Both the position numbers and the translations under genes were made by a program. This document shows, one piece after another, positions 1 to 41,640 of a DNA stretch of 41,640 bases; the first letter of the stretch is position 1, and each line of letters starts with the position of its first letter. This DNA is from a virus: the IMG/VR virus record IMGVR_UViG_3300033553_000404, positions 1-41,640 of that record. The stretch is one strand, 5' to 3'. The notes beneath the pieces were generated by a model, which worked only from the letters and a program-made list of their open reading frames with translations, made no database searches and was not told where the DNA came from.

Positions 1-141
1 TATATAACTTCACTTCTTCTTTTTTAATATCTTTACTTTTGTTCTTCAATTATGAATTATAAGATACATATTTCAGTTTTCAAACTTATAATTTTTATTT
101 ATATAAATAGTTGTTCAAGTTTTAATTGCTGAGTTTTTTCA
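1..141. repeat. Terminal direct repeat, left copy
   Basis: The first 141 bases are identical to 41500-41640. The length equals a common maximum assembler k-mer (141), so this is best read as the overlap of a circular contig rather than a biological terminal repeat. The unique circle is then 41,499 bp. The S24-like gene reads through the join without interruption, which supports circularity or circular permutation. Confidence 0.95.
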
Positions 142-441
142 AACTACCCTTGTAACAAAAGTACATTGTATATCTGTTTCTATATATTCTCTAGGATATT
201 CTTGATTATCTCTTGATAAAGAAGTAAATCAATAAAAAGGTACTTTAATTTTTTCTAATCACTTTATATAATTAAAGTCTTCGTCTATACATCATAGTTT
301 AATTAGTTTATTTAATCTATCATATAATTTTTGAGGATGATTAATATCTAGTATTTTTTGTATATCTTTTATTTTAAAGTCCCTTATTTTATTATCTTTA
401 ATAAAATCTAGTAGATTATTTAATTTTGTATCTTTGTACAT
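1..441 (-). CDS. LexA/S24-like regulator, N-terminal part (continues across the circular join to 41431)
   Basis: Starting at ATG 441 and continuing from position 1 to 41499, this gene ends at TAA 41431-41433, giving 169 aa. The N-terminal half (LDFIKDNKIRDFKIKDIQ, then a predicted second helix with DRLNKLIKLG) looks like a winged-helix DNA-binding region. The C-terminal half has the shape of an S24/LexA peptidase: VVGKNSAIKTG in the place of the GxSM serine loop, KVKILKK in the place of the catalytic lysine strand, and a closing ILGEVIKV. The serine loop is divergent, so autocleavage is uncertain. It lies two genes and a few small ORFs downstream of a Cro/CI-type HTH gene, as expected of a lysogeny or SOS-type control region. 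What else it could be: a non-cleaving Cro-like regulator. Glycines are mostly TGA. Confidence 0.5.
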
Positions 442-442
442 A

Positions 443-757
443 TTAATCTTTTATAAAATCTAAAACTTCTCAAGCTATCAGTCATTCCATTAATTCACAA
501 GTAGTAGTAGTTATTATTATTTGTGTATGTGGATGATGATTATCATTTAACCATTTAATTAATGGTTTACATAATTCAGTAAATTCTTTATGTTTTTTAT
601 CTAGTTCTTTTATATTATTTTCCATTTTTTGGTTTATTAAATTAATAAAATCATCGTAATCATCTCCCATATTACTATGAGTTATTACTCAGTCTTCAAT
701 TTCAAATCAAGATTCTTTTCAGAAATCATTTATATATGTTCATTGTATTTTTGACAT
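443..757 (-). CDS. Hypothetical protein, 104 aa
   Basis: ATG 757 to TAA 443. Acidic, mostly helical protein with a possible coiled coil in the middle (LINQKMENNIKELDKKHKEF) and a C-terminal hydrophobic stretch after a run of Thr (IIITTTT). Five in-frame TGA codons read as Gly. It ends 2 bp before the start of the S24-like gene, so the two are likely co-transcribed. No family recognised. Confidence 0.7.
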
Positions 758-801
758 AAATTATAAGTTAAATATTAAAGTAGTATAATTGTATTAGTTA
801 T

Positions 802-948
802 TTATTCATTAATTTTAAATTCTACAAATAAATTATCATCACTTCATTTTACTATTAGCTTTTGTAATGTTGGTAACATTGCTTTCGTTACTTTTAGCAT
901 ATATATATCATCTGTAAGTGAATCAAATTCTATTACTATCTTTTTCAT
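802..948 (-). CDS. Hypothetical protein, 48 aa
   Basis: ATG 948 to TAA 802. Small protein with alternating hydrophobic strands (MKKIVIEFDSLTDD, LFVEFKINE) around a helix; no family recognised. It has one TGA-Gly. Its start lies within a 36-bp sequence repeated exactly at 3182-3217. Confidence 0.6.
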
Positions 949-981
949 ACTCTTAAATTAATATATAAAGTTAGTTACTAA
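946..981. repeat. 36-bp direct repeat, copy 1 (other copy 3182-3217)
   Basis: The 36 bases from 946 (catactcttaaatt...) recur without mismatch at 3182-3217. Both copies cover the first bases of a small leftward gene and its upstream region, so a start region seems to have been duplicated with its module. Confidence 0.85.
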
Positions 982-991
982 ACCATTTCTT

Positions 992-1210
992 TTATTCATA
1001 TTTCTTTTTATTAAACTCATTATATAAACTTTTTAATGCTTTGTATGGTGTTTTTCAAACTACATATACATCTCTACCATTATCACTAACTGAATAGCAA
1101 AAATCATATGTTTCATATCAAGCATACCATAATCAATCTATACTACAATAAGAAATAGTTAAATCTCATCAATTATATGTTTTTGATAATTTTTTAATAA
1201 ATCTTTTCAT
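992..1210 (-). CDS. Hypothetical protein, 72 aa
   Basis: ATG 1210 to TAA 992. Small protein rich in Tyr and Lys: a basic N-terminus, then LTISYCSIDGLWYAGYETYD and a C-terminal basic helix (KALKSLYNEFNKKKYE). The fold could be a beta-beta-beta-alpha DNA-binding or Arc-like small domain, but no family is recognised. Gly residues GG, DG, AG and VG are TGA. The start region is part of a 41-bp repeat shared with 3347-3387. Confidence 0.65.
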
Positions 1211-1248
1211 ATCTTATTTAGTTAATAATTAATAACAGTTATATTATA
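1208..1248. repeat. 41-bp direct repeat, copy 1 (other copy 3347-3387)
   Basis: Forty-one identical bases cover a start codon (cat on the plus strand) and the upstream -10-like ATTATA in both copies. In the second copy this is followed by a full -35 (TTGCAA on the minus strand). Together with the 36-bp and 70-bp repeats it shows that this accessory region evolved by local duplication. Confidence 0.85.
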
Positions 1249-1537
1249 TCACTTTGTCTTTTATATTTTCTATTTCTTCTTGTAGTTCAAATATTTTAGC
1301 ACTAAGAAATTTAATTCTAATTAAATCAATAAATCAATCTGTGTTTCAATTTTCATTAAGTTCATTAGGTGTTATATTAAGTAATTCACATAGTTTATAT
1401 AATTCATTATTATGTATTTTTCTAATTCACATTTCTATATGAGCAATATTACATCTTTTTAGTCATAGTAGTTTTCAAAAATCAGTTTGACTTAATCAAG
1501 TTGCTTTTCTTATATTTTTAAATGTTTCTAAATTCAT
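1244..1537 (-). CDS. Cro/CI-type HTH transcriptional regulator, 97 aa
   Basis: ATG 1537 to TAA 1244. Residues 1-57 match the XRE helix-turn-helix fold: FKNIRKATGLSQTDFGKLLG, then LKRCNIAHIEMGIRKI and a fourth helix ELYKLCELLNITPNEL. The C-terminal part (residues 65-97) is a predicted coiled coil (LSAKIFELQEEIENIKDKV), probably for dimerisation. Glycines in TGL, GKLLG and MG are TGA. A well-formed promoter (1568-1596) lies immediately upstream. It may act with the S24-like gene as a lysis/lysogeny or plasmid-type control pair, though no operator was identified with certainty. Confidence 0.85.
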
Positions 1538-1567
1538 ATATATTTAATTAAAAACTAAATTACTATA

Positions 1568-1596
1568 ATTATATCACTTTGTTTAATTTATTGCAA
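1568..1596 (-). promoter_or_regulatory. Promoter for the HTH regulator
   Basis: On the minus strand: -35 TTGCAA (1591-1596), 17-bp spacer, -10 TATAAT (1568-1573). It is one of a family of near-identical promoters in this genome with an AT-rich stretch upstream of the -35. Confidence 0.8.
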
Positions 1597-1620
1597 ATAT
1601 TCACTATAATTTATTTAATT

Positions 1621-2169
1621 TTACTTCTTATAAACAAATTCCCATTTATATCATCAGGCAGTTTTTCTAAGTCCATTACAACACATTGATATATTTCATT
1701 GATGTATTAATACTATATTCATAACTTCTTTTGCACTATTCCAAGTTTTAATAAATTTCCCTTGTTTGTCATACTGATTTACTTTTTTATCATTTAAATC
1801 ACATCTTCCTAATTTTGAAGCTCTTATGTGTCTTCATTTTTTAACACAATCTTGAATATTTTGTTTTTGTGTTCATAAAAACAAGTTATCTACATTATTA
1901 TTACTTGGATTATCATCTTTATGACAGACACACATTTTAGGGTTATTTATATCTAATCATAAAAATTCTTGTGCTACTAATCTGTGAATATATAATTTTT
2001 TTCATCTTTTTGATTTATAAAATAATTCTACAACACAATATCATAATCTTGTTATACAATTTTTCATTTCTTTTGTTTTTCAAGTCCTATTAAAATTTAA
2101 ATTTTTTACATTTCATAAATTACTAATTTGATAATTTTTATATCAATGTATATCTTTCCAAATTTCCAT
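1621..2169 (-). CDS. NUMOD4-HNH homing endonuclease, 182 aa
   Basis: ATG 2169 to TAA 1621. The N-terminal NUMOD4 motif is WKDIHGYKNYQISNLGNVKN (residues 4-23). The HNH core runs from LYIHRLVAQEFL through CVCHKDDNPSNNNVDNL to LGTQKQN (about residues 58-103). A C-terminal NUMOD1-type helix-turn-helix module (VNQYDKQGKFIKTWNSAKEV, residues 132-151) binds DNA in this family. Such proteins cut a specific site and spread the gene by repair. Several family glycines are TGA. It is preceded by a structured leader with an intrinsic terminator (2187-2266) and is a relative of the gene at 21459-22040; both share the same 24 bases across the start. Confidence 0.9.
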
Positions 2170-2186
2170 AATTAAATAAATTAAAA

Positions 2187-2266
2187 ACTCTTACTTGCAG
2201 GCTGTCTCGCTAAAGGAAACCTGCAAATAAGAGTCTATAATTGCGAGACATTTAATTCCTTTAGCT
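2187..2266 (-). promoter_or_regulatory. Structured leader with terminator whose loop is complementary to the RNA 5' end
   Basis: On the minus strand a 15-bp hairpin (arms 2220-2234 and 2187-2201, one mismatch) with an 18-base loop is followed by a U-run, then by the HNH start codon. The loop contains TTCCTTTAGC and GCGAGACA. Both have perfect complements nearer the 5' end: GCTAAAGGAA (2256-2265) and TGTCTCGC (2243-2250). The upstream promoter places transcription start near 2266, so the antisense segment is the first thing transcribed. Pairing of the 5' end with the loop would form a pseudoknot and could make termination conditional. Confidence 0.7.
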
Positions 2267-2272
2267 ATATAA

Positions 2273-2300
2273 ATTATAGTCAGATTATGTTAAAAATCAA
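2273..2300 (-). promoter_or_regulatory. Promoter for the HNH leader
   Basis: On the minus strand: -35 TTGATT (2295-2300), 16-bp spacer, -10 TATAAT (2273-2278). Confidence 0.75.
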
Positions 2301-2370
2301 ATTATATTTTCTTTCTAATGTAGGAATAAATCTCAAACTCAATAGCTCTTTCATTATTCTTAAGATATTT
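2301..2370. repeat. 70-bp direct repeat, copy 1 (other copy 3418-3487)
   Basis: The 3' end of the 54-aa gene at 2302-2466 is repeated at 3418-3487 with one difference (A versus G) in 70 bases. Confidence 0.9.
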
Positions 2371-2466
2371 AGGAAGTTTAGAAATTGCCCACATTCTTAA
2401 TTTAGTCTTATCTTCTTCATTTAAGTTATTGTATTTATCGTGTGAGAGTTCTTTATTATTTTCCAT
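2302..2466 (-). CDS. Hypothetical protein, 54 aa
   Basis: ATG 2466 to TAA 2302. Charged helical protein (LSHDKYNNLNEEDKTKLRMW, then a C-terminal AIEFEIYSYIRKKI). It has no glycine and therefore no TGA. Its 3' end has been duplicated as an orphan fragment at 3418-3486. No family recognised. Confidence 0.65.
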   Translation of the reverse strand: MENNKELSHDKYNNLNEEDKTKLRMWAISKLPKYLKNNERAIEFEIYSYIRKKI

Positions 2467-2468
2467 AA

Positions 2469-2735
2469 TTATTTAAAAGTAATTCTTATTAAATATTGGT
2501 TTAATCAGTTACTAGATTTTTTATCCAATTTATTCATTGCATTAACAAAAATATAATCTTCAAATGGTTTATTTATGAATATATCTCTCATATCTTTAAT
2601 AGATGCTTTTGTATTTAACTCAATTGATAGTATATCATTTTCCATTGAGTGTATCTCATAAGATATATATTCTTCTACTTTTTTTAGGTCTTTTTCAAAT
2701 CTTTTTCAAAGTTCTATTAATTTAATTATATCCAT
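2469..2735 (-). CDS. Hypothetical protein, 88 aa
   Basis: ATG 2735 to TAA 2469. Predicted helical, with a coiled-coil N-terminus (LIELGKRFEKDLKKVEEYIS) and a mixed C-terminus. Two TGA-Gly. The stop is 2 bp from the next start, which suggests translational coupling in the small-gene operon 2302-2901. No family recognised. Confidence 0.65.
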
Positions 2736-2754
2736 ATCTTTTTATTATTAAATA

Positions 2755-2901
2755 CTAGTATCTTCATACACAAAATGCAGGTACTTCTCAAATAGGAGTA
2801 AACATAAATTTATAACAATATCATACTTTAAAGTATAAAAACACCATAACAATTATAAACAACAATACTAAATACCAATTTTCTTTTAATTCTTCTATCA
2901 T
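2755..2901 (-). CDS. Small single-pass membrane protein, 48 aa
   Basis: ATG 2901 to TAG 2755. An acidic N-terminus is followed by one clear transmembrane helix (WYLVLLFIIVMVFLYFKVG, residues 9-27) and a short tail ending in CVGRY. It is the first gene after the promoter at 2931-2959. Its role is unknown; superinfection exclusion or host-envelope modification are possibilities, by inference only. Confidence 0.6.
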
Positions 2902-2930
2902 AACTCTTTATTAATAAGTAAAGTAATATA

Positions 2931-2959
2931 ATTATATAGGAAAGTTTGATTTATTGCAA
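2931..2959 (-). promoter_or_regulatory. Promoter for the 2901-2302 operon
   Basis: On the minus strand: -35 TTGCAA (2954-2959), 17-bp spacer, -10 TATAAT (2931-2936). Confidence 0.75.
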
Positions 2960-3046
2960 ATAATCACTATGTTTTTATAATTTTTTATTAATATTAATTC
3001 TTCTATTATTTTATTATATTTTAGTATCTTTTTCATATTCTATAAA

Positions 3047-3184
3047 TTAATTAATAATTTTAGCTCAAAAATATTTAATATCTCTTATTTGATGACTTAT
3101 TAATCTAGTTTTATCTACTCTTTGAAATCAATTAATAAAGACTTCTTTCTCGTATAATCTTTTATATATTTCATTTTCCTTCAT
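3047..3184 (-). CDS. Hypothetical protein, 45 aa
   Basis: ATG 3184 to TAA 3047. Small basic protein (KRLYEKEVFINGFQRVDKTR). Two TGA-Gly. Its start lies in the second copy of the 36-bp repeat. No family recognised. Confidence 0.5.
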
Positions 3185-3217
3185 ACTCTTAAATTAATAT
3201 ATAAAGTTAGTTACTAA
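3182..3217. repeat. 36-bp direct repeat, copy 2
   Basis: Exact copy of 946-981. Confidence 0.85.
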
Positions 3218-3349
3218 TTATAAATCGTAAATATTCTCTAGCCGTTCATCAAGCATTTTTTTATTTGATTTAATATAACTAAAATCACTTTCAAATATAA
3301 AATTATACATTTCTTCTTTTAATTTTTCAAATTTTTCTCTTTTCTCCAT
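3218..3349 (-). CDS. Hypothetical protein, 43 aa
   Basis: ATG 3349 to TAA 3218. Highly charged helix (EKREKFEKLKEEMYNFIFES). No glycine. It follows a good promoter (3382-3410). No family recognised. Confidence 0.5.
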   Translation of the reverse strand: MEKREKFEKLKEEMYNFIFESDFSYIKSNKKMLDERLENIYDL

Positions 3350-3387
3350 ATCTTATTTAGTTAATAATTAATAACAGTTATATTATA
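3347..3387. repeat. 41-bp direct repeat, copy 2
   Basis: Exact copy of 1208-1248; it carries the start codon of the 43-aa gene and the -10 element. Confidence 0.85.
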
Positions 3388-3410
3388 CACCTTTGTTTAA
3401 TTTATTGCAA
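3382..3410 (-). promoter_or_regulatory. Promoter for the 43-aa gene
   Basis: On the minus strand: -35 TTGCAA (3405-3410), 17-bp spacer, -10 TATAAT (3382-3387). Confidence 0.75.
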
Positions 3411-3417
3411 ATATTCA

Positions 3418-3486
3418 ATTATATTTTCTTTCTAATGTAGGAGTAAATCTCAAACTCAATAGCTCTTTCATTATTCTTAAGATATT
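3418..3486 (-). pseudogene. Orphan 3' fragment duplicated from the 54-aa gene
   Basis: It encodes KYLKNNERAIEFEIYSYIRK and the same C-terminal end as the gene at 2302-2466, with a TAA stop, but has no start codon. It begins directly at the stop codon of the 131-aa gene (3487). This is a remnant of a local duplication that also carried the promoter downstream of it. Confidence 0.75.
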
Positions 3487-3882
3487 TTATTTATTTAAAA
3501 ATTCTTGTATCCATTCTTTTTGAATTTCAGTTGTATTTTCAAATTTGTAATTCATAGAAGTTAACCAATCATAAAATTTTCAATATGGTGTTTTAAATAA
3601 ATCATAACAATTACATTCTTCATTTGGATAATGTCTGATTCAATACATACAAATATATTTCCGTTCTCCATATCAACTAATTTTTTGTCTAAATTCTTTT
3701 ATACTTGTCCGTTTTCAACTAAATAAACATCTTTTCGTATCTATATCAAATATTTCTACTAAAGGCATTTTATCATTTATCATACTTGTTAATGCTTCTT
3801 TTTGTCATTCTGTAATAGGTATTTCTCTATCATCATTTAATATTACATTCCAATCTCTTATATTATGTGTTATATCTGTCAT
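3487..3882 (-). CDS. Hypothetical protein, 131 aa
   Basis: ATG 3882 to TAA 3487. Contains IFDIDTKRCLFSGKRTSIKE and a Cys-rich middle (KYICMYGIRHYPNEECNCYD), which could bind a metal, then an aromatic C-terminus (KFYDWLTSMNYKFE). TGA encodes Gly throughout. No family recognised. Confidence 0.65.
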
Positions 3883-3903
3883 ATAAATAAATTAATAAAT
3901 AAA

Positions 3904-4584
3904 CTAACATCTTCATATTTGGGGTTTTTTAGTTTCTATTTGTGTTTTTATTCAAGCAACTATTCAAGCTATATTATAATAAAACTTTTCAGCAGATTTA
4001 AAATATTGTTTTTGGTACTCATTGCTTAAATCATATATTTTGGTTATAAACTCTCAATAATTTCAATTAAATCATTTTATATCATCTAATTTTCATTTTA
4101 TAAGTTTTCAATATTGTCTTTGTTTTTTTATTGTATCATCAATTATTCACATATTACAAGTTTTTAAACTTTCTATTATTATATTTATCTCTTCATTTCA
4201 AAAACTTGTTTTTGTTATTTCGGTAGAAATAATTACTTCTTTTATTTCTTCTATATTTATCTTATCTTTACTTAACTTATCTATACTTATCTTATCTTGG
4301 TTATTGTTTTCATTAACCATAGGTTTTATTATTTCATTAACCATAGGTTTTCTTTTAGTTCATTTTGGTCTTCATCAAGCCATTCAACCATTAACTTTAT
4401 TTTCTATATTATCAACATCAACACTCATAAGATTAAAATAAACCTTGTTTATTCATAATAAATCATCTCAATTATTTGTAAAAATTGATTTAATTAATTT
4501 TCAAGCATCATCATCATTCATAGTTTCAAATAATTCAGCATACTTATTTGGTATTCTTATTATTTGTCATTTTGTTTTAACCAT
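3904..4584 (-). CDS. DUF6291-like phage protein, 226 aa
   Basis: ATG 4584 to TAG 3904. The first 75 residues resemble the DUF6291 domain of phage proteins: LFETMNDDDAGKLIKSIFTN, then VYFNLMSVDVDNIENKV and the basic GGMAGGRPKGTKRKP turn. The middle is a charged linker with a tandem KPMVNE repeat and many DK/SK pairs. The C-terminal 90 residues are helical (IIDDTIKKQRQYGKLIKGKL). Proteins of this type often sit near replication genes, but the function is unknown. The gene is preceded by the elaborate leader at 4611-4762. Confidence 0.65.
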
Positions 4585-4610
4585 AGGTTATTAAAATTAA
4601 ACAATAAAAA

Positions 4611-4762
4611 GCCCCTAGCTTAAAGTTGAGAGGCTAGGAGCAATTTATTTTATATGTCTTTTTATTTCTAGTAAGCACCCACCAAGCTCTCAACTTCCTA
4701 ATGGCAACCTACTAGAACATACTAAAAATTTTAAAAGAACATATAAACTAGACATTGCTAGT
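4611..4762 (-). promoter_or_regulatory. Multi-stem structured leader ending in a loop-complementary terminator
   Basis: On the minus strand the terminator hairpin (arms 4633-4641 and 4611-4619, then a U-run) has a 13-base loop containing CTCTCAACTT. The complement AAGTTGAGAG lies upstream (4687-4696). That segment is enclosed by two nested stems: TTTATATGT/ACATATAAA (4739-4747 with 4649-4657) and TTCTAGTA/TACTAGAA (4710-4717 with 4666-4673). A further small hairpin, ACTAG/CTAGT, lies near the 5' end. The arrangement looks like a riboswitch or attenuator expression platform. Confidence 0.7.
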
Positions 4763-4768
4763 ACTGTA

Positions 4769-4796
4769 ATTATATATTATATCTTTTAAAAATCAA
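4769..4796 (-). promoter_or_regulatory. Leftward promoter for the DUF6291-like leader
   Basis: On the minus strand: -35 TTGATT (4791-4796), 16-bp spacer, -10 TATAAT (4769-4774). It is divergent from the rightward promoter at 4814-4841. Confidence 0.7.
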
Positions 4797-4813
4797 GTTT
4801 ATTTTTTATTTAC

Positions 4814-4841
4814 TTGAAATTATTAAGGAAGTGGGTAGAAT
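4814..4841 (+). promoter_or_regulatory. Rightward promoter for the 47-aa and 46-aa genes
   Basis: -35 TTGAAA (4814-4819), 16-bp spacer, -10 TAGAAT (4836-4841). Confidence 0.55.
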
Positions 4842-4870
4842 AGAAGTACTTATTTTTTAATTATAAAGTT

Positions 4871-5014
4871 ATGTACTCAGAAGAAGTAACTGAAATTATG
4901 TATAAAATATTTCCTTTATTGGATGAATTATCAGAACATATTAAAGAATGAACTTTTTGATTAGCTAATTGAGAATTTAAAGTTAAATTTAATAAAAAAT
5001 ATTCAGAATTATAA
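4871..5014 (+). CDS. Hypothetical protein, 47 aa
   Basis: ATG 4871 to TAA 5012. Reads MYSEEVTEIMYKIFPLLDEL followed by a Gly-containing C-terminus in which three glycines are TGA. First gene of the rightward strand. No family recognised. Confidence 0.55.
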
Positions 5015-5018
5015 TAAT

Positions 5019-5159
5019 ATGTTTTCAATATTAGAAAGAGAAAATAAAGATGATATAAAATTATTTTCAAAAGTAAATCGGATAAACCAATATTGAATAA
5101 AATATAAAGGTATAATAATTTGGAAATATAAAAATAGTTATTTGATTTTTTTAAGATAA
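5019..5159 (+). CDS. Hypothetical protein, 46 aa
   Basis: ATG 5019 to TAA 5157. Basic N-terminus and strand-rich C-terminus (IKYKGIIIWKYKNSYLIFLR). It follows the previous gene by 4 bp and is followed by a strong terminator. No family recognised. Confidence 0.5.
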
Positions 5160-5190
5160 TAAATATAATAAATACACAGGCTTTGACTAG

Positions 5191-5224
5191 AAAAAACACC
5201 AATATCAAAATGTTGGTGTTTTTT
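5191..5224. terminator. Bidirectional intrinsic terminator
   Basis: Perfect 12-bp stem (5191-5202 with 5213-5224) with a 10-base loop, A-run on one side and T-run on the other. It separates the two-gene unit from the main early operon. Confidence 0.85.
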
Positions 5225-5234
5225 TGTTGATTAT

Positions 5235-5263
5235 TTGCATTATTTTTAAGTTTGTGGTAAAAT
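5235..5263 (+). promoter_or_regulatory. Early rightward promoter
   Basis: -35 TTGCAT (5235-5240), 17-bp spacer, -10 TAAAAT (5258-5263). The preceding GATTATTTGCATTATTTT stretch recurs before the promoter at 10570-10598. Confidence 0.75.
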
Positions 5264-5270
5264 ATATATG

Positions 5271-5345
5271 CTTCGAAAGAAGATTGCCGAAACGACCTCT
5301 TATAACCCCCTCTGAGATAATATCAAGATGAGGGATTGGTTGTAG
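5271..5345 (+). promoter_or_regulatory. Structured 5' leader of the early operon
   Basis: Predicted transcription start is near 5270. The RNA would begin with a 4-bp GAAA-tetraloop hairpin (5271-5282). A 12-bp stem follows: TATAACC+CCCTC (5301-5312) with GAGGG (5330-5334), a 3-base bulge and GGTTGTA (5338-5344). No U-run follows, so this is a structured leader or stability element rather than a terminator. Ligand or partner unknown. Confidence 0.5.
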
Positions 5346-5368
5346 GATTATTAATTAATAAATAAAGT

Positions 5369-5590
5369 ATGAAAGTTAATGATTATATTACGGTTTTACC
5401 TTCTTATTTTCAATGAAAATGATGATTAAAAAGTTATTTGTATATAGTAAAGTATAGTAGTAATGAATATAAAATATCTTATTGATGAGTTTATTCAACT
5501 GATTGAAAATCATTATTAGAATGATTAAGATTAATGTATGAATATCTAATTGATAATGGTTTGTTAATATGAAAAAATGCTAAAATATAA
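5369..5590 (+). CDS. Hypothetical protein, 73 aa
   Basis: ATG 5369 to TAA 5588. Strand-rich (SYLYIVKYSSNEYKISYGGV) with a C-terminal helix. Glycines are nearly all TGA, including two TGA-TGA pairs. First gene after the early promoter and leader. No family recognised. Confidence 0.65.
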
Positions 5591-5804
5591 TTTGTCAATA
5601 CATTTTATTCAATTAATTTAATAAAAACTTGCAATTAATTTAAATAAGAGTATACTATATCCATCTTAATTAATTAAAACTTAACTCAAACTTAAAACTT
5701 GATTAATAAGATATAGAGAAAAAATAAAACTATAAAGCTTACCAAAGATAATAGCAATAAAATAATCTCACAATAAATAGGTTAGTAGAATTTAAACTTA
5801 ATAT
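5591..5804. other. Intergenic region with promoter
   Basis: No ORF of note. It carries the promoter at 5629-5656 and a 150-base untranslated leader with no strong hairpin visible by eye. Confidence 0.6.
5629..5656 (+). promoter_or_regulatory. Promoter for the Rad52 operon
   Basis: -35 TTGCAA (5629-5634), 16-bp spacer, -10 TATACT (5651-5656). Confidence 0.7.
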
Positions 5805-6458
5805 ATGAAAGAATTAATAGAATTAAAAAAAGAACTTCCGTATAAGTGGAAAATACAAACTAAACCAAAAACAGATAAGAAATGAGTTTGTGTTGCATAT
5901 ATAGATAGTAGAGATGTACAAGACTTATTAGATGAAGTTTGTTGAGCTGATAAATGGCAAAATGAATTTTATGAAGTTAAAGGAAAAGTATTTTGTAAGA
6001 TTTGAATTAAAGTTTGAGATGATTGGGTTTGGAAGTCTGACTCTTGAGCTTTAGAAGAAAGTGAACATATAGACACAGAAACTACTAGTAAATGAGAAAC
6101 TAGTGATGCTTTTAAAAGAGCTTGAGTTCAATGGGGTATTGGTAGATTTCTTTATACAAAAGAGATGTATTGGATAACAGAAGAGGAATATAATGCAAAT
6201 AAATTTAAATTAACTGCTTATATAAATTCTAGAGATAATACAAAATCAAACACTCCTAAAACAGATGATAAACCTAAGAAATGGTTAAATTATGAAAGTT
6301 TCAAAGAAATAGTAGATGCTTGAAATACTGATAAAGTATCTATTTGGAAAGTTATTACAGAAGACTGATTTAGTTTAAGTAATAATGCAAAAATAGCTAT
6401 AACTAATTATTTGGAAACTTGAATTATAGCAAAAGATTTATTTTTTCCACCTAAATAA
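5805..6458 (+). CDS. Rad52/Rad22-family single-strand annealing protein, 217 aa
   Basis: ATG 5805 to TAA 6456. Phage recombinase that anneals complementary single strands during recombination-dependent replication and repair. Residues 27-120 carry the family hallmarks: VAYIDSRDVQDLLDEVCGAD, then the strand WKSDSGALEESEH and the signature TSKGETSDAFKRAGVQWG followed by IGRFLY. Glycines in SGA, KGE, RAG and others are TGA, which is strong evidence for code 25. The C-terminal third is a variable linker and helical tail, as usual in this family. It heads the early operon and is followed by a NinB-like gene; RusA (40813-41145) is the likely resolvase of the same pathway. Confidence 0.9.
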
Positions 6459-6459
6459 T

Positions 6460-6570
6460 ATGGATAATTACGATAACACACAGAAAGATAGATATAATGA
6501 AGAGATAATTAATGAAAGTTTTGAGAATTATTTAGAGGAATTTAATAATATAATTTATGATAGGGAATAA
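6460..6570 (+). CDS. Hypothetical acidic peptide, 36 aa
   Basis: ATG 6460 to TAA 6568. Very acidic (EEIINESFENYLEEFNN) with no glycine. It begins 1 bp after the Rad52 stop and overlaps the next gene by 14 bp, so it is probably translated by coupling. No family recognised. Confidence 0.5.
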   Translation: MDNYDNTQKDRYNEEIINESFENYLEEFNNIIYDRE

Positions 6571-6943
6571 ACAAGATTTAGAAAATTACTTAGTTTTTCA
6601 AGATAATGATAAACAATTCTTTCGGGATGAATTACCTTTATCTAAAGAAAAGAGAAGTATTGCTCAGAATTCTACTTTTTATAGATGTTTTGATTTAATA
6701 AGTAAGAAAATGTGAGTTAGCAAAGAAACTATTAAACAAAATATATTAAAAGCCTTGTTTTGAGTAGAGATATCTAAGTTTGGTGGTGTTATATACGAAA
6801 ATGCAATTAAACCTCATACAAGCGAATTAAATAAGGAAGAGGCTATATTATTAATTGAATCATCTATTGAATTTGCTAAGAAGTTATGAATGGGTGAAAT
6901 TGTAACAAGTAGAGAAGTACAAAGTTTATTTTATAATAACTAA
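6557..6943 (+). CDS. NinB-like (Orf family) recombination protein, 128 aa
   Basis: ATG 6557 to TAA 6941. The central segment resembles lambda NinB/Orf: SIAQNSTFYRCFDLISKKMG, then IKQNILKALFG, an HTSEL turn and a closing LIESSIEFAKKLGMGE. NinB acts as a mediator that helps load annealing proteins onto single-stranded DNA, which fits its place next to the Rad52-family gene. Glycines at KMG, FGV and LGM are TGA. The match is by motif pattern only and could be another phage family with a similar QN...TS layout. Confidence 0.5.
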
Positions 6944-6946
6944 CTA

Positions 6947-7198
6947 ATGACTAAAAAAGATAAAGTCCTTAATTTACTTTTAAAAAATGTTAATCAAGAA
7001 GTATCTGCTTGGGATATAGCTATGAAATGTAGAACTTTACATCATACAGAATTAATTAGACTATTAAGAGAAAAATATACAATAGAAAACAGAACTAAAA
7101 ATGTTTGCAAAGATTGAGAAAGAATAACATATAGTTGGTATAAATTAGTAATTAAAGATGCTAAACCATTGAATTTTTTACAAAGATTATTTAGATAA
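6947..7198 (+). CDS. Putative winged-helix protein, 83 aa
   Basis: ATG 6947 to TAA 7196. The layout KKDKVLNLLLKNVNQEVSAW followed by a second helix ELIRLLREKY and a strand pair with ERITYSWYKLV looks like a small winged-helix or phage helix-turn-helix protein. One TGA-Gly. No family recognised with confidence. Confidence 0.6.
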
Positions 7199-7209
7199 TA
7201 TATATAACT

Positions 7210-7554
7210 ATGAAAATAACATTTAGAGCTTGGAGTATAAAAAATAATAAAATGGTAGAATGACATTTTATAACAGATTGATATAATTGGGCTATTCATA
7301 AAACTAGAATTAGAAAATGAGAAAAAACAATTTTAGCTGCTTGATGAAGAAATGATATACTTATGCAAAATACTTGATTAAAAGATAGTAATTGAAAAGA
7401 AATATTTGAATCTGATGTAGTTTATTTAGCTTGATACTGAGATTATATTTGTGAATTTCCTTTTTTACAATTATATGAATCAAGTTTTGAATGAGATATA
7501 GGAGAAATTAAAGGAAACATATATGAAAATGAAAATTTAATTGATAATAAATAG
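7210..7554 (+). CDS. YopX-family phage protein, 114 aa
   Basis: ATG 7210 to TAG 7552. It matches the YopX pattern from end to end: N-terminal ITFRAWSIKNNKMVEG, central ILMQNTGLKDSNGKEIFESD and the C-terminal GEIKGNIYENENLI. YopX proteins are widespread small phage proteins of unknown function. Glycine in NTGLKD and SNGKE, normally invariant, is TGA. It is part of the early operon with close spacing on both sides. Confidence 0.8.
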
Positions 7555-7558
7555 AGAT

Positions 7559-7873
7559 ATGTTAAAAACAGATTTAGTGAAAAGAGTTTCTGAATTAGAA
7601 ACAAAATTAAAAGATAGTAATTGACAAGTATTTGATATTATTTCAACTGCAAATAAATTAATCAAATGAGTAGATAGTAGTATTTATGGTTGATTAAGAA
7701 ATATGAGAAGTGATGAAATAGATAGTATAAGTGCTTTATTTTTTGAAATATGAAAACTGGTAGAATTTAAGAATAATGTACTTGATGAGAAATGATTTGA
7801 AAGAAGTCAAAAAGATAACAATAAAGTTATAGAAATGATGAGAGAAAGACTAAAAGAAAATAATATTATATAA
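7559..7873 (+). CDS. Hypothetical helical protein, 104 aa
   Basis: ATG 7559 to TAA 7871. Predicted coiled coil at the N-terminus (LVKRVSELETKLKDSNGQVF) and again at the C-terminus (KVIEMMRERLKENN). Several TGA-Gly. No family recognised. Confidence 0.6.
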
Positions 7874-7884
7874 TAAATAGAGAT

Positions 7885-8133
7885 ATGCAAACAATGAAAG
7901 AATACTTAAAATCAAACTGAATAAGATATATTAACTTCTTAGAAAAACTATGAGATGAGAGATGACACTCTTTTTATCAAGCATATAGAAGTAATATTAA
8001 TAAGAAAAAGGATTTAGACCATTTTAACTCAAAAAAGACTCTTTTAAACTTTCAAGAGTTCTTTAATATGTTTTGATTAGTGGTTAAAGTAGATGATATT
8101 AAGGAAATGTTGAAAAATGAACAAGAAAAGTAG
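7885..8133 (+). CDS. Hypothetical protein, 82 aa
   Basis: ATG 7885 to TAG 8131. Basic, helical (YLKSNGIRYINFLEKLGDER), ending in a lysine-rich helix. Last gene before a new promoter. No family recognised. Confidence 0.6.
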
Positions 8134-8141
8134 TCAAATAT

Positions 8142-8170
8142 TTGATTTAATTTAAACAAAATGTTATAAT
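8142..8170 (+). promoter_or_regulatory. Promoter for the helicase-methyltransferase unit
   Basis: -35 TTGATT (8142-8147), 17-bp spacer, -10 TATAAT (8165-8170). Confidence 0.8.
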
Positions 8171-8204
8171 TTACTTGTAACTTATTTATTAACACATATA
8201 AAAA

Positions 8205-8345
8205 ATGACAATAGTAACTGTTTATAAACTTAGTGGTAAAAAATATAAATATGAATACCCTAAAGAATATTTTAGATTAAAAACAATAGAAATGAGACAA
8301 AGAGATAAATTAGAAAAAATAAAAAGATTAAGAAATAGTATTTAA
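8205..8345 (+). CDS. Hypothetical basic protein, 46 aa
   Basis: ATG 8205 to TAA 8343. A strand-rich N-terminus (VTVYKLSGKKYKYEYPKEYF) is followed by a basic helix (RQRDKLEKIKRLRNSI), suggestive of nucleic-acid binding. No family recognised. Confidence 0.55.
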   Translation: MTIVTVYKLSGKKYKYEYPKEYFRLKTIEMRQRDKLEKIKRLRNSI

Positions 8346-8361
8346 TAACTAATATGAAAAA

Positions 8362-10551
8362 ATGGATTATCTAGATTTTATAAAAACTAAACATATCGAA
8401 TTTTTAAACTCTTGAATAGAAGTTGAAAAAGAAGATTTAAACTCAAATATGTTTGATTATCAAAAACAAATAGTAAAAAAAGCACTTGAAAAATGAAAGT
8501 ATGCTATATTTGCTGATTGTGGACTTTGAAAAACATTAATGCAATTAGAATGGTGCGAACAGATTTATAAAAAAGAATGATGAGAAATACTTATATTAGC
8601 ACCTCTCGCAGTATCTAAACAAACTAAAAAAGAATGATTAAAGTTTGGTATAAATATAAATATTGCAACTTGTGATGATGATATAATTGAATGAATCAAT
8701 ATTACAAATTATGAGAAATTAGAAAAATTTAGTTTAGATAGATTTAAAGCAGTTGTACTTGATGAAAGTTCTATATTAAAGAGTTTTACTTGAAAAATAG
8801 CACAAGCTATTATAGACTGATTTAGTCATACAAAATATAAACTAGCTTGCTCAGCAACACCAAGCCCGAATGATTTTACTGAACTTTGAAACCATTGTGA
8901 ATTTTTAAATGTGATGAGTAAAAATGAGATGTTATCTATGTTTTTTATAAATGATTGTGCTGATAATTGAGAAGGTTGGAGATTAAAAATGCACTCAGTA
9001 AATAAGTTTTGGCAGTTTGTATGAAGTTGGGCAGTTATGCTTAGAAAACCAAGTGATTTATGAGATGATATTTGTTATGATATAAAATGAATAAACTATC
9101 ATCAACAAATTATAGATCTAAATACAAATTTACAAGAATGACAATTATTTGATGTAGAAGCAAAATGATTAAATGAAGTAAGACAAGCCAGAAAAAATAG
9201 TTTAAGTGAAAGAATAAAAAAAACACTTGAAATTATAGCAAAATATCCAGATGAGCAATTTCTTATATGGTGCGATTTTAATGTAGAAAGTGAAGAACTT
9301 AAAAAAGCTATAAAATGAAGTTATGAGGTTAAATGAAGTGATAATGCTGAATATAAAGAACAAACAATGCTTGATTTTTCAGATTGAAAAGTTAAATATT
9401 TAATTACAAAACCTAGTATAGCTTGATTTGGTATGAACTGGCAAAATTGTAATAAAATGATTTTTTGCTGAATAAGTGATAGTTATGAGAGTTTTTATCA
9501 AGCAATTCGTAGATGTTGGAGATATTGACAACAAAAAGAAGTTGATGTATTTATTGTTATATGAGATAAAGAGATAAACTCACTTAATAACATATTAAAA
9601 AAACAAAGTAATCACGAGTTGATGTTTGATAAAATGAGCGAAAATGTACTACACTATTTTAATTTTAATTATATAAAAATGAATAATAACAACGATACAA
9701 TTATAACTAATAATGATTATACTATAATGAATTGAGATAGTTGTCAAAGAATAAAAGAGCTAGAAGATAATAGTATAGATTATAGTATATTTAGCCCTCC
9801 ATTTTCAGATTTATATACTTACTCAGATAGTGAATATGATATGGGAAATAGTAAAAACGATGATGAATTTTACAAACATTTTAAATTTTTAGTTAAAGAT
9901 TTATTTAGAGTTTTAAAACCTTGAAGAAATTTAAGTTTTCATTGTATGAACTTACCTACAAGCAAATTTAAATCTTGATTTATAGGAATAAAAGATTTTA
10001 GAGGTGATTTGATTAGAATGTTTCAAGATGAGTGATTTATTTATCATAGTGAGGTTTGTATATGGAAAAATCCAGTAGTAGCAATGCAAAGAACCAAAGC
10101 ACTTTGATTATTACATAAAACAGTAAAATCAAACTCTACAATGGCTAGAATGTGACTACCTGATTATTTAGTAACTATGAGAAAACCTTGAGAATGTGAA
10201 GTAAGAGTAACACATACACCAGAAGAGTTTTCAGTTGATGACTGGCAAAAAATAGCAAGTCCAATATGGACTGATATAAATCAAAGTCAAACACTACAAT
10301 ATACAAGTGCTAAAGAAAACAATGATGAGAAACATATATGCCCTTTACAATTAGATGTAATAAGAAGAGGAATATATTTATATACAAATAAATGAGATAG
10401 AGTATTAAGTCCTTTTATGTGAATAGGTAGTGAATGATATATAAGTTTACAACTTGATAGAAAGTTTACTTGAATAGAATTAAAAAAGTCTTATTTTGAG
10501 TCTGCAAGTAAGAATTTACAGTGAGTTGCAAAAAAGATAAGTTTATTTTAA
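8362..10551 (+). CDS. SNF2-like helicase fused to DNA methyltransferase, 729 aa
   Basis: ATG 8362 to TAA 10549. Residues 1-430 form a superfamily 2 (SNF2-like) ATPase: Walker A ADCGLGKT (51-58), Walker B VVLDESS (121-127), motif III CSATPSPND (163-171) and motif VI YQAIRRCWRYGQ (379-390). Residues 445-729 form a beta-class amino-methyltransferase: motif IV SPPFSD (478-483) comes before the SAM-binding FMGIGSEG (685-692), and RVLKPGR marks the intervening region. SPPF suggests N4-cytosine or N6-adenine methylation. The Walker A glycine before Lys is TGA. The fusion probably protects phage DNA by translocation-coupled methylation; no nuclease partner is adjacent, so restriction by this locus alone is unlikely. 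Confidence 0.9.
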
Positions 10552-10569
10552 TAAAAACATAGCGATTAT

Positions 10570-10598
10570 TTGCATTATTTTAAATTTTGTGTTATTCT
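10570..10598 (+). promoter_or_regulatory. Promoter for the small-gene and lysin unit
   Basis: -35 TTGCAT (10570-10575), 17-bp spacer, -10 TATTCT (10593-10598). The region upstream is nearly identical to that of the promoter at 5235. A short hairpin, CATTGA/TCAATG, follows near the start of the transcript. Confidence 0.65.
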
Positions 10599-10645
10599 TT
10601 ACTTACATTGAGTTAATCAATGCTTTACTTTTTAATTTTAACTAT

Positions 10646-10744
10646 ATGATAAAAAGAATATGAAGGGATAAATATGTTGTAGATAATAAGTACTATATAA
10701 ATGGAGAAGATATGGAAGAAATTAATTTAGTTCTTAATAAATAA
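10646..10744 (+). CDS. Hypothetical peptide, 32 aa
   Basis: ATG 10646 to TAA 10742. Reads IKRIGRDKYVVDNKYYINGE; one TGA-Gly. Start context AACTATATG is shared with other genes here. No family recognised. Confidence 0.45.
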
Positions 10745-10746
10745 TT

Positions 10747-10887
10747 ATGACAGATTTAGAAAAGTTACTTAACCAAAGAGTAAGAAATCTACAAGAATTG
10801 GTAGATAATCAAGAAGAGCAAATTAATATTCTTAAAGAAATGATAGAAGTTTTAAAATCTAATACTTGAATATGAAACAATTTATAA
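10747..10887 (+). CDS. Small coiled-coil protein, 46 aa
   Basis: ATG 10747 to TAA 10885. Heptad pattern over most of its length (LLNQRVRNLQELVDNQEEQI, then ILKEMIEVL), so probably a dimeric coiled coil. It overlaps the next gene by 16 bp and may partner with that membrane protein. Two TGA-Gly near the end. Confidence 0.6.
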
Positions 10888-11021
10888 TAATGAGTATCTT
10901 CGTTGTAGTATTGATAACTATGTGTGTAATTGTTGCTAAGTATATTGAACAATACAAAATTTGCGAAATACTAAAAAGTAAAGACTATAATAGTTATATT
11001 GACTATTGCATAAAAGAATAA
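10872..11021 (+). CDS. Small membrane protein, 49 aa
   Basis: ATG 10872 to TAA 11019. One transmembrane helix (FIIMSIFVVVLITMCVIVAK, residues 4-23) with the rest outside or inside carrying two cysteines (KICEIL, DYCIKE). It sits four genes before the glucosaminidase-like lysin candidate, so a holin or spanin-like role is possible but unproven. Confidence 0.6.
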   Translation: MKQFIIMSIFVVVLITMCVIVAKYIEQYKICEILKSKDYNSYIDYCIKE

Positions 11022-11044
11022 TTTAATTTTTAATTTTAATAAAT

Positions 11045-11425
11045 ATGAATGATAAACTTATAGAAAAAATATTAGAGAAATATATACTTTGAAATAGTGA
11101 AGTAAAAAATGATAACGAAAATGAAAGTATTTTTATTTGAAAATATGTAATTCTAAGATGTAGAAATGCTGGAGTACATTTTGGTAAATTAGAATATGCT
11201 TATAATTGAGTTTATAGACTTTCTGAAAGTAGAAGACTTTATTATTGGAAAAATATAAAAGGTATTACATTAAGTGAAACTGCTTTATATTGATTAGATG
11301 ATGATAGTAAAGTATGTGCTATAATCCCATTAATTGAAATTACTGAAAGAGAATGAGCTGAAATCATACCTTGTGAACAAATTTCAATTGATTCAATTAA
11401 ATGGAAAAAAGATTATATTTCTTAA
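11045..11425 (+). CDS. DUF6948-like phage protein, 126 aa
   Basis: ATG 11045 to TAA 11423. Residues 31-126 match the DUF6948 pattern: YVILRCRNAGVHFGKLEYAY, SRRLYYWKNIKGITLSETAL, AIIPLIEITE and AEIIPCEQIS followed by a WKKD ending. The domain is common in phages and of unknown function. Glycines at IGK, NGV, YGL and EGA are TGA. Confidence 0.7.
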
Positions 11426-11437
11426 TTTAAAATAAAT

Positions 11438-11659
11438 ATGAGTAATATAATAGGTTCTGGTTATGGTTATGGTTCTGGTTATGGTTCTGGTTATGGTTCT
11501 GGTTCTGGTTATGGTTCTGGTTCTGGTTCTGGTTATGGTAATGGTGATGGTGATGGTTCTGGTGATGGTTCTGGTTCTGGTGATGGTTATGGTTCTGGTT
11601 CTGGTTATGGTTCTGGTGATGGTGATGGAAAATCAGTAAAAATATTAGTACAAAAATAA
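11438..11659 (+). CDS. Low-complexity Gly/Ser/Tyr/Asp repeat protein, 73 aa
   Basis: ATG 11438 to TAA 11657. After MSNIIGS nearly the whole protein is built of two-residue units Gly-Ser, Gly-Tyr and Gly-Asp, then ends KSVKILVQK. The DNA is a tandem array of hexamers GGTTCT/GGTTAT/GGTGAT. Essentially every glycine is GGT, none is TGA, unlike neighbouring genes where TGA is common. Such GYGS composition suggests a flexible, phase-separating or adhesive polypeptide. The hexamer array could change length without breaking the frame. Function unknown. Confidence 0.7.
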   Translation: MSNIIGSGYGYGSGYGSGYGSGSGYGSGSGSGYGNGDGDGSGDGSGSGDGYGSGSGYGSGDGDGKSVKILVQK

Positions 11660-11691
11660 AAACAAATAAGTTTAATATTTAATAATAAAAA

Positions 11692-12369
11692 ATGCTAACA
11701 CAAAAACAAGCGAAAAAATTATGATTTGAACCTACAGTTAATGTAAAATTAATGATAGATAAAGAATATGTAAATAATAATGAAAATAAAACAATTAAAG
11801 ATAAGATAATAAAATGATTAATAAGTTTTGTATTTGTAGCTTGAATAGTTAATTTATTTATAGTATGAATGTTATTTTTTAGTACTGCTAATGCTAGTGA
11901 AGAAATAAATACAATACTTGATACTAAGATAGAAAGGTTTTGTAATGAACACGATAAGTCAGATGAAGTATATTTTGAGCATAATATGTGATATAGATGT
12001 ACTTTAATATTACAAGCAACTTATAGATTTGAAACTTGAAATTTAAAATCTTATGTATGAAATAATATATTTAATTTTAGAAGTCCTGCAATTAAAAAAA
12101 TATGGACAGAAAACTATTGAGTAAAGAATATAAGATGATGATTTTTAGTATTCCCTGATAAAACAAACTGAATCAAGTTTGCAGTGGATAGGTATTATAA
12201 ATTTGATAGGTATAAGACTATCAAACAAATTATAGGTTGATGATATTATTGCTCTCCTATAACTAAATGGTGTGGTAATATACAATGATTTACTTATACT
12301 GAATGAGATAAATATAATTATATTTCTTATGTAAAAAAATATTTTAAAGATAATTTAATTACTAATTAA
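11692..12369 (+). CDS. Membrane-anchored glucosaminidase-like putative endolysin, 225 aa
   Basis: ATG 11692 to TAA 12367. The basic N-terminus (residues 1-40) is followed by one hydrophobic segment (about 43-66, VFVAGIVNLFIVGMLFF) ending STANA, so it may be a signal-anchor. The outer domain has the layout of glucosaminidase or lytic transglycosylase folds: YRFETG with a candidate catalytic Glu, VGNNIFNFRSPAIKKIW, GGFLVFPDKTNGIKFAVDRY and a late YYCSPITKWCGN. It would cut host peptidoglycan at lysis, perhaps released from the membrane like SAR endolysins. Glycines are mainly TGA. The family call rests on motifs only. Confidence 0.55.
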
Positions 12370-12375
12370 CTATAT

Positions 12376-12959
12376 ATGAAAAACAATATATTAAGTTTAT
12401 TGAATGAGATGAAATAAGTTTGGGGAAGGCCTGTAAGATAGCTGAAGATAATTTATACAGTAAACGGGAATATAATGGGGCTATTGATTTTGCTTGAAGT
12501 TGAATATTATTATTAGATGAAAAATGAGATTATTTTACAGATGGTGATAATGAACAATGACAAATAGAAGACTGATTTACTTTACTTAAAGATTTAACAA
12601 TTAAAGATAATACTATGAAAACATATACCGTAATAAAGGATTTTATAAATTCAGAATGATTTAAAGTTTCATCTTGATTTATTGTTAATTATAAAATAGA
12701 TGATTATATTAAATTATTAATTAATAACTGATTTATTGAAGAAATAAAAGAAGAAGATAAATATTATAAAATCCCTAAATTTAAAGTATGAGATAAAGTT
12801 GTTTGGGATAGTGATTATAAACCTTGTTATATGATAATTTTTGAATTATATCCGACAATAGAATGATATATTTATAATTTTAGAGATGATAGTATAAAAT
12901 TTAAAGAAGATGAATTAAGAAAACCTACACAAGAAGAATTAGATTTATATTTTAATTAA
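12376..12959 (+). CDS. Hypothetical protein, about 194 aa, with apparent -1 frameshift near the start
   Basis: The expected start ATG (12376, in the recurring context TTAACTATATATG) opens a frame that ends after 13 codons. The long open frame (12378 to TAA 12957) lacks an ATG start but reads smoothly as KQYIKFIEGDEISLGKACKI and on. One more A in the run AAAAA (12379-12383), or a -1 slip there, would join them as MKKQYIKF. The C-terminal part has a KOW/SH3-like look (FKVGDKVVWDSDYKPCYMII). Alternative: translation starts at the in-frame ATG 12615. No family recognised. Confidence 0.55.
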
Positions 12960-12965
12960 CTATAT

Positions 12966-13115
12966 ATGGATAAAGAAGCAATATTACAATGTATTAGATG
13001 ATTATCTAATATAGAATGATATATAATTAAGGAAGATAAACAAATCCCTTGATGAATTATATGAGAGCATTTTGAATATATTAATAATTTTTTAATCTGA
13101 TTATTAAATGAATAA
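12966..13115 (+). CDS. Hypothetical protein, 49 aa
   Basis: ATG 12966 to TAA 13113, after the same TAACTATATATG context. Reads LQCIRGLSNIEGYIIKEDKQ then PGGIIGEHFEYI; all but none of its glycines are other than TGA. No family recognised. Confidence 0.5.
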
Positions 13116-13191
13116 AACAATAAAGAAAACACAGAAAGAATTGAAAGAACTTAATAAAAATATATTTTTAACTTTTTGAAAAAATGTATAG
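13108..13191 (+). CDS. Hypothetical basic peptide, 27 aa
   Basis: ATG 13108 to TAG 13189. Lysine-rich helix (KTIKKTQKELKELNKN). It overlaps both neighbours, suggesting coupled translation. Short, so tentative. Confidence 0.4.
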
Positions 13192-13312
13192 AATAACAAG
13201 AAAATGAAGTGATTGTATAATAGTTTGATGAATTTGAGAAGAAATAGAAGAAAGAATTATTGATAGATTTATTTATAGTGAATGAATAAGTAAAGGATAT
13301 TTTATTTATTAA
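13184..13312 (+). CDS. Hypothetical protein, 42 aa
   Basis: ATG 13184 to TAA 13310. Reads RITRKGSDCIIVGGIGEEIE; glycines mostly TGA. No family recognised. Confidence 0.45.
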
Positions 13313-13317
13313 TAATA

Positions 13318-13854
13318 ATGAAAATGAGCAAACTGATTTGTTATAAATGTAAATGATTAGTAAATTACAATATTGTAGATAATCTAGCTTATTGTGATTC
13401 GTGTGATGAGTATATATGATATGATGTTAATTTATTATTAGAAGAACCTAGAATTTTACATATTGATAAACCTAAAATGAGTATAGAACAAAGTGAAGAA
13501 TTAAAAGACTATCACGATATGGAGTTTAAAGATTTTGTTTTAAAATATCCTTGATGGACTAAATTTAAAGCAAGAAAAGTATTCTGAATAAAAGATAAAA
13601 AAAGAAAAGATGAACGGAATAATGTACCACAAAAAATAGTGGTTAGACAAAGAACTTATACTGCTAGATATGTAAAAGAACTTGAAGAAATTATTAATGA
13701 AAAAGAAGAACAAATTATGATTAAATTCTGAATAAATAAAAATCAGATTAAGAAATTATTATTAAATAATACTTATACTGAGATACTTAATTGAAAAATG
13801 ATTAATTGAAAATTAGTGATTAAAAATTTAATTAATCTAGTAAAAAATAGTTAG
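13318..13854 (+). CDS. Zinc-ribbon protein with C-terminal domain shared with 40445-40810, 178 aa
   Basis: ATG 13318 to TAG 13852. The N-terminus has a CxxC...CxxC ribbon (CYKCKG at 8-13 and CDSCDE at 26-31). The rest is paralogous to the protein at 40445-40810: FKDFVLKYPGWTKFKARKVF aligns with IKDFLDKYPEYTYYSAKKEF. The last 46 residues (KFGINKNQIKKLLL, EILNGKMINGKLVIK) match about 26 positions of the other copy. Probably a DNA-binding or regulatory pair, one with and one without the ribbon. It is the last gene of the rightward early block, ended by a terminator. Confidence 0.75.
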
Positions 13855-13857
13855 TAT

Positions 13858-13882
13858 AAAAAGAGTTATTGCAACTCTTTTT
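13858..13882. terminator. Bidirectional intrinsic terminator between convergent operons
   Basis: 10-bp stem AAAAAGAGTT/AACTCTTTTT with a 5-base loop. The stop codon of the opposite-strand gene (13866-13868) lies inside the hairpin. Confidence 0.85.
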
Positions 13883-14120
13883 TGTTTTCTTGTTTTAGCA
13901 TATTTCTTCTTACATATTTAATTACTGTTGGATTTTCTAAAATATTCCAAAGTAACTTCTGATGTCATTGTTCACTAGCTATTCACTCTTTAGCTAAGTC
14001 TATTGATAAGTTTTTATATCATTTAATGCACTTGTCATAACGATAATATTTAACTCTCATATACAAATAAGTTATTACTATTGCAATAGCTATTTGCAAG
14101 TAACTGGATAATTCGCCCAT
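13866..14120 (-). CDS. Small membrane protein, 84 aa (lysis-cassette candidate)
   Basis: ATG 14120 to TAA 13866. N-terminal transmembrane segment (LQIAIAIVITYLYMRVKYY, about residues 8-26), followed by a charged cytoplasmic or periplasmic domain with KNLSIDLAKEGIASEQGHQK. N-out single-pass small proteins of this kind are often holins or antiholins, but the assignment is by position and shape only. Two TGA-Gly. Confidence 0.55.
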
Positions 14121-14142
14121 TGTAAGTTTTAAAAAATAAAAA

Positions 14143-14173
14143 ACACTATCAACTAATAATGAATTGATAGTGT
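14143..14173 (-). terminator. Intrinsic terminator after the papain-like gene
   Basis: 10-bp stem ACACTATCAA/TTGATAGTGT, 11-base loop, and a U-rich run (T6, A, T6) on the minus strand. Confidence 0.85.
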
Positions 14174-14180
14174 ATTGATA

Positions 14181-14984
14181 CTATTTAGAAAGTTTCTCAT
14201 ATAATCTATATAGCATTGCTGAACATTCTTCTCTAGATACTGGCTTTTCTCAATCTAAACCATTCCATAAACCAAGTTCAAAAGCCCTCTTAGAACTATC
14301 TAATTTTATATTATCCATAATTTTTTGTTTATAATCTAAAATAATTTGTATATTGTTTTCAAAATAATATTTATTAAATAATTTATCTATATCTTCAAAC
14401 TTAACTAGAAAAAAAGAAAAATAATTATAAGAATTTTTACATATAAAAGTTTTATCAGGTATAGTTAAATCATTAGATGTTTTATTACTTCCACTATTAT
14501 TATATCAAATAATATAAAAACAATGTCAGCTTCATCAATTCATAATAGATATTTTATCTTTTGAATTATATGTTTCTTTCCGATTAATTTGATTACTTCC
14601 TGTATGTATACAATTTCAATTACTTAAATTCTCTAAAATTCAGTTTAAATCTAATATCTTAAAAAATCATTTAATTAAATCTTTTGTTTGTAATAATTTA
14701 GGTCAATTTATTATAACATCTCCACTATCACTAGACCGAGTAGAACTTTCATCACAAAGACTTCATCAAGTAGTTCTATCTTCTATTTTATCTCTATTAT
14801 TTAGATAATTATCGTGCATTGATGATGAAAAATAAACACATCACATATTATAACCTGCTTTTGACTGGTCTTGTATGATTCAATTATCATTTACTATATA
14901 ATCTTTTATCTCAATTCATCAAGCTACTTCATAAATATAATCTCTTTCATCTATACAGTCCGTTGCTCAGTTTAATATTTCCAT
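14181..14984 (-). CDS. Papain-like (C1-type) cysteine peptidase, 267 aa
   Basis: ATG 14984 to TAG 14181. A catalytic set in papain order is visible: QDQSKAGYNMGCVYFS with Gln40 and Cys49, SGHCFYIIGYNNSG with His154, and FICKNSYN with Asn184 (the KNSWG position of papain). The C-terminus (about residues 233-265, AFELGLWNGLDGEKPVSREE, then SAMLYRLYEKL) is the SLH-like wall-association motif seen at the ends of many phage lysins. Together this suggests a cell-envelope peptidase, either an endolysin or an entry enzyme. No signal peptide is seen, so export would need a holin. Glycines in YGG, NGG and SG are TGA. Confidence 0.65.
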
Positions 14985-15044
14985 ACTATTTTATTAAAAA
15001 ATAAGCTCTAATATTATAATAAATAAATCTAAAAATACAAATAT

Positions 15045-15073
15045 AAAAAACTATCGGTCAAGATAGCTTTTTT
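15045..15073 (-). terminator. Intrinsic terminator or attenuator upstream of the papain-like gene
   Basis: On the minus strand, stem CTATC/GATAG extended by A/T pairs, 6-base loop TTGACC, followed by TTTTTT. It ends the 15829-15162 unit and lies between the structured element and the peptidase gene. Confidence 0.8.
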
Positions 15074-15081
15074 CAATTAAT

Positions 15082-15161
15082 GTATATTTCCAGAAGTTAA
15101 TATAAAAAATCAAATATTTTACTTCTTTTATCGGATTATCTTATGAAGACGAGAAATATAC
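15082..15161 (-). ncRNA. Structured element closed by a 9-bp stem
   Basis: Outer arms GTATATTTC (15082-15090) and GAAATATAC (15153-15161) are perfectly complementary and enclose an inner pair AGAAGT/ACTTCT (15092-15097 with 15121-15126). It begins directly after the stop codon of the 67-aa gene and is followed by the terminator at 15045. It may be a 3' UTR structure, a processed RNA or an attenuator sensor. Confidence 0.45.
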
Positions 15162-15365
15162 TTAGTCAATTCAATATATAATAGATTCAATCTTCTCTCA
15201 AATATACCCATTTATCGACATAAGATATAATTTTAATCACTCGTCTCATTCTCATAAAGATTTAATTGTTTGTCTCCCCCAACTCTCAAATTCCTCTAAT
15301 TGAGGTACTGTTTTCAATTTAGGTAATATGTAATCAGTAGCATTTTGTATTTCGTTTCAATTCAT
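15162..15365 (-). CDS. Hypothetical protein, 67 aa
   Basis: ATG 15365 to TAA 15162. Acidic and helical (ATDYILPKLKTVPQLEEFES), glycines TGA. No family recognised. Confidence 0.6.
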
Positions 15366-15380
15366 AATATTAATTAGAAA

Positions 15381-15578
15381 TTAAGATAATCAATCCAAAT
15401 ATTCCATTCATAATAATTCATCTATTCTTTTTAATCTTTTTTCTTTATCACAATTAATCAGAATATCAAAATCTTTTCACTCAAGTTCTACAACTCCCAA
15501 TACTTCTAAATCAGTAGGTCAACACATATTAATAACCTCTCTATCTCAATCTCATACATCTAAAATTCTTACTTTCAT
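15381..15578 (-). CDS. Hypothetical protein, 65 aa
   Basis: ATG 15578 to TAA 15381. Acidic protein with strands (KVRILDVGDGDREVI) and a C-terminal helix (KEKRLKRIDELLG). TGA glycines. No family recognised. Confidence 0.6.
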
Positions 15579-15580
15579 AG

Positions 15581-15829
15581 TTATTTTTTATGATTAAATT
15601 TTTTATTTAACTTCCCTTGTACATTTATGTGGTGTCTTTGACTTTCTCTCATTTCTTTAATATTATCAAATGCACTGAATTCTTGTAATATATCACAAAC
15701 TCTAATTTGACTATCAGAGCATATATCTTTACATTTATTATCGTTTATTAAAGTATTTTTAGCGACATACTCTATTCAATATCTAGTATCTCTAATATGT
15801 TCTTTACCTTTATTAAAATGTTCACACAT
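15581..15829 (-). CDS. Hypothetical Cys/His-containing protein, 82 aa
   Basis: ATG 15829 to TAA 15581. Four cysteines and several histidines (MCEHFNKG, CKDICSDSQIRVCD, RHHINVQGK), so it may bind a metal. First gene of a promoter-driven unit. No family recognised. Confidence 0.6.
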
Positions 15830-15870
15830 AAATATAATTTAAATAATAAAATAGATATTTTAGCTATATA

Positions 15871-15899
15871 ATTATATCACTTTCTTTTAAAAATTGCAA
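15871..15899 (-). promoter_or_regulatory. Promoter for the 15829-15162 unit
   Basis: On the minus strand: -35 TTGCAA (15894-15899), 17-bp spacer, -10 TATAAT (15871-15876). Confidence 0.8.
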
Positions 15900-15908
15900 A
15901 TATTAGAC

Positions 15909-15935
15909 AAAAAAAGTATAATTAATTTATACTTT
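15909..15935 (-). terminator. Intrinsic terminator after the holin operon
   Basis: 7-bp palindromic stem AGTATAA/TTATACT and a T7 run on the minus strand. The stop codon of the upstream gene is inside the stem. Confidence 0.75.
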
Positions 15936-16142
15936 ATAATTTGTTAGATATTTCTTTATTGCATAAGCCAATATTACAATTAATACTGAATATGATTCTT
16001 TGCTTACATATTTTGATAATATCTCGTTAAATAATTCTATATTTGCTGAGTAAATACTTAAAATTCAAAGTATTATTGCATAAGATATATCTTGTAGTTT
16101 TCTTATATCAAACTCAAAAGCACCACTTCACTTTGCTTTCAT
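15927..16142 (-). CDS. Small membrane protein, 71 aa (holin-like)
   Basis: ATG 16142 to TAA 15927. Two hydrophobic segments: SYAIILGILSIYSANIELF (about 20-38) and SVLIVILAYAIKKYL (about 52-66), joined by a short polar turn. The two-helix hairpin resembles class II holins. It ends a four-gene membrane-protein operon (16789-15927). TGA glycines. Confidence 0.55.
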
Positions 16143-16158
16143 AATAGATAATTAAACA

Positions 16159-16260
16159 TTAAACATTAGCTCTTTTTAATTTCCTAATTCTATTAGGTGT
16201 ATTAGCTTCTTTTCTTTTCTCAATTCCTGCTTTTAGTTTTCTCTTAGTTTCTGGTTTCAT
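16159..16260 (-). CDS. Small very basic protein, 33 aa
   Basis: ATG 16260 to TAA 16159. KPETKRKLKAGIEKRKEANT then RIRKLKRANV: about half Lys/Arg. Could bind nucleic acid or membranes. Its in-operon position supports it, but it is short. Confidence 0.5.
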   Translation of the reverse strand: MKPETKRKLKAGIEKRKEANTPNRIRKLKRANV

Positions 16261-16274
16261 AATTTATATAATTA

Positions 16275-16472
16275 TTATTTTAAATTTATTTCTAATTCTT
16301 TTGATATAGTTTCTAGACTTGTATTAATATTAGCTAGACTATTATTTGTACAGATGCTTAATCAGATACTTATTCATATATTTAATATTATAATGGAAAT
16401 TAAAAATATAATAACTGTTGCCCAAGTAAATTCATCATTATAATATTTTAATACTAAACTTTTTATTGTCAT
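16275..16472 (-). CDS. Single-pass membrane protein, 65 aa
   Basis: ATG 16472 to TAA 16275. Transmembrane helix ATVIIFLISIIILNIGISIG (about 18-37), then a polar, possibly coiled-coil tail (LANINTSLETISKELEINL). Shape fits a spanin or antiholin. It overlaps the holin gene by 10 bp. TGA glycines. Confidence 0.55.
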
Positions 16473-16789
16473 ATTTTAACCTTATCAAATAATTTTTCAA
16501 ATTTCTTTTCAAGCATTTCCATAAACTTAATCCCAAATGCTCAGATAACAAAATGTATTATTCAAGTTTTATTAATATCTATAATTCACATAATATTTAG
16601 TATACTTCATATTATTGTAGATATACATAAGAATAAACCAAATCTCATAAGCTCCTTTTTGTTACTTATCTCAACTCATTTAGCCCCTTTGTAGAAACAA
16701 GATGCTAAAAATCAAGCAAATCATAGTCAAATGTTTTTAAGTCAAATTATAACCCCTTGCAGTCATTCAAATATATCTTTTTCGGACAT
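16463..16789 (-). CDS. Putative holin, 108 aa
   Basis: ATG 16789 to TAA 16463. Three hydrophobic segments: GVIIGLKNIGLGFAGFLASC (about 12-31), FGLFLCISTIIGSILNIMGI (50-69) and IIHFVIGAFGIKFMEM (77-92), then a charged tail (KKFEKLFDKVKIGQ). Three helices with a basic tail fit a phage holin that permeabilises the membrane at lysis. The frame passes ATA-TGA-CAA before TAA, so two residues follow what a standard reading would call the end. First gene of the lysis-type operon. Confidence 0.65.
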
Positions 16790-16792
16790 TTT

Positions 16793-16817
16793 CAGGAAGT
16801 TAGATTATATCTTCCTG
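16793..16817 (-). promoter_or_regulatory. Inverted repeat flanking a -10 box upstream of the holin gene
   Basis: CAGGAAG (16793-16799) and CTTCCTG (16811-16817) flank a TATAAT on the minus strand (16804-16809); a second TATAAT lies at 16819-16824. As DNA this could be an operator; as RNA it is a 7-bp hairpin just before the start codon. Either could time holin expression. Confidence 0.5.
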
Positions 16818-16832
16818 TATTATAATTATTTT

Positions 16833-16990
16833 TTAAAAAAAACAAATTAAAAATAACCTAAATCCAAGAATTTATTCTTTCAAATAAATCTAAAACAATT
16901 TAGGTCACTTATCACTACACTCAATAACTGTTTTATTATTGGATTATCAAGTGTAGCTAATTATCTTTCGATAACTTTTCATATAATAAT
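16833..16990 (-). ncRNA. Candidate structured RNA 2 with three hairpins and terminator
   Basis: No ORF. On the minus strand, in order: a hairpin TTATC-GAAA-GATAA with GNRA tetraloop (16961-16974), a stem CTACACT/AGTGTAG (16950-16956 with 16915-16921), and a long hairpin closed by CCTAAAT/ATTTAGG (16898-16904 with 16857-16863). The last has an inner 7-bp stem and a U-rich tail (16835-16855) typical of a terminator. It could be an independent RNA or the 3' part of read-through from 17126. Confidence 0.5.
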
Positions 16991-17016
16991 CAGGTTTTAA
17001 AATTAGTAAAAAAGTA

Positions 17017-17126
17017 CAAAAAAACTCTCAATTAAGAGAGTTGCTATTAATGATATCACTCATTATTCTGGACTTCACACTAGACTTCGACTGCAGTATC
17101 CCACTTTAAAATATAAGCTAAATAGC
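17017..17126 (-). ncRNA. Candidate 110-nt non-coding RNA with own promoter and terminator
   Basis: The promoter at 17133-17160 predicts a 5' end at about 17126. The first six bases GCTATT pair exactly with AATAGC (17043-17048) just before the terminator stem AACTCTC/GAGAGTT (17023-17042) and its U-run. Inside there is a 6-bp hairpin TAATGA/TCATTA (17048-17065) and a GC-richer core (17066-17102) with ACTGCAGT and two GAAGTC copies. No ORF. The match of promoter, closing stem and terminator argues for a real small RNA. Confidence 0.65.
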
Positions 17127-17132
17127 TAAATA

Positions 17133-17160
17133 ATTATATTTAAAAATATTAATAAATCAA
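17133..17160 (-). promoter_or_regulatory. Promoter for the 110-nt RNA
   Basis: On the minus strand: -35 TTGATT (17155-17160), 16-bp spacer, -10 TATAAT (17133-17138). Confidence 0.75.
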
Positions 17161-17173
17161 GTTTTTGTACTTT

Positions 17174-17200
17174 TTGATTTTTATAAAATATAATTATAAT
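17174..17200 (+). promoter_or_regulatory. Rightward promoter for the 17228-18890 unit
   Basis: -35 TTGATT (17174-17179), 15-bp spacer, -10 TATAAT (17195-17200); divergent from the RNA promoter. Confidence 0.6.
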
Positions 17201-17227
17201 AATTTTATTAGAATTAACTTTTTTTAT

Positions 17228-17548
17228 ATGTATGACAGACTAAAAAGAAAAGAAAAATATCAGAGATTCAAAAATAGGGAACTTAAAAAGTGTGATAATG
17301 AAATAGAAGCATATACAAAAATAAAAGATGTGTTTATTTTAAATGATTTTGAAATTAGAGATTTACTTCGAAATTATACAGTAACCGAGATACTAGAATG
17401 AGAATTTGAAGAGGGTAAGTTTGTGCCCAAAGATTTAATTAAAATATTCGCTGTTCTTATATTATGATTGATGATATTTACCTGTTATTATAATTATAAA
17501 GGAGATATGATATTATGATATGAGCAAATGAGCGACCTGTTTAAATAA
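17228..17548 (+). CDS. Hypothetical membrane-associated protein, 106 aa
   Basis: ATG 17228 to TAA 17546. The basic N-terminal helix (RLKRKEKYQRFKNRELKKCD) and a folded middle are followed by one transmembrane helix near the C-terminus (IKIFAVLILGLMIFTCYYNY, about 72-91). Chosen start is ATG 17228; the upstream TTG in frame would lie inside the promoter region. TGA glycines at LEG, LGL, LGY. No family recognised. Confidence 0.6.
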
Positions 17549-17558
17549 AGCAATAAAC

Positions 17559-17601
17559 CCTGCAGGAATAAATGCCTTTCCGAAAGGAATGATTATTTTT
17601 T
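17559..17601 (+). terminator. Hairpin with U-run before the Cys-rich gene
   Basis: CCTGCAGG palindrome (17559-17566), then CCTTT-CCG-AAAGG (17575-17587) followed by TGATTATTTTTT. It could be a terminator or a leader attenuator for the next gene. Confidence 0.5.
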
Positions 17602-17607
17602 AATTTT

Positions 17608-18345
17608 ATGATTATGGACTATTCTATACCTACTATACCTGTTACTGCTCCTTATATGGGGTATGGTGCTTGATTTTGAGGATGATATGGTGCTTGATAT
17701 GGTACTAATAATTGTGTTGAATGATTAATTAACAATTTAAGTGATACTGTTAATGCTAACGGTGTTAGAGAGGCTGTTAATTCTGTTGGTAATAATGTTG
17801 TTGGTTGAACTGCATCTGTTAAAGATACAGTGAATTGAGTTAATCAAAATGTAACAAGTGGTAATTATACTACTCTTACTTGATTAAATGACTTAGGTAG
17901 AGATATAACTAATTCAATTTCAAGAGCTGAAGTATCTTCATTGAATGCTGTTGCTGAAAATAGTAGAGATAATGCATCTCAATTCAATAGTAGTAATATA
18001 GCTACAATGAGTTGATTTAATAATACTAATAGAACTATTGATATTTGATTTAACCAATCTTTCTTACAAAGTAAAGATTTAATGGCTCAAATGGCTAGTT
18101 GCTGTTGCGATATTAAAACAGAAATGGCAAAACAACATTGTGACATTAAACAATTAGTTAGTGCTGAAAATAGTCAAACTAGAGATTTAATAACTTCTAA
18201 TAGAATTTTAGAACTTGAAAGAAAATTAAATGATGTAAAAAGTGAAAATTCTAATTTAAATCAAAGTCAGTATTTGTTAAATCAATTACAAACTTGCTGT
18301 CCTAAAACTTGTTCTACTTGAAATTGAAATTGAAATTGAAACTAA
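17608..18345 (+). CDS. Cys-rich phage protein of a widespread unknown family, 245 aa
   Basis: ATG 17608 (or in-frame ATG 17614) to TAA 18343. A Gly/Tyr-rich N-terminus (MGYGAGFGGGYGAGYG) is followed by Asn/Ser-rich repeats. The hallmark CCCDIKTEMAKQHCDIKQL (about 168-186) leads to a coiled coil (ILELERKLNDVKSENSNLNQ). The end holds CCPKTC and a GNGNGNGN tail in which each Gly is TGA. Proteins with this CCCDI-coiled-coil layout occur in many gut and metagenomic phages beside structural genes; function unknown. Cysteines may bind metal or form disulfides. It starts a unit with two odd small genes. Confidence 0.7.
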
Positions 18346-18378
18346 AATAACTTAATTTTATTTATATAAAAAAATAAT

Positions 18379-18693
18379 ATGGCAATAATAGACCCAATGT
18401 TAGCTCATAAGCTATCTCCTATATTATCTAATATTCCAGTAGAAACATTAGCTACTATTCCGCTAGAAAAAATAGCTCCTTTATTGGCTGCTATTCCACT
18501 AGAAAAACTAGTTCCTGCATTAGCTAATGTTCCACTAGAAAAAATAGCTTCTATAATAGCTCCTATACTAGCTCCTGCACTAATTCCAGAACTAGTTCCT
18601 GCTCTAGTTCCTGCAATAGCTAGTGCAATAATTCCTGCAGTAGCTCCTTATGCAAAGCCACTAGCTCTGCCAAGTCCATTTCCTATAATATAA
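18379..18693 (+). CDS. Hydrophobic Pro-rich helical repeat protein, 104 aa
   Basis: ATG 18379 to TAA 18691. Three or four tandem units of about 11-12 residues on the pattern IPLEKIAPLLA (IPVETLATIPLEKIAPLLAA and on), then IAPILAPALIPELVPALVPA and a basic-free tail. There is no glycine, Arg or aromatic residue before the final part, and Pro recurs every 4-11 residues. It could be a membrane-active or pore-like peptide, or a solenoid coat. No family recognised. Its stop codon overlaps the next start (TAATG). Confidence 0.65.
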   Translation: MAIIDPMLAHKLSPILSNIPVETLATIPLEKIAPLLAAIPLEKLVPALANVPLEKIASIIAPILAPALIPELVPALVPAIASAIIPAVAPYAKPLALPSPFPII

Positions 18694-18890
18694 TGGATAT
18701 TGAATTAGTTGAGTTTTTATCTCTTTCAATAACAGAAGAGGCAAAAGCTATTTGTGAATATAATAAAAGAGCTGAAGAGTCTAAAAATTTGGATGCTACT
18801 AAGTTATTCAAAGAAATAGCTAATGATGAAACTCAACATTTGAGAGAGCTAACTAAACTTTTATCTACAGTTGTAGATGTTACTAAATAA
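18693..18890 (+). CDS. Miniature ferritin-like/rubrerythrin-like protein, 65 aa
   Basis: ATG 18693 to TAA 18888. Two helices with the iron-ligand pattern of ferritin-like proteins: EEAKAICEYNKRAEE (first Glu near residue 15) and FKEIANDETQHLRELTKLL (ExxDExxH-type). A full diiron site would need a dimer, as in encapsulated ferritins, which also have two-helix subunits. Possible jobs are iron sequestration or protection from peroxide. Tightly coupled to the hydrophobic repeat gene. No glycine, so no TGA. Confidence 0.65.
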   Translation: MDIELVEFLSLSITEEAKAICEYNKRAEESKNLDATKLFKEIANDETQHLRELTKLLSTVVDVTK

Positions 18891-18916
18891 TATGGAAAAA
18901 ATTGTTAACTACAAAG

Positions 18917-18948
18917 AAAAAAGACTAGATTAATTTCTAGTCTTTTTT
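18917..18948. terminator. Bidirectional intrinsic terminator
   Basis: Perfect 13-bp stem AAAAAAGACTAGA/TCTAGTCTTTTTT with loop TTAATT, between the rightward ferritin-like unit and the end of the leftward late operon. Confidence 0.9.
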
Positions 18949-18965
18949 ATATTCAAAACATTCAT

Positions 18966-19601
18966 CTACATAAACATAAAAAATCAAGAGTTTCAAGATG
19001 CGATACTTGGTTTAAATGAAGCCATTACTCAAGCAATATTATATGAAGAACCATAAGAAATTCATAGAGTTGTACTTCATATTCATAAAGCTCAATTACT
19101 ATCTCACATTGTAATACCAGTAGCTGAATTTTGTCTAAGTGTAGTTCAAGCTCAAGCAGTTGCAGTAGCTCAAGCATTTGGATGCCGTACAGCTACTGTC
19201 CAACAATTATTAGCGACTGTTGTAAGTGTATTCGTTATACTTGTTGCTGTGACTACATTTGTTGAATTTGCATCAGGTTGTCCTGTTTGTGAAGCTCAAG
19301 TGTAACTAATAGCTATTCACGATATAGCTCATCAAGCAGTAGATGCTGTAATTACTACATTATTTGCTCAAGTTGCAGGTGCTATAAGATAATATAAATA
19401 TGTATATCTATCTGATTTAGCACCGTTTATTTTTGTCATTGAAACTCATCAATATGTAATACTTACTATATCATCAGTAGAATTAGTAAAACATCAAACA
19501 AATAATATTCTATCACTTCAAGAACAAGTATGAGATGCTGTAAGTGTAGTTCAAGGATTTGTTATTCAAAGGTATGTTGAGGTATCTAGTGCTATTGCCA
19601 T
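18966..19601 (-). CDS. Putative tail or receptor-binding structural protein, 211 aa
   Basis: ATG 19601 to TAG 18966. Beta-rich, with high Thr/Ser/Ala/Gly content (LTASHTCSGSDRILFVGCFT, VSITYGGVSMTKINGAKSDR, TGANNVVITASTAGGAISGI), a jelly-roll pattern seen in phage tail and glycan-binding proteins. Glycines are chiefly TGA. Last gene of the late operon, downstream of the fibre gene. Confidence 0.6.
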
Positions 19602-19617
19602 ATATTGAAATTAATTA

Positions 19618-20184
19618 TTAAGCTACTGCTACACATCTTTTCCAAGAGTTAACTCAGTATGTATCAGTTTTTTTATGACATTCTACACAAAGAGTTCTTC
19701 CATTAGATGTATCCCACAATTATTCACAATTTATCATATCTTCTATTGTAAATAAATTATTATTTATTACTATTTGTCTTAATGATTTTATGTGGTCTAC
19801 ATTAAGAGTTACTGTTTTTCATAATCATTTCCTTGATTTAATTCAACATATTTTACAAGTGTAATTATCTCTTTCTAATATATATTTTCTCCAATTTATA
19901 TATATTTGCCTTTTTCTTATGACATAATTTACTGGATTTATATGATTTATCTTTCATTCTGCTGAACATTTTTGGGAACAATATTTAGCTGTTTCTCATC
20001 TATAATTCCTTACTTTAAATATTTTTTCACAAATAGGACATTTTCTTATATGTTGTTCAGGCAGAGATTTTTGTTTACATTCTAATGAACAGTTTACATA
20101 TTTTTCCCAGCTTTTTTTAGAGCAATTAGTTTTTTTAATAAATTCCTTTCAACAGGTTTTACAAATTTTAGAAATTTTATTCAT
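19618..20184 (-). pseudogene. Zinc-finger HNH endonuclease interrupted by a TAA
   Basis: ATG 20184; in-frame TAA at 19720-19722; frame continues open to TAA 19618. The N-terminus has repeated CxxC ribbons (CKTCGKEF, CSLECKQKS, CPICEKIF, CSQKCSAE). The HNH core begins WRKYILERDNYTCKICG, then TLNVDHIKSLRQI. The missing end after the stop, LWDTSNGRTLCVECHKKTDT, is exactly the last His/Cys part of the HNH site. A single C to T change (CAA to TAA) would explain it. The truncated 154-aa product would lack part of the active site. It lies between two tail genes, a usual spot for a homing element. Confidence 0.8.
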
Positions 20185-20199
20185 AATATATATTAATTA

Positions 20200-21273
20200 T
20201 TATACCACAGCCACTATTCTCCATTTACTTGTAACTGTATTCCATACAAATCATACATCAAGTCTTGCAGTTGTTACTGTAGTAGTAGGAAGTGCAACTG
20301 TACTTGCCTCAAAACTAGCCCCCCAAGTTATTGCTATTGCAGCAGTTCCTGTAATTGCTATCCATAAAGTTTGTTTTTCAGTAGGAGTTCAACTTAAATT
20401 AGTTGTAAAACTTGTTATTGCTTCTGTTTGTGCAGTAAGTGAATAAAAATCTACATTATCTGTATTTATTGTAGGAGTTGCTGATGATGTAGTAGTTCAG
20501 GTTCTTGCTGTATTTCTTTTATTTGTTAGTGTAGAAGTAGAAGATATAGTAGGAATAGTTACTCATTCAACTGCCACCACTCAAGCACTTACTCTACTTA
20601 GTGTAGTATCTGTTCAATGTCATAATTCTAAACTACCTACTCATAAAGATTCTGTTGTACTATCTACTACTCAAGCAAGTGGTAATCAAGTACAATTAGT
20701 AAGAGTTCAACTTGCAGGTGTTCATAATGCTTGTGATTGATATACTATATTTCAATCAGTAACTGCAGTATCAAATTGTGCCATAGTTCAAGTTATTCAA
20801 ACTATACTTGTTTGGTCGCCTGTATTAGTTCAACTATTAGTTCAAGTTATATCAGCAGTCATAGCAACTGTTCAATCTTTATCAGGAAATGTATAAGTTC
20901 TTGCTACTGTATTTGAATTTGTAAAGAATGAAGTAATTGTATTTGCTATGTTACGAAGTCCAAATGTTCCATTGAGGAATGTTTTAAGTCAGGAATTTGT
21001 TTGAATAGAAGCAAGAGTCATATCACCTGTTCAAGGGTCTCACTGTACTCCTTGTATACCCTGTATTCATTGTATCCCTTGTGAACCAGTTGCCCCAGTA
21101 GCTCAAGTACTTCCAGTCGCTCAAGTTGCCCCAGTAGATCAAGTAGGTCATACAAATAAACTAGCATCTTGTATTTTTACAAGTCCAGCATCTTCACTAT
21201 CTGTTATTATTACAAAATCTCAGGGTACAGTTGCAGTTGTTTTTTGGGGAAGTGCATTATAATTGATATCCAT
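20200..21273 (-). CDS. Tail fibre with collagen-like repeat, 357 aa
   Basis: ATG 21273 to TAA 20200. The N-terminal attachment region (1-41) is followed by a collagen-like Gly-X-Y stretch (about 42-81: GPTGSTGATGATGSTGATG, then SQGIQGIQGIQGVQGDPG). The remainder is beta-rich with TGTNSGTNTGDQTS, TLTNKRNTARTGT and a C-terminal trimer-type domain ending VWNTVTSKWRIVAVV. This matches tail fibres that bind the host surface. Collagen glycines mix TGA, GGG, GGA and GGT. Confidence 0.85.
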
Positions 21274-21334
21274 ATAATAAATATTAAAAATTATATATTT
21301 ATTATATATCATTTTAAAATATTACAAATTTTTT

Positions 21335-21362
21335 TTGCTTTTATATAAATAATATATATAAT
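21335..21362 (+). promoter_or_regulatory. Promoter for the second HNH leader
   Basis: -35 TTGCTT (21335-21340), 16-bp spacer, -10 TATAAT (21357-21362). Predicted start about 21368. Confidence 0.65.
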
Positions 21363-21367
21363 ACTAT

Positions 21368-21445
21368 TAACTAATTAACAATCCCCCGAGTTAGTTAGTA
21401 TAACTATTTTAGAAAGCATTATATCGGGGGATATAGTGCTTTTTT
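21368..21445 (+). promoter_or_regulatory. Kissing-loop leader with intrinsic terminator before the second HNH gene
   Basis: Hairpin 1: TAACTAA/TTAGTTA (21368-21374 with 21391-21397) with ATCCCCCGA in its loop. Hairpin 2: GCATTATAT/ATATAGTGC (21416-21424 with 21431-21439), loop CGGGGG, followed by six T. TCGGGGGAT (21424-21432) is the exact complement of ATCCCCCGA (21381-21389). The plan matches the leader at 2187-2266, and both run into the same 24 bases around the HNH start. Confidence 0.7.
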
Positions 21446-21458
21446 AATTTATTTAATT

Positions 21459-22040
21459 ATGGAACAAGAAATTTGGAAAGATATAATTTGATACGAGTGA
21501 ATATATCAAGTAAGTAATTTATGAAATGTAATGAGTTATACTAGAAAAAGATTTAATTGAAAATGATATTTTTTATATAAATGAAGAATTATAAAAAATA
21601 TCTTTGATAAAAATTGATATGTGTTAATAAGATTATTTAATATTAATACTAAAAAAGTTTTTTTAGTACATAGATTAGTCGCACAATCATTTATAGATAA
21701 TCCAGATAATAAAAAAGAAGTAAATCATAAAAATGGTATTAAAACAGATAATAGAGTTGGGAATTTAGAATGGTGTACTCATAAAGAAAATATGGAGCAT
21801 ATGATATATGTTCTAAAAAAACACCATTTTCATACTAATCACCCATCTTTATGAAAATTTTGAAAAAATCATTTTAATTCAATTAAAGTAAGTCAATATA
21901 CAATAAATTTAGAATTTATAAATAACTGGGGTAGTATAATGGATATTGAGAGAGAATTATGATTTAATAACTCTAATATCACAAGATGTTGTAAATGAAA
22001 AAGAAAAACTTGCTGATGATTTGTATGGATGTATAGTTAA
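21459..22040 (+). CDS. NUMOD4-HNH homing endonuclease, 193 aa
   Basis: ATG 21459 to TAA 22038. NUMOD4 at the N-terminus (WKDIIGYEGIYQVSNLGNV, residues 6-24), HNH core [38 protein letters not shown] then THKENM (about 68-108), and a C-terminal NUMOD1-like helix ([18 protein letters not shown]). Glycines IGY, EGI, LGN are TGA. It is inserted against the direction of the late operon between two tail genes and its stop overlaps the opposite gene's stop. Such genes spread by cutting alleles that lack them. Confidence 0.9.
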
Positions 22041-22258
22041 GTTATAGGAGTTCTAGTTCAGTAAGTAGTTGTAGTAGCATAAAAAGTACCTGTGTGAAAT
22101 AATATTCTATCTCACGAGTTATTACATAAATTTCAAAGTTGTGTAACTAAGTATCATAAATCACTTCTTACTCAGTTTCTTACACTATAACTAGAATTTA
22201 TTACATTTCTAGTTCAGTAAGTAGTTGTCACAGGAGTTCTTCAATTATATGTACTCAT
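22037..22258 (-). CDS. Small protein with TTTYGTR motif at both ends, 73 aa
   Basis: ATG 22258 to TAA 22037. Near the start it reads RTPVTTTYGTRNV and it ends TTTTYGTRTPIT, an internal repeat of about nine residues with TGA for each Gly. Late-operon position between the ejection-like protein and the fibre suggests a minor tail component. The last codons overlap convergently with the HNH gene by 4 bp. Confidence 0.6.
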
Positions 22259-22315
22259 ATATTATCTTAATTGTTATTTACTTTAATTATATTCTTTTTA
22301 GTAATTAATCAATAA

Positions 22316-24631
22316 TTATTTATTGATTTTGTTTGGTTTACTTTCTACTTTTGGAGCTTCTGTTTTCTTTTTAAGTAGAGTAGGTATTTTAGTTTCTGTT
22401 TTTGGAGTTATTACTTTTGGTTTCTGTGTTGTTCATTTTTTTTGAAGTAATCTTGTATTAGCATTGTTGCTATTAGGAATATTAGGAATTCAATCATCTT
22501 TTTGTATATTATTTAATAAATCATCACTCTTTGTAGATTTAACTGCATTTTCAATGATGTTTTGTTCTTGTGTACTAATTATACCTTTTCCTTTAATTTT
22601 TGCAAATAACTGATTAATATATTGTTTTGATAATCAATATCATTCTAAAATTTTACTTGCTACCTTAGGGTGTGTTATAACAAATGTGACAATTCATCAT
22701 ATTACTCATCAAGCAGCATATCATCATCATCATAATAATACTCATCTTGCATAACTTCAAGTCTTTCACTCAATAGATGCTTGTAAATCTTCAAATGCTT
22801 TTATTCATTCAATTTGTTTTGTAATTCAAGGGAATAATTCTTCAAATCTTTCAAGTTTAAATTCTTTTCATTTATTAGATAGATTTCTTATTATTGATAT
22901 TGAATTATCTTTTAATGTTCAATCAGGTTTTAATATATCTTTTTTTACTTGGTTTAAGAAGTTTCTTTCAGGTCAATATGTTTTATCTAATTCAGCATAT
23001 CAAGGAACTTTAGATTTTAAATTACTATCTAAATCAGATATTATTCATTTAACTATTCTTTCTCATTGTGGAGTTACTCATTTTCAGTATGATACTAAAC
23101 TTCTTAATTTAGCCTTTAATTCTATTATCTCTTTCGTAGTCAAATCTTTTCATTTATATTCATCTAAATATGATTGTGCTTGTTTAATTGCTCATCTATC
23201 TTCTAATGGTAGTTCTATAAGATTTTTACTTAGTCATTCTTTATTTGTTACATCATCATATATTCATTGAATCTCTTTTTTATTAAATTTTGTTGTATCT
23301 TGTTTCATTGTTTCGTAACCTTTTCAAGTTTCACTCAGTGCATCTATTCTTGATTGCATTCTTGTTTTTACTTCTTGTGCTAATTGTTCTGCTGTTATTT
23401 CTCAATTATTTATTTTCTTCCATAAATCAGGTTCATTTTTTATAAATCTTTGTGTATCTCTATTTAATCAAGTAAATAATTTAGTAGCATATTCAGTTGT
23501 AGGAGTTCATACCTTATTTATAACTTGTGCTGTTTTAGTTGCTGTTAATACAGTTCATTTAATAGCTAATTTTGGAACTGCTATATATGGGTTATATTTG
23601 TTTACTATATCCATTGCTTCTTTTGTACTTTTAACTGCTCTTGTCTTTTCTGCTATTTTTTTACTTGTTTCTATTCATTGTTTTATTAATGCTGATTTTT
23701 CTTCTAGTGTAGTCGCTTTTTTAACTTGATTTATTATACTTGATTTTTGTGTTTCTAAAGCCGTTTTTTGATATGTTGTATATTTAGATTTTCAAGCAAG
23801 TCATATTCAAGTAATAGTTAATACATCAGAAATTATAGCTGTTGGGTCTGTCATTACTGCATCTTCAAATCATTTTACACTTCAATATTTAGTTGCATAA
23901 TCATTTGCTATTCAAGTTATTAATGCTCAAGTTTTTTCTCACAGTTCTTTATTATATTGTGTGTCATCAACTCAAAATAAACTTCAAATTTTATAATACA
24001 TATCTTTAGTTACTCAAGTTGCTATTCAAGTTCATAATTGAGCTATTCAAGGAATTATATTATATAATCATCAAACTACATTTTTTGCATATCTACCTTG
24101 TCATTCTAATACATTTTGAGTTTGTGATTTATTAGGGTCATAATTTGTTAATTCATCAGTAGTATATGGTTTATATTTTAATCATTCTAAAAATCAAGGT
24201 TGTTGTTCTTGTTGTACTTGTCAAGTATAACCTATCTTATTTACTATTGAATCTTCTATAAGTTTTTCATCTTCTCAGTTTTGTATCATTTTAAAAATCT
24301 GTTCTCTATTATTTACATCTTCGTTTTCATCATCTAAGTAAGTTTGAATTAAATTCTTAGCATTTGCTTGAGTTCATATTCTTTGTATAGGTTGTGTTGG
24401 TTGTATTTGTTGTGCTGTTTGTATAGATTTAGGTACTTGATAACTAGCAGGTCATTTTTTAACTGATAATCAAGTCTGTATAGATGCAGGAGCTTGATAA
24501 CTTGTAGGTCAAGTTTTATCAACCTTTGATAATATATTACTAAAGATATTAAATTTAGGAGTTGTAGGAGTAACACTATTTTTAGGTAGTGTTTTCATAT
24601 ATCATTGTGGGTTAAAATTTACATCTGCCAT
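22316..24631 (-). CDS. Putative internal virion/DNA ejection protein, 771 aa
   Basis: ATG 24631 to TAA 22316. Long, helical and Lys/Gln-rich. The N-terminus has a repeated TSYQAP/ASYQVP segment (KTGPTSYQAPASIQTG, KKGPASYQVPKSIQ). There is a Gly/Ile-rich hydrophobic region at about 185-205 (GLYNIIPGIAQLGTGIATGV). A second one at about 630-657 (LLGGGGYAAGGVIGGIVTFV) could insert in the host membrane. Long helical stretches lie between. The size, composition and place next to the CHAP protein fit podovirus ejection proteins. No enzymatic motif seen. Confidence 0.6.
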
Positions 24632-24633
24632 AA

Positions 24634-27585
24634 TTAAGGTTGTTTAGGAGTAAATGTATAAGTAGTTCAAGATTTTCAAGTAGTTGTTAATGGTGTTCAA
24701 GATTTTGTAGGTGTAGTAGTTCAAGTATTTTCATATTCTTTAATATAGTCTGTCATTCTTGTAGGCATATAACTTTCAGGTATTCATTGATTCTTCAAAA
24801 TCTTAGACATATCATTATATTTTATATCATAAGATTTTCATTTATTCTTAACATATTCAAATGCTAATTTTCAAAAATCTTTTCTTTGTTTTTCAGTTAA
24901 AATTGTTCATTCAAGTTTATTAGCTGGAATATTTTTAAATGATTCCCATACTCAAGCTGATTTAGCAGCTAAAGCAAATTCTCATTCCCTTACAGTAGAT
25001 GCAGGGTCAAGTGTTTTCATAAAATTAAATACAGCTCATACATCTCAAGGTCAATTACTAGACTTTAAAGAAGCAAGTAAATCTCATCATCAAGAAAGTG
25101 CAGATTCAAATGCTTTTACTTGTGGGTCTCAAACAAATTTAGAATACATTTGATTAAATTGTGTAAATTGTTTATCTGTTATAGTTTCATCTTTTCATCA
25201 TCAAGCAAGTGGAGTATTGTTATAATATCAAGATATTGTATTTGCATTTGCATTTATTATTCTTTCAGTTACTTTTTTATCTCATTTTAAATTACTTTCT
25301 TTTATTGTTATTGTTCATTTATCAGGATTTACTCAAGTTATTATTGCTATATGTCAATATGTTTTATCATAATTTCATCAAGTAAATAATACAAGTCATC
25401 AAGGTATTGCATCAGTATCTGTAAATGATGTTTTTCTATCTGTTAAACTATTTCATCAAGGTACACTTGTTAATCATACTCATCTTATTGCATATCAACC
25501 ACACTCTAATCAAGTATTACTTCATATTTCTGCATTCAAATAATTATTTGATAGTAGTTTTTGTTGGTCTAATTCTTGTTTAGTTACTATTTCTCATTGT
25601 GGATTTATATAAGTTCAATCATCTAGTTTTTTCCAATCTCAAGCATCTGCTTTTCAAGTAATCGCTAGACTTAAATTTCATTTAGCATCTTTTTTATATA
25701 AATCTCATCAAAACTCTTGGTATCAAGTTCATTCAGCTTGTTTGGTTTCAAGCATATTTGTATATCTCTTACTTCATCTAATCTCACTTTCAACTTGTGC
25801 AATAGCTTGACTTCAAGACATAGGAGTTCAAGTAGTTTTTCCACTTATTAAATCTTGTACTTTTTGTTCTTTTAATGCCATACTTTCCATTCAAGGTATA
25901 TCTTTATATTTAGTATACATATCAGTTAAAGCATTCTTTATGGCAATGTTTTGTAAAGTTAGATTATCACTGTTTAAATCTCAATACTCATATTGATATT
26001 GTTGTTCAAGTTGTTTTGTTTGTAATTCTTCGTTATAAGCTCTTTGTTCTGCTGTTTGTCATTCTGTATATGCTCTACTATCTGCTAGTAATTGTGCATT
26101 ATAATCTCTTAATTCTTGTTTGTTATATTGTCATAAATTAGTTGCAAATAATTTTGTTGAGTCATCTTTCATTTGTGCTAGTGTTCAAATAGCATTATTA
26201 TATTTATTAATTGCAAGATTTAATCCTCAAAGCATATTCTCTTGTCTTTGTCATATAATAGATTGTATTTCGCTTCTTGTCGCTCAAGTTCATTTAAATT
26301 GATTTTCTACATCAAGTTTTATTCAATCATATATATTTTGTAATTCATCTGCTGAGTTTTTTAAATCTTCTGCTTCTTGTTCTTTTGCTGTAATTTTAGA
26401 ATTACTTGTCATACTATTATATTCTTCTTGAGTTATATATCAGTCTTCCATAGCTTTTCAAATAGTAGTTTCTTGTCAATTTACAGTTACAGAAGTATTA
26501 AGTATTTCAGTTGATTTATTATCTAATGCTTTATTTATATCTAAATTTTCATTATTAACCATATTTAAAATATTTGCTTTATCTATTTTAAGTTTAGTTA
26601 CAGGGTCTTTAATAAGGTCATTATATGCAGTTGTTCAAGACATTATAGTTCAATCCTTTAAAGCTGTTTTCATTTGGTTTTCAGAATAGTTTTTATAAGT
26701 ATTATAATCTTGAAACCTTTTATTAACTGCTGTATAATTTGGACTAGATTTGTCTATAATTCAACCTGCTACAAGTGTATTAAACATAACATCAGGGTCT
26801 TGTTGTTGTTTCAATAATTCTTCTTGTTGTTTTTTTAGTTCTAAATCTTGTGGAGTTCATCATAATAAACCTTGTTTTATACTATCTCTTTCAGTATCTG
26901 TATATTTTGAAGTTACAGGTTGTCAAGTAGTTACATCAATAGTAGTAAGAGTATTATCTGAGTTTCTTACTGTTTGATAGGTTTTTCAATCTACTCAAGT
27001 AAATTGTTCAGCTTTTGAAATTACATCTTTTGGATTATAAGGGATTTTATCTTTATTATAGGTAATATCTGTTGTTGTAGTTGGTTTAGAACTACCTGTC
27101 ATACTATTAAATTCTTTTAGAGTTATAGTTTTATCTTCCAAAGCTTTTCAAATCTCACCAGTAGTAGCACCAGTTTTAACAGTTTCTGCATAATCTTGTT
27201 TTGTTCATCATTGTAAATCAGCTGTTATATTTTTTCATACACTTTTTATTCAAGCATTATTCATTGTAGATGCTTCATCTGCTGTTACTGAAGTTTTTAC
27301 ATTTTGGTTATTCATAGCCTGATTACTTCATAACATAACTTCTCTAGCTCATTGTTGGTTTCAAGAAGCTAAGTTATATGCTCTTGTATCTTGAGCTGTA
27401 AAATTTCAAGTTTTAATTTTTTCACCTGTCTCTTTCATTATATCTTCTCTTGATTTTTGTACAGGTAATGGTGCAGTAGACTTAATAAAAGCCTGTGCAT
27501 CTTCTCTAGTTGCTGTGGCTGATGTTTTCCCTTGTTTTGTAAGATAATCTGCAAATTGCTTGTTCTGTTCTTTTGTGTATGCCAT
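24634..27585 (-). CDS. Large virion protein with CHAP peptidoglycan-hydrolase domain, 983 aa
   Basis: ATG 27585 to TAA 24634. The first 600 residues are helical, Gln/Lys/Asn-rich and contain an internal repeat (GKALEDKTITLKEFNSMTGS and GKAMEDGYITQEEYNSMTSN). A CHAP domain follows at about 685-790, with the nucleophile in LECGGYAIRG (Cys695), YGHIAIITGV (His745) and the downstream acidic TIKESNLKG. The C-terminus is helical and ends in a Thr/Pro/Gly tail. It probably opens the cell wall during DNA entry, like internal virion proteins with lytic domains. Glycines throughout are TGA; no standard-code reading would reveal the domain. Confidence 0.8.
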
Positions 27586-27605
27586 ATTTTTATAGTTATA
27601 TTACT

Positions 27606-27632
27606 ATTATATTAGTTTTTAGTTAAAATCAA
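27606..27632 (-). promoter_or_regulatory. Late-region internal promoter for the CHAP gene
   Basis: On the minus strand: -35 TTGATT (27627-27632), 15-bp spacer, -10 TATAAT (27606-27611). Confidence 0.55.
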
Positions 27633-27634
27633 AT

Positions 27635-28132
27635 TTATCCATAACATTCATAAGTTACATAAGTTGTATTTGCATAATAAGTACAATTGATAGTAAATCA
27701 ATCACTATCCATACTTACATAAACTGCTCTAGCTTTAACACTTCAACTACTTCAATAATATATACATTGTGTACCAATATATACAGAGTTTCATACATTA
27801 ACACATTGTTGAGATGTACTTGTCATACTTCCTATTCATACTTCTCAAGTATTTCAAGTACCAGAACAAACCGTAAATTTTACTAATTTTGGAGTAAATC
27901 ATACTCAAGTTACTACAATATCTCAAGTTGCTGTTATTGTAGTACTTCATATATAGAATTGTCATCCAGTAGATAAATTTCTTAAGGATACTTCTGCATC
28001 TAAAGTATTTTGACTATTTCAATAATCATAAGTAGGTAAAGGAATTGTATCAGGATAAATAGTTTCTATTTTTACTCATACATTCTTTGTATTATCTAGT
28101 ATTTCAGGTGCTATTATTTCTGTTTTATCCAT
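27635..28132 (-). CDS. Putative tail structural protein, 165 aa
   Basis: ATG 28132 to TAA 27635. Beta-rich: an N-terminal linker, then a C-terminal domain (GGQFYIGSTTITATGDIVVT, VGFTPKLVKFTVCSG, VYVSMDSDGFTINCTYYANT) that resembles receptor-binding or tail-tip beta-sandwiches, with six cysteines. Located between the large tail protein and the CHAP gene. TGA glycines dominate. Confidence 0.55.
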
Positions 28133-28133
28133 A

Positions 28134-30179
28134 TTAATCGTTAGTTACTTCGTTAAAATAAACATTAAAATCATATATTTTAGGACTATATAATTCATTT
28201 GTTGTTAGTAATTCTATTGCAAAATTAGTTTTGTGAAAAGTTCTAGTAGTATTTATAGTTTCTCTTAATTTTGTTGTATCAGAATGACTATAAATCATTT
28301 CATATCAGTATCTTACTCTATCTGCATAAAAAGTAGATAATCAAGTTCAAGTAGCTCTAGTAAATGTTCAATATTGTTTTAGTGTTAATTTAGCTCAACT
28401 ATAACTACAATGTAGAAAACAAGCATCAGTACTACTTTGTATTTTAGATATTACTGTGAAAGTTCTTGAACTATATGTGTATGTATCTCAAACATTAATC
28501 CCAGTTCCATCTCAAGTAAAATATAAATTAGCATAATTTTCTGTACTTATCTCTTTTATGTAAGTATTTATATATGTTCAAGTATCGAGTTCTAATCAAA
28601 TTGTATATTTGTTTAGATTCTTTATATTTGAGTAAGTATCTCAATATATAGGTTGTGTTTCTATCCATCAACTTCATCTATTATTTAATTCTAAGAATTT
28701 CTCATTACTACTTCATTCAGGGAAATATATTTGTACTCTATAATTTCAAGCAACTCAGTTAATAGTTGAATAAAAATAAACAAATAAACTATGTCATAGA
28801 CTCTCTGAATAAAACATATTAGTTACACTCCCATCATTATAGATAAATTCTTTAACTAAAGCTGTTGGTAATCAAGGGGTTTTATTTCATAATCAAAATA
28901 CTCATCAATTTCATCAAATTAAAAGCCTATTTCAAATTGTTTCAACTGAATTTGTATAATTTGCATTAAAATATATTCTAGCATCTGTATTTATATAGTC
29001 ATCTGTAACGACTAAAGGCTGTAATTGGTATCAATTAACAATACATATTTGTTGTCTTGTAGTTGTTCAAACTACCACATAATCTATATTAGCAAAATTT
29101 GCCACATTCTGTATAGGTTTATCTACCCAAGTTATCTCTCTTGTAGGAGCAGTAGTTATTCAATCCCATATATATTGTCTTCCATTAGTTCAGTTAGTTG
29201 CATATACAAATATTTGGTCTGCTATTCTTGTTATTCATACTATCGTATAATCTTTTGCTACTGTTAATACATCTGTAATTATTGGAGTTCAACTTGTCAT
29301 ATTAACAGAACTAATTATATTTCAATTTCATATTAAAATATAATTAAGAAATATAATATAAGGAGATAATGCAGAAAAAGTCTTAGTCGAACTTAGTATA
29401 TTTAATTTTTGTATTCTACAATAACTAATATTTCAAGCAAAATCTGTACTAGGTACAAACTCTAATAATTCACTTGTAGAAGCTGATGTATATATTTCTA
29501 CTGTTGATTTTCAACTATTTGCTGTTCATAAAGTGTAAATAGTAGTTCAAGCAATTTTTACTGCACAAGTTCAAGCTGTTACAGTACAATAAGTCGCTAA
29601 TCTATATCTTGTTGCATTATCACAAGTCATACTTCTACTTAATACTGCTGTACTTCATACTGTATGTGTTGCTTTTCATCAAGATATTGTCCAATTAGCT
29701 CAAATAGTCCATCAAGTTCATAAATCAAACTCAGGGTCTGTTTGTATTCAAGTTCAAGTATTATAAGTTCATAATTCAGTTACATTACTATCATAAGTCC
29801 AATAATTGAATCAGCTAGATGAAATCATAAATCAATAAGTACCTCAACTTCATATAGTTATTTTTCAAAGATTTCTTCAATCTCATAAATCTCAACTAAC
29901 TACATTTCAACTATTTGTATCATTAGCTAATATTCAAGTTAAATATCAATCAGCACTTAATTCAAGATAATTAGTATTACTCTCATATAAAGAAGCAACT
30001 ATTTTTCAAGCACTTCTTGTATTTATAAGACTTTCTCAATTATGACTTTTTGATAATCTAGCATATTTACTATTTGAATGTGTATCTAATCACTCTATAT
30101 TTGACTGACTTCATACTTGTCAGCTGTTCATATCGTTACTTATTCATCCATACCATTTATTATATACAATTCTTTTCAT
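28134..30179 (-). CDS. Large tail protein, beta-propeller-like, 681 aa
   Basis: ATG 30179 to TAA 28134. Repeating beta segments with Trp, Tyr, Gly and Thr (WDGITTAPTREITWVDKPI, FANIDYVVVGTTTRQQICIV, NRLLIGGNGGVFGLGNKTPG) look like a propeller or nozzle protein, comparable in size and position to podovirus tail tubular B or tail-stabilising proteins. The N-terminus KRIVYNKWYGGISNDMNSG is typical of such tail proteins. Glycines are nearly all TGA. Placed right after the adaptor gene. Confidence 0.65.
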
Positions 30180-30185
30180 ATTTTT

Positions 30186-30902
30186 TTAATTATGTAGTGA
30201 ACTTAAATCAGGTGATTGTCTTAGTTGTATTCCCGTTTTTCTATTTCATAGTTTATTTATTAAACTTCTAAGCGTTTTTTTCTCAAATATATCTTTTGCT
30301 ATTTCTGATTCTTGTTTTAATACTTTAGTTGCAAGAATAAACTGAGCCAATCAATCACTTAACATATAATAGTACTTTAAAGGTATTTTTCAATTAAACA
30401 TATTAGCATCTGTTGTTGATGCTGTAATATCTGCTAAAGATTTAATACCATACCAATTTATTCAGTTTGTAACTGCTTCTAATGGTGTTGGATATATAAA
30501 TATTGAGTTATCAGCTATAAAATATATAGGGTCTGATACTGGTTGTTGTGTAGCAAGTACAGTTAAATCATTTTGTTGAGTATATATTTGTCTATTAACT
30601 TCTCTAGCTGGTACATAACTAGATGTAGATGTATATTTTATACTTATTGCTTCAATTTTATTAGCACTATTAAAGTTTCAAGTTAATCAAGTAGGGAAAT
30701 TATACTCACTTTGTCAAACTACTGTTGTAGTAGGTTGTAGAATATCCCAAAAGAAACCTTCTCATATTTCAGATACGATAAAATCTTCTATCTGATGATA
30801 GATTACATTTGTATCTTCTATTTGCATAGCTGGTGTGTATTGAGATACAGAAACTGAGTTTAATCTCATTGCTCTATCAATCCGTGTTTGCGCTGTAGCC
30901 AT
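30186..30902 (-). CDS. Head-tail adaptor (tail tubular A-like), 238 aa
   Basis: ATG 30902 to TAA 30186. A helical start (RIDRAMRLNSVSVSQYTPAM, IYHQIEDFIVSEI) is followed by a beta part (TTVVGQSEYNFPTGLTGNF, NSIFIYPTPLEAVTNGINW) and a helical end (LKYYYMLSDGLAQFILATKV). The layout fits connector or adaptor proteins that bind the portal ring and start the tail. Position after capsid genes and before the large tail protein agrees. Confidence 0.65.
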
Positions 30903-30904
30903 AA

Positions 30905-31192
30905 TTATTTTTTCTTAGATTTTAAATCTGTGTTTGTGATGTCATTCATTTCGTACTCCTCGTAGCATAATATAGGTGTTTTATTTGTATCAATTCTAGC
31001 TGTAACTTTTGTATTACTTGCTACATCTGTTTCATTTCATTTTTCATCTCTAATTCTTCTATTACTAACTTGAAACCTAGTTAATATAAGTATTCAATTA
31101 TTTTCTTCTATTTGTTTCATTGTTTCTTCATAAGAAAAAGGACTTGTAAAATCTGCAATAGATGTAATTAGTTTTGTTTCGTAAGTTGGCAT
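30905..31192 (-). CDS. Hypothetical virion-region protein, 95 aa
   Basis: ATG 31192 to TAA 30905. Mixed fold (ETKLITSIADFTSPFSYEET, LILTRFQVSNRRIRDEKGNE, TPILCYEEYEMND). Probably a small head-completion or tail protein by position. No family recognised. Confidence 0.6.
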
Positions 31193-31193
31193 A

Positions 31194-31493
31194 TTATTTA
31201 ATTAATGATAAAAGTTGTTTTTTGATATAATCAGCATTGTTTTTCATATTATTTGATACTTCTTTTCAAAATGCTTCTTTATATTCTTCTCTAAGTTGTT
31301 CAATAGTTAAATCATCTAGTTTAACTGATTTTACTTCTACTACTGGTTTTTCTATCTTAACTTCCTTAACTTCTGATATTTCTCTTATATCTGATTCTCT
31401 TATATCTCATTGTTTAACGAATATTAAAGCCTGTTCTCTTGTAACTTCAAACTCGTTTCAAGTTCTTGCTGTAATTATAACATAGTCTTTCAT
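31194..31493 (-). CDS. Virion-region protein with HeH/LEM-like C-terminus, 99 aa
   Basis: ATG 31493 to TAA 31194. The C-terminal 40 residues (LDDLTIEQLREEYKEAFGKE and NADYIKKQLLSLI) fit the helix-extended-helix motif common at the ends of small phage head-tail proteins. The N-terminus has strands and charged linkers. Function unknown. Confidence 0.6.
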
Positions 31494-31555
31494 ATAATGT
31501 AGTTAAATAATAAATTACTTCCTGCCTTCGATTAAGAAAGCAGAAAAGAAACCTA

Positions 31556-32122
31556 TTATGCTTCTTTAGTAACTCAAGATGTATGAGAAACTACCATAAA
31601 ATCACTTCAATTTGAATAAATTGTAGCAGATGTTCAGATAGTTCAAGCAAGGATTAAATCCTTATTATCAACTCAAGAACCATTTAGGAATACTCAATCA
31701 GTAGCAACTGGAGATAAATTAACAATTTGTGCAGCTAAAACAGTAACTGTGAAATATTTTCAAGTTAATGTAGACGCCGCAGGAAGTGTTAAAGTAATTG
31801 CACCAGAAGCACCTGTATTTGTAACAACTAATCAAGATAAATCATCAGCTACTAATGTAGCTGTAGCCGCTTCAGCAGATACAGTTACATTTGCCATTAT
31901 TGGAGTAACCTCAGTAGCAAATAAACAAGATGTACTTGTTCAGATATTTGTATAAACTCAATTTAACCCAGTAGCAACATCAGTATCAATGAATTTACAA
32001 CCTTTTGCATATCAAGTAGTTGCATCAGTTGGTACAGTTGTTCAAGTAACGATTAGTTTTTTATCTAATTCGTCTTTTAGTATAGTAACTTCCGTAGAAG
32101 TTTTCTCAAATGGTAAAGCCAT
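31556..32122 (-). CDS. Putative head decoration protein, 188 aa
   Basis: ATG 32122 to TAA 31556. Beta-rich with ATLVADDLSGLVVTNTGASG, ITLTLPAASTLTGKYFTVTV and a repeat-like FLNGSGVDNKDLI, the pattern of the common phage decoration or fibre-head domain. Placed directly downstream of the major capsid gene and with the same start context (TAACTATAAAAATATGG) as the CHAP gene. TGA glycines. Confidence 0.6.
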
Positions 32123-32170
32123 ATTTTTATAGTTAAGAATTAAAAGGGATAATCCCTAGTTTGTAAGCCA

Positions 32171-33070
32171 CTAACTTACCCATATCTTTATATTACCAAG
32201 TCTTTCAGCACCTTCAGCGAATACTTTAGCTCCGTAATAAGTCATAGACTTCATTGTATTGATGAAAGAGTTAGCTTGTGTTTCACTTCAAACAAATTCT
32301 ACTTTAGGTTTAATTAAAGCACCAAAACATATTGGTTTTCATTGTCCGAACATTGCACTTCTAACTGTAGCACTTGCAAGGATATTATTAGAGTAGTATA
32401 TTTTTAATCAATCAACATCTCACATAAATCAACCAGTAACAACTTTATCTCAAAGTCCAGTTGCTCTATTAATTAATTGGTTTGATAAAAATCTTTTTTC
32501 TCTAGGAGATAACATTACCCATCTATCAGTATCAGGTACTCAAGTAGCATTTCATAAACTATCTGGAGCTGTATCTAGTTTTTCATTTACTACAGTAAGT
32601 AAATCAAACATATTTGTAGCTGATAATTTAATAGAGTTTGTAGTTCATCCATTAGAAGCAGTAGTCATATCTCAATCTGTAATAGTAAGTCAAGCATTAA
32701 CTACTTGAGCCATAATTGCAGTATCATATAATTTAGCTGATTGTTCAATAGCATCTTTCAATACTTGTGAATCTGGATTAATATCAATTTCTTTGTAGTC
32801 TAAATCAGATATAACAACAGAGAATCATTTCATTGTAGAAAGTTCAAATGTTTCATCTGTTTGAGTTAAAGCAACAGTTGGTATTTCTACATAACTATTT
32901 GCCATATCAGAATAGATAACTTTAGCTTGCCTTTTAAAATGTACTGTTTTATTTCCTTCAAAATCTCATTCAAATTTAAGGTCTGCTATATATTTACCTA
33001 CAAATGCTTGTCTAATTTGACCTTGCATATATGAAGCATATTTAGCACTTTTAGTAAGAGTATTAGCCAT
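32171..33070 (-). CDS. Major capsid protein, 299 aa
   Basis: ATG 33070 to TAG 32171. HK97-type shape: N-terminal arm (ANTLTKSAKYASYMQGQIRQ), an E-loop with FEGDFEGNKTVHFKRQAKVI, a central AMVMAQ-like helix (DTAIMAQVVNAGLTITDGD), WVMLSPREKRFLSNQLINRA, and a C-terminal KPKVEFVGSETQANSFINTM. It lies after the scaffold and before the decoration gene. Many conserved glycines are TGA while others are GGT or GGA, so the mixed use persists even in this highly expressed gene. Confidence 0.85.
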
Positions 33071-33117
33071 ATTTTAATTATTAAGTAATAAGTATTAAAA
33101 CTCATCACTTAAAGTAC

Positions 33118-33699
33118 TTATTTCCATTTAACAACTCAATATTTTGATTTCATATCAGAATCATATTTATTTATTTGGTCATCAGTCATATTATTATAAT
33201 CATCCATAGAAACTAAAGCTATTCACTCTATTCCTTGAGTATTTCATTTTATAACTCATTTTCAATAAATCTTTCTATTTTCTTCTATAATCTTATCAGG
33301 TTTAGTTGCTAAATCATAAGCATCTTGTAGTGATAGTTTATTTATTGTCTGGTAGTTTTCTATTTTATCTCTATAGTTTTCAGCATCTGGATTTTTCTCG
33401 TAGAATTTCTCTTCGAAAATTATCTTTTTAATATCTTCTCTAGAAGATGGAATAGATAGTTTATTTTGTTTTTTAAGTTCAACTTTTTTAGATTCTGAAT
33501 TATATGCTCTTTCAGCTAATTTAATTAAATCATCTGTAGTTGCATTATCAGGATTAACACCAAATCTTTTTAATAATTTAGCTTGTTCATCTGTAAAAAG
33601 TTGATTAACAACTTCTTCTTCATTATTCTCAATAAATTGTTCAGATTCTTCTGATTCAATTATATCAATAACTTCTTCTTCATTGTCTAGGTTTGCCAT
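33118..33699 (-). CDS. Capsid scaffolding protein, 193 aa
   Basis: ATG 33699 to TAA 33118. The upstream in-frame TTG is less likely because the ATG has the usual context. Very acidic N-terminus (EEEVIDIIESEESEQFIEN), a helical middle and a charged C-terminus, typical of scaffolds that are absent from mature particles. It lies immediately upstream of the major capsid gene. The last 50 residues are read through three or more TGA codons (IYGKGVIKGNTQGIEGIALV). Confidence 0.75.
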
Positions 33700-33790
33700 T
33701 GTTCTAGTATTAAGCAATAAATGGAATTCTTTTAAAAGTGTTTCCAAACTTCATTGAATCTACCAATAATTGATAAACTCTAGAAATATG

Positions 33791-34060
33791 CTACTTTATC
33801 TTTGTTGCTAGTAATTTTTCAGGTAATAACTGTAATTTTTTATTTAAAGTAAGTTCTAATTTTTTATAATTAAGAAAATTAAGTTGTTTAATTGCATCCA
33901 TTTCACTTATTTTTCAAAACATATCATCATTAGTTGGAGTATTTAAAACAAGTTGTAAACTATCAATTTCATCTTGTAACCATTGTTTAATTATTTTCCA
34001 CCCATCACTTCAAGCAAGATTTTTAAGAGCTTCATAATCGTATCATTTTAAATCAGACAT
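33791..34060 (-). CDS. Hypothetical protein, 89 aa
   Basis: ATG 34060 to TAG 33791. Helical (YEALKNLAGSDGWKIIKQWL, then LNFLNYKKLELTLNKKLQLL). It lies between portal and scaffold and overlaps its upstream neighbour by 13 bp. Could be a small head protein. No family recognised. Confidence 0.6.
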
Positions 34061-34272
34061 AATAATTTTTTAATTTCTAAATTAATGTATTTATCATAAA
34101 TTATTTTCCTTTCTTTTATATTATTTTCATTAAATTTTTCTGGTAATATAATTGTATCTTTAACTGATGTTTTATCATATAAACTAATACTAAGTATTCA
34201 TCTTAACCACAATAATATTTTAGCTTTCCCAATACTATTTAAATCATTATATCATTTATAATTTACTTCCAT
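34048..34272 (-). CDS. Hypothetical protein, 74 aa
   Basis: ATG 34272 to TAA 34048. Short hydrophobic centre (IGKAKILLWLRGILSISLYD) and a basic end. It begins 2 bp after the portal stop. No family recognised. Confidence 0.6.
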
Positions 34273-34274
34273 AT

Positions 34275-36242
34275 TTATTGGTTATTAATATTAGCATCAG
34301 GTCAATTTTGACTTCATTGTTGTACTTGTGCCGAACTTGCCATCGCAGTTGCAACATTTCAAGCCGAATTTGTAGCTCAACTTTGTTGCATTGGTTGTTG
34401 TATTTGTCATTGCAGAGCTTGTTGTTCTTCCATTAATCTTTTTAAATTCTTTATAGCATTATATCTTGTTTTTATAGCTTCTTTTTTTATCTCTCAATCA
34501 GGTAGAGTTTGGAAGTACTCTATAAATACTTCGTGGTCATCATCTAAACTATTTATTCTTAATCAGTCTTTAGTTAGTTGGTCATCAATAGGTTTATTAA
34601 GTTTAATTGCTAGTTTTAATATTCTAAATTTATCCATAGCATTTAACTCATCAACTGTGTATCAATACATTTTCATAACTCTATCTTCTGGTTCTCAAAT
34701 ATCTCTCATTCTGTTTCTTTGTAGAATAATCAGTTTACCTTTCTTTCATTCAGCTATACATTCTTGTATTTCTTGTGGATAACGAGCAATTCTATCAAGT
34801 TTAAGTCTTTCCATTTCTTGCTCTACTTCTGCTTTGCTTTGTAGTTTTAAGTTTAACATATCACTTCAAACAAAATCATCTTTACTAAAAGTATGAAAAT
34901 CTTCTGAGTATCAAGTTTCAAGTGCAAATTCTTTTTTATCTGTTGATTTCATATTAGCTCAATATGGTTTGTACCGTAGAAACTTCCATCTAAATACTTC
35001 TCCCCACATTGCTTGTTTACTTCATAATAAGAAACGAAGATTAGCATTCTTTTGTGCCATTTCTCTTTCTCATAATGTGTTGTTTCATTGTGATAGAACT
35101 CATTGAGTATTTGCATCTATTCAAGTATCTTTAATATTTTCTTCTGCTAACCAGCTTCTTAGTTCTTGTGGTAGTTGTGTTGGTGTATCTTTTTGAGTAT
35201 AAGTGATAACATTATCCAGACTTTCTCATTGTCATAGACTTACTGGAATATCTTTACCCTCTATTGTTGGAACTGCTAATCAAGATAAATCTTTAATCTT
35301 TTCTGTATTTATTAATCTATCTCATCACATAGCATTCTTATATGCCATTTTAAGCATTAAATTGAATAGAATAGAATAAGCATTTTGTTTACTTCTTAAT
35401 AAATCAAAAGGACTAATTCACATACTATCTCATTCAACATAACAAAAGTAATTGAAAGCTATAGGAAACATTATTTTACTATGGTCTTTTTTTTCTTCTT
35501 CAAATATTGGTTCAAGTTTAACAAGTTTTAGTATTTTTCAGATAGTATCTCAGAAATATCAAATATATTTCTCTCACTCTACAATAAATCAATGGATATA
35601 AACTGCATATTTCTTATTATCTGTAAAATCTTCTATGTATCATTCTCATCTTGCATCATCTGTTGATGATTCATTAAGTTGTTGAGTATCTCATATTTCT
35701 CAGATATGTTCGTAATTCTCAAACTCTGCTTGTTTCATTTCCCATTTTGTCATCTCTGTTTCTATACCAAAAAAACGATGGTCTCTAATTGTAGGTCATC
35801 ATTTAGGGTCAAAGATATATGAAAGTGTATCTATATTATCTATTGAAGGACAAATTGAAACCATATCAAACGGTCAAGATGTTTGAATTCAAACTCAAGT
35901 CATAAATTTGGATTTATTCCAAATATAATCTTTCCGTTCAAGATTCATTTCTCAATAATCATATTCAGCAACTATATTTGCATTAGTTGCCCTTTCTTCA
36001 TCTCAGGGTTTTCTTTTAGTAAACTTTACAGATATTTTATTTAAATAATAAATAGCCATAAGAGTTTCAATAGCTGTGAATATACTATGAATATCAACAG
36101 TATCTTTTGCACTTTCTTTTACATAAAGTTCTTTATCATCTCTTCTTTTTTGTCTTTTAGTTCCAATGTGATTAAATCAATATTCATACTCTGATTTTAC
36201 TTGTTTTAATATTGATTCTTTTTTAAGTCAAAATAATTTCAT
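34275..36242 (-). CDS. Portal protein, 655 aa
   Basis: ATG 36242 to TAA 34275. Follows terL directly. Size and layout fit a podovirus portal: an N-terminal stretch (DTVDIHSIFTAIETLMAIYY), the strand domain (MFPIAFNYFCYVEGDSMGIS, then FDLLRSKQNAYSILFNLMLK), a crown-like region and a long C-terminal helical tail rich in Gln (MEEQQALQGQIQQPMQQSG). It forms the ring through which DNA is packed and ejected. TGA glycines throughout. Confidence 0.8.
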
Positions 36243-36268
36243 ATTATTTAATTATTGTTATTAATACT

Positions 36269-36295
36269 ATTATAATAATAGTTTTGAAAAATCAA
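36269..36295 (-). promoter_or_regulatory. Possible promoter before the portal gene
   Basis: On the minus strand: -35 TTGATT (36290-36295), 15-bp spacer, -10 TATAAT (36269-36274), just after the terL stop codon. Confidence 0.5.
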
Positions 36296-36297
36296 AT

Positions 36298-37773
36298 TTA
36301 AAAATAGCTTTTCTGTATTGTTATTTTTTGGATTATATCAACTCATTTTTTTTCTAGTATATCAACTCATTGAGTCAAACAATCCATAATATCATCTTTC
36401 TTACTATTAGGGAATTGATATAATTGGTCTTCTAGTCTTCTTATAAAGCTTTTATCTGCCATATCTTTTCTTAAATAAATAGCATTTAAAGATACTTTAG
36501 GTTCAAGATTAAATTTAATTCTATCTTCTTTTTTTCACCTAGGCTCATATTCTGTAACTGTTATATATCTTCATTTTTCTTTTAAGAATATTTTAAAATC
36601 AGTTATGAATTTAGTTTGTTCTTTATTTATGTTTACTTTTTCTATTCATATAAAATCTATTTTAAATCATTCCATAGTTATTGAATCATACATAGATAAT
36701 ATAGCTTGAAAGGTTTGACTAGGTGCTGATGTTCAAGCATATCAGTCTAATTGATAATAATTTCAAGTAAGTTTATGTTTACCTATTCAAAAAACAACTG
36801 CATCATCTGATTTATTAGAACTAGAAAAAGCAGGGTCAACACTTATAATACATTTTAAATCTTCTTTTTTTAGTATTCAATCAGCTCTTTCAAAATCACT
36901 TAATAAGAAATATCTTAAATCTGATAACTTAAATATATTACTTGAAGAAGCAATAGGGTCTTGTTGATAAAGTGCAGCCCAATCTTTAGGACTTACATTG
37001 TTTTTCTCTTCTTCTATATATCAAATATCCCATTTTCAAGGCCATATAATACTATTTCATAAATTATCAATAGCAGGTATAGTTAATATATCCCATTTAT
37101 CTCATCAATTCTTTTCTTCATTAATTAAATATCAAGCTAAGTCATTAACATTCCAGCGAGTCATCATTATTATAATAGCTGAGTCTTGTGATTGTTTTCT
37201 TGTGTAGAAAGTAGAAGTATACCAATCAATTACTTTTTGTTGAATTGTTGGACTTTCTGCTTCTTCTCTATTCTTAATAGGGTCATCAATAATTCATATA
37301 TCAAAACCTTTTCAAGTTAAAGCTCATCAAACTCAAACTGAGTAATATCATCATTGTTGTTTTGTTTCCCAGTTTCATCATTCTTTTTTATCTTTGGAAA
37401 ATTCAAAATTAGGAAATATGTTTTTAAATTCTTGTGATTCACATATTTGTTTTGTTTTTCTTCAAAATTCACTTGCTAAATCTTGTCAGTAAGATGAAAC
37501 AACTATATTTTTCTTTGGATCTCTTCATAAACACCAAGCAGGAAATCTTTTACTTACTTTTTCACTCTTTCAAACTCTAGGTCTTATAAATATCATAAGT
37601 CTTTTAATTTCTCATCTTTCAACTGCTTCTAATTTATCATCTATTAGTTTATGGATTCAAACTCAATTAAGAGTAGCTATCATCTCATAATCAGGTTTTG
37701 TATAAACAGTAAAAGAACTTAACAATCTACTTGCAAGTTCTCTTTCTATTAATTCACTTTCTATTAAATTCAT
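36298..37773 (-). CDS. terL: Terminase large subunit, 491 aa
   Basis: ATG 37773 to TAA 36298. ATPase motor plus nuclease that packs DNA into the head. Walker A IFIRPRVGKSEKV (61-73), Walker B with catalytic acid FDIGIIDDPIKNREEAES (about 158-175), coupling motif IMMTRWNVNDLAG, and the nuclease domain with CIISVDPAFSS, VVFGIGKHK and late KKDDIMDCL. The Walker A glycine 68 (plus-strand 37570-37572) is TGA, which only fits Gly. Upstream gene is the small subunit and downstream the portal, the usual order. Confidence 0.95.
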
Positions 37774-37853
37774 ATTGACAATTATTAATATTTTTCTTCC
37801 GGCTGATTAGCGAAGTTACTATTTTGTTTTAAAATAGCAAACATAAAAATATA
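37774..37853 (-). other. Structured 80-bp gap between terS and terL
   Basis: No ORF. On the minus strand it can form CTATTTT/AAAATAG and then CTTC-GCT-AATC-AGC-CG-GAAG hairpins. A packaging-site or mRNA-processing role is possible but unproven. Confidence 0.4.
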
Positions 37854-38381
37854 TTATACAATCTTTTCTTCTTGCTCTTTCTTCATTTTTAATAATTCTT
37901 CTGTTGTTTTATTCTTATAATCATTAATTGTTCAACTATGTTCTATCTTTTCTATAATTCTACCTTTTAATTTATTATATTCTCAAATCATTTTTGCTTT
38001 AGCTGTAAAATCAACTTGTTGAGATATTAAAAATAAAGTTTGTTTGTCTACAAAAGTATCGTTAAGTCATTGTTCATCTAATAAATCATTAATTCTAGTA
38101 TATATGCTAACATTAGATAACAATCTACTAGCAGATGCTCTTGCTCATTTATACCAATTAGGTTTTGTTCTATCTATGTCATAAACTTCTAAATAAGTAG
38201 TTGTTCAATTACCAAAACAACTTGAATCTGTTGCATATAATTGACAAAACTTTTCTTGTCTAGGAGTTAGTTTTTCTTTGATTGATTCTGATTCTACTTT
38301 CTTTTCTTTTCATTCATCATTGAACTCTTCATCTATTTCAATTGGATTATCTAATACTTCTTGAATATCTTGAATTGTCAT
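37854..38381 (-). CDS. terS: Terminase small subunit, 175 aa
   Basis: ATG 38381 to TAA 37854. Terminase_2-type layout: an acidic N-terminus, LTPRQEKFCQLYATD (39-53), TTYLEVYDIDRTKPNWYKGA then ASASRLLSNVSIYTRINDLL, DEQGLNDTFVDKQTLFLISQ and KAKMIGEYNKLKGRI. It recognises the phage packaging site. Immediately upstream of terL. TGA for Gly in NGT, KGA, QGL and IGE. Confidence 0.9.
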
Positions 38382-38387
38382 AATTGT

Positions 38388-38519
38388 TTATCTAATAATA
38401 ATAGCATCTTTGTATAACTCATTGTAGTAATTGTCAATAATAGATTGGTGTACAGTATCTATTACTGGAAGTTTAGTTTTCTCTCATTTAGGTTTAACAT
38501 ACTTTTTAAAACTTACCAT
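38388..38519 (-). CDS. Hypothetical protein, 43 aa
   Basis: ATG 38519 to TAA 38388. Basic start (VSFKKYVKPKGEKTKL), then IDTVHQSIIDNYYNELYKD. It ends close to terS. No family recognised. Confidence 0.5.
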
Positions 38520-38530
38520 AAATTACAAGT

Positions 38531-38626
38531 TTAAATTTTTTGTTTAACAATTAACTCTATTCCATACTTATCTTTATAATATTCTTTTAATTCTTTTATT
38601 TCTTTTGGTCAGTATTCTTTATTCAT
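38531..38626 (-). CDS. Hypothetical peptide, 31 aa
   Basis: ATG 38626 to TAA 38531. KEYGPKEIKELKEYYKDKYG: charged helix. First ORF after the promoter at 38633-38660. Short, tentative. Confidence 0.4.
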
Positions 38627-38632
38627 AAGAGT

Positions 38633-38660
38633 ATTATACTTAATAAGATTATAAAATCAA
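38633..38660 (-). promoter_or_regulatory. Promoter upstream of the terminase genes
   Basis: On the minus strand: -35 TTGATT (38655-38660), 16-bp spacer, -10 TATAAT (38633-38638). Good candidate for driving packaging and head genes. Confidence 0.7.
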
Positions 38661-38661
38661 G

Positions 38662-38895
38662 TTAAATTAGTTTATTAATATATTCTAAATAATCATCAAA
38701 TGTATATTGAATTTCTTTTATCTTAAATTCTTTAAATCAATGTTTATAGTAAAATCAAGTTTTTACATCAAAAATAATATATAATCACATCATAGGAAAT
38801 ACATATTTACACTTATCTTTTAATTTTACCTTTTCAAAAAAATAATTAAATCATTTTTTTGATATTCTTGTTATTGCTTTATCTTTATATTTCAT
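38662..38895 (-). CDS. Hypothetical protein, 77 aa
   Basis: ATG 38895 to TAA 38662. Basic, aromatic-rich (ITRISKKGFNYFFEKVKLKD, YIIFDVKTGFYYKHGFKEF). It overlaps the upstream gene by 1 bp. No family recognised. Confidence 0.6.
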
Positions 38896-39038
38896 TATAT
38901 AATTACATTAGAAATTAAAATCTTCTTCTCCTTATATTCTTTTAAACTTAAATCTCACTTTTTAAATAACTCGTAAAGTCATATATGTTTCATTACAAGT
39001 TGTTGATGGTCTTTAGTTACTTCTTCTGTTATTTGCAT
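38895..39038 (-). CDS. Hypothetical protein, 47 aa
   Basis: ATG 39038 to TAA 38895. Helical (TEEVTKDHQQLVMKHIGLYE), TGA glycines. No family recognised. Confidence 0.5.
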
Positions 39039-39089
39039 TTTTTATTTATTAGTTAATATAGTCTATATAGTTATTCATAAGTAGGTTAG

Positions 39090-39233
39090 TTAAATATTAT
39101 TTCTATTTGTTATATCTTGTAATATTAGTATTTCATTTCAACAATTTTCACATTCATAAGTTTGTTTTCATAATTCTACATATGTAATTTTTCAACATCA
39201 ATAGCAATATATAGGATTTTCAATATTTCACAT
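39090..39233 (-). CDS. Small zinc-ribbon protein, 47 aa
   Basis: ATG 39233 to TAA 39090. Two knuckles CYGCGK and CENCGN separated by 14 residues, the glycine in each being TGA. This is a typical zinc ribbon and probably binds nucleic acid or protein. Confidence 0.65.
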
Positions 39234-39249
39234 ATTAACTTATTAAATA

Positions 39250-39411
39250 TTAAATTACTTCTTCAAATAAACCTTGTGAGTTTACTTTGTATTTCCTAGT
39301 GCTTAATCAGGAATTATATCATTGTGTAATATTATCTTTATCTAATAATGCAATTATTACTTCACTAAGAATACATAAATATCATTCATCATCTATATAT
39401 AAGTTATTCAT
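39250..39411 (-). CDS. Hypothetical protein, 53 aa
   Basis: ATG 39411 to TAA 39250. MNNLYIDDEGYLCILSEVII then YNSGLSTRKYKVNSQGLFEE. No family recognised. Confidence 0.5.
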
Positions 39412-39413
39412 AG

Positions 39414-39548
39414 TTATTTAAGTTTAAGTAATAAGTCTTTTAATTTTACCATAACTTGAGAATTATTATTTGGGAAATATATCTTAATATATCAATCTTC
39501 TAAGATATCTATTTCTTTTAATTCTGGTATATTTCTTGTTTCATTCAT
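39414..39548 (-). CDS. Hypothetical protein, 44 aa
   Basis: ATG 39548 to TAA 39414. ELKEIDILEDGYIKIYFPNN, beta-hairpin-like, one TGA-Gly. No family recognised. Confidence 0.5.
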
Positions 39549-39555
39549 ATATTAG

Positions 39556-39849
39556 TTAGTTAGATAATAAATTCATAAAAAAAACTAAATTTTCTTTTTT
39601 CTTTTCTTCTGTTGTTTTTTTAACTCATTCTCTCCATTTATCACTTCTTAACTTATATTTTACTGATTTTTCGAATCAATCACAAGTTACAGAATGCAAA
39701 GGCATTGAAGTTTTTTTATCATAAATAACTCATAGAAAAGCATCAAAAAAATTATTATCCATATATTCTTCTAAATCCACCTGTCATCTCCATCTTCATA
39801 GTTCAAAACACATTTCTCAATAAGATTTTAATATATCTTCTATTCTCAT
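39556..39849 (-). CDS. Hypothetical protein, 97 aa
   Basis: ATG 39849 to TAA 39556. Reads ILKSYGEMCFELGRWRGQVD then VKYKLRSDKWREGVKKTTEE with a basic C-terminus. TGA glycines. No family recognised. Confidence 0.6.
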
Positions 39850-39874
39850 ATCTTAATTAAATCAAATACTAACC

Positions 39875-40000
39875 TTATACATTCTCTATACATTGCCTAC
39901 AAGTACATATTTCATACATTTTATAACAAGTTTCTCAGTATTTAGTTTTTGTAATTCTTCATAAACTATCTCTTTCTTCTTTAGTTATTTCTTTTGTCAT
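39875..40000 (-). CDS. Small Cys-containing protein, 41 aa
   Basis: ATG 40000 to TAA 39875. Four cysteines (ETCYKMYEICTCRQCIENV), possible metal site. Two TGA-Gly. Confidence 0.45.
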
Positions 40001-40023
40001 AATAGGTTATTTATATTATATAG

Positions 40024-40272
40024 TTAAATATCTATTCAATAAAGTTCTTTTGCTTGTTGTTTTAATTCTTCTTTATATTCATAATCAGTAAATCATTCAG
40101 GTTTTATAATAATATTTTTCAATACTTCTGGTATTATAGTTTCAAATATAAATTGTTTTATTTCATCTGGACTAGGGTCATTGTTTATTGCTCAAAAGAA
40201 ATATTCTGTTTTTCATTCAGTTTCTACTGAAAATTTATCATCAAACATTTTTTCTAAGTCTTCTTTATCCAT
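40024..40272 (-). CDS. Hypothetical acidic protein, 82 aa
   Basis: ATG 40272 to TAA 40024. Acidic (DKEDLEKMFDDKFSVETEG, INNDPSPDEIKQFIFETIIP) with a helical end. It starts 37 bp after the tRNA, so both may come from one transcript. No family recognised. Confidence 0.6.
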
Positions 40273-40308
40273 AATCCTTTAAGTTAATAATTATTTGTAA
40301 TATATTTT

Positions 40309-40392
40309 TGGTGTATAAAATAGGATTCGAACCTATGAACCCGAAGGAACAGATTTACAGTCTGCCTGCTTTAACCACTTGCATATTTATAC
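40309..40392 (-). tRNA. tRNA-Tyr (anticodon GUA), CCA encoded
   Basis: Seven-bp acceptor stem GTATAAA/TTTATAC (40386-40392 with 40313-40319), discriminator A then CCA (40309-40311). The anticodon loop CTGTAAA gives GUA (40356-40358), a long variable arm identifies class II, and the T-arm is ATAGG-TTCGAAT-CCTAT. It reads Tyr codons and is not a TGA suppressor, so decoding of TGA as Gly must use the host tRNA. The promoter at 40400-40428 places the transcript start at or within one base of the mature 5' end. Confidence 0.95.
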
Positions 40393-40399
40393 ATAACTA

Positions 40400-40428
40400 A
40401 TTATACTACTTTCTTAAAAATAATGCAA
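40400..40428 (-). promoter_or_regulatory. Promoter for tRNA-Tyr
   Basis: On the minus strand: -35 TTGCAT (40423-40428), 17-bp spacer, -10 TATAAT (40400-40405). Confidence 0.8.
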
Positions 40429-40444
40429 ATTTTGGAGCATATTT

Positions 40445-40810
40445 TTATAACATTTTACATAATTTAGTTAAATCTTGTATAACTAATCTTCAATTAATCA
40501 TTTGTCAGTTTAGAATTTCAGCAAATCTGTTTCATTGTAATAATAGTTTTTTTATTTCTTTTTCATCTATTCAAAACTTTTGTTTAACTAATTCTGTGTT
40601 TTCTTCTATGTATTTATAAGTTCTTATATTTATATCATCTTCTCTTTTTCTAGTCTTATTTAGTATATCTCTTTTTTCATTATCAAACTCTTTTCTTTTA
40701 ATCTCTTTTAATCAAAATTCTTTCTTTGCTGAGTAATAAGTATATTCAGGGTATTTGTCTAAGAAGTCTTTTATACTTAGTTGAAAATAATCTATTCTTG
40801 TTATATCCAT
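40445..40810 (-). CDS. Paralogue of the 13318-13854 protein, 121 aa
   Basis: ATG 40810 to TAA 40445. It lacks the zinc ribbon but aligns over its whole length with the C-terminal two thirds of the rightward gene: FLDKYPEYTYYSAKKEFG, IKKLLLQGNRFAEILNG and QMINGRLVIQDLTKL. Both have the glycines as TGA. The repeated C-terminal domain looks like a small DNA- or sigma-binding module. It is in the RusA/HNH cluster. Function unknown. Confidence 0.7.
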
Positions 40811-40812
40811 AA

Positions 40813-41145
40813 TTATAAAATGTTAATTTCTAATCTAGGGTTTATCTTATCGTAATATTTATATAAGTTTAATTGTATTATTTGACTATCATCATCATAG
40901 AGTATTCAAGATAATGAATCAAGACTTAACTTGTGGAAATTATCTATATCATTTTTTCTTTTATTTCAGAAGTATACTTTAATCTCTAGTTTTACATCTC
41001 ATTCTAGTTTCTCTTTTACTTGTTGTCTAGCTTGGATAATATAACTATCTTTTAGTTGTCTAGGTCAAGGTTTCATAAATCATCTATGTCAACTTCTAAA
41101 GTATATATTATTAGTACTATATGGGTTTCATTTTAAGATAATCAT
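40813..41145 (-). CDS. rusA: RusA-family Holliday junction resolvase, 110 aa
   Basis: ATG 41145 to TAA 40813. Family pattern is complete: N-terminal ILKGNPYSTNNIYFRSGHRG, FMKPGPRQLKDSYIIQAR, then the acidic core KVYFGNKRKNDIDNFHKLSL and SLSGILYDDDSQI with the Asp residues that bind metal. It cuts four-way junctions formed during recombination-dependent replication, matching the Rad52-family protein. TGA for Gly. It overlaps the HNH gene by 13 bp. Confidence 0.9.
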
Positions 41146-41390
41146 TTTAAATAATTAATGGCTAACTCTCTTTTTCATTCTCATCTCTTGCAACTATGTA
41201 TATCCGAATGACAGTCACGGCAACAACCAATTCATCTGTTAGTATTATTTCTATCTTTAGTATATTCAGAATCCAAAGAATAGTAAATATGATGAAAATC
41301 TTGTATGGGTCATCAACAGAATATACAATATCTATCTCTTTCTAGTATTTCTTTCTTAGTTTTAGTTGTAAATTTAGCTGGATATTTCAT
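41133..41390 (-). CDS. HNH endonuclease, 85 aa
   Basis: ATG 41390 to TAA 41133. Compact HNH: RDRYCIFCGGPIQDFHHIYY (19-38) followed by NRGIGCCRDCHSDIHS (52-67), with two CxxC pairs for zinc and the HH and H catalytic histidines. Might be a free-standing homing enzyme or a packaging-associated HNH. Gly in CGG is TGA-TGA. Lies between the S24-like regulator and rusA. Confidence 0.85.
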
Positions 41391-41430
41391 AGTCTAATTA
41401 TACCTATTAAGGCTTAAAATACAAGTTTAT

Positions 41431-41640
41431 TTATACTTTAATTACTTCTCATAATATTTTTATATCATTTGTTATAATATCTGGATACTCTGACTTCAAT
41501 ATATAACTTCACTTCTTCTTTTTTAATATCTTTACTTTTGTTCTTCAATTATGAATTATAAGATACATATTTCAGTTTTCAAACTTATAATTTTTATTTA
41601 TATAAATAGTTGTTCAAGTTTTAATTGCTGAGTTTTTTCA
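41431..41640 (-). CDS. LexA/S24-like regulator, C-terminal part
   Basis: Continuation of the gene that starts at 441; 41500-41640 repeats 1-141. It contains the strand NMYLIIHNGRTKVKILKKKK and the ending ILGEVIKV, stop TAA 41431-41433. See the entry at 1-441. Confidence 0.5.
41500..41640. repeat. Terminal direct repeat, right copy
   Basis: Identical to 1-141; see there. Confidence 0.95.

Follow-up and report, generated by a model that had tools for sequence, protein, structure and literature searches.

The leaders of the two NUMOD4-HNH genes

The window analysed here is the whole 41,640-nt stretch of viral DNA in IMG/VR record IMGVR_UViG_3300033553_000404. It carries two NUMOD4-HNH genes read in genetic code 25, each preceded by a leader (Table 1), called W1 for the first gene (minus strand, 2290-2170) and W2 for the second (plus strand, 21370-21445). 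Within a leader, X denotes an upstream element, X' its complement in the terminator loop, and T and T' the 5' and 3' arms of the terminator. Between 20200 and 24631 the second HNH gene lies on the plus strand with large minus-strand ORFs on either side, and it consequently needs a promoter of its own. The sequence CTAGTTCAGTAAGTAGTTGT is present twice just 3' of this gene, within 22052-22230.

Table 1. Features of the two leaders and their genes in the window (positions from 5' to 3' of the plus strand)
Leader	Feature	Position	Strand	Remark
W2	-10-like box TATAAT	21357..21362	+	7 nt 5' of hairpin 1; putative promoter, from consensus only
W2	hairpin 1	21370..21399	+	10-bp stem with one G-U pair, 10-nt loop AATCCCCCGA
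W2	element X (ATCCCCCGA)	21381..21389	+	complement of terminator loop
W2	terminator 5' arm T	21411..21425	+	
W2	element X' (TCGGGGGAT)	21424..21432	+	loop and shoulder of terminator hairpin
W2	terminator 3' arm T' and U run	21430..21445	+	
W2	24-nt block identical to W1	21441..21464	+	U run through codon 2
W2	NUMOD4 + HNH_3 + I-HmuI-like endonuclease gene	21459..22040	+	code 25, 193 aa
W1	-10-like box TATAAT	2273..2278	-	
W1	element A (GCTAAAGGAA)	2256..2265	-	
W1	element B (TGTCTCGC)	2243..2250	-	
W1	terminator 5' arm	2218..2236	-	
W1	terminator loop with A' (TTCCTTTAGC) and B' (GCGAGACA)	2203..2218	-	central GC common to both
W1	terminator 3' arm and U run	2185..2203	-	
W1	first NUMOD4-HNH gene	1621..2169	-	code 25, 182 aa

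A preliminary description of W2 had reported, within 21368-21464, a loop that can pair with the loop and shoulder of a terminator hairpin. This complementarity is present, and both hairpins lie where they were placed and make up the minimum free energy fold, in which hairpin 1 (arms ACTAATTAAC and GTTAGTTAGT) is followed by the terminator hairpin (21411-21445) with U6. The latter has the sequence hallmark of an intrinsic (rho-independent) terminator, a stable stem with a U run immediately after it. X and X' pair loop to loop (kissing), an interaction that could form together with the terminator. The 9-mer ATCCCCCGA has two copies in the 41.6-kb window, one on each strand and both within W2, where 0.00 are expected, and the claimed scarcity of five-C and five-G runs is borne out, the plus strand holding only five runs of at least five C or G, two of which are X and X'. 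When both strands of the window were scanned for X-T-X'-T' in this order, followed by a U-rich tail, only W2 (-41.9) and W1 (-48.2) came out, and the same scan of 24 block-shuffled windows gave no match at -30 or better. The paired-loop arrangement of W2 is confirmed as real.

In W1 the terminator loop TTCCTTTAGCGAGACA and its flank have two complements further upstream, GCTAAAGGAA and TGTCTCGC, which pair in crossing order with this single loop (A B T A' B' T'). The second leader had been described as repeating the plan of the first with another sequence. This stands for the order X-T-X'-T' and the U-rich tail, found in both, but not for the sub-architecture, which is kissing in W2 and crossing in W1. 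Likewise, the 24 bases said to be identical in the two leaders exist (TTTTTAATTTATTTAATTATGGAA; 21441-21464 and, on the minus strand, 2187-2164) but stop at codon 2 and do not reach the fourth codon; neither the exact 24-mer nor P0002 has a match in viral contigs. A leader-peptide attenuator over element B of W1 was considered and rejected, its ATG being absent from the homologue L132 and also from L104 and L107.

Distribution, compensatory change and the genes served

Regions upstream of NUMOD4-HNH genes in IMG/VR contigs and GTDB genomes were tested with a detector that ignores the U run, each region being compared with its own 200 dinucleotide shuffles. A value of p<=0.01 was reached by 23 of 88 regions in one set and 16 of 90 in the other, with about one expected in each. 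The signal depends on gene context: the device precedes 32 of 93 genes that have their own leader, but just 2 of 79 genes directly adjoining an upstream ORF (Fisher p = 4e-8). The preliminary description had proposed to look for complementary terminator loops upstream of NUMOD4-HNH genes in code-25 phages, and in the scored set such loops occur in all nine with their own leader and in none of the five embedded in operons; the code-25 leaders L100 and L101 are positive in the 90-region set and were merged with duplicates in the context split. Homologous HNH genes that lack the device, which were to speak against the idea, do occur, though most of them directly adjoin an upstream ORF. Among other intergenic upstream regions, taken as control, 14 of 309 reached p<=0.01 (about 3 expected). 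Three of the top scorers were NUMOD4-HNH genes, two of which the set already contained with another start; others were, by inspection, phage genes of different kinds, for example DnaD-like or SSAP-like ORFs. Scans blind to genes found 33 devices in 0.99 Mb against 1 in shuffles; in 344 kb that is largely code-25 DNA they found 23, with 1.3 in shuffles. Candidate leaders (p about 0.01 each) are also seen at HNH-type genes of three cultured phages, Staphylococcus phage SEP9 (L226), Bacteroides phage BF1-TP2 (L229) and Flavobacterium phage FCOV-F34 (L234); the SEP9 leader has no U run.

W2 falls in register with a kissing class (L113, L202, L204, L206, L214, L213) that shares hairpin 1, loop complement and terminator. 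Six of these leaders (L113, L202, L204, L206, L214 and W2) all have an 8-nt loop complement, with loop sequences that differ from one another (CTCCGACA, CTACCACA, CTCTGACA, TTAGTGGA, CTTCCCAA and TCCCCCGA). In alignment A4, which holds five of the six in register, 100% of cells are paired over 24 pairs, versus 76.9% in shuffles and about 50% in slid registers; both sides have changed in 14 of the 24 pairs and in 6 of the 8 that form the kissing helix. A4 scores 0.767 for covariation, versus 0.254 when shuffled and at most 0.18 when slid. This covariation is strong, and X:X' pairing is conserved through compensatory change. The class of W1 (W1, L132, L104, L107, L098) has equally kept its two crossing helices despite sequence change, as in GCTAAAGGAA/TTCCTTTAGC versus GCTAAAGTCA/TGACTTTAGC, and the two paralogous L106 leaders on one contig keep T and change X with compensation.

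Most members came from a detector demanding X:X', and only the shuffle counts and three members found by models are independent of it. Because the detector demands complementarity, covariance models R1 and R2 were built without the loop pairs. W2 scores 88.7 bits with R1, but it belonged to the training sequences of that model. All three strong new matches have a loop complement: L213:14019-14109 (65.6 bits; ATCTGCAACAGTAA/TTATTGTTGCAGAT), L220, found in a genome of the same class as the Gracilibacteria MAG (55.1 bits; GCTAAACGA/TCGTTTAGC and TTAAGTCGC/GCGACTTAG), and L206:9691-9782 (38.3 bits; TTGGATAAC/GTTATCCAA and AGATTTGG/CCAAATCT). The weak matches L213:1339, L216 and L217 have none (0/3).

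The proposal of a conserved RNA device travelling with NUMOD4-HNH genes thus holds for the device, as shown by an architecture kept through sequence change, by covariation and by the blind-model members, but the device is not exclusive to these genes. In code-25 contigs it also lies 5' of other HNH-domain genes (HNH_3, HNH_4), of a DUF7487 gene, whose protein looks, from its sequence, like another homing endonuclease, and of Toprim/DUF5906 primase-like, Lin1244-like, HTH_36/DnaD-like and YopX genes; the gene with a leader in L220 has no Pfam match and is replication-like by similarity to L210. Leaders before primase- or DnaD-like replication genes are seen in code-25 phages or prophages at L201:12202-12283, L207, L210 and L220. 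By host, the leader occurs in unrelated phages of Gracilibacteria, Bacteroidota and Firmicutes. A similar leader at L029:20-150 precedes a short Cys-rich ORF that by inspection resembles the Mu Com protein.

Leaders are copied as whole units between unrelated genes. In L214 an HNH gene and a DUF7487 gene are each preceded by one identical block of about 105 nt (3050-3150 and 9375-9475), with no similarity outside it, and on the minus strand of L204 an identical block, running from the -10 box through the ATG, precedes two different ORFs with dissimilar flanks. In both contigs the identity is bounded by the vicinity of the -10 box or start site and by that of the start codon. Identical leaders before unrelated genes make the leader a module separable from its gene. 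The idea of an X strictly private to each leader is contradicted by the same identical leaders within L204 and within L214.

Predicted folding, the proposed attenuator and its rivals

In most sigma-70-type members a perfect TATAAT (6/6) ends 3-8 nt 5' of the first paired element (shuffle chance 0.017), which suggests that the transcript begins at X. Kissing-class boxes tend to sit about 13 nt 5' of hairpin 1, and Bacteroidota-like members have a TANNTTTG box at a more variable distance. Of 35 devices collected with no regard to the U run, 20 have one of at least four U after T', versus 11% in shuffles. With folding energies that leave out pseudoknots and the polymerase, a prefix ending at X', before T' emerges, forms X:X' with a probability of about 0.8-1 in all 35 devices scored, and at full length T:T' is dominant in most devices. 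X:X' is favoured at full length in the kissing-class L202 (0.79) and L204 (0.74), so that in this class the loops may kiss while the terminator stays in place, adding only to its stability. In L018, L044, L125 and L115, by contrast, a linker of 0-3 nt between X and T cannot span a T stem of 22-24 bp, and X:X' and T:T' must therefore be alternatives. A static H-type pseudoknot as the general form is ruled out by these linkers. A helix that competes with the terminator, as an attenuator calls for, is accordingly found, with strict exclusion only at the 0-3 nt linkers. Kissing loops, initially taken for the plan itself, are one form of it, and other forms have helices that are unable to coexist and act as alternatives.

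The leader is very probably a real RNA switch of putative function, and the RNA of roughly 90 nt 5' of the gene probably acts as a co-transcriptional attenuator. Computation shows the pairing, its compensatory conservation, its position, the association with genes that have a leader of their own and the predicted folding sequence; the rest, from the start site and termination to the kinetics and succession of steps in cells and any trigger, we infer. In this mechanism transcription would start at or just before X, as the -10 box suggests. X' would leave the RNA polymerase before T' is made and pair with X (loop to loop in W2), trapping the 5' arm and loop of the terminator, so that T:T', once T' emerges, would have to form against X:X' or by displacing it. 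Should T:T' win before the polymerase leaves the U run, transcription would stop 5' of the start codon; should X:X' hold, the nuclease gene would be transcribed. X would then be the antiterminator and T:T' the terminator, and whatever occupies X, be it another copy of the RNA, a protein or an effect of transcription speed, would set expression.

Among the rival explanations, self-recognition by the RNA is unlikely, although several observations are consistent with it. Once terminated, the leader would itself serve as a small RNA acting in trans, with X or X' pairing to copies still being transcribed; this would allow negative feedback, control of copy number, or the exclusion of a second phage carrying the same leader. 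Paralogous leaders on one contig do differ in X with compensation and are otherwise alike (the two L106 copies; the set L101, L112, L202), an X at the transcript end would be free after T:T' forms, and replication genes carry the leader as well. However, X is not always private, since L204 and L214 each have one leader, X included, before two different genes, and the window has no site complementary to X beyond chance.

That the folds act on translation or mRNA stability, hiding the start region or protecting the 5' end with termination incidental, is distinctly unlikely. Some relatives outside code 25 end in or beside a Shine-Dalgarno (SD) sequence (L069, L078), and T4 homing endonucleases use hairpins that sequester the ribosome-binding site (RBS) (PMC2988022). 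In this phage, however, an SD-like motif precedes only 3 of 31 checked ORFs and is missing before the second HNH gene, which argues against RBS sequestration, and the hairpin of W2 ends about 14 nt before the ATG, the U run coming next. For W2 an RBS-sequestering hairpin of the T4 type was rejected, there being no SD and the start codon lying outside the stem.

Attenuation by an antisense RNA as in pT181/pIP501, in which a counter-transcript would sequester X and so favour the terminator, is very unlikely. It has the logic of mutually exclusive folds known from rep mRNA attenuation (PMC8383071), and an opposite-strand TATAAT is present in four class-D leaders (W1, L132, L104, L107) and in W2. 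Yet such a box is found in only 6 of 18 leaders, is absent from the class-D members L098 and L220 (for L220, by inspection), and lacks a recognisable -35.

There is scarcely any likelihood that the conserved element acts as DNA, serving the endonuclease as operator, target or insertion end, even though T4 intron endonucleases bind operators overlapping their own promoters (PMC2988022) and leaders are copied as units. One leader precedes two unrelated endonuclease-type genes (L214 a, b), related endonucleases have unrelated leaders, and compensatory change preserves pairing rather than sequence. Finally, a plain constitutive terminator whose loop complement arose by chance, single terminators being common near phage genes, is refuted statistically by the gene-blind scans and the 24 shuffled windows and keeps a negligible probability.

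Beyond the co-transcriptional attenuator itself, a wider reading may be put forward tentatively, as a possibility that we hold to be rather doubtful: a phage leader family defined by architecture, in which the transcript 5' end is the antiterminator of its own terminator loop, with a locus-specific pairing code, modules exchanged between homing endonucleases and replication genes across phyla, and a terminated RNA that might serve as a self-recognition signal in trans. Under this reading each copy could be addressed separately, because the pairing code differs between loci. Self-protection of phages from their own free-standing homing endonucleases is known mainly for T4. A general answer, open to direct test, would come from a widespread leader that its architecture alone identifies, also in uncultured code-25 phages; that phage replication genes carry it as well suggests that RNA-based control reaches more widely among phage genes.

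Relation to known regulatory RNAs

At the Rfam gathering threshold the only match in the window is a tRNA, and no family fits the window leaders or the code-25 loci, with loci outside the window screened at E 0.5. A literature search with little coverage of subscription journals found nothing matching a terminator loop paired to the 5' element of its own transcript. Since the leader sequence is not conserved, sequence-based searches for RNA families would miss the family. The leader is best called a variant of transcription attenuator of putative mechanism, apparently undescribed in the resources searched.

Structured RNAs directly 5' of an HNH-containing gene are also found as the HEARO/OMEGA RNAs of IscB-like nucleases, but the window proteins show only NUMOD4, HNH_3 and I-HmuI-like domains, and there is no Rfam match. 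IncB/IncI-type repZ leaders have a regulatory pseudoknot, formed when a loop base-pairs with a remote segment of the leader; this serves translational activation near the RBS and does not involve a terminator loop as in the present leader. The repZ pseudoknot is named in a review that also covers antisense attenuation of plasmid rep mRNA (PMC8383071). Like the leader, the pT181/pIP501 rep attenuators precede the gene and have two mutually exclusive folds, one of them an intrinsic terminator. They use a counter-transcript, whereas the competing strand of the leader is its own 5' element, pairing with the terminator loop, and no conserved antisense promoter was seen.

RNA structure also limits the expression of T4-type homing endonucleases, through the leader hairpins of I-TevI, segB and Aeh1 mobE and through internal terminators of mobE and segF, that of mobE being partial (about 30%) (PMC2988022). 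These hairpins hide the RBS or sit inside the ORF, and none with a loop complementary to the transcript 5' end is described in PMC2988022.

The int-alpA RNA (RF02996) is found above the Rfam threshold directly 5' of NUMOD4-HNH genes at L052:1909-1976 and L072:1903-1968. Like the leader, it has a P1 and then a hairpin with a loop that base-pairs to a 3' strand, giving the order X-T-X'-T'; it differs in having a conserved sequence and no long terminator stem, and the window leaders and code-25 classes do not match it. Six further leaders resemble the int-alpA RNA of L052 and L072, and several int-alpA-like leaders repeat the 3' pairing strand beside the start codon (for example TAAACGC twice in L082 and AATCGGC twice in L022). 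Given the same strand order, by inspection, the int-alpA RNA may be a relative with a conserved sequence, and may mark a related subclass of these leaders.
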